Origin: a virus
Direction: 5' to 3' (one strand)
DNA length: 31,832 bases
IMG/VR virus record: IMGVR_UViG_3300013126_000142
Location: 1-31,832 of that record
Shown here in pieces: positions 1 through 31,832 of this stretch. The position numbers were made by a program, and so were the translations under genes. A model generated the notes under the pieces. That model worked only from the letters and a program-made list of their open reading frames with translations, did not search any database and was not told the DNA's origin. Numbering within the stretch: position 1 is the stretch's first letter; each line of letters begins with the position of its first letter.

Positions 1-4
1 TGTC

Positions 5-262
5 GTGGAAACTTCATCGGGTGATGGTGTGGTTGCGCCTGCCGATACAGACATAGACAAAGCACTCACACAAGGCTCATCGGCAGTCGTTGGCAGTAGT
101 GGTAGCCGTGCGGTGGTTCAGTATACGCTCGTGTTTGATGACAGCGACCAACAGCGTCGTTGGTATGACTTTGTGCGATGGCTGAAAGCGTCACCTGCGT
201 ATGACGGTGATACTACGGCTCAACGGATTCTGTCGTTTATTGACGCTCATAGCGAAATCTAA
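5..262 (+). CDS. Hypothetical phage protein, possibly 5'-truncated
   Basis: An 85-residue product from a GTG codon at the very edge of the window. The frame stays open to the left edge, so the true start may lie outside. The first 35 residues are Ser/Gly/Ala/Val-rich and look like a linker. The last 50 form a compact, probably helical segment with an aromatic core (RRWYDFVRWLKASP) that ends on a His and acidic residues. There are no cysteines, signal peptide or membrane segment. I do not recognise the family. It is probably the 3' end of a rightward gene run, followed by a small cysteine protein 74 bases downstream. Confidence 0.55.
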   Translation: METSSGDGVVAPADTDIDKALTQGSSAVVGSSGSRAVVQYTLVFDDSDQQRRWYDFVRWLKASPAYDGDTTAQRILSFIDAHSEI

Positions 263-336
263 CTGTGTAACACCCCTCCCGTAAGGTGGTTGGTAACTAC
301 TAGACCTACGAAAGTAGGAGAAAGCGAGAAACCGAA

Positions 337-498
337 ATGCTCGTCTGTCACACTTGCGGTCGTGAGGTTGCTCACGACGAGTGCGAAATCTTTTGCGATG
401 TCGCACATAGTTGGCTCGGCTCAAAGTTTGATGCCAACATTCTTCCTGAGGGGGCACTCATTGTGTGCCATTCGTGTTGCGAACCTGACGAAGAATGA
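337..498 (+). CDS. Small CxxC...CxxCC putative zinc-binding protein
   Basis: A 53-residue ORF beginning MLVCHTCGREVAHDECEIF and ending IVCHSCCEPDEE. The paired CHTC and CHSCC motifs sit near the two ends, with further Cys and His between them, as in a small zinc-ribbon fold. A purine-rich stretch with AGGAG (316-320) lies upstream, though its spacing of 16 bases to the ATG is long. A longer overlapping frame from 290 gives an unstructured product without paired cysteines, so this frame is preferred. Zinc binding is inferred from the Cys spacing. The partner (DNA or protein) is unknown. Confidence 0.6.
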   Translation: MLVCHTCGREVAHDECEIFCDVAHSWLGSKFDANILPEGALIVCHSCCEPDEE

Positions 499-511
499 AA
501 CTGATAGGTGA

Positions 512-544
512 CTACGGGAACTAGCCACCCGTAGCCACCCGTAG
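512..544. repeat. Tandem CCACCCGTAG repeat with hairpin
   Basis: Two exact copies of CCACCCGTAG lie at 525-534 and 535-544. CTACGGG at 512-518 can pair with either CCCGTAG (528-534 or 538-544), giving alternative 7-bp hairpins. The site lies between two convergent genes, so it could end transcription, but there is no T-tract. The same motif recurs at 1,358-1,375, again as two copies 10 bases apart, which favours a protein-binding site. Confidence 0.5.
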
Positions 545-547
545 ACC

Positions 548-1243
548 TCAGTTCAGATTCGGGTTGTCGTTATCTTTCTTACTGCGAATCTCGGATAGGT
601 GTGCGACAGCGTCACGCAAACCTTTCTCCTCAATGAGTTCTTTCATCGCCTCTACATAGTTGCGCCCCTCTGCGCTATCCAACTCCTCACGACAGTAGTT
701 AGCGAACGACTTGAGTATGTCTATGCCTCGCCCCCCTATGCGTGCGAGTAACTCTAACCCGTGAGGTGTTTTCGGTGCGAACACTTCCTCAAACTTTGGT
801 CGCCCTCTCTCATCGTACTTGTATGGTGTGAACTGTGTGAGTGAGTCACCTTCCCAAGTTATTGTTGAGATAGCGAAACCCTCAACGACATCGCTCAACG
901 GATTCTCTTTGTAATCTTTCTCAAGGTCGCCATGCTCATACTTGCTGATGTCAAAGCGTTCTAGGTTGGTTCGCATAAACGCTTCAGTTATGAAGGTGAG
1001 GTTATGCCAATAGATGAGACCTGACTGTGCTATCTGATTCAGTATCTTAGGGAGACTCTCAATAGGGTTACCTTTGAGTGTGTTCTCTACACCTACGAAA
1101 TCGTATTCGTAACCTAGCAACACCATTGAGTTTGTGTCTGCTACACCTCTCGCCTTGCGACATACTTCAGTCTTACGAAGTATCGCTATGTCACGAGCAC
1201 GATTAGTTATCGTCTGACAGTTGTTGTGATAGTTGTTGCTCAC
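548..1243 (-). CDS. Hypothetical protein, 231 aa
   Basis: A single soluble domain of 231 residues starting at GTG, with a good promoter 43 bases upstream (TTGACA, 17 bases, TACACT) and a weak ribosome site (GCAGG). The N-terminal third is rich in Asn, Thr and basic residues. The centre has a hydrophobic helix (SGLIYWHNLTFITEAFMRTN) and a beta-like stretch, DVVEGFAISTITWEGD. The C-terminus is charged and helical and ends in a Lys/Asn/Asp tail. There are no membrane segments or catalytic signatures. I do not recognise the family. It is transcribed away from the iteron region, alone, and converges on the small Cys protein. Confidence 0.65.
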   Translation of the reverse strand: MSNNYHNNCQTITNRARDIAILRKTEVCRKARGVADTNSMVLLGYEYDFVGVENTLKGNPIESLPKILNQIAQSGLIYWHNLTFITEAFMRTNLERFDISKYEHGDLEKDYKENPLSDVVEGFAISTITWEGDSLTQFTPYKYDERGRPKFEEVFAPKTPHGLELLARIGGRGIDILKSFANYCREELDSAEGRNYVEAMKELIEEKGLRDAVAHLSEIRSKKDNDNPNLN

Positions 1244-1285
1244 TTGTGTACCTGCTAGTTGTTAGTTGTTGTTACTCTCACTAAT

Positions 1286-1314
1286 AGTGTAATGAAGTAA
1301 TGAGGTGATGTCAA
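1286..1314 (-). promoter_or_regulatory. Sigma70-type promoter for the 548-1243 gene
   Basis: On the minus strand TTGACA (1314-1309) is followed by a 17-base spacer and TACACT (1291-1286). The predicted start of transcription is near 1279, giving a leader of about 36 bases before the GTG. The -35/-10 pair and the spacing are identical to those of the phosphatase promoter at 17,835. Confidence 0.7.
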
Positions 1315-1357
1315 TAGGGTGAGATGAGATGGTATCTATCAGGTGATAGTAATAGTT

Positions 1358-1375
1358 ACCCGTAGTCACCCGTAG
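1358..1375. repeat. Second ACCCGTAG double repeat
   Basis: CCCGTAG occurs at 1359-1365 and 1369-1375 in the context ACCCGTAGTCACCCGTAG. The spacing of 10 bases matches the pair at 525-544. It lies between the promoter at 1286-1314 and the iterons. A one-turn spacing suggests two protein monomers on one face of the helix. Confidence 0.5.
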
Positions 1376-1396
1376 CCTCTGCGACTCACTCAACGG

Positions 1397-1470
1397 CGAT
1401 GACTATGCGACGACCGCACGATGACTATGCGATGCGATGACGATGCGATGACTATGCGATGACTATGCGA
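1397..1470. repeat. Iteron array, CGATGACTATGCGA x5
   Basis: The 14-mer CGATGACTATGCGA starts at 1397, 1419, 1446 and 1457, with a one-base variant (CGATGACGATGCGA) at 1435. The last two full copies overlap with an 11-base period, and degenerate CGATGA units continue to about 1484. The array lies between genes. Direct repeats of this size and phase are typical binding sites of replication initiators or partition proteins. Here that role is inferred. Confidence 0.75.
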
Positions 1471-1485
1471 TGAAACGATGACGAT

Positions 1486-1647
1486 TCACTTGCGTCTATC
1501 CAAACGATACGCCTCACGCAACGCTTCACGCCTACTATCCCACTTAGACACACGACAATAACGATTACGAGTATCTACAACAAACCACTTACCTCTCTCC
1601 TCATAACAAGGTGAGATGTCGTAACGATAATCACAATAAACGGTCAT
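1486..1647 (-). CDS. Small hypothetical protein, probably leaderless
   Basis: A 53-residue product, MTVYCDYRYDIS... to a basic end (REALREAYRLDRRK). The pattern of a short beta-rich N-terminus (WFVVDTRNRYCRVSKW) followed by an amphipathic helix with regularly spaced Ala/Arg is common in small phage proteins of unknown role. The start is ATG 1647 because a strong promoter (TTGACA, 17, TATGCT) ends only 9 bases upstream. Longer TTG starts at 1665/1668 would lie inside the promoter. Three LexA-like palindromes lie 35-87 bases upstream of the -35 box. Function unknown. Confidence 0.6.
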   Translation of the reverse strand: MTVYCDYRYDISPCYEERGKWFVVDTRNRYCRVSKWDSRREALREAYRLDRRK

Positions 1648-1656
1648 ACAACAAAC

Positions 1657-1685
1657 AGCATACAACAAACTTAGTAAGATGTCAA
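1657..1685 (-). promoter_or_regulatory. Promoter with near-leaderless start
   Basis: Minus strand TTGACA (1685-1680), a 17-base spacer, TATGCT (1662-1657), then 9 bases to ATG 1647. The expected transcription start falls within a few bases of the ATG, so no ribosome-binding site is needed or present. The same -10 hexamer is used upstream of whiB (7745-7750). Confidence 0.65.
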
Positions 1686-1719
1686 GTCAAACGAAACAAA
1701 CGAAACAAACGAAACAACA

Positions 1720-1772
1720 CGAACACTTGTTCGCTACGAACACTTGTTCGCCACTAAACGAACACCTGTTCG
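1720..1772. promoter_or_regulatory. Three tandem LexA/SOS-box-like palindromes
   Basis: CGAACACTTGTTCG at 1720-1733 and 1737-1750, and CGAACACCTGTTCG at 1759-1772. All three fit CGAAC-N4-GTTCG, the core of the Gram-positive and actinobacterial LexA box (GAAC-N4-GTTC). They sit in the divergent region between the leftward small gene and the rightward methyltransferase-like gene. Start-to-start spacings are 17 and 22 bases. Binding by host LexA is inferred. A phage repressor with the same half-site is the alternative. Confidence 0.65.
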
Positions 1773-1906
1773 CCCCCCTCCCTCAAACTAATAGACGGGA
1801 CTGCGACCTGCGAGCACGGGCAGGGCGTCCTGGGCAGGTGTGCGCCAAATTTTTGGTGGTGTGTGTGGTGTTTATTTATTAGAGTTTGGGACTGTTGGGC
1901 TAGTGT

Positions 1907-2590
1907 TTGGGGGTGATGGTTCAGTGTGTGGTGTCTGTTGTGCCTCACGGTTTTGGGGGGTCGGTTGATGGGTGTGTGGATGGTGTGGTTGATGTGTTTT
2001 CTGATGTGTGGGAACGGTTGTCTGTGGATGGTGTGGTGTGGTTGGCGGTTGATGATGTTGTTGGGGATGACGGGGTTTTGGGTTTGCCGTGGCGGGTTGG
2101 TTTCGGTTTGCAGAAGTGGGGTTGGTGGTTGCGTCAGGATGTGGTGTTGGTGTCGGAGGGGGTTGTTGATGGTGAGGTAGTTCGGTTGCATCGGTATTTG
2201 TTTTTGTTGTCTAAGGGGCGCGACTATTTTTTTGATGGTTTGGCGATTTCCGAGCGTGCGAAAACGAAACCTGGGGCTACTTGGTTGGAGCGTAAGGCGG
2301 CGGGGGCTACGGCGGGGAATGTGATTGTTGATGATGGTAGGCGTAATGGGACGCAGAGGGTGGTGCACGGGAAAGGGGTTTCTTCTAATTTGACGCGTCA
2401 GGATGGTTTGCGTAATCGGCGGTCGGTGTGGTTTTTGGGTGGCGGTGGGGTTGGGTTGTCTGGTGATGTTGTGGATTTGTGTGTGAGGTCCGGTTCTCGG
2501 GTGGGGGATGTTGTGTGGGATGTGTTTGGGGTTGGTGACGTGGAGGGGGTTGCTGTTGGGTTGGGGCGGCGTTTCGTTTCAGGTTTTTAG
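1907..2590 (+). CDS. Degenerate N4/N6 DNA methyltransferase-like protein
   Basis: A 227-residue product from TTG 1907 (an ATG follows at 1916). It aligns by eye along most of the phage's own large methyltransferase (12,908-14,233): QCVVSVVPHGFG against HCVVTSPPYWGL, LPWRVGFGLQKWGWWLRQDV against IPWRVALALQQDGWFLRQDI, RLHRYLFLLSKGRDYFFD against KAHEYIFLLTKKSQYFFD, RNRRSVW against KNKRSVW, and WDVFGVGDVEG against LDTFFGSGTTG. The catalytic SPPY is replaced by VVPH, the SAM loop is one residue short and altered, and both zinc-ribbon segments are missing. The frame is nevertheless open for 227 codons. It is probably a non-catalytic DNA-binding homologue or a decaying gene. The sequence is about 85% G+T on this strand. 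Confidence 0.65.
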   Translation: MGVMVQCVVSVVPHGFGGSVDGCVDGVVDVFSDVWERLSVDGVVWLAVDDVVGDDGVLGLPWRVGFGLQKWGWWLRQDVVLVSEGVVDGEVVRLHRYLFLLSKGRDYFFDGLAISERAKTKPGATWLERKAAGATAGNVIVDDGRRNGTQRVVHGKGVSSNLTRQDGLRNRRSVWFLGGGGVGLSGDVVDLCVRSGSRVGDVVWDVFGVGDVEGVAVGLGRRFVSGF

Positions 2591-2625
2591 GGTTGTGGTA
2601 TTCTTGGTGTGTTATTCCCATCTAG

Positions 2626-2650
2626 TTACGCACCGAGGTGCGTAAGGAGG
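2626..2650 (+). promoter_or_regulatory. Perfect hairpin overlapping a strong ribosome-binding site
   Basis: TTACGCACC, GA, GGTGCGTAA form a perfect 9-bp inverted repeat (2626-2645). Its last two bases are the first two of the AAGGAGG Shine-Dalgarno sequence (2644-2650), which lies 7 bases before ATG 2658. The structure could protect the 5' end of a highly translated mRNA or tune access to the ribosome site. It could equally be a protein operator. Confidence 0.6.
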
Positions 2651-2657
2651 CAATGTA

Positions 2658-3032
2658 ATGCTTGGTTACAAACAAACTCGTGGAATCGTCACTTTGTCAA
2701 GTGAAGAGGTTCTCTCTACTGGTACTGGCAAGGCTCGCATTCGTATGCCTTTCGCTGGTTCGATTATCAGTGTGACGGCGTCGGTGTTGTCGGCTCCTGC
2801 TGGTTCGTCGGCGATTCTTGATGTGAACAAGAACGGTACGACGATTTTCGGTACGCAGGCGAATCGTCCGACGATTGCCGCGGCTGGCGTTTCGGCGACT
2901 GCTGGTACGAACTCGGTGAAGACTTTCGCTGCTGGTGATGTCATCACGGTGGATGTGGACCAGGTTGGTTCGGGTACCGCTGGTACTGGTTTCACTGTCG
3001 CTATCGCTTACGACGGTAAGAAGAACGCGTAA
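2658..3032 (+). CDS. Beta-rich virion protein (capsid decoration / fibre type)
   Basis: A 124-residue product with a near-ideal ribosome site. The composition is Ala/Gly/Thr/Ser/Val-rich with short alternating strands: IRMPFAGSIISVTASV, AILDVNKNGTTIFG, GDVITVDVDQVGSG and GFTVAIAYDG. This pattern (a 'surface component' strand, a DVNKNGTTIF hairpin and a GDxITVDVDQVGS strand) is familiar from phage head-decoration, head-fibre and tail-fibre beta-sandwich domains. Codon choice is more even than in the flanking genes, and the strong Shine-Dalgarno plus a following terminator fit an abundant late structural protein. Which virion part it decorates cannot be told from sequence. Confidence 0.7.
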   Translation: MLGYKQTRGIVTLSSEEVLSTGTGKARIRMPFAGSIISVTASVLSAPAGSSAILDVNKNGTTIFGTQANRPTIAAAGVSATAGTNSVKTFAAGDVITVDVDQVGSGTAGTGFTVAIAYDGKKNA

Positions 3033-3068
3033 GTTTTTCCGTACTGATTTCGGTACGGTTGCGCTTTT

Positions 3069-3118
3069 CACCTTGCTCTTCCCCCTATTCCTTTGTTGGG
3101 GGTTGAGCGAGGTGTTTT
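3069..3118 (+). terminator. Long-stem terminator after the virion protein
   Basis: CACCTTGCTC-TT-CCCCC (3069-3085) pairs with GGGGG-TT-GAGCGAGGTG (3098-3114), interrupted only by a TT/TT internal loop and one G-U pair. The loop has 12 bases, and TTTT (3115-3118) then GCGTTTT follow. It begins 37 bases after the stop codon at 3032. A smaller inverted repeat, CCGTAC/GTACGG, lies between the two. Confidence 0.6.
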
Positions 3119-3141
3119 GCGTTTTGTGTTAAGTTTTGTGT

Positions 3142-3780
3142 ATGCCTGAGTTGAATGCGAACACGCCTCCTGTTCACTGTCTTGTGCGAGGCAACTTTCT
3201 CAGAAATCAGTTAGATAGTCATGATGAGAAGTTTCCTGTGGTGATTTTTGGGGTGGCTTCTATTACTGACCGTGCACCTGTTTTCCATTTTTTGATGGAG
3301 GATGGTGGTGTGTGGTGGAGGGCGCCTGTTAGCGCGTTTTGTTTTAGTTATGAGAGTCCTGTTGTGGATATTCATGATTTGGTGATGTGGAATTGTTTTT
3401 CGCCGTATGTTTCGGTGACGATTTTTGAGCATATGCGTGGTAGGTCTATGACTTATGTTGACCGCCATAGGCGGGAGGTGAATGGTAAGTATATGTTTAC
3501 GCTTGATTGGCATCATCCCGATAACAATATTCCTGATACGAATTATTCTCAGAATTCGGCTAATCATAAGTGTGGTCATGTGATTGAGCGTGATGATGGG
3601 AATATTGCTATTCAGCCGAATAATCGGATTCGTTTGTGGGACCCTTCGCATACCACGAAGAAGGGTCAGGTGTTGATTGAGCGTTTAGTGAGTGATGATA
3701 TTTGGGGTGTTGAGGATGGGAATAAGTGGTTGACTTCTGACGATGATAAATATGATTATGGGGTTGATGTCGTTGAGTGA
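3142..3780 (+). CDS. Conserved phage protein of unknown function
   Basis: A 212-residue product from ATG 3142; a TTG two codons upstream is the less likely start. It is rich in Trp, His and Asp and has the features of a protein I associate with diverse aquatic phages: a beta-rich core VWWRAPVSAFCF, DLVMWNCFSPYVSVTIFEHM, then NHKCGHVIERDDGNIAIQPN, NRIRLWDPSHTTKKG, and a C-terminal segment ending in acidic residues. No enzymatic motif is evident. The many conserved-looking aromatic and His positions suggest a compact structural or binding domain. No signal peptide or membrane segment is visible. Its 3' end converges on the nuclease gene 7 bases away. Confidence 0.65.
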   Translation: MPELNANTPPVHCLVRGNFLRNQLDSHDEKFPVVIFGVASITDRAPVFHFLMEDGGVWWRAPVSAFCFSYESPVVDIHDLVMWNCFSPYVSVTIFEHMRGRSMTYVDRHRREVNGKYMFTLDWHHPDNNIPDTNYSQNSANHKCGHVIERDDGNIAIQPNNRIRLWDPSHTTKKGQVLIERLVSDDIWGVEDGNKWLTSDDDKYDYGVDVVE

Positions 3781-3787
3781 CGACGTT

Positions 3788-4309
3788 TTAGATTTGTTGT
3801 AGTTCGTGTTCTTTTAGGACGAGGCGCGGTCCGTGTCCGTAGTCGGCTGACTGTGCGTTTGCGAAGAAATGTTCGCGTGTCGTTCCGCCAAGTATTTGGA
3901 ATTTTGTGTTGGTGCCGATGTTTTCTAGTTGTGTGGACGGCTGGTCGCACCATACGACGAGGCATTGTTCGGTTTCGGGTTTCCACAGCCCATAGTTGCA
4001 GTGTTTTGGGTCGTTGATGATGAGCGTTTTGCGGGTTGAGGTTTTGATTTCTGTTGTTTTGCCGTTGATGGTGGTGTCGTGTCCGAGGTCTGCTCCGATG
4101 TAGATGTCCCAATCTACGGTGGTTCCGTAGTGGCGGGCGGTGATGACTTCTCCTGCTTTGCCCATCATGATGATGCCTTTGGGTGTCATGGTGGCTGTGT
4201 ATTTGCGTTCGGTGACTTTGTGTTGGCGTTTGTTTTCGTAGCAGTCGTTTACCCATTTGCGTAGGTATATGACTTCTTTTGCGGTGAGGCGCATTATGGG
4301 GTATGTCAC
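3788..4309 (-). CDS. Putative PD-(D/E)XK nuclease (operon gene 4)
   Basis: A 173-residue product from GTG 4309; ATG 4294 is an alternative start. The segment from about residue 50 to 90 contains GKAGEVITARHYG, then DLGHDTTINGKTTEIKTS. A helix-borne Glu (E54), an Asp (D78) and E87-I-K89 form the order expected for a PD-(D/E)XK endonuclease or resolvase active site, followed by a strand (QCLVVW). The length fits small restriction or resolvase enzymes. It is the last of four minus-strand genes, 2 bases after its neighbour, beside a second nuclease-like gene and a DNA methyltransferase. A role as the cleaving partner of the methyltransferase is inferred. A junction resolvase is an alternative. 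Confidence 0.5.
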   Translation of the reverse strand: MTYPIMRLTAKEVIYLRKWVNDCYENKRQHKVTERKYTATMTPKGIIMMGKAGEVITARHYGTTVDWDIYIGADLGHDTTINGKTTEIKTSTRKTLIINDPKHCNYGLWKPETEQCLVVWCDQPSTQLENIGTNTKFQILGGTTREHFFANAQSADYGHGPRLVLKEHELQQI

Positions 4310-4311
4310 GG

Positions 4312-4734
4312 CTATTTATCGTATTCGGGGTTGAGCATCATGTCCAACACTTCGTGTTGTTCAAGGATGAAACCTTTGGCTGGGTTGTCGCTTTTGGGGG
4401 CGAAGTTTTGTTTGGTTTTTTCGCAGAATCGTTTGGGGTGTGCTCGCATGTATCGTTTAAGACGGTCTGTTTTTATCATTATAAATGCGCCGTCTAGGTG
4501 GTATTGGTAGACCCACCATTTTGCGGTGGTGATGTTGATGCCCGATTTTTTCCAACCTTCGTTGCGTGGATTTTGGTCGGTTTCTATGGCGATTCTGCCA
4601 TTGCGATAGCGGTCTGTTTTTATTTCTATTGAGCCACTGTTGGCGTCATTTAGGAAATCGCGAATGATTTGTTCCCCGTGTTCTCCGTGTTGGAGGTCTT
4701 TCAGGAAGTTTGGTGGTATGTCGTATTCTCTCAT
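4312..4734 (-). CDS. Putative PD-(D/E)XK nuclease / resolvase-like (operon gene 3)
   Basis: A 140-residue product starting MREYDIPPNF. Near the N-terminus GEHGEQIIRDFLND is followed by SIEIKTDRYRNGRIAIE. E18/E21 on a helix, D30 and E37-I-K39 then a second strand match the PD-(D/E)XK core. The EIKTDR...GRIAIE arrangement resembles phage Holliday-junction-resolvase-like or VRR-NUC-type proteins. WWVYQYHLDGAFIMIKTDRLK follows as a later strand-helix. The start codon overlaps the methyltransferase stop (ATGA, 4731-4734), which implies translational coupling. It may cut unmodified or branched DNA. The exact substrate cannot be read. Confidence 0.55.
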   Translation of the reverse strand: MREYDIPPNFLKDLQHGEHGEQIIRDFLNDANSGSIEIKTDRYRNGRIAIETDQNPRNEGWKKSGINITTAKWWVYQYHLDGAFIMIKTDRLKRYMRAHPKRFCEKTKQNFAPKSDNPAKGFILEQHEVLDMMLNPEYDK

Positions 4735-5468
4735 TGTTGTTCCGTGTTCAGTCGGGCATCTTCAACATATCGGGGGTCTATGTCGTAGCCAATGTATCTG
4801 CGTCCGAGTCGTTTTGCTGTGGCGGTTGTTGTTCCGCTTCCGTTGAACGGGTCAAGCACGACATCGCCACTGATGGTCGTGAGAAGAATGCAGTTTTCTA
4901 CAAGTTGTTGGGGAAATGGCGCAGGGTGAGTCGTTTGTTTTGGTGGTGCAATGTTCCACACCTCGGTTATGTAATCGGGATTTACATTTTCTCTGTGGGT
5001 GCGGGGTTTGTTTTTCGTCAACCAATACACATGTTCGGTGTTCGGCAGTAGATGGTCTTTGCGAATATTTGGACTGTTGTGTCTATTCCAAATTATGAGT
5101 TGGTAGATGATTGCGTTTGTTTTATGTATGAACTCGGTTGGCAGTCGTGCTTGGTTGTTGTATCGTCGCGGTTTGTGGTTAAAAAAAATTGAGCCGTCGC
5201 TTTTTATGACGCGAAGAAGTTGGTTGATTACCGCAATCATCCATTCTTGATATTCTTCCTCCTGCATATTGTCGTGGTATGAGTTGTAGTCAATGTTGTG
5301 TTTCTGCCAAATCTGATTGCTGTTTTGTGTTCTGCCTTCCTGTATGCCTTTTTTGTTGTAGGGGGGTGATGTGACGACCGTGTTGACGGATTCGTCTGGA
5401 AGTTTTCGCAGTTCACCGAGCGCTTCCGCGCACCTGATTATGTTGGTCTCAATATTTGGAGACGACAT
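4731..5468 (-). CDS. Beta-class DNA methyltransferase (m4C or m6A)
   Basis: A 245-residue SAM-dependent DNA amino-methyltransferase. The catalytic motif IV, TSPPYNKKG, is at residues 33-41, and the SAM-binding motif I, DPFNGSGTT, is at 206-214. Catalytic-before-SAM order defines the beta class. A CAEALGELRKLPDESVN start and a C-terminal RRYIGYDIDP are typical of the N6_N4_Mtase family. SPPY is more usual in N4-cytosine enzymes, but N6-adenine cannot be excluded. All key residues are present, so it should be active. It is gene 2 of a minus operon: 10 bases after a winged-helix-like gene and overlapping a nuclease-like gene by ATGA. Confidence 0.85.
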   Translation of the reverse strand: MSSPNIETNIIRCAEALGELRKLPDESVNTVVTSPPYNKKGIQEGRTQNSNQIWQKHNIDYNSYHDNMQEEEYQEWMIAVINQLLRVIKSDGSIFFNHKPRRYNNQARLPTEFIHKTNAIIYQLIIWNRHNSPNIRKDHLLPNTEHVYWLTKNKPRTHRENVNPDYITEVWNIAPPKQTTHPAPFPQQLVENCILLTTISGDVVLDPFNGSGTTTATAKRLGRRYIGYDIDPRYVEDARLNTEQQ

Positions 5469-5478
5469 TTCGTCCTGT

Positions 5479-5943
5479 TTATTTTGTAACGAATGGGACT
5501 GTGTTGTCGTTACCGTTCAAGATGCTCTCCTCTTCCTGTTTCAATACTTTATTGCGGGCATGGATTGCCGAAGCGCTTTGACTGTTTCCGTGGGGATTCA
5601 TGATGGTGAAACGCTTATCCAACTCTTTTATCATTTCAAATCCGTCCTGAGTAATCCGCCATTGAATACCGTTGGAATGGCGTTCAAGGAAACCCGACTT
5701 TGTGAGAGTGTTCGTATAGTGTTTTATTTTGTTTCGGTCGATGGTTTGTACTTGAAAGTCAAAGTACTCGGTTCTCGTGAACCACGCACCTTCTTTCATT
5801 CGTGTGCGCATGCGTGCGTAGCACAATACCATGTAGGAGCCGCGTCGTCCCCCCTTCGCCATGCCAGCGACCGTGTTGGCTTGCCTATCTAAATTTTGGG
5901 TGTTTATTTTGCGATTGCTCATGATGCTAGATTCTACGGTCAT
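5479..5943 (-). CDS. Winged-helix-like protein heading the methyltransferase operon
   Basis: A 154-residue product. ATG 5943 is chosen because AAAGGTG lies 4 bases upstream. A TTG at 5997 would extend it by 18 residues across the divergent gene. After a basic linker with GGRRGS, the stretch SYMVLCYARMRTRMKEGAWFTRTEYFDF..IDRNKIKHYTNTL is helix-helix, followed by the wing-like SGFLERHSNGIQWRITQDGFEMIKEL. That is the layout of a winged-helix DNA-binding domain. The C-terminal 45 residues are polar. It may regulate the operon or recognise DNA for the methyltransferase/nucleases. This is inferred from fold and position only. Confidence 0.55.
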   Translation of the reverse strand: MTVESSIMSNRKINTQNLDRQANTVAGMAKGGRRGSYMVLCYARMRTRMKEGAWFTRTEYFDFQVQTIDRNKIKHYTNTLTKSGFLERHSNGIQWRITQDGFEMIKELDKRFTIMNPHGNSQSASAIHARNKVLKQEEESILNGNDNTVPFVTK

Positions 5944-6514
5944 GGCACACCTTTCTGCTACCCAAATCATTTCGTCAGAGTTCAAGTTTTGGGACAAAAA
6001 TCCCCCCGTTATGGGGGGTGTTTGGCAGGATGCTTCTGCTTGCGCGTTGGCGCATATTTACGATGTTGTGGACGAGATGCGGGATGCGGAGTATGACCCG
6101 CATTTGCCTGATTTGCGTAACACGATTGATGACGGTATCGGCTCATTTTTTGATGAGCCCATTTTTCCTGCTTTGCATCGTTTTGCTTTTTGGCGTGATT
6201 TGGGGGCGTTGGGTGTTGTTGTTTCACGAAAGTTTTGTGAGCGTCCGCTGAGGCAGATGTTTGTGCATGAGACGCTCGTGCGTAAGCAGACGGATTACGG
6301 TCATGACAATATTGCGCGGTTCGGTTCGCGTGGTTTGTTGGTGCGGATGCATGACAAGGTTGCTCGTTTGGAGAACATTGTTGCGAAGGGTGTTGACCCG
6401 AAGAACGAGTCGCTGTTTGATAATTTCATGGATGTGGTCGGCTATTCGGCGATTGGTTGTATGTGGGAGGCGGACGAGTTTTTGTTGCCGTTGGCTAATG
6501 CGAAAGCGTCCTGA
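5942..6514 (+). CDS. DUF1599 / Nmad1-family protein
   Basis: A 190-residue product from ATG 5942; ATGs at 5921/5924 and 6011 are alternatives, and none has a clear ribosome site. Residues 107-175 carry the family pattern FVHETLVRKQTDYGHDNIARFG, VRMHDKVARLENIVAKG, ESLFDNFMDVVGYSAIG, which I recognise as DUF1599, also called nucleotide modification associated domain 1. The family is all-helical and occurs in phages, often near base-modification genes; its chemistry is not settled. Its start shares the palindrome CATG with the divergent winged-helix gene. The product ends 17 bases inside the next gene. With MazG and ribonucleotide reductase in the window, a role in nucleotide handling fits. Confidence 0.7.
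   Translation: MAHLSATQIISSEFKFWDKNPPVMGGVWQDASACALAHIYDVVDEMRDAEYDPHLPDLRNTIDDGIGSFFDEPIFPALHRFAFWRDLGALGVVVSRKFCERPLRQMFVHETLVRKQTDYGHDNIARFGSRGLLVRMHDKVARLENIVAKGVDPKNESLFDNFMDVVGYSAIGCMWEADEFLLPLANAKAS
6003..6020. repeat. CCCCCC-GTTATG-GGGGG hairpin inside the Nmad1 start region
   Basis: A C6 run and a G6 run flank a five-base loop. Read on the minus strand, the stem is followed by ATTTTTG, so it could stop leftward transcription before it enters the winged-helix/methyltransferase operon. Read on the + strand it lies in the early coding part of the Nmad1 gene and could slow translation. Confidence 0.35.
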
Positions 6515-6749
6515 GCATCGTAAGAAGCCTCAGCCCGAGGGGTTGCGGTTGGCGGGTTCGCATATTGTGCCGAAGGGGTTTAAGCCGTATGTGGTGCGTG
6601 ACCCTAAGACGGAGCAGGATGTGGTGGATTTTTTGTCGTCTGCGGCTGAGGCTGGTGATGTTGATGCGGAGTTGTTGCTCGGTCTCCTGAAAGTAATGTC
6701 TTTAAATGATTTGATTGTTGAGGGTGCTATTCGTATTCAGCGGGGTTGA
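6498..6749 (+). CDS. Small hypothetical protein
   Basis: An 83-residue product beginning MRKRPEHRKKPQPEG, so it has a basic N-terminus. It is followed by SHIVPKGFKPYVVRDPKTEQDVVDFL, an acidic/alanine helix AAEAGDVDAELLLGLLKVM, and a final amphipathic helix. It overlaps the preceding Nmad1 gene by 17 bases, so it is probably translated from the same mRNA. There are no Cys pairs, membrane segments or known motifs. Function unknown. Confidence 0.6.
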   Translation: MRKRPEHRKKPQPEGLRLAGSHIVPKGFKPYVVRDPKTEQDVVDFLSSAAEAGDVDAELLLGLLKVMSLNDLIVEGAIRIQRG

Positions 6750-6781
6750 TGCCTGTTTATTTTGTGGGGTGTCAGGCTCTG

Positions 6782-6787
6782 TAAAAT
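6782..6787 (+). promoter_or_regulatory. Possible -10 element for the DUF5872-like gene
   Basis: TAAAAT at 6782-6787, preceded directly by TG, would start transcription near 6794, just before the GAGGA ribosome site (6794-6798) and ATG 6806. No good -35 is visible. It falls in the only gap of the rightward gene run and exactly where the G+T-rich block ends. Confidence 0.3.
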
Positions 6788-6805
6788 TGGTGTGAGGAAA
6801 AATCT

Positions 6806-7285
6806 ATGTTTGACGCTAATCAGGCTGTACACGACTTCTATCTCGTCATGTCCAACGCACAAGAAAAAAGCGAATCGCCGTATACAAACAACGCGTTGCG
6901 TGAACGCATCAAGGCTCGCGTGATGGCTGGCTCGGAAGGTGGGAGACCCGGTCAGTGGTCTGCCCGTAAAGCGCAACTTGTTGCCGCGAGATATCGGAAG
7001 GCTGGTGGCGGATACAAGAAAGGCAAACGCCCAAACAAGAAGCAGAGGTCGTTGAAAAAGTGGACTCGCGAGAAGTGGCGCACTTCTGATAGTAAGCCTG
7101 CTCTGCGTGGTGGAAAGATGCGCAGGTATCTGCCCGATAAGGTGTGGGGAAGGTTGTCGCCTGCTCAGCGTGCCGCTACGAATCGCAAAAAGATTCAAGG
7201 CGATAAGCGTGGACAGCAATTCGTTGCAAATACCGACACCGCCAAAGATAAGGCGAGAAGTTACAGAAAACGAAACAAATTTTAA
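6806..7285 (+). CDS. DUF5872-like basic phage protein
   Basis: A 159-residue, strongly basic protein. Residues 30-115 read LRERIKARVMAGSEGG, RPGQWSARKAQLVAARYRKA, GGGYKKGKRP, LKKWTREKWRT, RYLPDKVWGRLSPAQRAATNRKK, then GDKRGQQFV. This order is characteristic of the phage and algal-virus family DUF5872. The spacing of Arg/Lys and aromatic residues suggests nucleic-acid or virion binding. The function is not established for the family. GAGGA (6794-6798) serves as the ribosome site. Its stop overlaps the next start by one base (TAATG). Confidence 0.75.
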   Translation: MFDANQAVHDFYLVMSNAQEKSESPYTNNALRERIKARVMAGSEGGRPGQWSARKAQLVAARYRKAGGGYKKGKRPNKKQRSLKKWTREKWRTSDSKPALRGGKMRRYLPDKVWGRLSPAQRAATNRKKIQGDKRGQQFVANTDTAKDKARSYRKRNKF

Positions 7286-7731
7286 TGGAAGTCAATAAAA
7301 AATCTGCTCCACAAAAACAGGTAGTGGAAATAGTTAGGGTGGGGCAGTGGGGGCGTGTTGAGTATCAGCATATCCTTGAATGTGGGCATGTTGAGGTCCG
7401 TAAACGCCCTTCAAAAACGGACAAAATAGCGTGCGCATGGTGCGTTATTGCCACAGAAAAACAGCGAGAACTCCGCACCCTGACAGTTGTACCTTCTCCG
7501 ATTACCGAAGAACCGTGGGACTTCTATGATGATGTTGCCGTTGATGAGATAAGGCTTGCGCAAACACGGTCAGCATTGGCACACGCTCTCGGATGCTCGC
7601 AGGAGAGCATAGAAATTGTGTCATCTGTTGACGAAAATGGGGACTTGACGGTGAACTACATGACTGTATTCCTTGACTACGGGCAGGCGCTGACAATAAT
7701 CAAAAAATCGCAGAACATCGTTGACATCTGA
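7285..7731 (+). CDS. Hypothetical protein with CGH...CxxC site
   Basis: A 148-residue product. The N-terminal 55 residues form a beta-rich module with ECGHVEVRKRPSKTDKIACAWC: a Cys-Gly-His and a CAWC pair about 15 residues apart, fit for one zinc ion. The rest is acidic and helical (DEIRLAQTRSALAHALGC), then a beta hairpin (VSSVDENGDLTVNYMTVF) and a final helix. It is translationally coupled to the DUF5872-like gene (shared TAATG). A binding or regulatory role is possible; I do not recognise the family. Confidence 0.6.
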   Translation: MEVNKKSAPQKQVVEIVRVGQWGRVEYQHILECGHVEVRKRPSKTDKIACAWCVIATEKQRELRTLTVVPSPITEEPWDFYDDVAVDEIRLAQTRSALAHALGCSQESIEIVSSVDENGDLTVNYMTVFLDYGQALTIIKKSQNIVDI

Positions 7732-7750
7732 ATTGGTTCATGGTTATGCT
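7721..7750 (+). promoter_or_regulatory. Promoter giving a leaderless whiB mRNA
   Basis: TTGACA (7721-7726), an 18-base spacer and TATGCT (7745-7750), then 8 bases to ATG 7759. Transcription should begin at or within two bases of the ATG. The -35 overlaps the end of the preceding gene, so whiB and the replication genes after it can be expressed separately from the upstream genes. Confidence 0.6.
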
Positions 7751-7758
7751 TGGAGCCC

Positions 7759-8238
7759 ATGAGCAAGAGCCTCCGCGCAAATCTCCCATTTGATTCATCC
7801 AAAGGCGCCTGCCGCGAACACGGCGTTCTTGTGTTTTATCCAATCGTGGAAAAACCGACAATGTCAACCAAGATGCGTGCGTTAATTCAGGAAGCAAAAA
7901 AGATTTGCTCTACATGCGAAGTTAGAGAGCCATGTCTCAAATATGCCTTAGAGAATGAGTCGCACGGAATTTGGGGTGGATTATCGGAAACCGAGCGACA
8001 GTATCGTAGATTGGAATTGGGTATTGTTTACAAACCGTGGGAAACGGGAAACGGTACCGAGGTGGAATCCACAAATGCGATTCGTGCCCGTCGTCGTTGG
8101 CGTGATGCTGAACGAAAACGACAAGAACGTGAACGCAAAGCAAAACAACGAGACAAACAAAACCCCAACCGAAAAAAGAGGCGTTCCAATGTGAAATCCG
8201 ATGTGATAATCGGGGATGAAACGATTAAATCAGAATGA
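7759..8238 (+). CDS. whiB: WhiB-family iron-sulfur transcription regulator
   Basis: A 159-residue product (start chosen from the promoter position; a TTG at 7750 would lie inside the -10 box). Four cysteines, C18, C50, C53 and C59 (ICSTCEVREPC), are arranged as in WhiB proteins to hold a [4Fe-4S] cluster, followed by the family turn GIWGG and the helix LSETERQYRRLELG. WhiB proteins bind the principal sigma factor and are confined to Actinobacteria and their phages, which points to the host. Unusually, about 60 extra residues follow, dominated by Arg/Lys/Glu (a helix, then RKKRRSNVK), which may give non-specific DNA contact. It overlaps the primase-helicase gene by ATGA. Confidence 0.9.
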   Translation: MSKSLRANLPFDSSKGACREHGVLVFYPIVEKPTMSTKMRALIQEAKKICSTCEVREPCLKYALENESHGIWGGLSETERQYRRLELGIVYKPWETGNGTEVESTNAIRARRRWRDAERKRQERERKAKQRDKQNPNRKKRRSNVKSDVIIGDETIKSE

Positions 8239-9989
8239 CGCAACTCGCCTCTCCGACAGTTGAGTCGTTCTTAAACAAACTCAACGGTGTAAAGAAAACT
8301 GGCGCCGGTTGGCAGGCGCGTTGCCCGTGCCGCAATGATGACGAAAACCCATCTCTGTCTGTCGCGCAAGGAAACGACGGTCGCGTCCTCGTCACATGCC
8401 ACCGTGGTAACGGTTGCGATGTGGTGCAAATTTGCACATCTCTCAGCATGAAAGTCACCGACCTTTATCCCCCACGCAAGGAGGAGCGGAAACTTTCTCT
8501 TGTTGCGACATATGACTACCGAAATGAAAAAGGCGAAGTTATCTATCAAAAACAACGATTCGTAGACCAATGGGGAAAGAAAACATTTAAGCAACGCAGA
8601 CCCGACCCAAGCAATCCCAAAAAATGGATTTACTCGTTGGAGAATATAGACAAAACGCTATATCGTCTCCCCGAAATTATTCAGGCTCGTGAAAATAACG
8701 AAGTCATATGGCTCGTTGAAGGCGAAAAAGATGCAGACAATTTGGTCAAACTCGGCTGGTGCGCAACGACTCCGCCAAACGGCGCTGGCAAATGGCAAGA
8801 TTCGTTTACCGAAATTCTTCGTGGGTGCGGAGTATTCATCATCGCCGATAATGATGCACCGGGTTGGGAGCATGCGAAAGACGTACAACGCCGATTACAA
8901 AAAGTTGGATGCACGGTTAGCACATTTGTGCCACCCAAACAATTTAAAGATGTTTCCGAACTATTGGCAAACGGGGGGAATCTTGAAGAACTAATTGATT
9001 TCAAAGATGCAGAGCCTCTTAGTTCGGAAGAACGAAAAGATGAAGAAAATGAAGAATCAGATGAACAGGCTTTATCGGATGCAACATCTTCACTTGAGTC
9101 CATAGCCTCGCAAATCACCAAAGTTTTGTTGCGCCAAGACCTTTCTGAAGATACGCGAATTTCTCGTGCGACGATGTTGCTCAATCAAATCAAAGGTGAG
9201 AATGACTACGACCGAGGGCGACTCATTAATTGGCAGGATTTTCTTGGTGAGTCAGCAGACGAGGAATTTGATTGGGTTATTGACAATCTGATTGAACGAG
9301 GCGAACGCATAATGGTGGTGGCAGCCGAGGGAGTCGGCAAAACCATGCTTGCGCGACAGGTAGCGATTTGTGCTTCCGCAGGTCTTCATCCGTTTAATTT
9401 TTCTCGTATCAAACCTATTCGCACCCTGACTATTGACCTTGAAAATCCAGAGCGTATTATCCGACGAACATCTACGAATATCATGAACGCGGCATTGCGT
9501 TACGGGCATGTAAAACATGTTGATGCACACATACTTATCAAGCCTGCTGGCGTGGATTTACTGAGGGCTGAAGACAGGGCAATCATTGAGGAGGCTGTGG
9601 AGAGAATCAAACCAGACCTTCTTTTTGTTGGACCTTTATATAAATCATTCGTAGACCCGGGCGGGCGAACATCAGAGGCTGTTGCCGTTCAGGTAGCAAA
9701 GTTCTTTGACATGATTCGCGACTACCACGAGTGTGCATTGTGGTTGGAGCACCATGCGCCTTTAGGCTCGTCAATGAGCACGAGGGATTTGCGTCCGTTC
9801 GGGTCTGCTGTTTGGTCGCGGTGGCCGGAATTCGGTCTTTCGCTACATCCTGACCCAACAATTGTTGGGGAATATGTTTACGATGTGCGACATTTCCGTG
9901 GTGCGCGAGATGAACGACCATTCCCGACTAAACTTAGAAGGGGTAAAGTATTTCCGTTTGAATTAGTTGATGTGAGAGACCAAATATGA
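8235..9989 (+). CDS. Phage primase-helicase (zinc finger, TOPRIM, RecA-like)
   Basis: A 584-residue fusion. Residues 30-61 hold a zinc-binding primase finger (CPC then CHRGNGC). Residues 143-250 form a TOPRIM domain with the acidic motifs VEGEKD (161-166) and ADND (204-207). An acidic, disordered linker (about 255-290) leads to a RecA/RepA-like ATPase with Walker A AAEGVGKT (363-370), DLEN (401-404), Walker B-like DLLFVGP (461-467) and LEHHAP (504-509). Such proteins prime and unwind at the phage fork. The ATPase half is of the RepA/AAA_25 type rather than classical DnaB. The start overlaps the whiB stop (ATGA) and the stop overlaps the next start (ATGA), so all three are coupled. Confidence 0.88.
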   Translation: MTQLASPTVESFLNKLNGVKKTGAGWQARCPCRNDDENPSLSVAQGNDGRVLVTCHRGNGCDVVQICTSLSMKVTDLYPPRKEERKLSLVATYDYRNEKGEVIYQKQRFVDQWGKKTFKQRRPDPSNPKKWIYSLENIDKTLYRLPEIIQARENNEVIWLVEGEKDADNLVKLGWCATTPPNGAGKWQDSFTEILRGCGVFIIADNDAPGWEHAKDVQRRLQKVGCTVSTFVPPKQFKDVSELLANGGNLEELIDFKDAEPLSSEERKDEENEESDEQALSDATSSLESIASQITKVLLRQDLSEDTRISRATMLLNQIKGENDYDRGRLINWQDFLGESADEEFDWVIDNLIERGERIMVVAAEGVGKTMLARQVAICASAGLHPFNFSRIKPIRTLTIDLENPERIIRRTSTNIMNAALRYGHVKHVDAHILIKPAGVDLLRAEDRAIIEEAVERIKPDLLFVGPLYKSFVDPGGRTSEAVAVQVAKFFDMIRDYHECALWLEHHAPLGSSMSTRDLRPFGSAVWSRWPEFGLSLHPDPTIVGEYVYDVRHFRGARDERPFPTKLRRGKVFPFELVDVRDQI

Positions 9990-10606
9990 CAGAAAAAGGT
10001 TTGACTCGTGAGTTCCTAGCCGAAAGGGATGTACGCATATTCAAAATGCGTCAAGCGGGTATCACCACCGCGGAAATCTCAAGAAGGTTTGGCATGACCA
10101 ACAACGCTGTCAGTTCGTCTATACGGCGACAATTGGGCAGGTTGAGCCAAGAAGCGCTTTTGGCATATCCGGAGGTCTTACAGATGGAACTGGAGCGTCT
10201 GGACGCCCTTCAGAGCGCAGTGTGGCCGCTAACGCAACACAGAAAGGTCAAGTTGGATGATGGCACCGAGGTGTCTGTTGAGCCCGACATCAAAGCGGTG
10301 TCAACTATTTTGTCAATTATTGACAGGCGTGCTCGTTTGCTGGGAATGGAGCAGAACAATTTGAATGTTCGTATGGATGTTCACGACTCCACGCAAAATC
10401 AGTTGCGGGCTGTTTTGGCTGGTGCTCCCGGTACGCAAGTTTCTGAGAAGTTTGACGCTGAGGCTGAAGCAAAGAAATTGCTTGCGATTATGCGTGATTC
10501 TGGCGTGATTGAGGAGACGACGGTGAATAAGTTGTTGGGCGATTTCCCTGCGTTGACCGAAGGTGGGGAAGACGATGAAGAGAAGAACAAAACTCAGTCA
10601 CAATGA
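9986..10606 (+). CDS. Probable terminase small subunit (HTH protein)
   Basis: A 206-residue product. Residues 5-52 contain a helix-turn-helix (DVRIFKMRQAGITTAEISRR then GMTNNAVSSSIRRQLG). A helical stretch follows with LERLDALQSAVWPLTQ and DIKAVSTILSIIDRRARLLG, the pattern commonly seen in phage small terminases, where the DxxAV...RRxRLLG helices make the oligomer. The C-terminus is acidic and variable. A general HTH regulator is the alternative. It is unusual to find it coupled (ATGA) to the primase-helicase and far from the capsid gene; the large subunit is not in the window. Its last 119 bases overlap the oxygenase gene on the other strand. Confidence 0.6.
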   Translation: MTEKGLTREFLAERDVRIFKMRQAGITTAEISRRFGMTNNAVSSSIRRQLGRLSQEALLAYPEVLQMELERLDALQSAVWPLTQHRKVKLDDGTEVSVEPDIKAVSTILSIIDRRARLLGMEQNNLNVRMDVHDSTQNQLRAVLAGAPGTQVSEKFDAEAEAKKLLAIMRDSGVIEETTVNKLLGDFPALTEGGEDDEEKNKTQSQ

Positions 10607-11378
10607 CGGGGTGGGTTGAAACCACACACTCCCCCTTATCGGGAAGTTGTTCTTTTACCATCAATCTCATCAACCATCTATCTGTTCCGTCATAGCGAGG
10701 CTGAAAAGGTTTCCTGCCGTGGGCAACCTGATGATTGTCAATAATAAGAACATCACCATATTCAAGAACAATTTCTTTTATATTCTCGTCAACCAATTTC
10801 TTGAAACATTCCAAAGCGGAACTTGCAACTTCGGTTTTTCCCCTCATCAGGTCTTCGTCAAAAACGAACTTAAACTTTTTGTGTCTGAAATTAATGACCG
10901 GCACCAACCATTCGTCGTATTGTTCTTTGTCTTCCTTGAAAGACAAATCAGGTTGGATATAAAATTGGGGGCGCATCAACTCGTACATCAATCCGACATC
11001 TATATTTCTTAAGATGTCCCCAAAATTCACGTATGTGGTTGGAGCACTCTTATCTCCGCGTAAACACATTAAAATAAGAACATCTGGCTTGTGCGGATGA
11101 AATGCTGTTTCTGTGTGCATTTTCAGCAATGCTTTGGAAGATGAAGAAATTTGTGCGAATTCCGTTTTGGGATTGGGAAGTATGTGTTGAATCAGGCGAC
11201 CGTTCTGCTCCTGTTTGTAGGCGACAGGGAAACCATAATGAGCGCCGAACTTCAACAACAAATCGGATGCCTGTTTTACGATGTCATCGCTCATCGGTGG
11301 TACTAGCGGAGTCGCAGGAATCTGACCTATCTCAACGCCTTTGATTAGCGTTAGGGGTTCATTCGGTTGAATCGCCAT
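10488..11378 (-). CDS. Fe(II)/2-oxoglutarate oxygenase, clavaminate synthase/AsnO-like
   Basis: A 296-residue product (start ATG 11378 with AGAAGG 8 bases upstream). The double-stranded beta-helix signature is present: H88-T-E90 in the iron-binding HxD/E position, ATTY-like PTTYVNFGD after it, GDVLIIDNHQVAHGR with the distal H220, and an Arg (R238, DRWLMRL) to hold 2-oxoglutarate. HxE rather than HxD is typical of clavaminate synthase and asparagine oxygenase within the TauD/clavaminate superfamily, so an amino acid or peptide substrate is plausible. About 50 C-terminal residues after LMVKEQ are Ser/Pro/His-rich, lie antisense to the small terminase and probably arose by stop loss. It is the last gene of a minus operon. 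Confidence 0.75.
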   Translation of the reverse strand: MAIQPNEPLTLIKGVEIGQIPATPLVPPMSDDIVKQASDLLLKFGAHYGFPVAYKQEQNGRLIQHILPNPKTEFAQISSSSKALLKMHTETAFHPHKPDVLILMCLRGDKSAPTTYVNFGDILRNIDVGLMYELMRPQFYIQPDLSFKEDKEQYDEWLVPVINFRHKKFKFVFDEDLMRGKTEVASSALECFKKLVDENIKEIVLEYGDVLIIDNHQVAHGRKPFQPRYDGTDRWLMRLMVKEQLPDKGECVVSTHPVIVTEFCSSLHRLPHLRSTQGNRPTTYSPSSPQSRQNHA

Positions 11379-11565
11379 CCCGTTTGCCTTCTCTGCGTTT
11401 TCGTTTCGGCGCAAGGTCGTGAGTTCTGAGTGGATGACCGTACGGCAAGCGGGTTCTCCGTTTCCCTGCCTTGGTTCCCGGCACTATCTCATACTCTTTT
11501 GTTAAGTAATTGAAGCGTGTTCGTTGTTGTGCCCCACGAGAAACTTTCTTATTTTTCTTTCCCAT
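11359..11565 (-). CDS. Small basic hypothetical protein
   Basis: A 68-residue product, MGKKNKKVSRGAQQRTRF..., with more than one third Lys/Arg, a central YLTKEYEIVPGTKAGKRRTRLP and a basic tail. It is likely to bind nucleic acid or to be ribosome-like in charge. The start shares TAATG with the end of mazG, and its 3' end overlaps the oxygenase start by 20 bases. No family recognised. Confidence 0.6.
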   Translation of the reverse strand: MGKKNKKVSRGAQQRTRFNYLTKEYEIVPGTKAGKRRTRLPYGHPLRTHDLAPKRKRREGKRDGDSTE

Positions 11566-11906
11566 TACCTATTGTCTCCATCTCCACTTAAAGTATTTGA
11601 CTGTTTACGCTTTAGAAGTTTTTCAATGTTGTCTCGGGCGACTAGACCCATATTCATATCAACTGCAGAACACAGTTGGGCAACATACCACAGAACATCG
11701 CCTATCTCCGCCGCTAAAGCCTGTTTCATTTCAACTGTTAATTTTGAATCGTGGTCACGAATAATTTTCTTCACTTTGCCTGCCACTTCACCTGCTTCCG
11801 ACACAAGACCAAGCGAGAGATACTCCAACATTTTTTCTTTTGGGTAAATAGCAGTTTGACTTGTTCTCCATTGATAGTTCGCAAAATCCATTTCGTGCAC
11901 CTTCAT
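11565..11906 (-). CDS. mazG: MazG-like nucleotide pyrophosphohydrolase
   Basis: A 113-residue all-alpha NTP pyrophosphatase. The metal-binding signature is complete: EAGE (E37-x-x-E40) on the first helix of the site and EIGD (E67-x-x-D70) on the next, in the context YLSLGLVSEAGEVAGKVKK and LAAEIGDVLWYVAQLCSAV. The length fits single-domain phage MazG proteins. These enzymes hydrolyse (d)NTPs, and in phages have been proposed to clean nucleotide pools or alter alarmone levels. It is coupled upstream by ATGA and downstream by TAATG. Confidence 0.85.
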   Translation of the reverse strand: MKVHEMDFANYQWRTSQTAIYPKEKMLEYLSLGLVSEAGEVAGKVKKIIRDHDSKLTVEMKQALAAEIGDVLWYVAQLCSAVDMNMGLVARDNIEKLLKRKQSNTLSGDGDNR

Positions 11907-12532
11907 AAATCATCTCTGTAGAATATTTCAAAACCCAAATCTATGATTCCGTCCGCAAGGGTTGCGTAAAATGATTCTTTGTATTCATCGGGTTGATTTG
12001 AGCCGACATCCAATTTTAATGCAGCGTTTAGTGTCGCTGCATATGCTAGGTCTCTCAATACATTAAGAGCAGAGTACCGTAAAGCCTTTCCGAACTCAAC
12101 CACACGACCGACTTTGATTGAGTAGGGAACTGATACAAATACGGGTTCTTCACCAAAATGCGTGAAAGATATACATTCCGAAACAGGCGAATTCGGTTTT
12201 GCAAAAAGGCTTGCCAAATCTTGGTCTTTTGTTTCAGATGGCTTCAAAGAACAATATCCTTCGGCAACAAATGTAAACGAATCGACACCCCAACCTTGTC
12301 GTTTTATGCATGCTGCTCGCGTCAATTTTTCCAAACGCTCATTTCGGCTTATCTGATGTGTCTTCATGAGTTGCATTATTGATACGAGTTTGTCCTGTTT
12401 CCAACTAAACAAATTTATGTTTATATCTTGACCGATTCCTTCCTCGTCAACGGTTTGTTGCTTGGCTATTTTCGTCGCTTCAACAGCAAGGGCTAGTTTG
12501 TCCAAGTCTGTTTCGTAGGAGCCGGTTTCCAT
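11903..12532 (-). CDS. Hypothetical protein, first gene of the mazG operon
   Basis: A 209-residue soluble product. It has an N-terminal helix (ETDLDKLALAVEATKIAKQQ), a central mixed region with one free Cys pair (AACIKRQGWGVDSF... GYCSLKPSETKDQD) and a helical C-terminus (LRYSALNVLRDLAYAATLNAALKLD) that ends DLGFEIFYRDDL. No catalytic motif is seen. The gene is coupled to mazG (ATGA at 11903-11906). A -10-like TATTTT lies 7 bases before the ATG without a good -35, so a leaderless start is possible. Family not recognised. Confidence 0.6.
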   Translation of the reverse strand: METGSYETDLDKLALAVEATKIAKQQTVDEEGIGQDININLFSWKQDKLVSIMQLMKTHQISRNERLEKLTRAACIKRQGWGVDSFTFVAEGYCSLKPSETKDQDLASLFAKPNSPVSECISFTHFGEEPVFVSVPYSIKVGRVVEFGKALRYSALNVLRDLAYAATLNAALKLDVGSNQPDEYKESFYATLADGIIDLGFEIFYRDDL

Positions 12533-12617
12533 CTAGTCCAAAATACCCTATATTTATTGGTCATAAAAGAACTAGGGTGTTTCATTTTAGGTAGCCCGAA
12601 TGTAGTAGTTTGCTGTC

Positions 12618-12896
12618 ATGGCACAAAAGAAGAAATCAACCCCACAGAAGAAGAAGTCACCAGCAAAAAAGAAGGCTACTCCTAAAAAGAACCCTTCCAA
12701 GGCTGTTGTCAAATCCAATACCGCAGAAGCGGTAAAGGACGCCACTCAATCCGTGGCGGCGGCAGTGACTGAAGACATCAGTGCAGCGGAAAAGTATGTT
12801 CAGGATGTTCTGAATCCTGTCATTGTTTACGCGAACGACCTGAAGTCCAAGTCGCTTCGTAAGCGTGTACTTGCGTGGTTCAAAAACTCTAAGTAG
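12618..12896 (+). CDS. Lys/Ala/Pro-rich histone-H1-like protein
   Basis: A 92-residue product. The first 30 residues are almost entirely Lys, Pro, Ala, Ser and Thr (MAQKKKSTPQKKKSPAKKK...), like the tails of histone H1 or of actinobacterial HU. Residues 35-92 form two helices with an acidic face (AEAVKDATQSVAAAVTEDIS) and end RKRVLAWFKNSK. The tail should bind DNA without sequence preference. Packaging or nucleoid effects are inferred. No ribosome site is obvious. It shares the gap 12,533-12,617 with the divergent mazG operon, where ACCCTA/TAGGGT form a loose inverted repeat. Confidence 0.65.
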   Translation: MAQKKKSTPQKKKSPAKKKATPKKNPSKAVVKSNTAEAVKDATQSVAAAVTEDISAAEKYVQDVLNPVIVYANDLKSKSLRKRVLAWFKNSK

Positions 12897-12907
12897 GCTT
12901 TCCCCCC

Positions 12908-14233
12908 ATGGGGGATGAAACCACAATGACCGACCATCAGCAGGACGACGCTGCTCAGGAACAGCCTTTTGTTTTCAACCCAAAAATTCTTTTGGGTGAT
13001 GTCCGAGAATCTTTGAAAAGTATCCCCGATGGGTCAATTCATTGCGTAGTCACATCTCCTCCTTATTGGGGTTTGCGTGACTATGGCACAGGCAAATGGG
13101 AGGGCGGAGACCCTAATTGTTCGCACAAACGCGATAGTAAACAAAGCGACAAAACATCCACTGGTCAAAGAAATTTAGAAGGCGCAATCGGGGACGGTAT
13201 TTACAAATCCTATTGCCGTAGGTGTGGAGCAATCAGGATTGATAACCAACTTGGATTAGAACCAACATTTGATTCATATGTAGAAGACATGGTTGGTGTG
13301 TTCCGCGAAGTGCGACGCATCCTTCGCGATGATGGCACTCTGTGGCTCAATTTGGGTGACTCGTATGCGGGAAGCAACGGTAACGGATGGAAACAAACGA
13401 TTGCGTCCACAAACGCTTCCAATGCTGGTGGCGAGAATGAGGACTTTCGTGCCCGCATCGGGCGTGATGACGGCTATCTAAAACCGAAAGATTTGGTCGG
13501 CATCCCGTGGCGTGTCGCTTTAGCGTTACAGCAGGACGGATGGTTTCTGCGACAGGACATCATTTGGCATAAACCGAATCCGATGCCCGAATCGGTAACA
13601 GACAGATGCACCAAGGCACACGAGTACATCTTCCTCCTAACAAAAAAGAGTCAATACTTCTTTGATTCCGAAGCAATCAAGGAGCCCGCAAAATATCCGC
13701 ACGACAACAGGGGCGCTAGGGCTGACAGCCGCAAAGAAGCAGGAATCTCCAATGCGATGCACGGGATGACGGGTGCGTTCAAAAACAAGCGGTCGGTGTG
13801 GACAATAAACACAAAACCCTATAAGGAAGCACATTTCGCAGTATTCCCAACAGACCTAGTGGAACCGTGCATCAAAGCAGGCACAAGTGAACAGGGATGC
13901 TGTTCGTTGTGTGGTGCGCCTCGGGAAAGAGTATTGGAAAAGAAACCCGTCAATCAGGATGAACTTGTTGAAGAAGCAGTTATCACTGAAACACAGACTG
14001 TCGGATGGGCTAAAACATGCAAATGCGAAACTGACGAAACGGTGCCGTGCACAGTTCTTGACACATTCTTCGGTTCGGGAACAACTGGTGTTGTTGCGTT
14101 GCGTCTTGGGCGCGACTATCTCGGCTGTGAACTTAATTCAGAATATGCGAAAATAGCGACAAAGCGTTTAGCGGACGAAGAAGAAGAAATCAGAAAAGAA
14201 AAAGAAACGGAACAACTTAGCCTTTTTGAGTGA
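12908..14233 (+). CDS. Beta-class DNA methyltransferase with clamp-binding tail
   Basis: A 441-residue enzyme. Motif IV, TSPPYWGLRDYG, lies at residues 49-60 and motif I, DTFFGSGTT, at 385-393. Between them are two metal-site candidates: CSH...CRRC (about 75-115) and GCCSLCG...CKCE (about 330-375), as in many actinophage methyltransferases. The last seven residues are EQLSLFE; QLSLF equals the consensus beta-clamp-binding pentapeptide QL(S/D)LF, which suggests docking on the replication clamp. A weak promoter (TTGCGT, 17, TAGGCT) ends 8 bases before ATG 12908; ATG 12926 is a second possible start. All catalytic residues are present. Target base and site cannot be read. Confidence 0.88.
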   Translation: MGDETTMTDHQQDDAAQEQPFVFNPKILLGDVRESLKSIPDGSIHCVVTSPPYWGLRDYGTGKWEGGDPNCSHKRDSKQSDKTSTGQRNLEGAIGDGIYKSYCRRCGAIRIDNQLGLEPTFDSYVEDMVGVFREVRRILRDDGTLWLNLGDSYAGSNGNGWKQTIASTNASNAGGENEDFRARIGRDDGYLKPKDLVGIPWRVALALQQDGWFLRQDIIWHKPNPMPESVTDRCTKAHEYIFLLTKKSQYFFDSEAIKEPAKYPHDNRGARADSRKEAGISNAMHGMTGAFKNKRSVWTINTKPYKEAHFAVFPTDLVEPCIKAGTSEQGCCSLCGAPRERVLEKKPVNQDELVEEAVITETQTVGWAKTCKCETDETVPCTVLDTFFGSGTTGVVALRLGRDYLGCELNSEYAKIATKRLADEEEEIRKEKETEQLSLFE

Positions 14234-14636
14234 GTGATTCAGGTATCCGAATAGATATCTCTATTCTTTCTGCAAGCCTTTGAAGCAATGCGACAGCCTC
14301 GTGCGTCGCATGGTTCTCGCACCATTCACTCGGGTCTTTAGCCAAAGCAGATTCAACATACTCGTACGCAACATGTACTTTCCCTTGGTTAACTGGTGGG
14401 ACACCGCATTCTTCTACCTCCAATAAACCTTCTGCTAGTTTGCGTTCTGACGCTCCGCACGCAAGAAGAATCCCGCCCATGATGTCAATTTTGTGGGTGT
14501 ACGGGTCGTAGACGAGACTATTGGACAGACCGCGTCGCGAGATTGCTTCAGCAGCCCTATAGTAAATCTCGTGTACCCGTGCGTCTTTGAGCACTGAAAT
14601 AGTTGTCACCGAATTGGGCAAGCCCCTGATGCGCAA
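14217..14636 (-). CDS. DUF6197-like hypothetical protein
   Basis: A 139-residue product. The pattern of a helix ending in RRG (YYRAAEAISRRGLSNSL), a strand pair (DPYTHKIDIMGGILLACG), a variable middle and a C-terminal helical half with AYEYVESAL...WCENHATHEAVALLQRLAERI is reminiscent of DUF6197, common in actinobacteria and their phages and of unknown role. The N-terminal 10 residues overlap the 3' end of the ribonucleotide reductase gene by 31 bases, and the 3' end overlaps the methyltransferase gene by 17 bases. The assignment is tentative. Confidence 0.6.
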   Translation of the reverse strand: MRIRGLPNSVTTISVLKDARVHEIYYRAAEAISRRGLSNSLVYDPYTHKIDIMGGILLACGASERKLAEGLLEVEECGVPPVNQGKVHVAYEYVESALAKDPSEWCENHATHEAVALLQRLAERIEISIRIPESLTQKG

Positions 14637-16537
14637 GCATCAATGTCCAAGTCGTCACCCGAAATCGGCGTCAAGGCAACAGACATGTCAATCTTCTTAA
14701 ACATGGCGCCGTATTCCTCTTCACTGATTTCTTCGTACGGTGGCAACGGGAAGTTGTGGTCGCTGTGAAGCAAGAACGATACCGATTTGATGTTCTCGTC
14801 GTAGTTCTTTGACAGCCATTCTTTGATGGAGTCAAGTTCTTCCTTACGGTAATAAACGGTTACCGAAACAGCGTTGTCTGCCCAAACTTTCTGCATTTTG
14901 GCTACCCATTCCAATTGCTCTATTGCGGTCATGTTCTTCGCGAGAACCGCACCCTCAGGCGACTTGCATGGGAACTCCACCACATACTTCGTGTGGTCTT
15001 CCCGTCCATCCAAACCAATGTCCCAAACAACCTTGTGTCCACGCTTGCGGAGCGAGTCCACGAGCCCATCGGCGGCTCCGAATCGTACGCGACGGATGTA
15101 GAACGGCGCGAAAGCAGGGTGAATGCCAGGTGTGACACCTGGGAGTAGCGAAAGCGTCCCCGATGGTTGGACAGTGGTCAAACGCACAGATTTCGGCAAG
15201 TTCTTGCTCTGTGAATACTTTTCGTCAAAATCAGCGAGCACCTCATAGGCGCGAGACAGCCAGCCTATTTGTTCTTCGGTGCACTGCAAGATGCCGGTGA
15301 TGCTCTGCCCAAGTCGCGCATTCTTGCGGACAATATCGGTGGTCTTTTGGTACGGATATTCAAGGCGGGTAATCTGCTTTTGAAGCATGTAGAGAAGACG
15401 CGAAATTTCGTGAAATTCTTTTTCGCTGCGGACATTCGGCAAGAAAATCGTGGCTAGGTTGCATGACTCTCCGTCACTGAGACCGATTTCTGCGCACGGG
15501 TTGAAACCTTCCACTGTCGTGTCTACTTTTGCTTCTCCTGTGCGACCGTACTTGCGTGCAAGGCGACGGTTTACGAGACCGTATGGCTCTCCGTTGCCCG
15601 TGTAGCCCTTCCATAGTTCGGGCATGATGTGGTCGTAATAGTCCGCGTAAATGCTGTTGTTGCTGTTGGCTCGCCAAGCAGGAATCTCGCCCGATGCCCA
15701 ATTCTTGGCTCGTAGGAACAAAACATCGTCGGGGTCTCCGATTGCGATTTGTGCCGAGCGGCGAGACGAGCCAGAGACGACGATACGACCGATGATGTTG
15801 CAGATGTCCAACACATCAATGGAGCGGAGTTTCTTCCCTTCTCGTGCTTGGAACAGTTCGCTGATGTCCTTGATTCCTTCCACTAGGGCACCGGGTCCGC
15901 TTGCTGTGCCACCGAATGTCTTGAGCGGTGCACCGAACTCTCGGATAAGAATCGTTGAATACGAGAACGACTTACCTGTGTCAAAGAATGATTTAAGCAC
16001 GCTGTGCAGGAGGCGGCGCCACCCCTGTCGTGAGTCGGGGACGATGATGTCGGCATCGTTGGTGCGCTCATGCGTGATTTTTACGCCCGCTTTGACCTTG
16101 GGGAGGTCGTGAATCTTGGAGCGTTCCACAGAGAAACCGACTCCGCCTCCGAGCATCAGGTAGTCAAACAGGAGTTCAAAGTCTTCAACTTTTTCAATGT
16201 TCGTGAAATAGCAGTTGTTCAGCGATGATGCGTTGAATTTCTTGATGAGCGGTGTGCCGAGTTGCCATAGTGCGCGACCCGAGAATGAACAGCGAAGGTT
16301 GTAGACATGGTCAAAGATGGCTTCTGTTTCTTTCTGCGTCCATGGAACATTGATGTCTAGGGCACCGTTGACGCATCGCGAAACTGTTTCAATCCATGTT
16401 TCGTTGCGGTCTACGCCTTCAATCGGGCGAGAGTATGTTCGCAGGTAGACGATTTCCCCAAGTCCACTGAAACCCCACGGCGGTGTAATGTGTCGGTACT
16501 TCTCAAGAAATTCGGGAGTCAGGGAAACGTCTTTCAT
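14606..16537 (-). CDS. nrdJ: Class II (B12-dependent) ribonucleotide reductase
   Basis: A 643-residue product from ATG 16537; a GTG at 16588 would add 17 residues. It converts ribonucleotides to deoxyribonucleotides with adenosylcobalamin and needs no oxygen-dependent partner. Seen: the reducing pair NNCYF (C109) and ESCNL (C359), the radical loop NPCAE (346-350, thiyl C348, E350), LTTVQPSGTLSLLPGVTPGI for substrate phosphates, and the C-terminal shuttle CASGAC (C635, C640). The order and length resemble the monomeric Lactobacillus-type enzyme, a little short at 643 residues. It supplies dNTPs for phage replication. No partner subunit gene is present, as expected. Confidence 0.92.
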   Translation of the reverse strand: MKDVSLTPEFLEKYRHITPPWGFSGLGEIVYLRTYSRPIEGVDRNETWIETVSRCVNGALDINVPWTQKETEAIFDHVYNLRCSFSGRALWQLGTPLIKKFNASSLNNCYFTNIEKVEDFELLFDYLMLGGGVGFSVERSKIHDLPKVKAGVKITHERTNDADIIVPDSRQGWRRLLHSVLKSFFDTGKSFSYSTILIREFGAPLKTFGGTASGPGALVEGIKDISELFQAREGKKLRSIDVLDICNIIGRIVVSGSSRRSAQIAIGDPDDVLFLRAKNWASGEIPAWRANSNNSIYADYYDHIMPELWKGYTGNGEPYGLVNRRLARKYGRTGEAKVDTTVEGFNPCAEIGLSDGESCNLATIFLPNVRSEKEFHEISRLLYMLQKQITRLEYPYQKTTDIVRKNARLGQSITGILQCTEEQIGWLSRAYEVLADFDEKYSQSKNLPKSVRLTTVQPSGTLSLLPGVTPGIHPAFAPFYIRRVRFGAADGLVDSLRKRGHKVVWDIGLDGREDHTKYVVEFPCKSPEGAVLAKNMTAIEQLEWVAKMQKVWADNAVSVTVYYRKEELDSIKEWLSKNYDENIKSVSFLLHSDHNFPLPPYEEISEEEYGAMFKKIDMSVALTPISGDDLDIDACASGACPIR

Positions 16538-16618
16538 AACGCAACTTTCGGATTTGGGTTGTTCGGGGAAAGAAACATTGTACCCCACCGAAGTGTTTCA
16601 GTAAAGCCGATTTGAGTG

Positions 16619-16918
16619 TTATTCGTTCAACAATCCGTGTTCTCGTGCTTGTGCAACAGTTATCATTTGCCCTTTGTGAAACTTAATCACTTTTATCTTT
16701 ACATTTCCGTACATGATTCGTTCTTCAAGTATGTCTTCTTCTAACATAATCTTTGTTTGTTTGTCCAAAGACGGAAACAATCCCGTTCCTATCGGGTTTT
16801 GGATGGGTGATTCTTGTTGATGGGGCTTGCAGTCACCTGTCGGGTGACCACAAACAGGGCACGGCATGCGGTCAGCCCTAATAATACGGTAGTCACCGTA
16901 CAAGTATTCATCACTCAT
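16619..16918 (-). CDS. Small zinc-knuckle phage protein
   Basis: A 99-residue product. After YLYGDYRIIRADRMPC comes PVCGHPTGDC: C20, C23, H25 and C30, a compact zinc site. The rest has LFPSLDKQTKIMLEEDILEE, a beta stretch MYGNVKIKVIKFHKGQM and TVAQAREHGLL. I have the impression this layout recurs in aquatic actinophages, with no known function. TATTAT (16930-16925) lies 6 bases before the ATG, so the mRNA may be leaderless; no -35 match is visible. Confidence 0.65.
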   Translation of the reverse strand: MSDEYLYGDYRIIRADRMPCPVCGHPTGDCKPHQQESPIQNPIGTGLFPSLDKQTKIMLEEDILEERIMYGNVKIKVIKFHKGQMITVAQAREHGLLNE

Positions 16919-16945
16919 ACAGCAATAATAGTTGAAATAAGTGGT

Positions 16946-17431
16946 TTAGGATACACGCCTTGCATCGGGTGGTATTTCACCTGAAACTAAATATTCTTTC
17001 ATTTGTTCTTCGGTCAGAGAAAACATATGATGTGAAAAATCCATGTTGCGGATATCTTCCTCAAGAGCCTCGCGTATGGATTCGTCAGCGCTAATTTGTT
17101 TGAAAGTAAGTAAAGTTCTACCGTCAAACCACCTATCGTCAAGGTCGTAGTCGTACCCGTCTGCTTCCCCTTTATGATTATGGGGATTTGTTACAAGCAC
17201 ATCTCCCACGAGATTCATGTTAAACAAAAGGCTTGCCACAGGGTTGACCGAAAGTCCCAAAAGAAGACCCCTGTCATGGAGATAGCCTCTTATGCGCTTT
17301 TCTGGGTCATGTACGCAATCAAATGCGTCCCCATCAGCAACGAGTTGAGACACGGTGACATGCGCATTCTTTTCGGGTAGGTCAACCCTTCGGTGCGTTC
17401 CGTCGGTCCGGAGAAGTAAAGCCCTCGTCAC
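16946..17431 (-). CDS. DUF3846-like protein
   Basis: A 161-residue product from GTG 17431, 4 bases after the previous stop. The core, GYLHDRGLLLGLSVNPVASL then LFNMNLVGDVLVTNP and DGYDYDLDDRWFD, follows the DUF3846 pattern (a VNPxA helix, then GDVLV strand) known from phages, plasmids and actinobacteria with no settled function. A basic N-terminal strand pair (MTRALLLRTDGTHRRVDLP) precedes it and an acidic helical tail follows it. Confidence 0.65.
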   Translation of the reverse strand: MTRALLLRTDGTHRRVDLPEKNAHVTVSQLVADGDAFDCVHDPEKRIRGYLHDRGLLLGLSVNPVASLLFNMNLVGDVLVTNPHNHKGEADGYDYDLDDRWFDGRTLLTFKQISADESIREALEEDIRNMDFSHHMFSLTEEQMKEYLVSGEIPPDARRVS

Positions 17432-17435
17432 GGGG

Positions 17436-17684
17436 TTATCGCTTTTTGTTGTTTACTGAGTACTTCTGCTTCTTCAGGATTTGGAATTCTTCCTCAAAGA
17501 TGCGCTTGAATTCCTTGTTGTATTTGTTTTCAAGGACAAACCAAGCACGACGCTTAGCCTCCATGCGCTGACGGTTTTCAGCCTTGCGAGCCTCTATGCG
17601 TTGCTTTCGCTCAGCGTCGGGAAGTGGCTTACGCCCCCTACGGGAACCGACCTGCTCACGCAGTTTTGTGTATGTAGTTTCCAT
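17436..17684 (-). CDS. Small charged helical protein
   Basis: An 82-residue product. It starts METTYTKLREQVGSRRGRKPLPDAERKQRIEARKAENRQR, then a long Arg/Lys/Glu helix with aromatic residues (AWFVLENKYNKEFKRIFEEE) and a basic tail. The RRGRKPLPDAERKQR segment looks like an AT-hook-like entry followed by a helix, so DNA binding is possible. It is the first gene after the divergent control region at 17,690-17,870. GAGGT lies 11 bases upstream of the ATG and TATAAA further up may be its -10. Confidence 0.55.
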   Translation of the reverse strand: METTYTKLREQVGSRRGRKPLPDAERKQRIEARKAENRQRMEAKRRAWFVLENKYNKEFKRIFEEEFQILKKQKYSVNNKKR

Positions 17685-17768
17685 ATTGTTTGATACCTCA
17701 TTTGCTGTTTATAGGAATATCCGATGTTGGTAGACACCTTAACTGATACCTAGATATTTTGCAACCCC

Positions 17769-17792
17769 TTATGGGATACCCATAAATGTCAA
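17769..17792 (-). promoter_or_regulatory. Operator-like palindrome next to a minus-strand TTGACA
   Basis: TTATGGG-ATA-CCCATAA (17769-17785) is a perfect 7-bp inverted repeat with a 3-base centre. A minus-strand TTGACA sits beside it (17792-17787), so the palindrome would occupy the spacer of a leftward promoter. No convincing -10 follows at 16-18 bases. The geometry suits repression of the leftward small-gene run. Confidence 0.5.
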
Positions 17793-17801
17793 CCGTCACA
17801 C

Positions 17802-17819
17802 AATTACAGGCTTGTAATT
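17802..17819 (+). promoter_or_regulatory. Operator-like palindrome upstream of the phosphatase promoter
   Basis: AATTACA-GGCT-TGTAATT is a perfect 7-bp inverted repeat ending 15 bases before the -35 box at 17835. This is a usual place for an activator or an upstream repressor. Its sequence differs from the palindrome at 17769, which implies a second regulator. Confidence 0.5.
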
Positions 17820-17834
17820 TGGTCTTTGGGGGGG

Positions 17835-17863
17835 TTGACAAACGCATTTCAAGACCGTACACT
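17835..17863 (+). promoter_or_regulatory. Strong promoter with leaderless start
   Basis: TTGACA (17835-17840), 17 bases, TACACT (17858-17863), then 7 bases to ATG 17871. The predicted transcription start coincides with the A of the ATG. No ribosome-binding site is present. Confidence 0.72.
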
Positions 17864-17870
17864 TATGGAT

Positions 17871-18413
17871 ATGAGTAATAGCACCAACACAACACAACGA
17901 CAACTACTTCTTCCTACGGTTAGGAACCTAGAAGAGTCTCGGGCGATTTGTCACGAGTTTTCTTCCGTTCTTACCGCAGGTCCAAGAAAATCAGAGGTCA
18001 AGGATTTTAACCATCCTGACCACAAAATCGTGACATTTGACGATGTCGTGACACCCGATTGGGGTGATGCTCCAACTTTTGAGCATGTCCGAGAGATGAT
18101 TGGGTGGGGTCACGGTAGAGAAAATCTACTTGTCCACTGTCATGCTGGCATAAGTCGCTCTACCGCTACGGCGTGGGGAATCGCAATCTCCAACGGATTC
18201 AATGAACACGACGCTTTCCACTTGCTGAAGCATAATCACCCCATTGTTTCGCGTCGCAATTGGTGGGGGAACGAACAAGACAAGACTTTGAGCGATGTAT
18301 ATAAGCGTTCATTCTCACCAAACGAACTCATCGTTGAGCACCTTGAACGATTGTTCGGGTTCAAGTCGGGTCGTTTACTTAAAATTCTGAACGCTTTCTT
18401 CCTAGGGGAATAA
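17871..18413 (+). CDS. Cysteine-dependent (dual-specificity-type) protein phosphatase
   Basis: A 180-residue product. The signature HCHAGISRST (89-98) gives the phosphate-binding loop HC-x5-R with nucleophile C90 and R96, preceded by the strand ENLLVH and followed by the helix TATAWGIAIS. A general acid is likely among D60-D66 (FDDVVTPDWGD). Order and size match compact dual-specificity or tyrosine phosphatases. It should remove phosphate from Tyr/Ser/Thr, though RNA or small-molecule substrates are possible. The start at ATG 17871 is fixed by the promoter; a longer frame from 17826 would run through the -35 and -10 boxes. Three small co-directional genes follow. Confidence 0.82.
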   Translation: MSNSTNTTQRQLLLPTVRNLEESRAICHEFSSVLTAGPRKSEVKDFNHPDHKIVTFDDVVTPDWGDAPTFEHVREMIGWGHGRENLLVHCHAGISRSTATAWGIAISNGFNEHDAFHLLKHNHPIVSRRNWWGNEQDKTLSDVYKRSFSPNELIVEHLERLFGFKSGRLLKILNAFFLGE

Positions 18414-18417
18414 TCCC

Positions 18418-18684
18418 ATGGTTGCAACAAATCACGGCACATATAACGCCTATACGAATGGCAAGTGCAGGTGTGCGCTGTGCCGTAAGGCGGCTAGCGA
18501 ATACATGAAAAAGTACCGACAAACCGAACACGGTTCGGGGTCGGCACGGTATTACGCTGTACTTCAGGCAAAACGGGCACAACTCGCGGCTCGGTGGGTA
18601 AAGAAAAACAGACCCGATGTTTGGGAAACAATTGCTTCAAAGGCGAACAAACAAATTGATAAAACTCGTTATGTTTCCGAATAG
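18418..18684 (+). CDS. Small CxCxxC phage protein
   Basis: An 88-residue basic product beginning MVATNHGTYNAYTNGKCRCALCRKAASEY. The NGKCRCALCRKA motif with a nearby His is a likely zinc or DNA-contact site and resembles short proteins I associate with actinophages, of unknown role. The rest is a basic helix (AVLQAKRAQLAARWVKKN). It starts 4 bases after the phosphatase stop, with GGGGAA as a weak ribosome site. Confidence 0.6.
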   Translation: MVATNHGTYNAYTNGKCRCALCRKAASEYMKKYRQTEHGSGSARYYAVLQAKRAQLAARWVKKNRPDVWETIASKANKQIDKTRYVSE

Positions 18685-18725
18685 GCACGATACTGTAGAT
18701 TTATATAACCGAGGGAAAAAGACCA

Positions 18726-18995
18726 ATGACCGAGAAAGAATTTGAAAAATTCAAACAAGAGTTTGAAGACACAATCGCGACACTTAACGCTCGTCTTGAT
18801 GTCGTGGAAACAAAACTGAACGACATCGGAAAACTGATGCGAGAGGTGCAGACGGGTGTCCGTCGCGTTGACCAAAAAACACATGTTGAGTGGAGCGGTC
18901 TTCGGGGTACGGTAGGTGACCTTCAGAAAAAGATTTCGGAAATCTCTGAACCGATTCGCAACATCACGCGCAATAACAAGGGATACAAAAAATGA
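18726..18995 (+). CDS. Coiled-coil small protein
   Basis: An 89-residue product with heptad-like hydrophobic spacing over residues 5-45 (FEKFKQEFEDTIATLNARLD, VVETKLNDIGKLMREV) and again at 60-80. It is likely to form a two-stranded coiled coil. GAGGG lies upstream, and TATATA (18702-18707) may be a -10. It is coupled to the next gene by ATGA. Function unknown; a chaperone, scaffold or anti-repressor role is possible but unsupported. Confidence 0.6.
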   Translation: MTEKEFEKFKQEFEDTIATLNARLDVVETKLNDIGKLMREVQTGVRRVDQKTHVEWSGLRGTVGDLQKKISEISEPIRNITRNNKGYKK

Positions 18996-19246
18996 GCGCA
19001 CCTGACTTCAATGACATGGAAGAATGGATGATGTACGGCTATGAGCAGGGTTGGTGTGGTCCACCAGTATGCGCAATCCATGACGGTGTCCCAATGTCCG
19101 CAGGAGAAGAAGAGTCAGAAGACGAACCCTGCACCCACATCATTCGCTTGTACGAAGACCCCGATAATCGTGTAGCGGTAGAGTCAAATCACTCACCGTC
19201 ATCATGGCGTGCAACCAACAGGGGTTGGGCTAAACGCGAAAACTGA
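18992..19246 (+). CDS. Small acidic Cys-containing protein
   Basis: An 84-residue product. MSAPDFNDMEEWMMYGYEQG is followed by WCGPPVCAIHDGVPM and a later PCTHIIRLYED. Three Cys and two His could hold one metal ion. The tail SPSSWRATNRGWAKREN is basic. The layout recurs in small actinophage proteins of unknown role, by my impression. ATGA overlap with the coiled-coil gene; it converges on the nuclease gene with a one-base gap. Confidence 0.6.
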   Translation: MSAPDFNDMEEWMMYGYEQGWCGPPVCAIHDGVPMSAGEEESEDEPCTHIIRLYEDPDNRVAVESNHSPSSWRATNRGWAKREN

Positions 19247-19247
19247 T

Positions 19248-19652
19248 TTACTTAGTTTTAAACTCTTCCCAAGTCTTATCACCAACACCAAAATACTCTC
19301 GCGCATAGCCCGCTTGGATAATGTCCGTGTTCAGGCAAGCCGTTTTGGGGTCATTCACTTTGTCTGACGAGAAGATGCGGGCAAGAATGCGACCATACTT
19401 GTCGTTTTTGTCGGGAATTGTGTTCACATAAACCCACTGATGGTTTGTAAGCCAATCAGAAGTGAATGATTTCGCTTTCAAACCGAGTTGTTTTTCCGCC
19501 GCATCTTTCGTTCGTGACTCGGGTGCATTCACACCATAAAGACGGACACGAATCTTGTGGTGGATATTGAATCCAAGGTCAATTATCAAATCAATAGTGT
19601 CGCCATCAATAACTTTTAGCGGTTTGGCACCGTACCAAAATCGTTCACTCAT
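19248..19652 (-). CDS. Staphylococcal-nuclease-like protein
   Basis: A 134-residue product from ATG 19652 (AGGTGA about 6 bases upstream; a GTG three codons earlier is possible). The OB-fold nuclease features are in order: KVIDGDTIDLIIDLG, IRVRLYGVNAPESR with R37 and E45 in the places of SNase R35 and E43, and DKYGRILARIF with the second catalytic Arg. The position of the calcium ligand D40 is Asn (VNAPE), as in many phage and secreted relatives. There is no signal peptide, so it acts in the infected cell or virion. Possible roles are host DNA degradation or nucleotide salvage. Confidence 0.82.
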   Translation of the reverse strand: MSERFWYGAKPLKVIDGDTIDLIIDLGFNIHHKIRVRLYGVNAPESRTKDAAEKQLGLKAKSFTSDWLTNHQWVYVNTIPDKNDKYGRILARIFSSDKVNDPKTACLNTDIIQAGYAREYFGVGDKTWEEFKTK

Positions 19653-19760
19653 CTTTATCACCTAGGTCCTGTTTCATGATTGATGCATCTATTCGTCTGA
19701 TACGGATATCGCTGATGTGGATATTCATTCTGTACCACAACGAAATTATGTAAAACCATA

Positions 19761-19778
19761 GACGAATAAACATTCGTC
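19761..19778 (-). repeat. GACGAAT-AAAC-ATTCGTC inverted repeat
   Basis: A perfect 7-bp inverted repeat with a 4-base loop, 24 bases after the end of the small 19,803-19,964 gene. On the minus strand it is followed by TATGGTTTTAC, so it may be a weak terminator. The half-site ATTCGTC recurs at 19691-19697, which would also fit a binding site. No gene is supported between 19,653 and 19,802. Confidence 0.4.
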
Positions 19779-19802
19779 AATTATCTCACAAAATAAAGTT
19801 CT

Positions 19803-19964
19803 TCACTCGCTATTGCCATTGGAGCGTTTTTTGACTTCTTCATTTCCGCTGAAAGTTTGCAGAAACTGTTTGACCCATTCCCGTTTTTGCTCGGTGGTCA
19901 TCGTCCAATAGTTTTTTGGAATGTTGCTATTTCGGAAGACGAAACGGTTCTTACTGTCAGCCAT
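19803..19964 (-). CDS. Small hypothetical protein, 53 aa
   Basis: A short ORF 3 bases after the stop of the HDxFGH-domain gene, in the same direction. It encodes MADSKNRFVFRNSNIPKNYW, then a helix TTEQKREWVKQFLQTFSG and a polar tail. The first residues resemble a short strand, the rest one amphipathic helix. The tight spacing and the regular codon pattern support a real gene. It may act together with the preceding large protein. Function unknown. Confidence 0.5.
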   Translation of the reverse strand: MADSKNRFVFRNSNIPKNYWTMTTEQKREWVKQFLQTFSGNEEVKKRSNGNSE

Positions 19965-19967
19965 ACA

Positions 19968-21527
19968 TCACCCAACCACTATTATACGAAAAGAAAGTTG
20001 TTTAGAACCTGTCCTGTTGTTCTTGAAATAACGACCGCCAGAAATATGGTGAGAGCCGCCCATTTCATACAAATTGTCATCATCTGCTGTAATCATTCCC
20101 TCTATTTGTGAGCGCGACGAACCACGGAGACGCTTGGCAAGTTCGTCAGGCAATATTCCTGCCTTCTGTTTGGGAAAATCACCCCTCGCCAAAACAAAGG
20201 CGTTTTGCCCCCTTGTCTCCATTGCCAGAGCACCATGAACCGATTCGGGCATCATTGACTTGTGAGCCTGATACGCCGCCTCCTCCCCATGTCGGTCAAA
20301 CCCACGCCCTGTGGCAAGATGTCCAAATACATCGTGAACAGCCCTAAATTTGTCGTTTGTGTCGTCATCCCAATATGGATGAGAACCAGTCACCGATGTT
20401 TTCATAACCTTCAGACGCTTGTTCTCAACAACATCTTTTCGCATTGAATGGAATCCGTCATAGGGGTCGTAGTCCACAAACTCTACGGTTATACCCATTT
20501 CTCTCAGCATTTCAAATTGACGCTCAACTTCTTCTTTGAGTTCGTCATACGCTTTCTTTGCTTTTTCATCAACCTCTGGCTGTAAGTCGTAATGGTCGGC
20601 AATTCGTTGTCTTTTCTCGGGCGCAACTGCCACAACATCACTGAAATCACCATTCAAATGTTTGGCAAACATTGGAATGGGCTCAGCCAATTGCATGGTC
20701 ACATTCTCAGGACCAGTTCTATCCATATTCTTGGGTTCCACAATGGCGGGTTTGGCATTAGCGGCAGATGGTTTTCTCTTTGACCGCATCATTTCTACTA
20801 TCGGGTCAAAGGTATACCAAGGAATCGTATCTGCCCCATCGCCATCGGTTGTCAAAAAAGCGTTGTCCCAGTCCTCTTTTTCGTTTGTTTCTTTAGCCCT
20901 CCACAACCTCTCAAGAAAAGCAATTGACTTTTGATTCTGCGCTTTACCCAACTCGTAAGCCCGTTCCCTGTTTTGTTCATTGTTCTCATAGATGTCAACA
21001 ACATCAATATAAAACATCCCTTTCTCAACCCAAGCCCCAATCCCAACTTGCCTCGCACCCTCTAGCGGTTCGTCAAAAATTCTTTCCCCGTGATATTCCA
21101 TCCATGCAATCACGCGGTCAATCGCATCCTCGCGAACCTCGCCATTTTCATCAAAAACCTTATCCATATCCACCGACATACCGTGCTTATTCCTGCCCAC
21201 CGATATGCCTTGCTTAACATCCATTTTGAGATTTCTGTCTGCAGTGAAACCACCAGACTTTGCCTCAATTAGCCATTTGCGAACAACTTCCGATTTTTGT
21301 GGACTATCTTGTCTTAATTCAAATTTTTTTATACGAAAACTACGAAGACTGTCAATGGCATAACGAAGTGCGGTAACAAGGGGTGTTTTGTCCTCGTCAC
21401 TACCCGGCATGGTGAACATTCCGTCACCATCTCCATCCTTGGGAAATTTGGGTTTTCCGCCAAGCGCAACACGTCGTATATTGCCGATGTTTAGTCCAAG
21501 AATTTTTATGCGAATTTCGTCAGACAT
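19968..21527 (-). CDS. Multi-domain phage protein with HDxFGH domain
   Basis: A 519-residue product. ATG 21527 is chosen because an extended -10 ends 7 bases upstream. Residues 24-45 contain PKFPKDGDGDGMF, a Ca-loop-like acidic motif. Residues 105-200 form a beta-rich domain (VGRNKHGMSVDMDKVFDENG... GIGAWVEKGMFYIDVVDIYE) of a kind found in actinophage proteins. After a polar linker, residues 295-460 hold a second domain with TGSHPYWDDDTN, FRAVHDVFGHLATG (H398, H403), RHGEEAAYQAH and METRGQNAF. The His/Glu cluster looks like a metal or catalytic site, but the activity is unknown to me. The gene follows the capsid gene and its terminator. Confidence 0.7.
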   Translation of the reverse strand: MSDEIRIKILGLNIGNIRRVALGGKPKFPKDGDGDGMFTMPGSDEDKTPLVTALRYAIDSLRSFRIKKFELRQDSPQKSEVVRKWLIEAKSGGFTADRNLKMDVKQGISVGRNKHGMSVDMDKVFDENGEVREDAIDRVIAWMEYHGERIFDEPLEGARQVGIGAWVEKGMFYIDVVDIYENNEQNRERAYELGKAQNQKSIAFLERLWRAKETNEKEDWDNAFLTTDGDGADTIPWYTFDPIVEMMRSKRKPSAANAKPAIVEPKNMDRTGPENVTMQLAEPIPMFAKHLNGDFSDVVAVAPEKRQRIADHYDLQPEVDEKAKKAYDELKEEVERQFEMLREMGITVEFVDYDPYDGFHSMRKDVVENKRLKVMKTSVTGSHPYWDDDTNDKFRAVHDVFGHLATGRGFDRHGEEAAYQAHKSMMPESVHGALAMETRGQNAFVLARGDFPKQKAGILPDELAKRLRGSSRSQIEGMITADDDNLYEMGGSHHISGGRYFKNNRTGSKQLSFRIIVVG

Positions 21528-21534
21528 CACAGTA

Positions 21535-21543
21535 ATTATCCCA
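21535..21543 (-). promoter_or_regulatory. Extended -10 promoter after the capsid terminator
   Basis: Minus strand TGGGATAAT: a TGn extension and GATAAT, 7 bases before ATG 21527. A -35 would fall in the terminator stem and is not recognisable. Since the terminator stops capsid transcripts, the downstream gene needs its own start. Confidence 0.5.
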
Positions 21544-21546
21544 TAA

Positions 21547-21603
21547 AAAGCGAAGCCCCCGCCTCAACCCAATGTTTCTGGGTCTTGGCGGGGGCGACGC
21601 TTT
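21547..21603 (-). terminator. Strong intrinsic terminator after the major capsid gene
   Basis: GCCCCCGCC (21555-21563) pairs perfectly with GGCGGGGGC (21587-21595). The stem extends outward through AAAGCG/CGCTTT across a 2-base mismatch, and the loop contains a further ACCC/GGGT pairing. On the minus strand the stem ends CGCTTTTTAT. It begins 19 bases after the capsid stop. Confidence 0.85.
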
Positions 21604-21621
21604 GAACGGCGTCAGCCGTTA

Positions 21622-22941
21622 TCAGGCAGGTGCACCGTCAAACGTGACTTCGACGAACGCTTCCGGACGCTTGACAGCAAGCGCAAGGCGCTGCTCGGCA
21701 AGAATCACGATTGCGTTACGCACGAAGAAGTCTGCGTGCTGCTCGCTGATGCGGATGTTCGCCGTCTCGCGGTCGTAGATTTGCGCCGCGGTGCCGAATG
21801 CGCCGACAAGTGCGGTGCCTTCTGCGATTGCGGGTGTGTCCACAACAGGGATGCGCCACAGGCGAGGCTGACCACCAAGGGCGACCGACACAGCAACGAG
21901 GTACTGACCGTTGTCATCCTTGGACAGTTCAATGTCCTCCCAGTCGTTCGGGTGCATCACGACGCCCGTCGGCTCGTAGTACGCGAGGAACGAGAGCGTT
22001 GCCGCACGACGGATTGCATCCGCCTTGAGGTCGCCCACGCCACCTGCAGACCACGAGTAGGTCTGGATGCCGCTGGTGTTGAGAACACCTTCAAGGTTCT
22101 CGCCCGTTCCGTCACCGTTCAGAATCTGAGTGTCCTCAAGAAGACGCAGACCGTACATCAGTTCGTTGTCGATGATGCTACGGAGTTGCGGCTCATCGGC
22201 AAGAACATTGCGGTGAGCGGCTTCCCAGTGAGCCATCGTGCGAACCGGTGCCTGATGTCCAGTGAACTTCAGACCCGACTGCGGCTTGGCACCGAACACT
22301 GCGGGCGAACCCGAGCGCTCGGCGACCGCTGCCGCGTTGTTGGTCGGAGGCGTCATGCCAGCCGGTGAGGTGTAGCCGATTTGACGGAAGTACTCAATCA
22401 CGGCAGCGTTGGTGGTGCGCTTCGGGAAGAGGTCGCGGACGCGACGGGTACGAGTCGGGGCAACGACCATCGGGTCGCGCTGGAACGTACCGAACTGCTC
22501 AACCGACGAAAGCGGCGACGCCGGACCCGTTGGCATACTCGTGAAGACATCCTTCACGTTGTACTCAAACGGGGCAGGCATGTTCGCGCCATTGCGACCT
22601 GACTTCAGGGACTTGAACTCTTCTGAAGCGAGAAACGCATCACCGATGCTCTTGATTTCACGCGAGGTCAGTTGCTGAACTGGTTGAGCGGCGGCGCTTG
22701 CGACCGACTCAGAGGCGGGCTGTGAAGCCCACTTCTCTGCATCGCGCATGCTCTCCATGCCTTCAATCAGGCTCTTGATTTCGCGGATGTCCGACATGTT
22801 GCGGTCGAACGCGCTCTTTTGTTCTGCAGAAACAACAACCGTGCCGTCTTCAACTTTGAAAGAGTCGGCGATGGTCTTGTTGTCTGTCATCTTTTCGCGA
22901 AGTGCGGTTTGCAGTTCGCGAAGGCGAATGTCATCAGACAT
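21622..22941 (-). CDS. HK97-type major capsid protein
   Basis: A 439-residue product from ATG 22941, with the near-perfect ribosome site AGGAGGG 6 bases upstream; a longer frame from 23010 is unlikely. Residues 1-100 are a charged helical 'delta-domain-like' region (LRELQTALREKMTDN, DIREIKSLIEGMESM). The fold then follows the HK97 plan: an N-arm, VRDLFPKRTTNAAVIEYFRQ (E-loop entry), a spine region, GLRLLEDTQILNGDGTGENLEG, GVVMHPNDWEDIELSKDDNG, PRLWRIPVVDTPAIAEGTAL and IYDRETANIRISEQ...FFVRNAIVILAEQRLALAVKRPEAF. Codon use is richer in G/C at third positions than in its neighbours, as expected for the most abundant virion protein. No separate protease gene is visible. Confidence 0.92.
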   Translation of the reverse strand: MSDDIRLRELQTALREKMTDNKTIADSFKVEDGTVVVSAEQKSAFDRNMSDIREIKSLIEGMESMRDAEKWASQPASESVASAAAQPVQQLTSREIKSIGDAFLASEEFKSLKSGRNGANMPAPFEYNVKDVFTSMPTGPASPLSSVEQFGTFQRDPMVVAPTRTRRVRDLFPKRTTNAAVIEYFRQIGYTSPAGMTPPTNNAAAVAERSGSPAVFGAKPQSGLKFTGHQAPVRTMAHWEAAHRNVLADEPQLRSIIDNELMYGLRLLEDTQILNGDGTGENLEGVLNTSGIQTYSWSAGGVGDLKADAIRRAATLSFLAYYEPTGVVMHPNDWEDIELSKDDNGQYLVAVSVALGGQPRLWRIPVVDTPAIAEGTALVGAFGTAAQIYDRETANIRISEQHADFFVRNAIVILAEQRLALAVKRPEAFVEVTFDGAPA

Positions 22942-22980
22942 TTGAATCCCTCCTGGGGAATGTGTTGGGTGGTTGTAATC

Positions 22981-23010
22981 GTTATACGACTTAGGTAAGC
23001 ACCCAGTCAC
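22981..23010 (-). promoter_or_regulatory. Possible capsid-gene promoter
   Basis: Minus strand GTGACT (23010-23005), 18 bases, TATAAC (22986-22981). The -10 matches consensus in 5 of 6 positions and the -35 in 4 of 6. It lies about 40 bases before the capsid ATG, leaving room for the leader with AGGAGGG. Confidence 0.45.
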
Positions 23011-23070
23011 AGTAAACTATTCATCTACTGACAATACGAGAATAACATGTTTTGTTGTTATGGCTTGCAA

Positions 23071-24192
23071 CTAAGAGAGTTTGTGTCGCCTGACAATACT
23101 CTGCGGACAACAACCATCAATAATCTTTACACCTTTTGTTCCATCGGTGAAATAGCCGTCTTTCTTGACTGATTTGACATCCTTGGATGGATGGTTCTCG
23201 GGAATCAAATCAAAGTCCATTCGTGAACCGCGAGGCATCGGCTCATCAGAACTCATCGCCTTGAGAAAAGTTAATACACGCTTCTTGGCATCCGCCTCAG
23301 AACCAGCAATCAACCCGCGCACATATACCTGCTTAACATCACGCAAATTAGTTTTATGAGCCTGCTTCTTGACGGACGCATTGTGTTTACGCACGAGAAT
23401 CGCCAAACCATTGACGGTCTCACTGCTCACATTTGGCAAACGTTTCTTGGGTCGGGTAATCATTTTCTTTTGTACATCACGCAAACCATCAAAAGATTTC
23501 TTGCCGGTTCGCACACGCGGATTCTTCTTTGGCGACCTATCTGTTCGCAAACCCATAACCCTGTTGTAGTCAGAACCGTTAGAGCATGGCAACCAAACGG
23601 TTTTGCCGTCACTAGCCGTATATCGCCTGATTCCGATACACCCCAAGTTTCTTGCCCGTACACGAGCAGAATCAGGATTTTGAAACACATCGGGGTCAGT
23701 TGACCTACTCACACGATTAACGAAACTCTTACCCTCCATATTTGAATCAGGACAACAGTTCTCGGACTTGGCAGAAACAAGACCACCATCAGGCAAGGTT
23801 TCAATACCCGCAACACCTCGTTCCCGTAGGGGGTCAAACCGCTCAGTTGCCACACACGGCGCATAGTACTTGAGTCCACCAAAAACAATTGTCCGCACAC
23901 CCTTGCACCCGCGCTTGCGGGATGCTTCCTCTGCCATTGCACGAGTCTCGTACATTTCGCCAGATTTTGATTCTGTTAGAGAAGCACGATGCTCTAACTC
24001 TGTTCTGGGAACGCGAACACTTTTTGCTGATGCTTTACGCATCTCATTGGAGCCCTTGCGAACTGAAACAAACTCATCGTGAGAGGCACATGGCATCCAT
24101 GACCCGTCATGCTCATGCGCACCGCGACAACCAAGTTGACGGGCAACCATGAGCGCCTGCTCCCGAGTTACTTTGGGTTTTTCGTCGCTCAT
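23071..24192 (-). CDS. Virion-region protein with three Cys-pair repeats
   Basis: A 373-residue product (AAGGA 5 bases upstream). A module of the form AxxxARxLGCxGxH....WxPC occurs three times: ARQLGCRGAHEHDGSWMPC (C22/C35), SRKRGCKGVR...YYAPC (C96/C113) and ARNLGCIGIRRYTASDGKTV...PC (C185/C203). A CC pair lies at 146-147 and another near the C-terminus (DGCCPQS). The repeats could each bind metal or form a disulfide in the virion. The C-terminal 150 residues are basic and partly helical (LAILVRKHNASVKKQAHKT, EADAKKRVLTFLKAMSSDE). It lies between the capsid gene and the kinase-like proteins, so it is probably virion-associated. Confidence 0.65.
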   Translation of the reverse strand: MSDEKPKVTREQALMVARQLGCRGAHEHDGSWMPCASHDEFVSVRKGSNEMRKASAKSVRVPRTELEHRASLTESKSGEMYETRAMAEEASRKRGCKGVRTIVFGGLKYYAPCVATERFDPLRERGVAGIETLPDGGLVSAKSENCCPDSNMEGKSFVNRVSRSTDPDVFQNPDSARVRARNLGCIGIRRYTASDGKTVWLPCSNGSDYNRVMGLRTDRSPKKNPRVRTGKKSFDGLRDVQKKMITRPKKRLPNVSSETVNGLAILVRKHNASVKKQAHKTNLRDVKQVYVRGLIAGSEADAKKRVLTFLKAMSSDEPMPRGSRMDFDLIPENHPSKDVKSVKKDGYFTDGTKGVKIIDGCCPQSIVRRHKLS

Positions 24193-24200
24193 TTGCTTCC

Positions 24201-24503
24201 TTAGATATCTATAACCGTGTAGCCAAGTTTCTTAATGACGGCATCAATTTTGGTTTTTGCTTCACCCGAGTATTCGCCTTCTTCTGAATCGTAATAACTG
24301 AAACCCGTCGTCAAACCTTCCAAACTTTTGAAGAACTTGTTCGGTTTGGGGTTTGAATACACCTTTTTGGAAAACTCATAAAATCTTATGTCGTCTTCTT
24401 TGCTGTTTGAAAACTGACGAACACCATCCCCCACCTCAATGAAAACAATCGGCATGCCTTTGAAGTTAAGGACTTCCGATGGGGTGAACATGCGATACTT
24501 CAT
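24201..24503 (-). CDS. Small hypothetical protein
   Basis: A 100-residue product. MKYRMFTPSEVLNFKGMPIV is followed by a mixed alpha/beta region (FIEVGDGVRQFSN, DDIRFYEFSKKVYSN, KFFKSLEGLTTGFSYYDSEE) and IDAVIKKLGYTVIDI at the end. It starts 9 bases after the kinase-like gene and ends 8 bases before the Cys-repeat gene, so all three are one transcript. The AAAGGAT that serves as its ribosome site is formed by the end of the preceding gene. No motif recognised. Confidence 0.55.
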   Translation of the reverse strand: MKYRMFTPSEVLNFKGMPIVFIEVGDGVRQFSNSKEDDIRFYEFSKKVYSNPKPNKFFKSLEGLTTGFSYYDSEEGEYSGEAKTKIDAVIKKLGYTVIDI

Positions 24504-24512
24504 AAAACAATT

Positions 24513-27206
24513 TTATCCTTTCAGAATGATTTTGGTTATTTCTTCAGGGTCGGCGTCAATCAACCATTGCAGACGCTTATCGGTATGAGCGACCATATGG
24601 TCAGGTTTATTATCCTTAATTTTTCGTGGGTTGCCCGGTGTGCCCGCTGCTTCCATTACTTCCTTGCCGAACAGTGCAAATTGTACTTTTTCTTGACTTT
24701 CACGCAAGCGTCGCTGAACCGCAATCACTTGTTCTTTAACTTGCTGACGAGTCAATTCCCCACGTTTAACCCTTGTACGAATTCCATTAATAATATTATT
24801 TCGGGCACCAGCACCATCCACCCAATATTGTAGACCTTCTGCGTTTCCGTAGTCTTTATCTAAATCAAAGAAACCTGCTTGATGGAAAGTTAGAGACATG
24901 TCAATCGGCACAATACGCTTCAAGCCGTTTGATTCTTCAATCACGAAATAATTTCCGCCGTGTCTGTCCACATTCAAAATTGCGAAATCCAAAAGGGTCA
25001 ACGCAACACCGTCCGCAACATTTACGTCAAGCAACTCAGTAAACATCGCTGGCGACTCATATGGGTCTGCCACATAGTTGGACACATGTTCAAACAGAAC
25101 CGCTCGTCCTTCGCCTTGCCTATCTTGATAGGGGGAACCAACAAAACGGAAACCACCGACAGGAAAACCCATTCTTCCGGCAATATTATTCCCCAAAACT
25201 TCGGCAACATCTTCTTGTGCTCCGTGTGCGCGTCTTTTTTCGTATTTCATCAAATATTTTTTACCAGTTGTTCTATCGGTGAATACGCGCAACTCTCCGT
25301 TGATGCCGCCCCTCATGTTCCCAAGTTCGTAACGCTTGTCTGGCTTTGGTCCGAAAGGACCGCCGGGGTCCGTGTCCGTATTTGCCTCAAGTGCGCTAAT
25401 GACAAAAATATCGGGCACATCTCGCAAGTCTCCACCATTTTTTAGATGTTCTGCAGCCTGTTCAGCATTACTGATTTTTGTGTTTGGTTGTACGGCTTTC
25501 CCTGCGGGAAGACCGTCATCGCCAAGGGGAGCCAGTTTGTTATCTTCTTTAATTTGTTTTCCGCCAATCTCTGCGGTCTTCACCTTCGGTGCATCTCCAT
25601 CGGATTTTGGTTTATCTGCCTTGGGTGAAGTTGGCGGTTTCGGAGGAGTCGGAGTGGGAGCCCTCGGGTTTGACGGCGGAGTTTCGGGTGGCTCTGGCTT
25701 TTTCCACGGCGGGTCGTCAACGGCTTTTTGGAACATCTCGTTTTCTAAATCACGTCGCCTGATGTCTTGTTTGTTCAGAATGATTCTGCGAAGAGCACCC
25801 TCTCGTTCTCCGGCTGACCGATTTTTTTCGCGGAGAAAGTCTATGTCTTTACTTATACGTTCAGCCGCCCCACGCTTTTCTTGGTCGTTGATTGCGATAC
25901 GTTCTTTAAGTTCTTCAACATCTCCCCAATTTCCGTCGCGCACTTCGTCTTCAAATCTGTCTTGAGCGTCCAAAGTGAATTCTTGTTCTTCCCAAAGACT
26001 CTTCATTCGTTGAAAGTCATCATTGTCGAGACGGTCTATGTTTCCCCTCTCAAGCAACATATTGATATTGTCAAACAAAATATCAAACGGGTCGTTGCTG
26101 TCTGTAGGTGTGCTCGGTTTCTCTGGTGTGGGGGTACTTGGCTTTTTCGGTTCAGGCTTTTTCGCTGTTGGTTTCTTGCGTTTTGGTTTCGGTTCTGGCT
26201 TGACAGACGGTTCCATCGGTTCACCAGTAGGGCGCTTCCCTGCAGTTTCTTTAGCCCTTTCTTCTGACGCTCGTCGCCTACGGGCTCGTGCAGGACGCTT
26301 TGGTTTCGGTTCAACGATTTCTTCTGAACCCGTACGGGGTGCGCCAGGTTCCTCTAACTCTCTGCGCACTCTACGACGCTCAGAGTCGCGCAAACCTTCA
26401 TCGCGTGCGTCGGAATCAAAACCACCTCCGCGTACACCACCCCTACGTCGTGGTGCAGGCTTCTTTGGCGCACGAGGCTCTTTCGGTGCGTCACCACCTT
26501 CAAGTGCTTCCGCAACTCCACGCAAACCCCGCTCAATGCGACCACCCTCCTCTGCCCGACCAAGGCGTTGCAACATTCTTCGGTTACGGCGCTCAAGCCG
26601 ACGTCCGCGTCGTCTATCGTCAACATTTTCCAATCGTTCACCGATGTTGGTAATAGCATTAGCGATTCTTCGTGCTACACCCCAACCGCAATTTCGTCCG
26701 AATCTGTCGGTTATCTGCCCACCATATCGCGTGCCGACTGGACATCGCCATCCGCCGCGACGACCAGTGCCAGGAATTGAGAGACCCGGGTCCCAAAGTG
26801 CTCTTACTCGTTTGACTTCATAATTGAAAGTTGTCTTGCGTGATTCTGATACGAATGCGCGTGCCTTAAACTGAATTGTTTCGCGTTTTTCGTTTGCGGA
26901 AAAGTATTTAATCGGTATATCAGAAACAGATATCTTTTCTGCAAATTTTTCTTTTGGTTTGGGTTCGCGTCGGAGAGCCTGTGCAACAAGCGTTTCGGGC
27001 ATTGGACCTTCTACGGTCATCCCGCGGTCAAGAGCGACGCTTAGTTCCTGTTTTGTTATTTTTGAATTTTTGTATTCATCTCTGAAAGCGTCAACCAACC
27101 CTTTGGAATCTTCGGCGATTGCGCGAAAAGTCGTTCCAACATCCGATGTTGTGGCGACGAAGTACGGCTTGTCTTCGCGGTTTCTGACGATGAATGAAAT
27201 TTTCAT
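24513..27206 (-). CDS. Large protein: basic/disordered region plus HipA/PI-kinase-like domain
   Basis: An 897-residue product (GGAAAG 7 bases upstream of the ATG). Residues 1-140 are a folded N-domain. At 145-190 a Gly/Cys/Arg motif (GWRCPVGTRYGGQITDRFGR, NCGWGVARR) recurs in actinophage proteins, by my impression. 195-380 is highly basic, then Pro/Lys-rich. About 385-520 is charged helix. 540-570 is a Pro/Lys linker. About 600-840 is a kinase-like domain: K654 (YLMKYE), E665/E669 (AQEDVAEVLG), catalytic loop DRHGGN (747-752) and metal Asp in VPIDMS (D769). These match the actin-fragmin/PI3-4-kinase/HipA group. It shares the 30-residue DARDEG...PGAPRT module with the next large protein. It is likely a virion or ejected protein; the substrate is unknown. 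Confidence 0.72.
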   Translation of the reverse strand: MKISFIVRNREDKPYFVATTSDVGTTFRAIAEDSKGLVDAFRDEYKNSKITKQELSVALDRGMTVEGPMPETLVAQALRREPKPKEKFAEKISVSDIPIKYFSANEKRETIQFKARAFVSESRKTTFNYEVKRVRALWDPGLSIPGTGRRGGWRCPVGTRYGGQITDRFGRNCGWGVARRIANAITNIGERLENVDDRRRGRRLERRNRRMLQRLGRAEEGGRIERGLRGVAEALEGGDAPKEPRAPKKPAPRRRGGVRGGGFDSDARDEGLRDSERRRVRRELEEPGAPRTGSEEIVEPKPKRPARARRRRASEERAKETAGKRPTGEPMEPSVKPEPKPKRKKPTAKKPEPKKPSTPTPEKPSTPTDSNDPFDILFDNINMLLERGNIDRLDNDDFQRMKSLWEEQEFTLDAQDRFEDEVRDGNWGDVEELKERIAINDQEKRGAAERISKDIDFLREKNRSAGEREGALRRIILNKQDIRRRDLENEMFQKAVDDPPWKKPEPPETPPSNPRAPTPTPPKPPTSPKADKPKSDGDAPKVKTAEIGGKQIKEDNKLAPLGDDGLPAGKAVQPNTKISNAEQAAEHLKNGGDLRDVPDIFVISALEANTDTDPGGPFGPKPDKRYELGNMRGGINGELRVFTDRTTGKKYLMKYEKRRAHGAQEDVAEVLGNNIAGRMGFPVGGFRFVGSPYQDRQGEGRAVLFEHVSNYVADPYESPAMFTELLDVNVADGVALTLLDFAILNVDRHGGNYFVIEESNGLKRIVPIDMSLTFHQAGFFDLDKDYGNAEGLQYWVDGAGARNNIINGIRTRVKRGELTRQQVKEQVIAVQRRLRESQEKVQFALFGKEVMEAAGTPGNPRKIKDNKPDHMVAHTDKRLQWLIDADPEEITKIILKG

Positions 27207-27229
27207 TTAGGTCTTTCCAATGGTCTGCC

Positions 27230-27249
27230 AACACCATGCAGACGGTGTT
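27230..27249 (-). repeat. AACACC-N8-GGTGTT inverted repeat between large genes
   Basis: A 6-bp perfect inverted repeat in the 80-base gap between the two minus genes at 27,206 and 27,287. There is no T-tract on the minus side. It could be a weak processing or regulatory hairpin. Confidence 0.3.
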
Positions 27250-27286
27250 CCAATAATACCATTCACCCAAACAGGGCGTAATGTAA

Positions 27287-27607
27287 CTATTTTTTTTGAT
27301 TATTTGATTTTTTATAAGAGGGTTGCCCTTTGAGTTTCTTTAACGCATCATCAATCTCTTTTGGGGAAGCGTTTTCTTTCAAAGAAACATTGTATGGGGT
27401 CATTCCCGTTGAAAGCGCGTCTCGTGCTTTTTGGGGAGTGGAAAACACGGTCTTGACTGCGTCGCCAAACTTGGAACTATCTTCCACTACGCCAGACGAA
27501 TAATGACGTTTCCACTCGTTTGTTGCGGTCACAACAACAACCTCATACAACAATGATGGCTTCTCTTCGTCGGGAGATGTTACCTGTAGGAGATACGGAA
27601 AGCCCAT
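27287..27607 (-). CDS. Small hypothetical protein between the kinase-like genes
   Basis: A 106-residue product with AGGAT 8 bases before the ATG, 17 bases after the 1,401-residue gene. The N-terminal half is beta-rich (YLLQVTSPDEEKPSLLYEVV, VVTATNEWKRHYSSGVV). A helix FGDAVKTVFSTPQKARDALS follows, and the end is Lys/Asn/Gln-rich. By position it could be a partner of either kinase-like protein, much as the 100-residue gene follows the other. No family recognised. Confidence 0.55.
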   Translation of the reverse strand: MGFPYLLQVTSPDEEKPSLLYEVVVVTATNEWKRHYSSGVVEDSSKFGDAVKTVFSTPQKARDALSTGMTPYNVSLKENASPKEIDDALKKLKGQPSYKKSNNQKK

Positions 27608-27624
27608 GTGTTTATCCTAGCCAA

Positions 27625-30600
27625 TTAATTGAATTGTTTGATAAGGTCATCTTTGTGTCGCTTCAAATATTCTAGTCTGTCAGCGACAATACGGCGAAGA
27701 GCGTTTAAATGGTTTATTTCTGCCTGTGTAAGTTTCATGCCCGCTTTTTCCAGTTGCTCTTGAGACATAATTTGTTCAAGTTGTTTTTCCAAAACTCTTA
27801 TGGTGCGGTCAACGGTTCGCACAAATCTTTCTCTGGCTGCTTGGTCTCGATGACGGAATCCTAAGCCTCTCAAACCATTAATACCGTTATTGAATACTTC
27901 GTCCCTATAGTGCGCTATGCCCCCACGCTGAATTCGTGCGCGATGATTTGCTACTTCGTCCTCCCATCGGTCTAGGCTTGGGGGTTCAGTATCGTCTGCC
28001 TCAACTTCACCCGGTATTCCGCGACCATATCCGATTAGTCCGTGGTCAATTAACCCCAAACGGGCTTTGCCGTTTTGGTCAATCGTATACATGAAGTTTC
28101 CTCCGTGTCGGTCGGCGTTTACGAACACAAAATCCAACACGGAAATTCGTGCTGCATCCTCAGGCGCTATATCGTCTGCGGTAACGTCAGGGTCATGCGG
28201 TAGTTTTTTGACATCAGCCCATTCCTGTTGGGGCACGACGCCTGCTCCGTGGTCCCAATCCATGATTCCACGCATCATCATCCATCGATGCCGCTTCCCT
28301 GTGTCCGCGTCTACTATTTCTTTCCCGATGCGCAAGTGTGCTCTGTCATTTCCTAATTGGATTGCTTCGGCGGCGCGCATCCCGATGCCCTCAAGCATCG
28401 CTCCGTGGTGACCATATACGGCTGCTTTGACAAACCAGGTTTCTCCACTCCGTTTATCTGTTACCTTAACAACATCCCAAACACCCCTACCGGCGCCGGT
28501 GGTCTTGATTAACTCAAAATTGAATCTTCTGTTTTCCATTTGACCACCCTTTTGCATGAACGCACCGAAACCCTTCGTCTGCAAATCTTCTTTGGTCGGA
28601 ACATTTCTCACATTACGAATCAAGCCCATGTCTGAGCCGGAATACTTCAGTTCTTCGTTAAACAATGCGTCAACAATCACCTCGTCGGCAACATCTTCTA
28701 TGGATACACCTCCTTCGTGAACAGCCTTGACAGCATCTTCATAATTTTTAATCCGTATAGACCCTGGTCTGCGAATCGGTGATGGTTCATTCGGAACTAT
28801 CAAACCACTGCCGTCAAATGTTTCGGTTTGCTGTGGTGCGACCTTGTCTAGGTGAGCGTCAAATTTTTTGACCATCTTGTCAAGCGCGTTCATTTCTGCA
28901 GCGTGAACGTTTACGGAGTTCATTCTGTCTTTAAGTTCTTGCTGTTCGCGCCGAGACAATCCGTCTAGGTTCTTTCCTTCGTGTTTTTTCAATTCCAATT
29001 CCAACATTTTCTGTGCAGCCTCATACCCTTGACGCCATCTCAATGAAGCGTCGGCTATTTGATTGCGTCTCTTTCTCAACTCTTCGGGTGTCATATTCGC
29101 AATATCGTTATCGGCAAATTCCGAGTACATTCTTTCTTTAGATTTGGCAAGCGTTTTAATTCTTGCCCTAAATGCATCTCGTGTTTCTCCAGCAAGAGAC
29201 CCGTCCTGCGGAATAATTTTTTCCAATGGGACTTGGTCTTCTGAACCGCCAAGAATGTTGGCTGCTTCTGTTGGGTTCGGCACTCTCATGTCTGGCACTT
29301 CTGGTGCTTTTTCCAAAAACCCGTCATCCCTCTTCTTTTGTGCCCTGGCAATGAGTTCACGCCTACGTCCAATATCCTGCTGAATTCTCGCAATAGCACC
29401 CAAAATTTCGTTTTGCCTTCGCTTGTCCAATTCTCCACCGCGGGTTGTTCGCTGGGCGCGGAGTTGTCTCATCATATTTGCCAATGTTGCTTGATGCGCA
29501 ATAATTGACCTTCGTTCTTCATCCATGAATCGTTCGGCTTTTGCAACATCGGTTATATCAGCAATTCGCTTTTCGTCAAGTTCTTTGATTCGCGCCCTTG
29601 CTCCTTTTTGTCCTTCATATTCTTTGCGGATAAGATTTCTTTCCCCTTCATCCAGTTGTCGCCATCCCATACCGAGTGCTTCAATGAGTTCATCAACTGA
29701 CGAGAAATTGTCGGCGTTCGCCGTATTCGCTTTTGGTGTTTTTGGTTTTTCTTTTTCTTTGTCTTGCGCAAGAATCGCGTTAAAAATCTGACCGCCTCGT
29801 GGATTCAGTTTCCCATTACGGTCATAAAACTGACCTAGGGCAGCCTCAATCTTTGCCCTATCTTCGTCACCCAAACCGTTCCCTTGCGTGTCTCTCCACC
29901 ACGGGCGCTTAGGAAGATTCGGAAAATCTTTCGGTTCTCGGTCAATATCCTGCGCTATTTGCTTCACGTCGTCCAAAGCCTTTCGCACCTTGCGAACTTC
30001 GTCATCCAATTGTGTCCCCGGCATAAATGGAGGCAACGGCAAATCGCTTTGGGCATCACCTTGAGGTTTATCCGCTTCAGGTTTCTTGGGTGTCTTGGGT
30101 TTACGCGTAGGCTTGACAAAACCAGCATCACGACGACGCTTCAACTCTTGATTGACAACTTTACCGCGATTATTTATGTTGTTGCTTCCATCGTAGTAAC
30201 GACCGAATCTGCGTTCTAGTTCAAACTTGTCATTACCGTCATATTTATCATCTCGCCAATACGCACTCTTTGGTAGACCGTTCTTTGGGAAACGATTATT
30301 TACATTACGGAATGAACGCTCATCTGGCTTGCTTTCGCCAGGAGCAAGTTCAAGTTCAACCATGTCTTCGTCTAGGTTTATGTCTTTGGGTGATTTGTCT
30401 TTCCCTTTAAAGCGTCTACGCTCCAATTCCCGATTGACGAACTTGCCACGATTATTGATATTGTTGTCAGCACCGTAATAGCGTCCGAATCGGCGCTCAA
30501 GTTCTGCTTTTACTTCGCCTTCGGGGAAATCTTTATCGCGCCAATAAGCAGTATCGGGTAGACCGCCTGCCGGGAAACGATTGTCTACGTTGCGGAATGA

Positions 30601-31832
30601 ACGCTCATCTGGCACACTCTCGCCTGGTGCAAGTTCAAGTTCAACCATATCCTCGGCGAGGTCAATTCTCTCTGTCGGCTTCTTTTGCGTACCCGCAGGT
30701 ACGGCTTCACCACCCGGTTTACGGGTAACACTTTCTTGCGCTCTTTGCTCGGAACCCTCTACGCGGCGTTTCCGAGGTTTACGAGGTTTTGGTTTTTCTT
30801 CCGCTTGCGGAGTGTCGCCCTCTTCTGTCCGCGGTGCACCGGGTTCTTCTATTTCTCTTCGGACACGACGACGCTCAGATTCCCTCAATCCTTCGTCACG
30901 AGCGTCAGAATCAAATGGTGGTCGTCGTGGTGGTTGTGCTGGCGCAGCCTGCGCTTCACTCTGCTGTTCGCGTTGACGCTCTTCGTTGCGCTTACGCAGA
31001 CGCGCATCTTGTTTCTTGCGGTTTTCTTCGTCTCTCTTTTCCGCTTCACGACGCTTTTCAATATTGCCTTGCAGCGTCCATCTGTTGTTTTGTGGAGTGT
31101 ATTCCCATTGGTCGCCTTCGTCGTCTGTCCATATGCGACGCTTTCCTTCGGGGTCTGGTGCGCCTTTGGGCTTCTTGCCTTCTCGATTTCTCAATCTCTT
31201 CTGGTAAAGACGGTCGTTTTCCAAATCTGTTTCGGAAGCAGGAACCCAGTAACCTTTTTTCTGCGGACCCTTACCTATCGCTCCCGCACCTAGGTTTGGT
31301 TCCCACTTATACGGTTTCCCGTCAACAAAAACAATTTCCCCTGGTTCTCTGCCGTCTCGTTTCGGCGGTTTGTAATCGGGTCCATAAAAGATATCTTCTA
31401 ATGTTTCTCTTCTTCGTGGTCGCCGCCTTCCACCCAAATCGTCATCTAATGTTTCTCTTCTTCGTGGTCGCCGTCTCCCGCCCAAATCGTCATCTAAAGC
31501 AACTTCGTCTCCACCTTCGGGTCTTCTTCGTCTCCTCCCCGCTCCGGGTCTAGTCGGTGCCGCGCCTTCCGCATCAGGAGTTTCGGGTGTACCGCCATCA
31601 GGAAGTTCTCCGTCTTCGGGAACATCAATAAATCCGTCGCTGCCATCAAACCAACCACGGTCATCGCGTTCCCAATAGCGTCGCCCGTTCGGGTTCAAAA
31701 TACCGCGCCAACCGCGACCAAGTTGCCCTGGTGGTTTACGGGGATTGATAACACGACGCCTACGAGGTGGTGTTTCGGTTTCTGGAACATCTGTTTCTGG
31801 AACATCTGTTTCTGGAACATCTGTTTCTGGAA
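27625..31832 (-). CDS. Giant repeat-rich protein with C-terminal kinase-like domain (5' end outside window)
   Basis: The frame is open from the right edge, so at least 1,401 residues are visible (counted here from the edge). Residues 1-20 are PETDV repeats; 45-390 are Arg/Pro/Glu-rich with two identical 16-residue units and the DARDEG...PGAPRT module (about 306-335). About 389-473 and 484-566 are two long repeats, and 635-689 a degenerate third. About 720-1,030 is coiled coil. About 1,060-1,330 is a kinase-like domain with K1135 (WFVKAA), E1147/E1155, DRHGGN (1240-1245) and LIDHGL (D1262). All residues for phosphotransfer are present. It is likely a virion or ejected protein; the substrate is unknown. 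Confidence 0.72.
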   Translation of the reverse strand, partial: PETDVPETDVPETDVPETETPPRRRRVINPRKPPGQLGRGWRGILNPNGRRYWERDDRGWFDGSDGFIDVPEDGELPDGGTPETPDAEGAAPTRPGAGRRRRRPEGGDEVALDDDLGGRRRPRRRETLDDDLGGRRRPRRRETLEDIFYGPDYKPPKRDGREPGEIVFVDGKPYKWEPNLGAGAIGKGPQKKGYWVPASETDLENDRLYQKRLRNREGKKPKGAPDPEGKRRIWTDDEGDQWEYTPQNNRWTLQGNIEKRREAEKRDEENRKKQDARLRKRNEERQREQQSEAQAAPAQPPRRPPFDSDARDEGLRESERRRVRREIEEPGAPRTEEGDTPQAEEKPKPRKPRKRRVEGSEQRAQESVTRKPGGEAVPAGTQKKPTERIDLAEDMVELELAPGESVPDERSFRNVDNRFPAGGLPDTAYWRDKDFPEGEVKAELERRFGRYYGADNNINNRGKFVNRELERRRFKGKDKSPKDINLDEDMVELELAPGESKPDERSFRNVNNRFPKNGLPKSAYWRDDKYDGNDKFELERRFGRYYDGSNNINNRGKVVNQELKRRRDAGFVKPTRKPKTPKKPEADKPQGDAQSDLPLPPFMPGTQLDDEVRKVRKALDDVKQIAQDIDREPKDFPNLPKRPWWRDTQGNGLGDEDRAKIEAALGQFYDRNGKLNPRGGQIFNAILAQDKEKEKPKTPKANTANADNFSSVDELIEALGMGWRQLDEGERNLIRKEYEGQKGARARIKELDEKRIADITDVAKAERFMDEERRSIIAHQATLANMMRQLRAQRTTRGGELDKRRQNEILGAIARIQQDIGRRRELIARAQKKRDDGFLEKAPEVPDMRVPNPTEAANILGGSEDQVPLEKIIPQDGSLAGETRDAFRARIKTLAKSKERMYSEFADNDIANMTPEELRKRRNQIADASLRWRQGYEAAQKMLELELKKHEGKNLDGLSRREQQELKDRMNSVNVHAAEMNALDKMVKKFDAHLDKVAPQQTETFDGSGLIVPNEPSPIRRPGSIRIKNYEDAVKAVHEGGVSIEDVADEVIVDALFNEELKYSGSDMGLIRNVRNVPTKEDLQTKGFGAFMQKGGQMENRRFNFELIKTTGAGRGVWDVVKVTDKRSGETWFVKAAVYGHHGAMLEGIGMRAAEAIQLGNDRAHLRIGKEIVDADTGKRHRWMMMRGIMDWDHGAGVVPQQEWADVKKLPHDPDVTADDIAPEDAARISVLDFVFVNADRHGGNFMYTIDQNGKARLGLIDHGLIGYGRGIPGEVEADDTEPPSLDRWEDEVANHRARIQRGGIAHYRDEVFNNGINGLRGLGFRHRDQAARERFVRTVDRTIRVLEKQLEQIMSQEQLEKAGMKLTQAEINHLNALRRIVADRLEYLKRHKDDLIKQFN
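29764..30666 (-). repeat. Three copies of a WRD/ERRFGRYY protein repeat
   Basis: Copy 1 (30666-30412) and copy 2 (30381-30133) share MVELELAPGES-PDERSFRN, NRFP--GLP--AYWRD, ELERRFGRYY and NNINNRGK-VN-EL-RRR. Copy 3 (29928-29764) keeps only FPNLPKRPWWRD, LGQFYDRNGKLNPRGG and the final helix. The first two are recent duplicates and the third is older. Confidence 0.75.
31399..31494 (-). repeat. Two 48-bp tandem units in the giant gene
   Basis: Each unit encodes DDDLGGRRRPRRRETL; the copies lie at 31494-31447 and 31446-31399 and differ at only a few bases. Alternating acidic and strongly basic blocks suggest a disordered, possibly nucleic-acid-binding segment. Unit number may vary between relatives. 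Confidence 0.7.
31786..31830 (-). repeat. 15-bp minisatellite encoding PETDV, cut by window edge
   Basis: The + strand reads AACATCTGTTTCTGG three times without change (31786-31830) and starts a fourth copy at the edge. Each unit encodes Pro-Glu-Thr-Asp-Val in the frame of the giant protein, which supports the frame being coding to the edge. A degenerate unit (ETETP) precedes it on the lower side. Confidence 0.75.

What the first reader, a model, noticed from the sequence alone, without database searches (positions are those of the whole stretch)
24513..31832. Two giant proteins next to the capsid gene, each ending in a complete kinase-like domain
Both proteins carry the same order of residues: ATP-type Lys (YLMK / WFVK), helix Glu, DRHGGN and a DFG-like Asp (VPIDMS / LIDHGL). 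This is the catalytic plan of the HipA and PI3/PI4-like kinase group. They are fused to long disordered, Arg/Lys/Pro-rich and coiled-coil regions and are encoded in the virion module, one gene upstream of the capsid cluster. Phage kinases are known (for example T7 gp0.7), but a pair of polyproteins of this type beside a capsid gene is not a system I know. They may be packaged and injected to phosphorylate host targets, or act on virion proteins.
Basis: partly seen in the sequence, partly recalled or inferred. Interest (0 to 1): 0.85.

Follow-up and report, generated by a model that had tools for sequence, protein, structure and literature searches.

The report
Tagged kinases beside phage capsid gene
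Uncultured phages, by capsid gene nearest to phages of Actinobacteria, carry between their portal and capsid genes a row of very large proteins that share an almost unchanging 'address' segment near the front but end in exchangeable protein-modifying enzymes (several kinds of kinase and an acetyltransferase), which looks like a swappable set of enzymes carried in the virus head to take over the host cell.

Summary
Both proteins (K1, 897 aa; K2, at least 1401 aa, start beyond the window) end in a kinase-like domain. Across 32 relatives at about 20-40% identity, Lys, Glu, Asp-Arg-His-x-x-Asn and Asp are invariant wherever the row has a residue. The AlphaFold model of K1 is good (pLDDT 86, pTM 0.88) and its 50 best PDB fold matches are all kinases, at modest TM-scores. 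It is not HipA or PI4K proper: a divergent phage family.

The pair is part of something larger. About 40 IMG/VR contigs carry the array; where covered, the order is portal, prohead protease(s), kinases, sometimes an acetyltransferase, DUF3721 protein, capsid. These giants share an N-terminal module of about 100-130 residues held by strong purifying selection, then a disordered linker, then the enzyme. Enzyme domains are swapped between otherwise 97-100% identical phages, and K1 is lost in a phage 99.0% identical to the window over 9.3 kb. Best reading, inferred: capsid-targeted, injected host-modifying effectors, working like T4 Alt or polyvalent proteins, with a new tag, a new kinase family and polymorphic-toxin-like swapping. 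Packaging, injection, activity and targets are untested. No relative of the window's kinase domain or tag was found by sequence in 50,697 phage genomes.

The parts
24513..27206 (-). K1: 897-aa protein (N1 domain, tag module, disordered linker, kinase-like domain)
26487..26888 (-). K1 N-terminal tag module (aa 107-240), core RRGGWRCPVGTRYGGQITDRFGRNCGWG, with the only two Cys of the protein
24516..25499 (-). K1 kinase-like domain (aa 570-897)
24951..24968 (-). K1 catalytic loop DRHGGN (D747-N752); metal-site Asp D769 at 24900-24902, Lys654 at 25245-25247, Glu669 at 25200-25202
   Evidence: window positions follow from the residue numbers
27625..31832 (-). K2: at least 1401 aa, 5' end beyond the window; homologue L003:5388-10304 (1638 aa, stop to stop) carries the same tag module near its start
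27628..28752 (-). K2 kinase-like domain (visible aa 1027-1401)
28096..28113 (-). K2 catalytic loop DRHGGN (visible D1240-N1245)
27287..27607 (-). 106-aa ORF between K2 and K1, weakly similar (28%, 3e-4) to the 100-aa ORF after K1
24201..24503 (-). 100-aa ORF after K1, conserved at this place in related arrays
23071..24192 (-). protein with three DUF3721 repeats between the kinase array and the capsid gene
21622..23010 (-). major capsid protein (Phage_capsid; the best-covering phage hits are about 45-57% identical, in Gordonia and Brevibacterium myophages)
17826..18413 (+). dual-specificity-phosphatase-like protein (HCHAGISRS) on the opposite strand, conserved near the array in the window's clade, L014 and L047/L048

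Best explanation
K1 and K2 are members of a modular family of phage head-cargo effectors. Shown by computation: each tagged family member has a shared N-terminal module of about 100-130 residues, a long charged low-complexity linker and a C-terminal enzyme domain, here an atypical kinase with all catalytic residues, in other family members an acetyltransferase. The genes sit in a fixed array between portal/prohead protease and capsid gene, and enzyme domains are exchanged by recombination while the module and the flanking genes stay. Inferred: the module is the address that brings these proteins into the prohead, perhaps with processing by the S78-type protease encoded in the same array; they leave with the DNA; in the cell the kinases phosphorylate host proteins (and the acetyltransferases acetylate them) to redirect host machinery or block defence. 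The phosphatase encoded nearby may reverse the marks later in some of these phages.
For: Kinase: invariant K/E/DRHxxN/D in 32 domains; Pfam PI3_PI4_kinase in 24/32 and HipA_2 in 8/32; PDB profile hits PI4KB, FAM20, CtkA and HipA at E 0.001-0.16; AlphaFold pLDDT 86, pTM 0.88; the 50 best Foldseek hits in the PDB are kinases; best viral match annotated 'PI3/4-kinase' in an uncultured phage, E 5e-15, TM 0.63. Tag: 86-96% identical between paralogues though 60-75% of four-fold sites differ and the kinase domains are only about 20-26% identical; dN/dS 0.06-0.08; carried by 54 of the distinct sequences surveyed, 37 classed kinase and 17 acetyltransferase, counting fragments and near-identical copies. 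Acetyltransferase: AlphaFold pLDDT 82, pTM 0.76, the 50 best PDB hits are acetyltransferases. Context: portal > S78 protease > array > DUF3721 protein > capsid in many contigs; the same slot in Gordonia isolates carries a VIP2-like ADP-ribosyltransferase. Swapping: L020 vs L022 are 99-99.6% identical in protease genes, 99.4-100% in KA, 95% in the KB front, 97% in MCP, but 28% in the KB kinase domain, with the switch visible along the DNA. Window vs L005: 99.0% over 9,291 bp up to the start of the DUF3721 gene, then divergence and loss of most of K1. Precedent: T4 Alt/IP targeting sequences and 111-130-residue propeptides of SPN3US head proteins (PMC9026906, PMC7411985).
Against: No experiment: neither presence in virions nor enzyme activity nor any substrate is known. 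The tag has no recognised relative, no protease site was identified, and one tag-less kinase of about 617 aa sits in the same array, so the tag is not a universal entry requirement. TM-scores to solved kinases are modest (best 0.42) and K2 was not modelled separately. The acetyltransferase call rests on remote fold matches (best E 8e-4, TM by query length 0.22). Some long proteins could be scaffold or core components. Only sequence-divergent isolates were found to compare.
Confidence: 0.6

Rival explanations
1. Late-expressed, unpackaged effectors: the kinases are made in the producing cell and act there (counter-defence, exclusion of other phages, host takeover); the position in the head operon only sets timing.
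For: Enzyme swapping and loss fit any arms-race effector; a phosphatase gene near the array is conserved in the window's clade, L014 and L047/L048.
Against: Does not explain a strongly conserved N-terminal module shared by different enzymes nor the fixed place between protease and capsid genes; loose effectors usually lie in early or accessory regions (general knowledge).
Confidence: 0.15
2. Virion-assembly kinases: the giants are internal scaffold or core proteins whose kinase domains phosphorylate capsid, portal or DUF3721 proteins to drive maturation.
For: Location beside protease and capsid genes; long charged, disordered or helical regions like scaffolds; the tag could bind the capsid.
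Against: Kinase domains of different subtype (28% identity) occupy the same slot in phages whose capsid and protease are 97-99% identical; K1 is lost in a phage 99.0% identical over 9.3 kb; the acetyltransferase variant.
Confidence: 0.12
3. Kinase-fold proteins without phosphotransfer, or with another transfer chemistry such as AMPylation: binding modules, decoys or transferases.
For: Remote similarity only; several atypical kinase-fold families have other chemistries (general knowledge).
Against: All ATP- and metal-binding residues retained in essentially all 32 members despite about 20-40% identity, unlike typical pseudokinases.
Confidence: 0.08
4. Surface-displayed capsid decoration: the tag anchors the proteins outside the head.
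For: Tag with two conserved Cys, long extended linkers.
Against: ATP-dependent enzymes would be useless outside the cell (general knowledge).
Confidence: 0.03

Closest known systems
Phage T4 Alt and internal proteins IPI-III (capsid targeting sequence, gp21 protease; PMC9026906)
   Same: Host-modifying enzyme placed in the head through an N-terminal address, beside a prohead protease, and ejected with the DNA; unrelated mature parts share the address
   Different: Tag of about 100-130 aa with two Cys and no evident relation to the roughly 10-residue T4 sequence; kinase and acetyltransferase instead of an ADP-ribosyltransferase; packaging unproven here
SPN3US/phiKZ-type head ejection proteins (PMC7411985)
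   Same: Long N-terminal propeptides (111-130 aa) thought to target proteins into the prohead
   Different: No sequence relation tested; genome and capsid type differ
Polyvalent proteins of phages and conjugative elements (Iyer et al. 2017, PMC5512222)
   Same: Very large late-gene proteins carrying protein-modifying domains (kinases, GNATs, ARTs), predicted to be packaged and injected
   Different: One enzyme recognised per protein here; the polyvalent kinases are described as having lost the C-terminal kinase subdomain and occur mainly in Verrucomicrobia-Chlamydia and Bacteroidetes lineages, whereas these keep a helical C-lobe and have DRHxxN
Polymorphic toxins (PMC3482391)
   Same: Constant N-terminal delivery module, variable middle, exchangeable C-terminal enzyme
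   Different: Phage head context, no immunity genes recognised, no secretion system domain
HipA, CtkA, CotH, FAM20 and PI4-kinase branch of kinases
   Same: DRHxxN-type catalytic loop and overall lobes; weak profile and fold matches
   Different: Weak to no full-length similarity; separate phage clade
Halovirus HSTV-2 gp16 (AGC34285.1)
   Same: 490-aa protein near the capsid gene with DRHYGN..AID kinase motif; the virus also encodes a dual-specificity phosphatase
   Different: Different virus group, gene lies after the capsid gene, no tag
VIP2-like and MuF-fused ADP-ribosyltransferases of Gordonia and Microbacterium phages
   Same: Host-modifying toxin-like enzyme encoded in the portal-capsid slot
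   Different: Different enzyme; no tag or kinase detected in the nearest isolates
T7 gp0.7 protein kinase
   Same: Phage kinase acting on host proteins
   Different: Made after infection, not in the head module (general knowledge); no sequence link tested

Membership tests
Protein-kinase-like superfamily | beta3 Lys, alphaC Glu, catalytic Asp/Asn loop, metal Asp | tested here: met
   K 30/30, E 31/31, D-R-H-x-x-N and D 32/32
Protein-kinase-like superfamily | Two-lobed fold | tested here: met
   K1 domain: pLDDT 86, pTM 0.88; 50 of 50 best PDB hits are kinases, but TM at most 0.42; K2 by homology only
HipA toxin kinases | Full-length HipA domain match and HipB partner | tested here: not met
   HipA_2 matches 8 of 32 members, the cases shown individually are below cut-off; no HipB-like gene noticed but not searched for specifically
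PI3/PI4 lipid kinases | Pfam PF00454 above its cut-off | tested here: inconclusive
   Window K1 none, K2 26.3 bits against 27.1; tag-less relative 32.6 bits; matches short, around the catalytic loop
Polyvalent proteins | Two or more disparate effector domains in one polypeptide | tested here: not met
   One enzymatic domain recognised per protein
Polyvalent proteins | Encoded with virion genes, predicted to be packaged | tested here: met
   Array between portal/protease and capsid genes
T4-type head-targeted ejection proteins | Shared N-terminal targeting segment | tested here: inconclusive
   A shared, highly constrained N-terminal module exists; its targeting role is not shown
T4-type head-targeted ejection proteins | Presence in virion and ejection | not testable with these tools
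   Needs mass spectrometry and a cultured phage
GNAT acetyltransferases (the related array member, not in the window) | GNAT fold | tested here: met
   50 of 50 best PDB hits are acetyltransferases, best E 8e-4, partial coverage; no Pfam support
Polymorphic toxins | Exchange of C-terminal enzyme domains on a constant front | tested here: met
   KB kinase domain 28% identical where the KB front is 95% and flanks 97-100% identical
Polymorphic toxins | Adjacent immunity gene and export/secretion module | not tested
   No candidate recognised in passing; no systematic search

The most novel reading that the evidence does not exclude
A phage-head 'polymorphic effector' system: a conserved module of about 100-130 residues sends giant proteins into the prohead, and recombination swaps the enzyme on its end (several classes of DRHxxN kinase, a GNAT), so that near-identical phages inject different sets of protein-modifying enzymes, possibly reset later in some of them by a phage phosphatase.
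Probability: 0.45. Interest if true: 0.85.

Novelty: new variant of a known kind. Interest (0 to 1): 0.74.

Why it matters
It would show that some uncultured phages keep an exchangeable arsenal of protein kinases and acetyltransferases for use in the first moments of infection, and would give a second capsid-address module besides the T4 targeting sequence, useful for asking what decides which proteins enter a phage head. The swapping between near-identical phages points to strong pressure from host targets or defences, so the kinase targets would be informative about host biology.

Tried and rejected
tblastn of K1 (whole and domain), the tag, the tag-less kinase and the L037 kinase domain against 50,697 phage genomes: no relative; the only matches, to staphylococcal small terminase genes at E 0.1-1, are taken as chance. 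The tag patterns in 84,980 bacterial and archaeal genomes gave no relative. The whole kinase alignment was too diverse for a genome scan. Gene conversion as the reason for the near-identical tags was rejected: 60-75% of four-fold sites differ. The idea that one genome arm simply differs in window vs L005 is answered by L020 vs L022, which are near-identical on both sides of the array. Assembly chimerism as the reason for swapping is unlikely because each version occurs in several assemblies. Relation of the 100- and 106-aa ORFs to the N1 domain: weak, not pursued. Direct membership of HipA or PI4K: not supported. A match of K1 to PADLOC candidate PDC-M03A (7.7e-6) is short and probably reflects kinase similarity. 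Literature searches found the polyvalent-protein and T4/SPN3US precedents but no account of this family; one planned search was malformed and not repeated.

Full report
The window is the whole of an IMG/VR virus record of 31,832 bases. The two reported proteins are real ORFs on the minus strand: K1 at 24513-27206 (897 aa) and K2 at 27625 to beyond the window end (at least 1401 aa; its homologue in L003 is 1638 aa as a stop-to-stop frame). Between K1 and the capsid gene (21622-23010) lie a 100-aa ORF and a protein with three DUF3721 repeats.

Kinase domain. K1 alone gives no Pfam hit at E 0.1 over the whole protein or 0.05 for the domain; K2 gives PI3_PI4_kinase just under its cut-off. PHROGs matches both to phrog_3162, a family of unknown function (K1 3e-8, K2 0.005). 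A seven-row alignment of the two window domains and close relatives found 28 IMG/VR loci, and 32 diverse domains could be aligned. At about 20-40% identity to K1, apart from one close homologue at 85%, Lys, Glu, Asp-Arg-His-x-x-Asn and the second Asp are invariant in every row with a residue there. 24 of the 32 match PI3_PI4_kinase, 8 HipA_2, 4 Fam20C, 3 CotH. Profile search of the PDB gives PI4-kinase beta (E 0.001), FAM20, CtkA and HipA (E up to 0.16). The AlphaFold model of the K1 domain has pLDDT 86 and pTM 0.88; Lys654 lies on the third strand of the N-lobe and Glu669 on the following helix. All of the 50 best Foldseek hits in the PDB are kinases, with modest TM-scores (CotH 0.42, Vps34 0.39). 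In the viral library the best match is an uncultured-phage protein named PI3/4-kinase (E 5e-15, TM 0.63); others include a Mycobacterium phage ADP-ribosyltransferase protein, halovirus proteins and head-morphogenesis-domain proteins. The domain is therefore an atypical, probably active kinase of a phage-specific group; K2 was not modelled separately and rests on homology and conserved residues.

The array. Relatives of the window (L003-L006) show a third kinase protein, K3, next to K2. In the wider set, where the contig covers it, the order is portal, S78-type protease, a second gene with a weaker protease match, sometimes a tag-less kinase of about 617 aa, a DUF5872-type protein, tagged giants with kinases, often a last tagged giant with another domain, DUF3721 protein(s), capsid. 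In the window's own clade no acetyltransferase giant was seen and kinases fill the slots. The best-covering capsid matches are about 45-57% identical to those of Gordonia and Brevibacterium myophages. There the same slot carries an RNA ligase, a VIP2-like ADP-ribosyltransferase (Gordonia) and large unknown proteins before the S78 protease and capsid gene; the kinase, tag and acetyltransferase profiles did not hit them. That the hosts are Actinobacteria is an inference from the capsid relationship.

The tag. K1, K2 and K3 share an N-terminal module whose core RRGGWRCPVGTRYGGQITDRFGR.CGWG is nearly invariant; in K1 it holds the only two cysteines. Over 80 residues the paralogues are 86-96% identical in protein while 60-75% of shared four-fold sites differ, so the identity is kept by selection, not by recent copying; dN/dS is 0.06-0.08. 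The kinase domains of the same proteins are only about 20-26% identical. Of the distinct tag-bearing sequences surveyed, 37 were classed with a kinase and 17 with the other domain; these counts include fragments, near-identical copies from overlapping contigs, and two entries with only a partial tag match. The other domain looked like a GNAT from its sequence (DGQYVWARVGF); its AlphaFold model (pLDDT 82, pTM 0.76) matches acetyltransferases in all 50 best PDB hits, best E 8e-4, over part of its length; Pfam gave no support.

Exchange of enzyme domains. L020 and L022 have protease proteins 99.0-99.6% identical, the first tagged kinase 99.4-100%, the front of the second tagged kinase 95%, capsid 97%; the second kinase domain is 28% identical and of another subtype (SDRHGGN..MDLGWAG against NPDRHAGN..IDHG), the acetyltransferase domain 56%, the tag-less kinase domain 75%. 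Along the DNA, 97-100% identity falls to 72-79% or to no alignment mainly in the enzyme domains, their linkers and the DUF3721 genes, and returns towards the capsid gene. In L018 against L020 it is the second kinase domain that is 98.8% identical while its linker is 62% and the first kinase domain 71.5%. The window and L005 are 99.0% identical over 9,291 bp from 24177 to 14887, beginning at the start of the DUF3721 gene; upstream of it K2 is 65% identical in protein and K1 survives in L005 only as a reading frame of about its first 91 codons. This constant-front, exchangeable-end pattern is the hallmark of polymorphic toxins; here it sits in a phage head module.

Mechanism. Shown: module organisation, gene order, conserved catalytic residues, selection on the tag, exchange of ends. 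Inferred: that the tag brings the proteins into the prohead, that the array's protease may trim them, that they are ejected with DNA, and that they modify host proteins. The precedents are T4 Alt and IP proteins (about 10-residue capsid targeting sequences; Alt modifies host RNA polymerase; PMC9026906), SPN3US head proteins with 111-130-residue propeptides (PMC7411985), and the predicted injected polyvalent proteins with kinases and GNATs (PMC5512222). The polyvalent kinases are described there as lacking the C-terminal kinase subdomain and are mainly from other lineages, so this is a different kinase group. A dual-specificity-phosphatase-like gene (window + 17826-18413; DSPc E 9e-6, below cut-off) accompanies the array in the window's clade, in L014 and in L047/L048, and halovirus HSTV-2 also has both a DRHYGN protein near its capsid gene and such a phosphatase; a write-and-erase relation is speculative.

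Limits. No experiment bears on packaging, injection, activity or targets. Searches covered the collections named, at their sensitivities; UniProt already holds unnamed or automatically named relatives, so the sequences are not unseen, but I found no description of the family in the open literature searched. Domain exchange was inferred from metagenomic assemblies; each of the two compared versions occurs in several assemblies, which makes chimeric assembly unlikely.

Verdict. I rate it a new variant of a known kind (head-carried, host-modifying phage effectors) with three new elements: a distinct kinase group, a shared N-terminal module, and exchange of enzyme ends.

Noticed in passing
window 23071-24192 (-): Protein with three DUF3721 repeats directly before the capsid gene, where the nearest isolates have their S78 protease; in relatives the stop-to-stop frame varies from 237 to 938 aa and is sometimes split into two ORFs.
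   Followed up: partly
window 19968-21530 (-): phrog_3170 protein with a HDVFGHLATGRGFDRHGEEAAYQAHKSM stretch, possibly a metal enzyme, and a DGDGDGM segment near its front; encoded after the capsid gene.
   Followed up: no
window 17826-18413 (+): Dual-specificity-phosphatase-like protein on the opposite strand near the kinase array; homologues in 14 fetched loci (the window's clade, L014, L047/L048).
   Followed up: partly
L005 about 7987-8290: Remnant of K1: an open frame of roughly its first 91 codons followed by unrelated residues and a stop, in a phage 99.0% identical to the window over 9.3 kb.
   Followed up: yes
L003:5388-10304 and window 29.8-30.6 kb: The K2 linker contains repeats of a small segment (RSFRNVDNRFPAGGLPDTAYWR...ELERRFGRYYGADNNINNRGKFVNREL), and K3 in L003 has its own two-copy repeat; an ESERRRVRRELEEPGAPRT-like motif recurs in linkers of kinase and acetyltransferase giants.
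   Followed up: partly
L034-L037: Other phages encode giant proteins with the kinase domain at the C-terminus (L035-L037: 1851-2974 aa; L034: 834 aa visible), each followed by a gene with a weak prohead-protease match.
   Followed up: no
L078:10647-12119 (HSTV-2 gp16): Archaeal tailed virus protein with DRHYGN..AID kinase motif (Pfam PI3_PI4_kinase 1.5e-5, below cut-off), three genes after the capsid gene.
   Followed up: partly
L018:6368-8095 and L006:2-1162: The DUF5872-type protein before the tagged giants carries a weak variant of the tag (RGYRCPSGFEFGGRFTDNAFSTCG); parts of it match short stretches of hypothetical proteins of Pelagibacter, Roseobacter and Synechococcus phages.
   Followed up: partly
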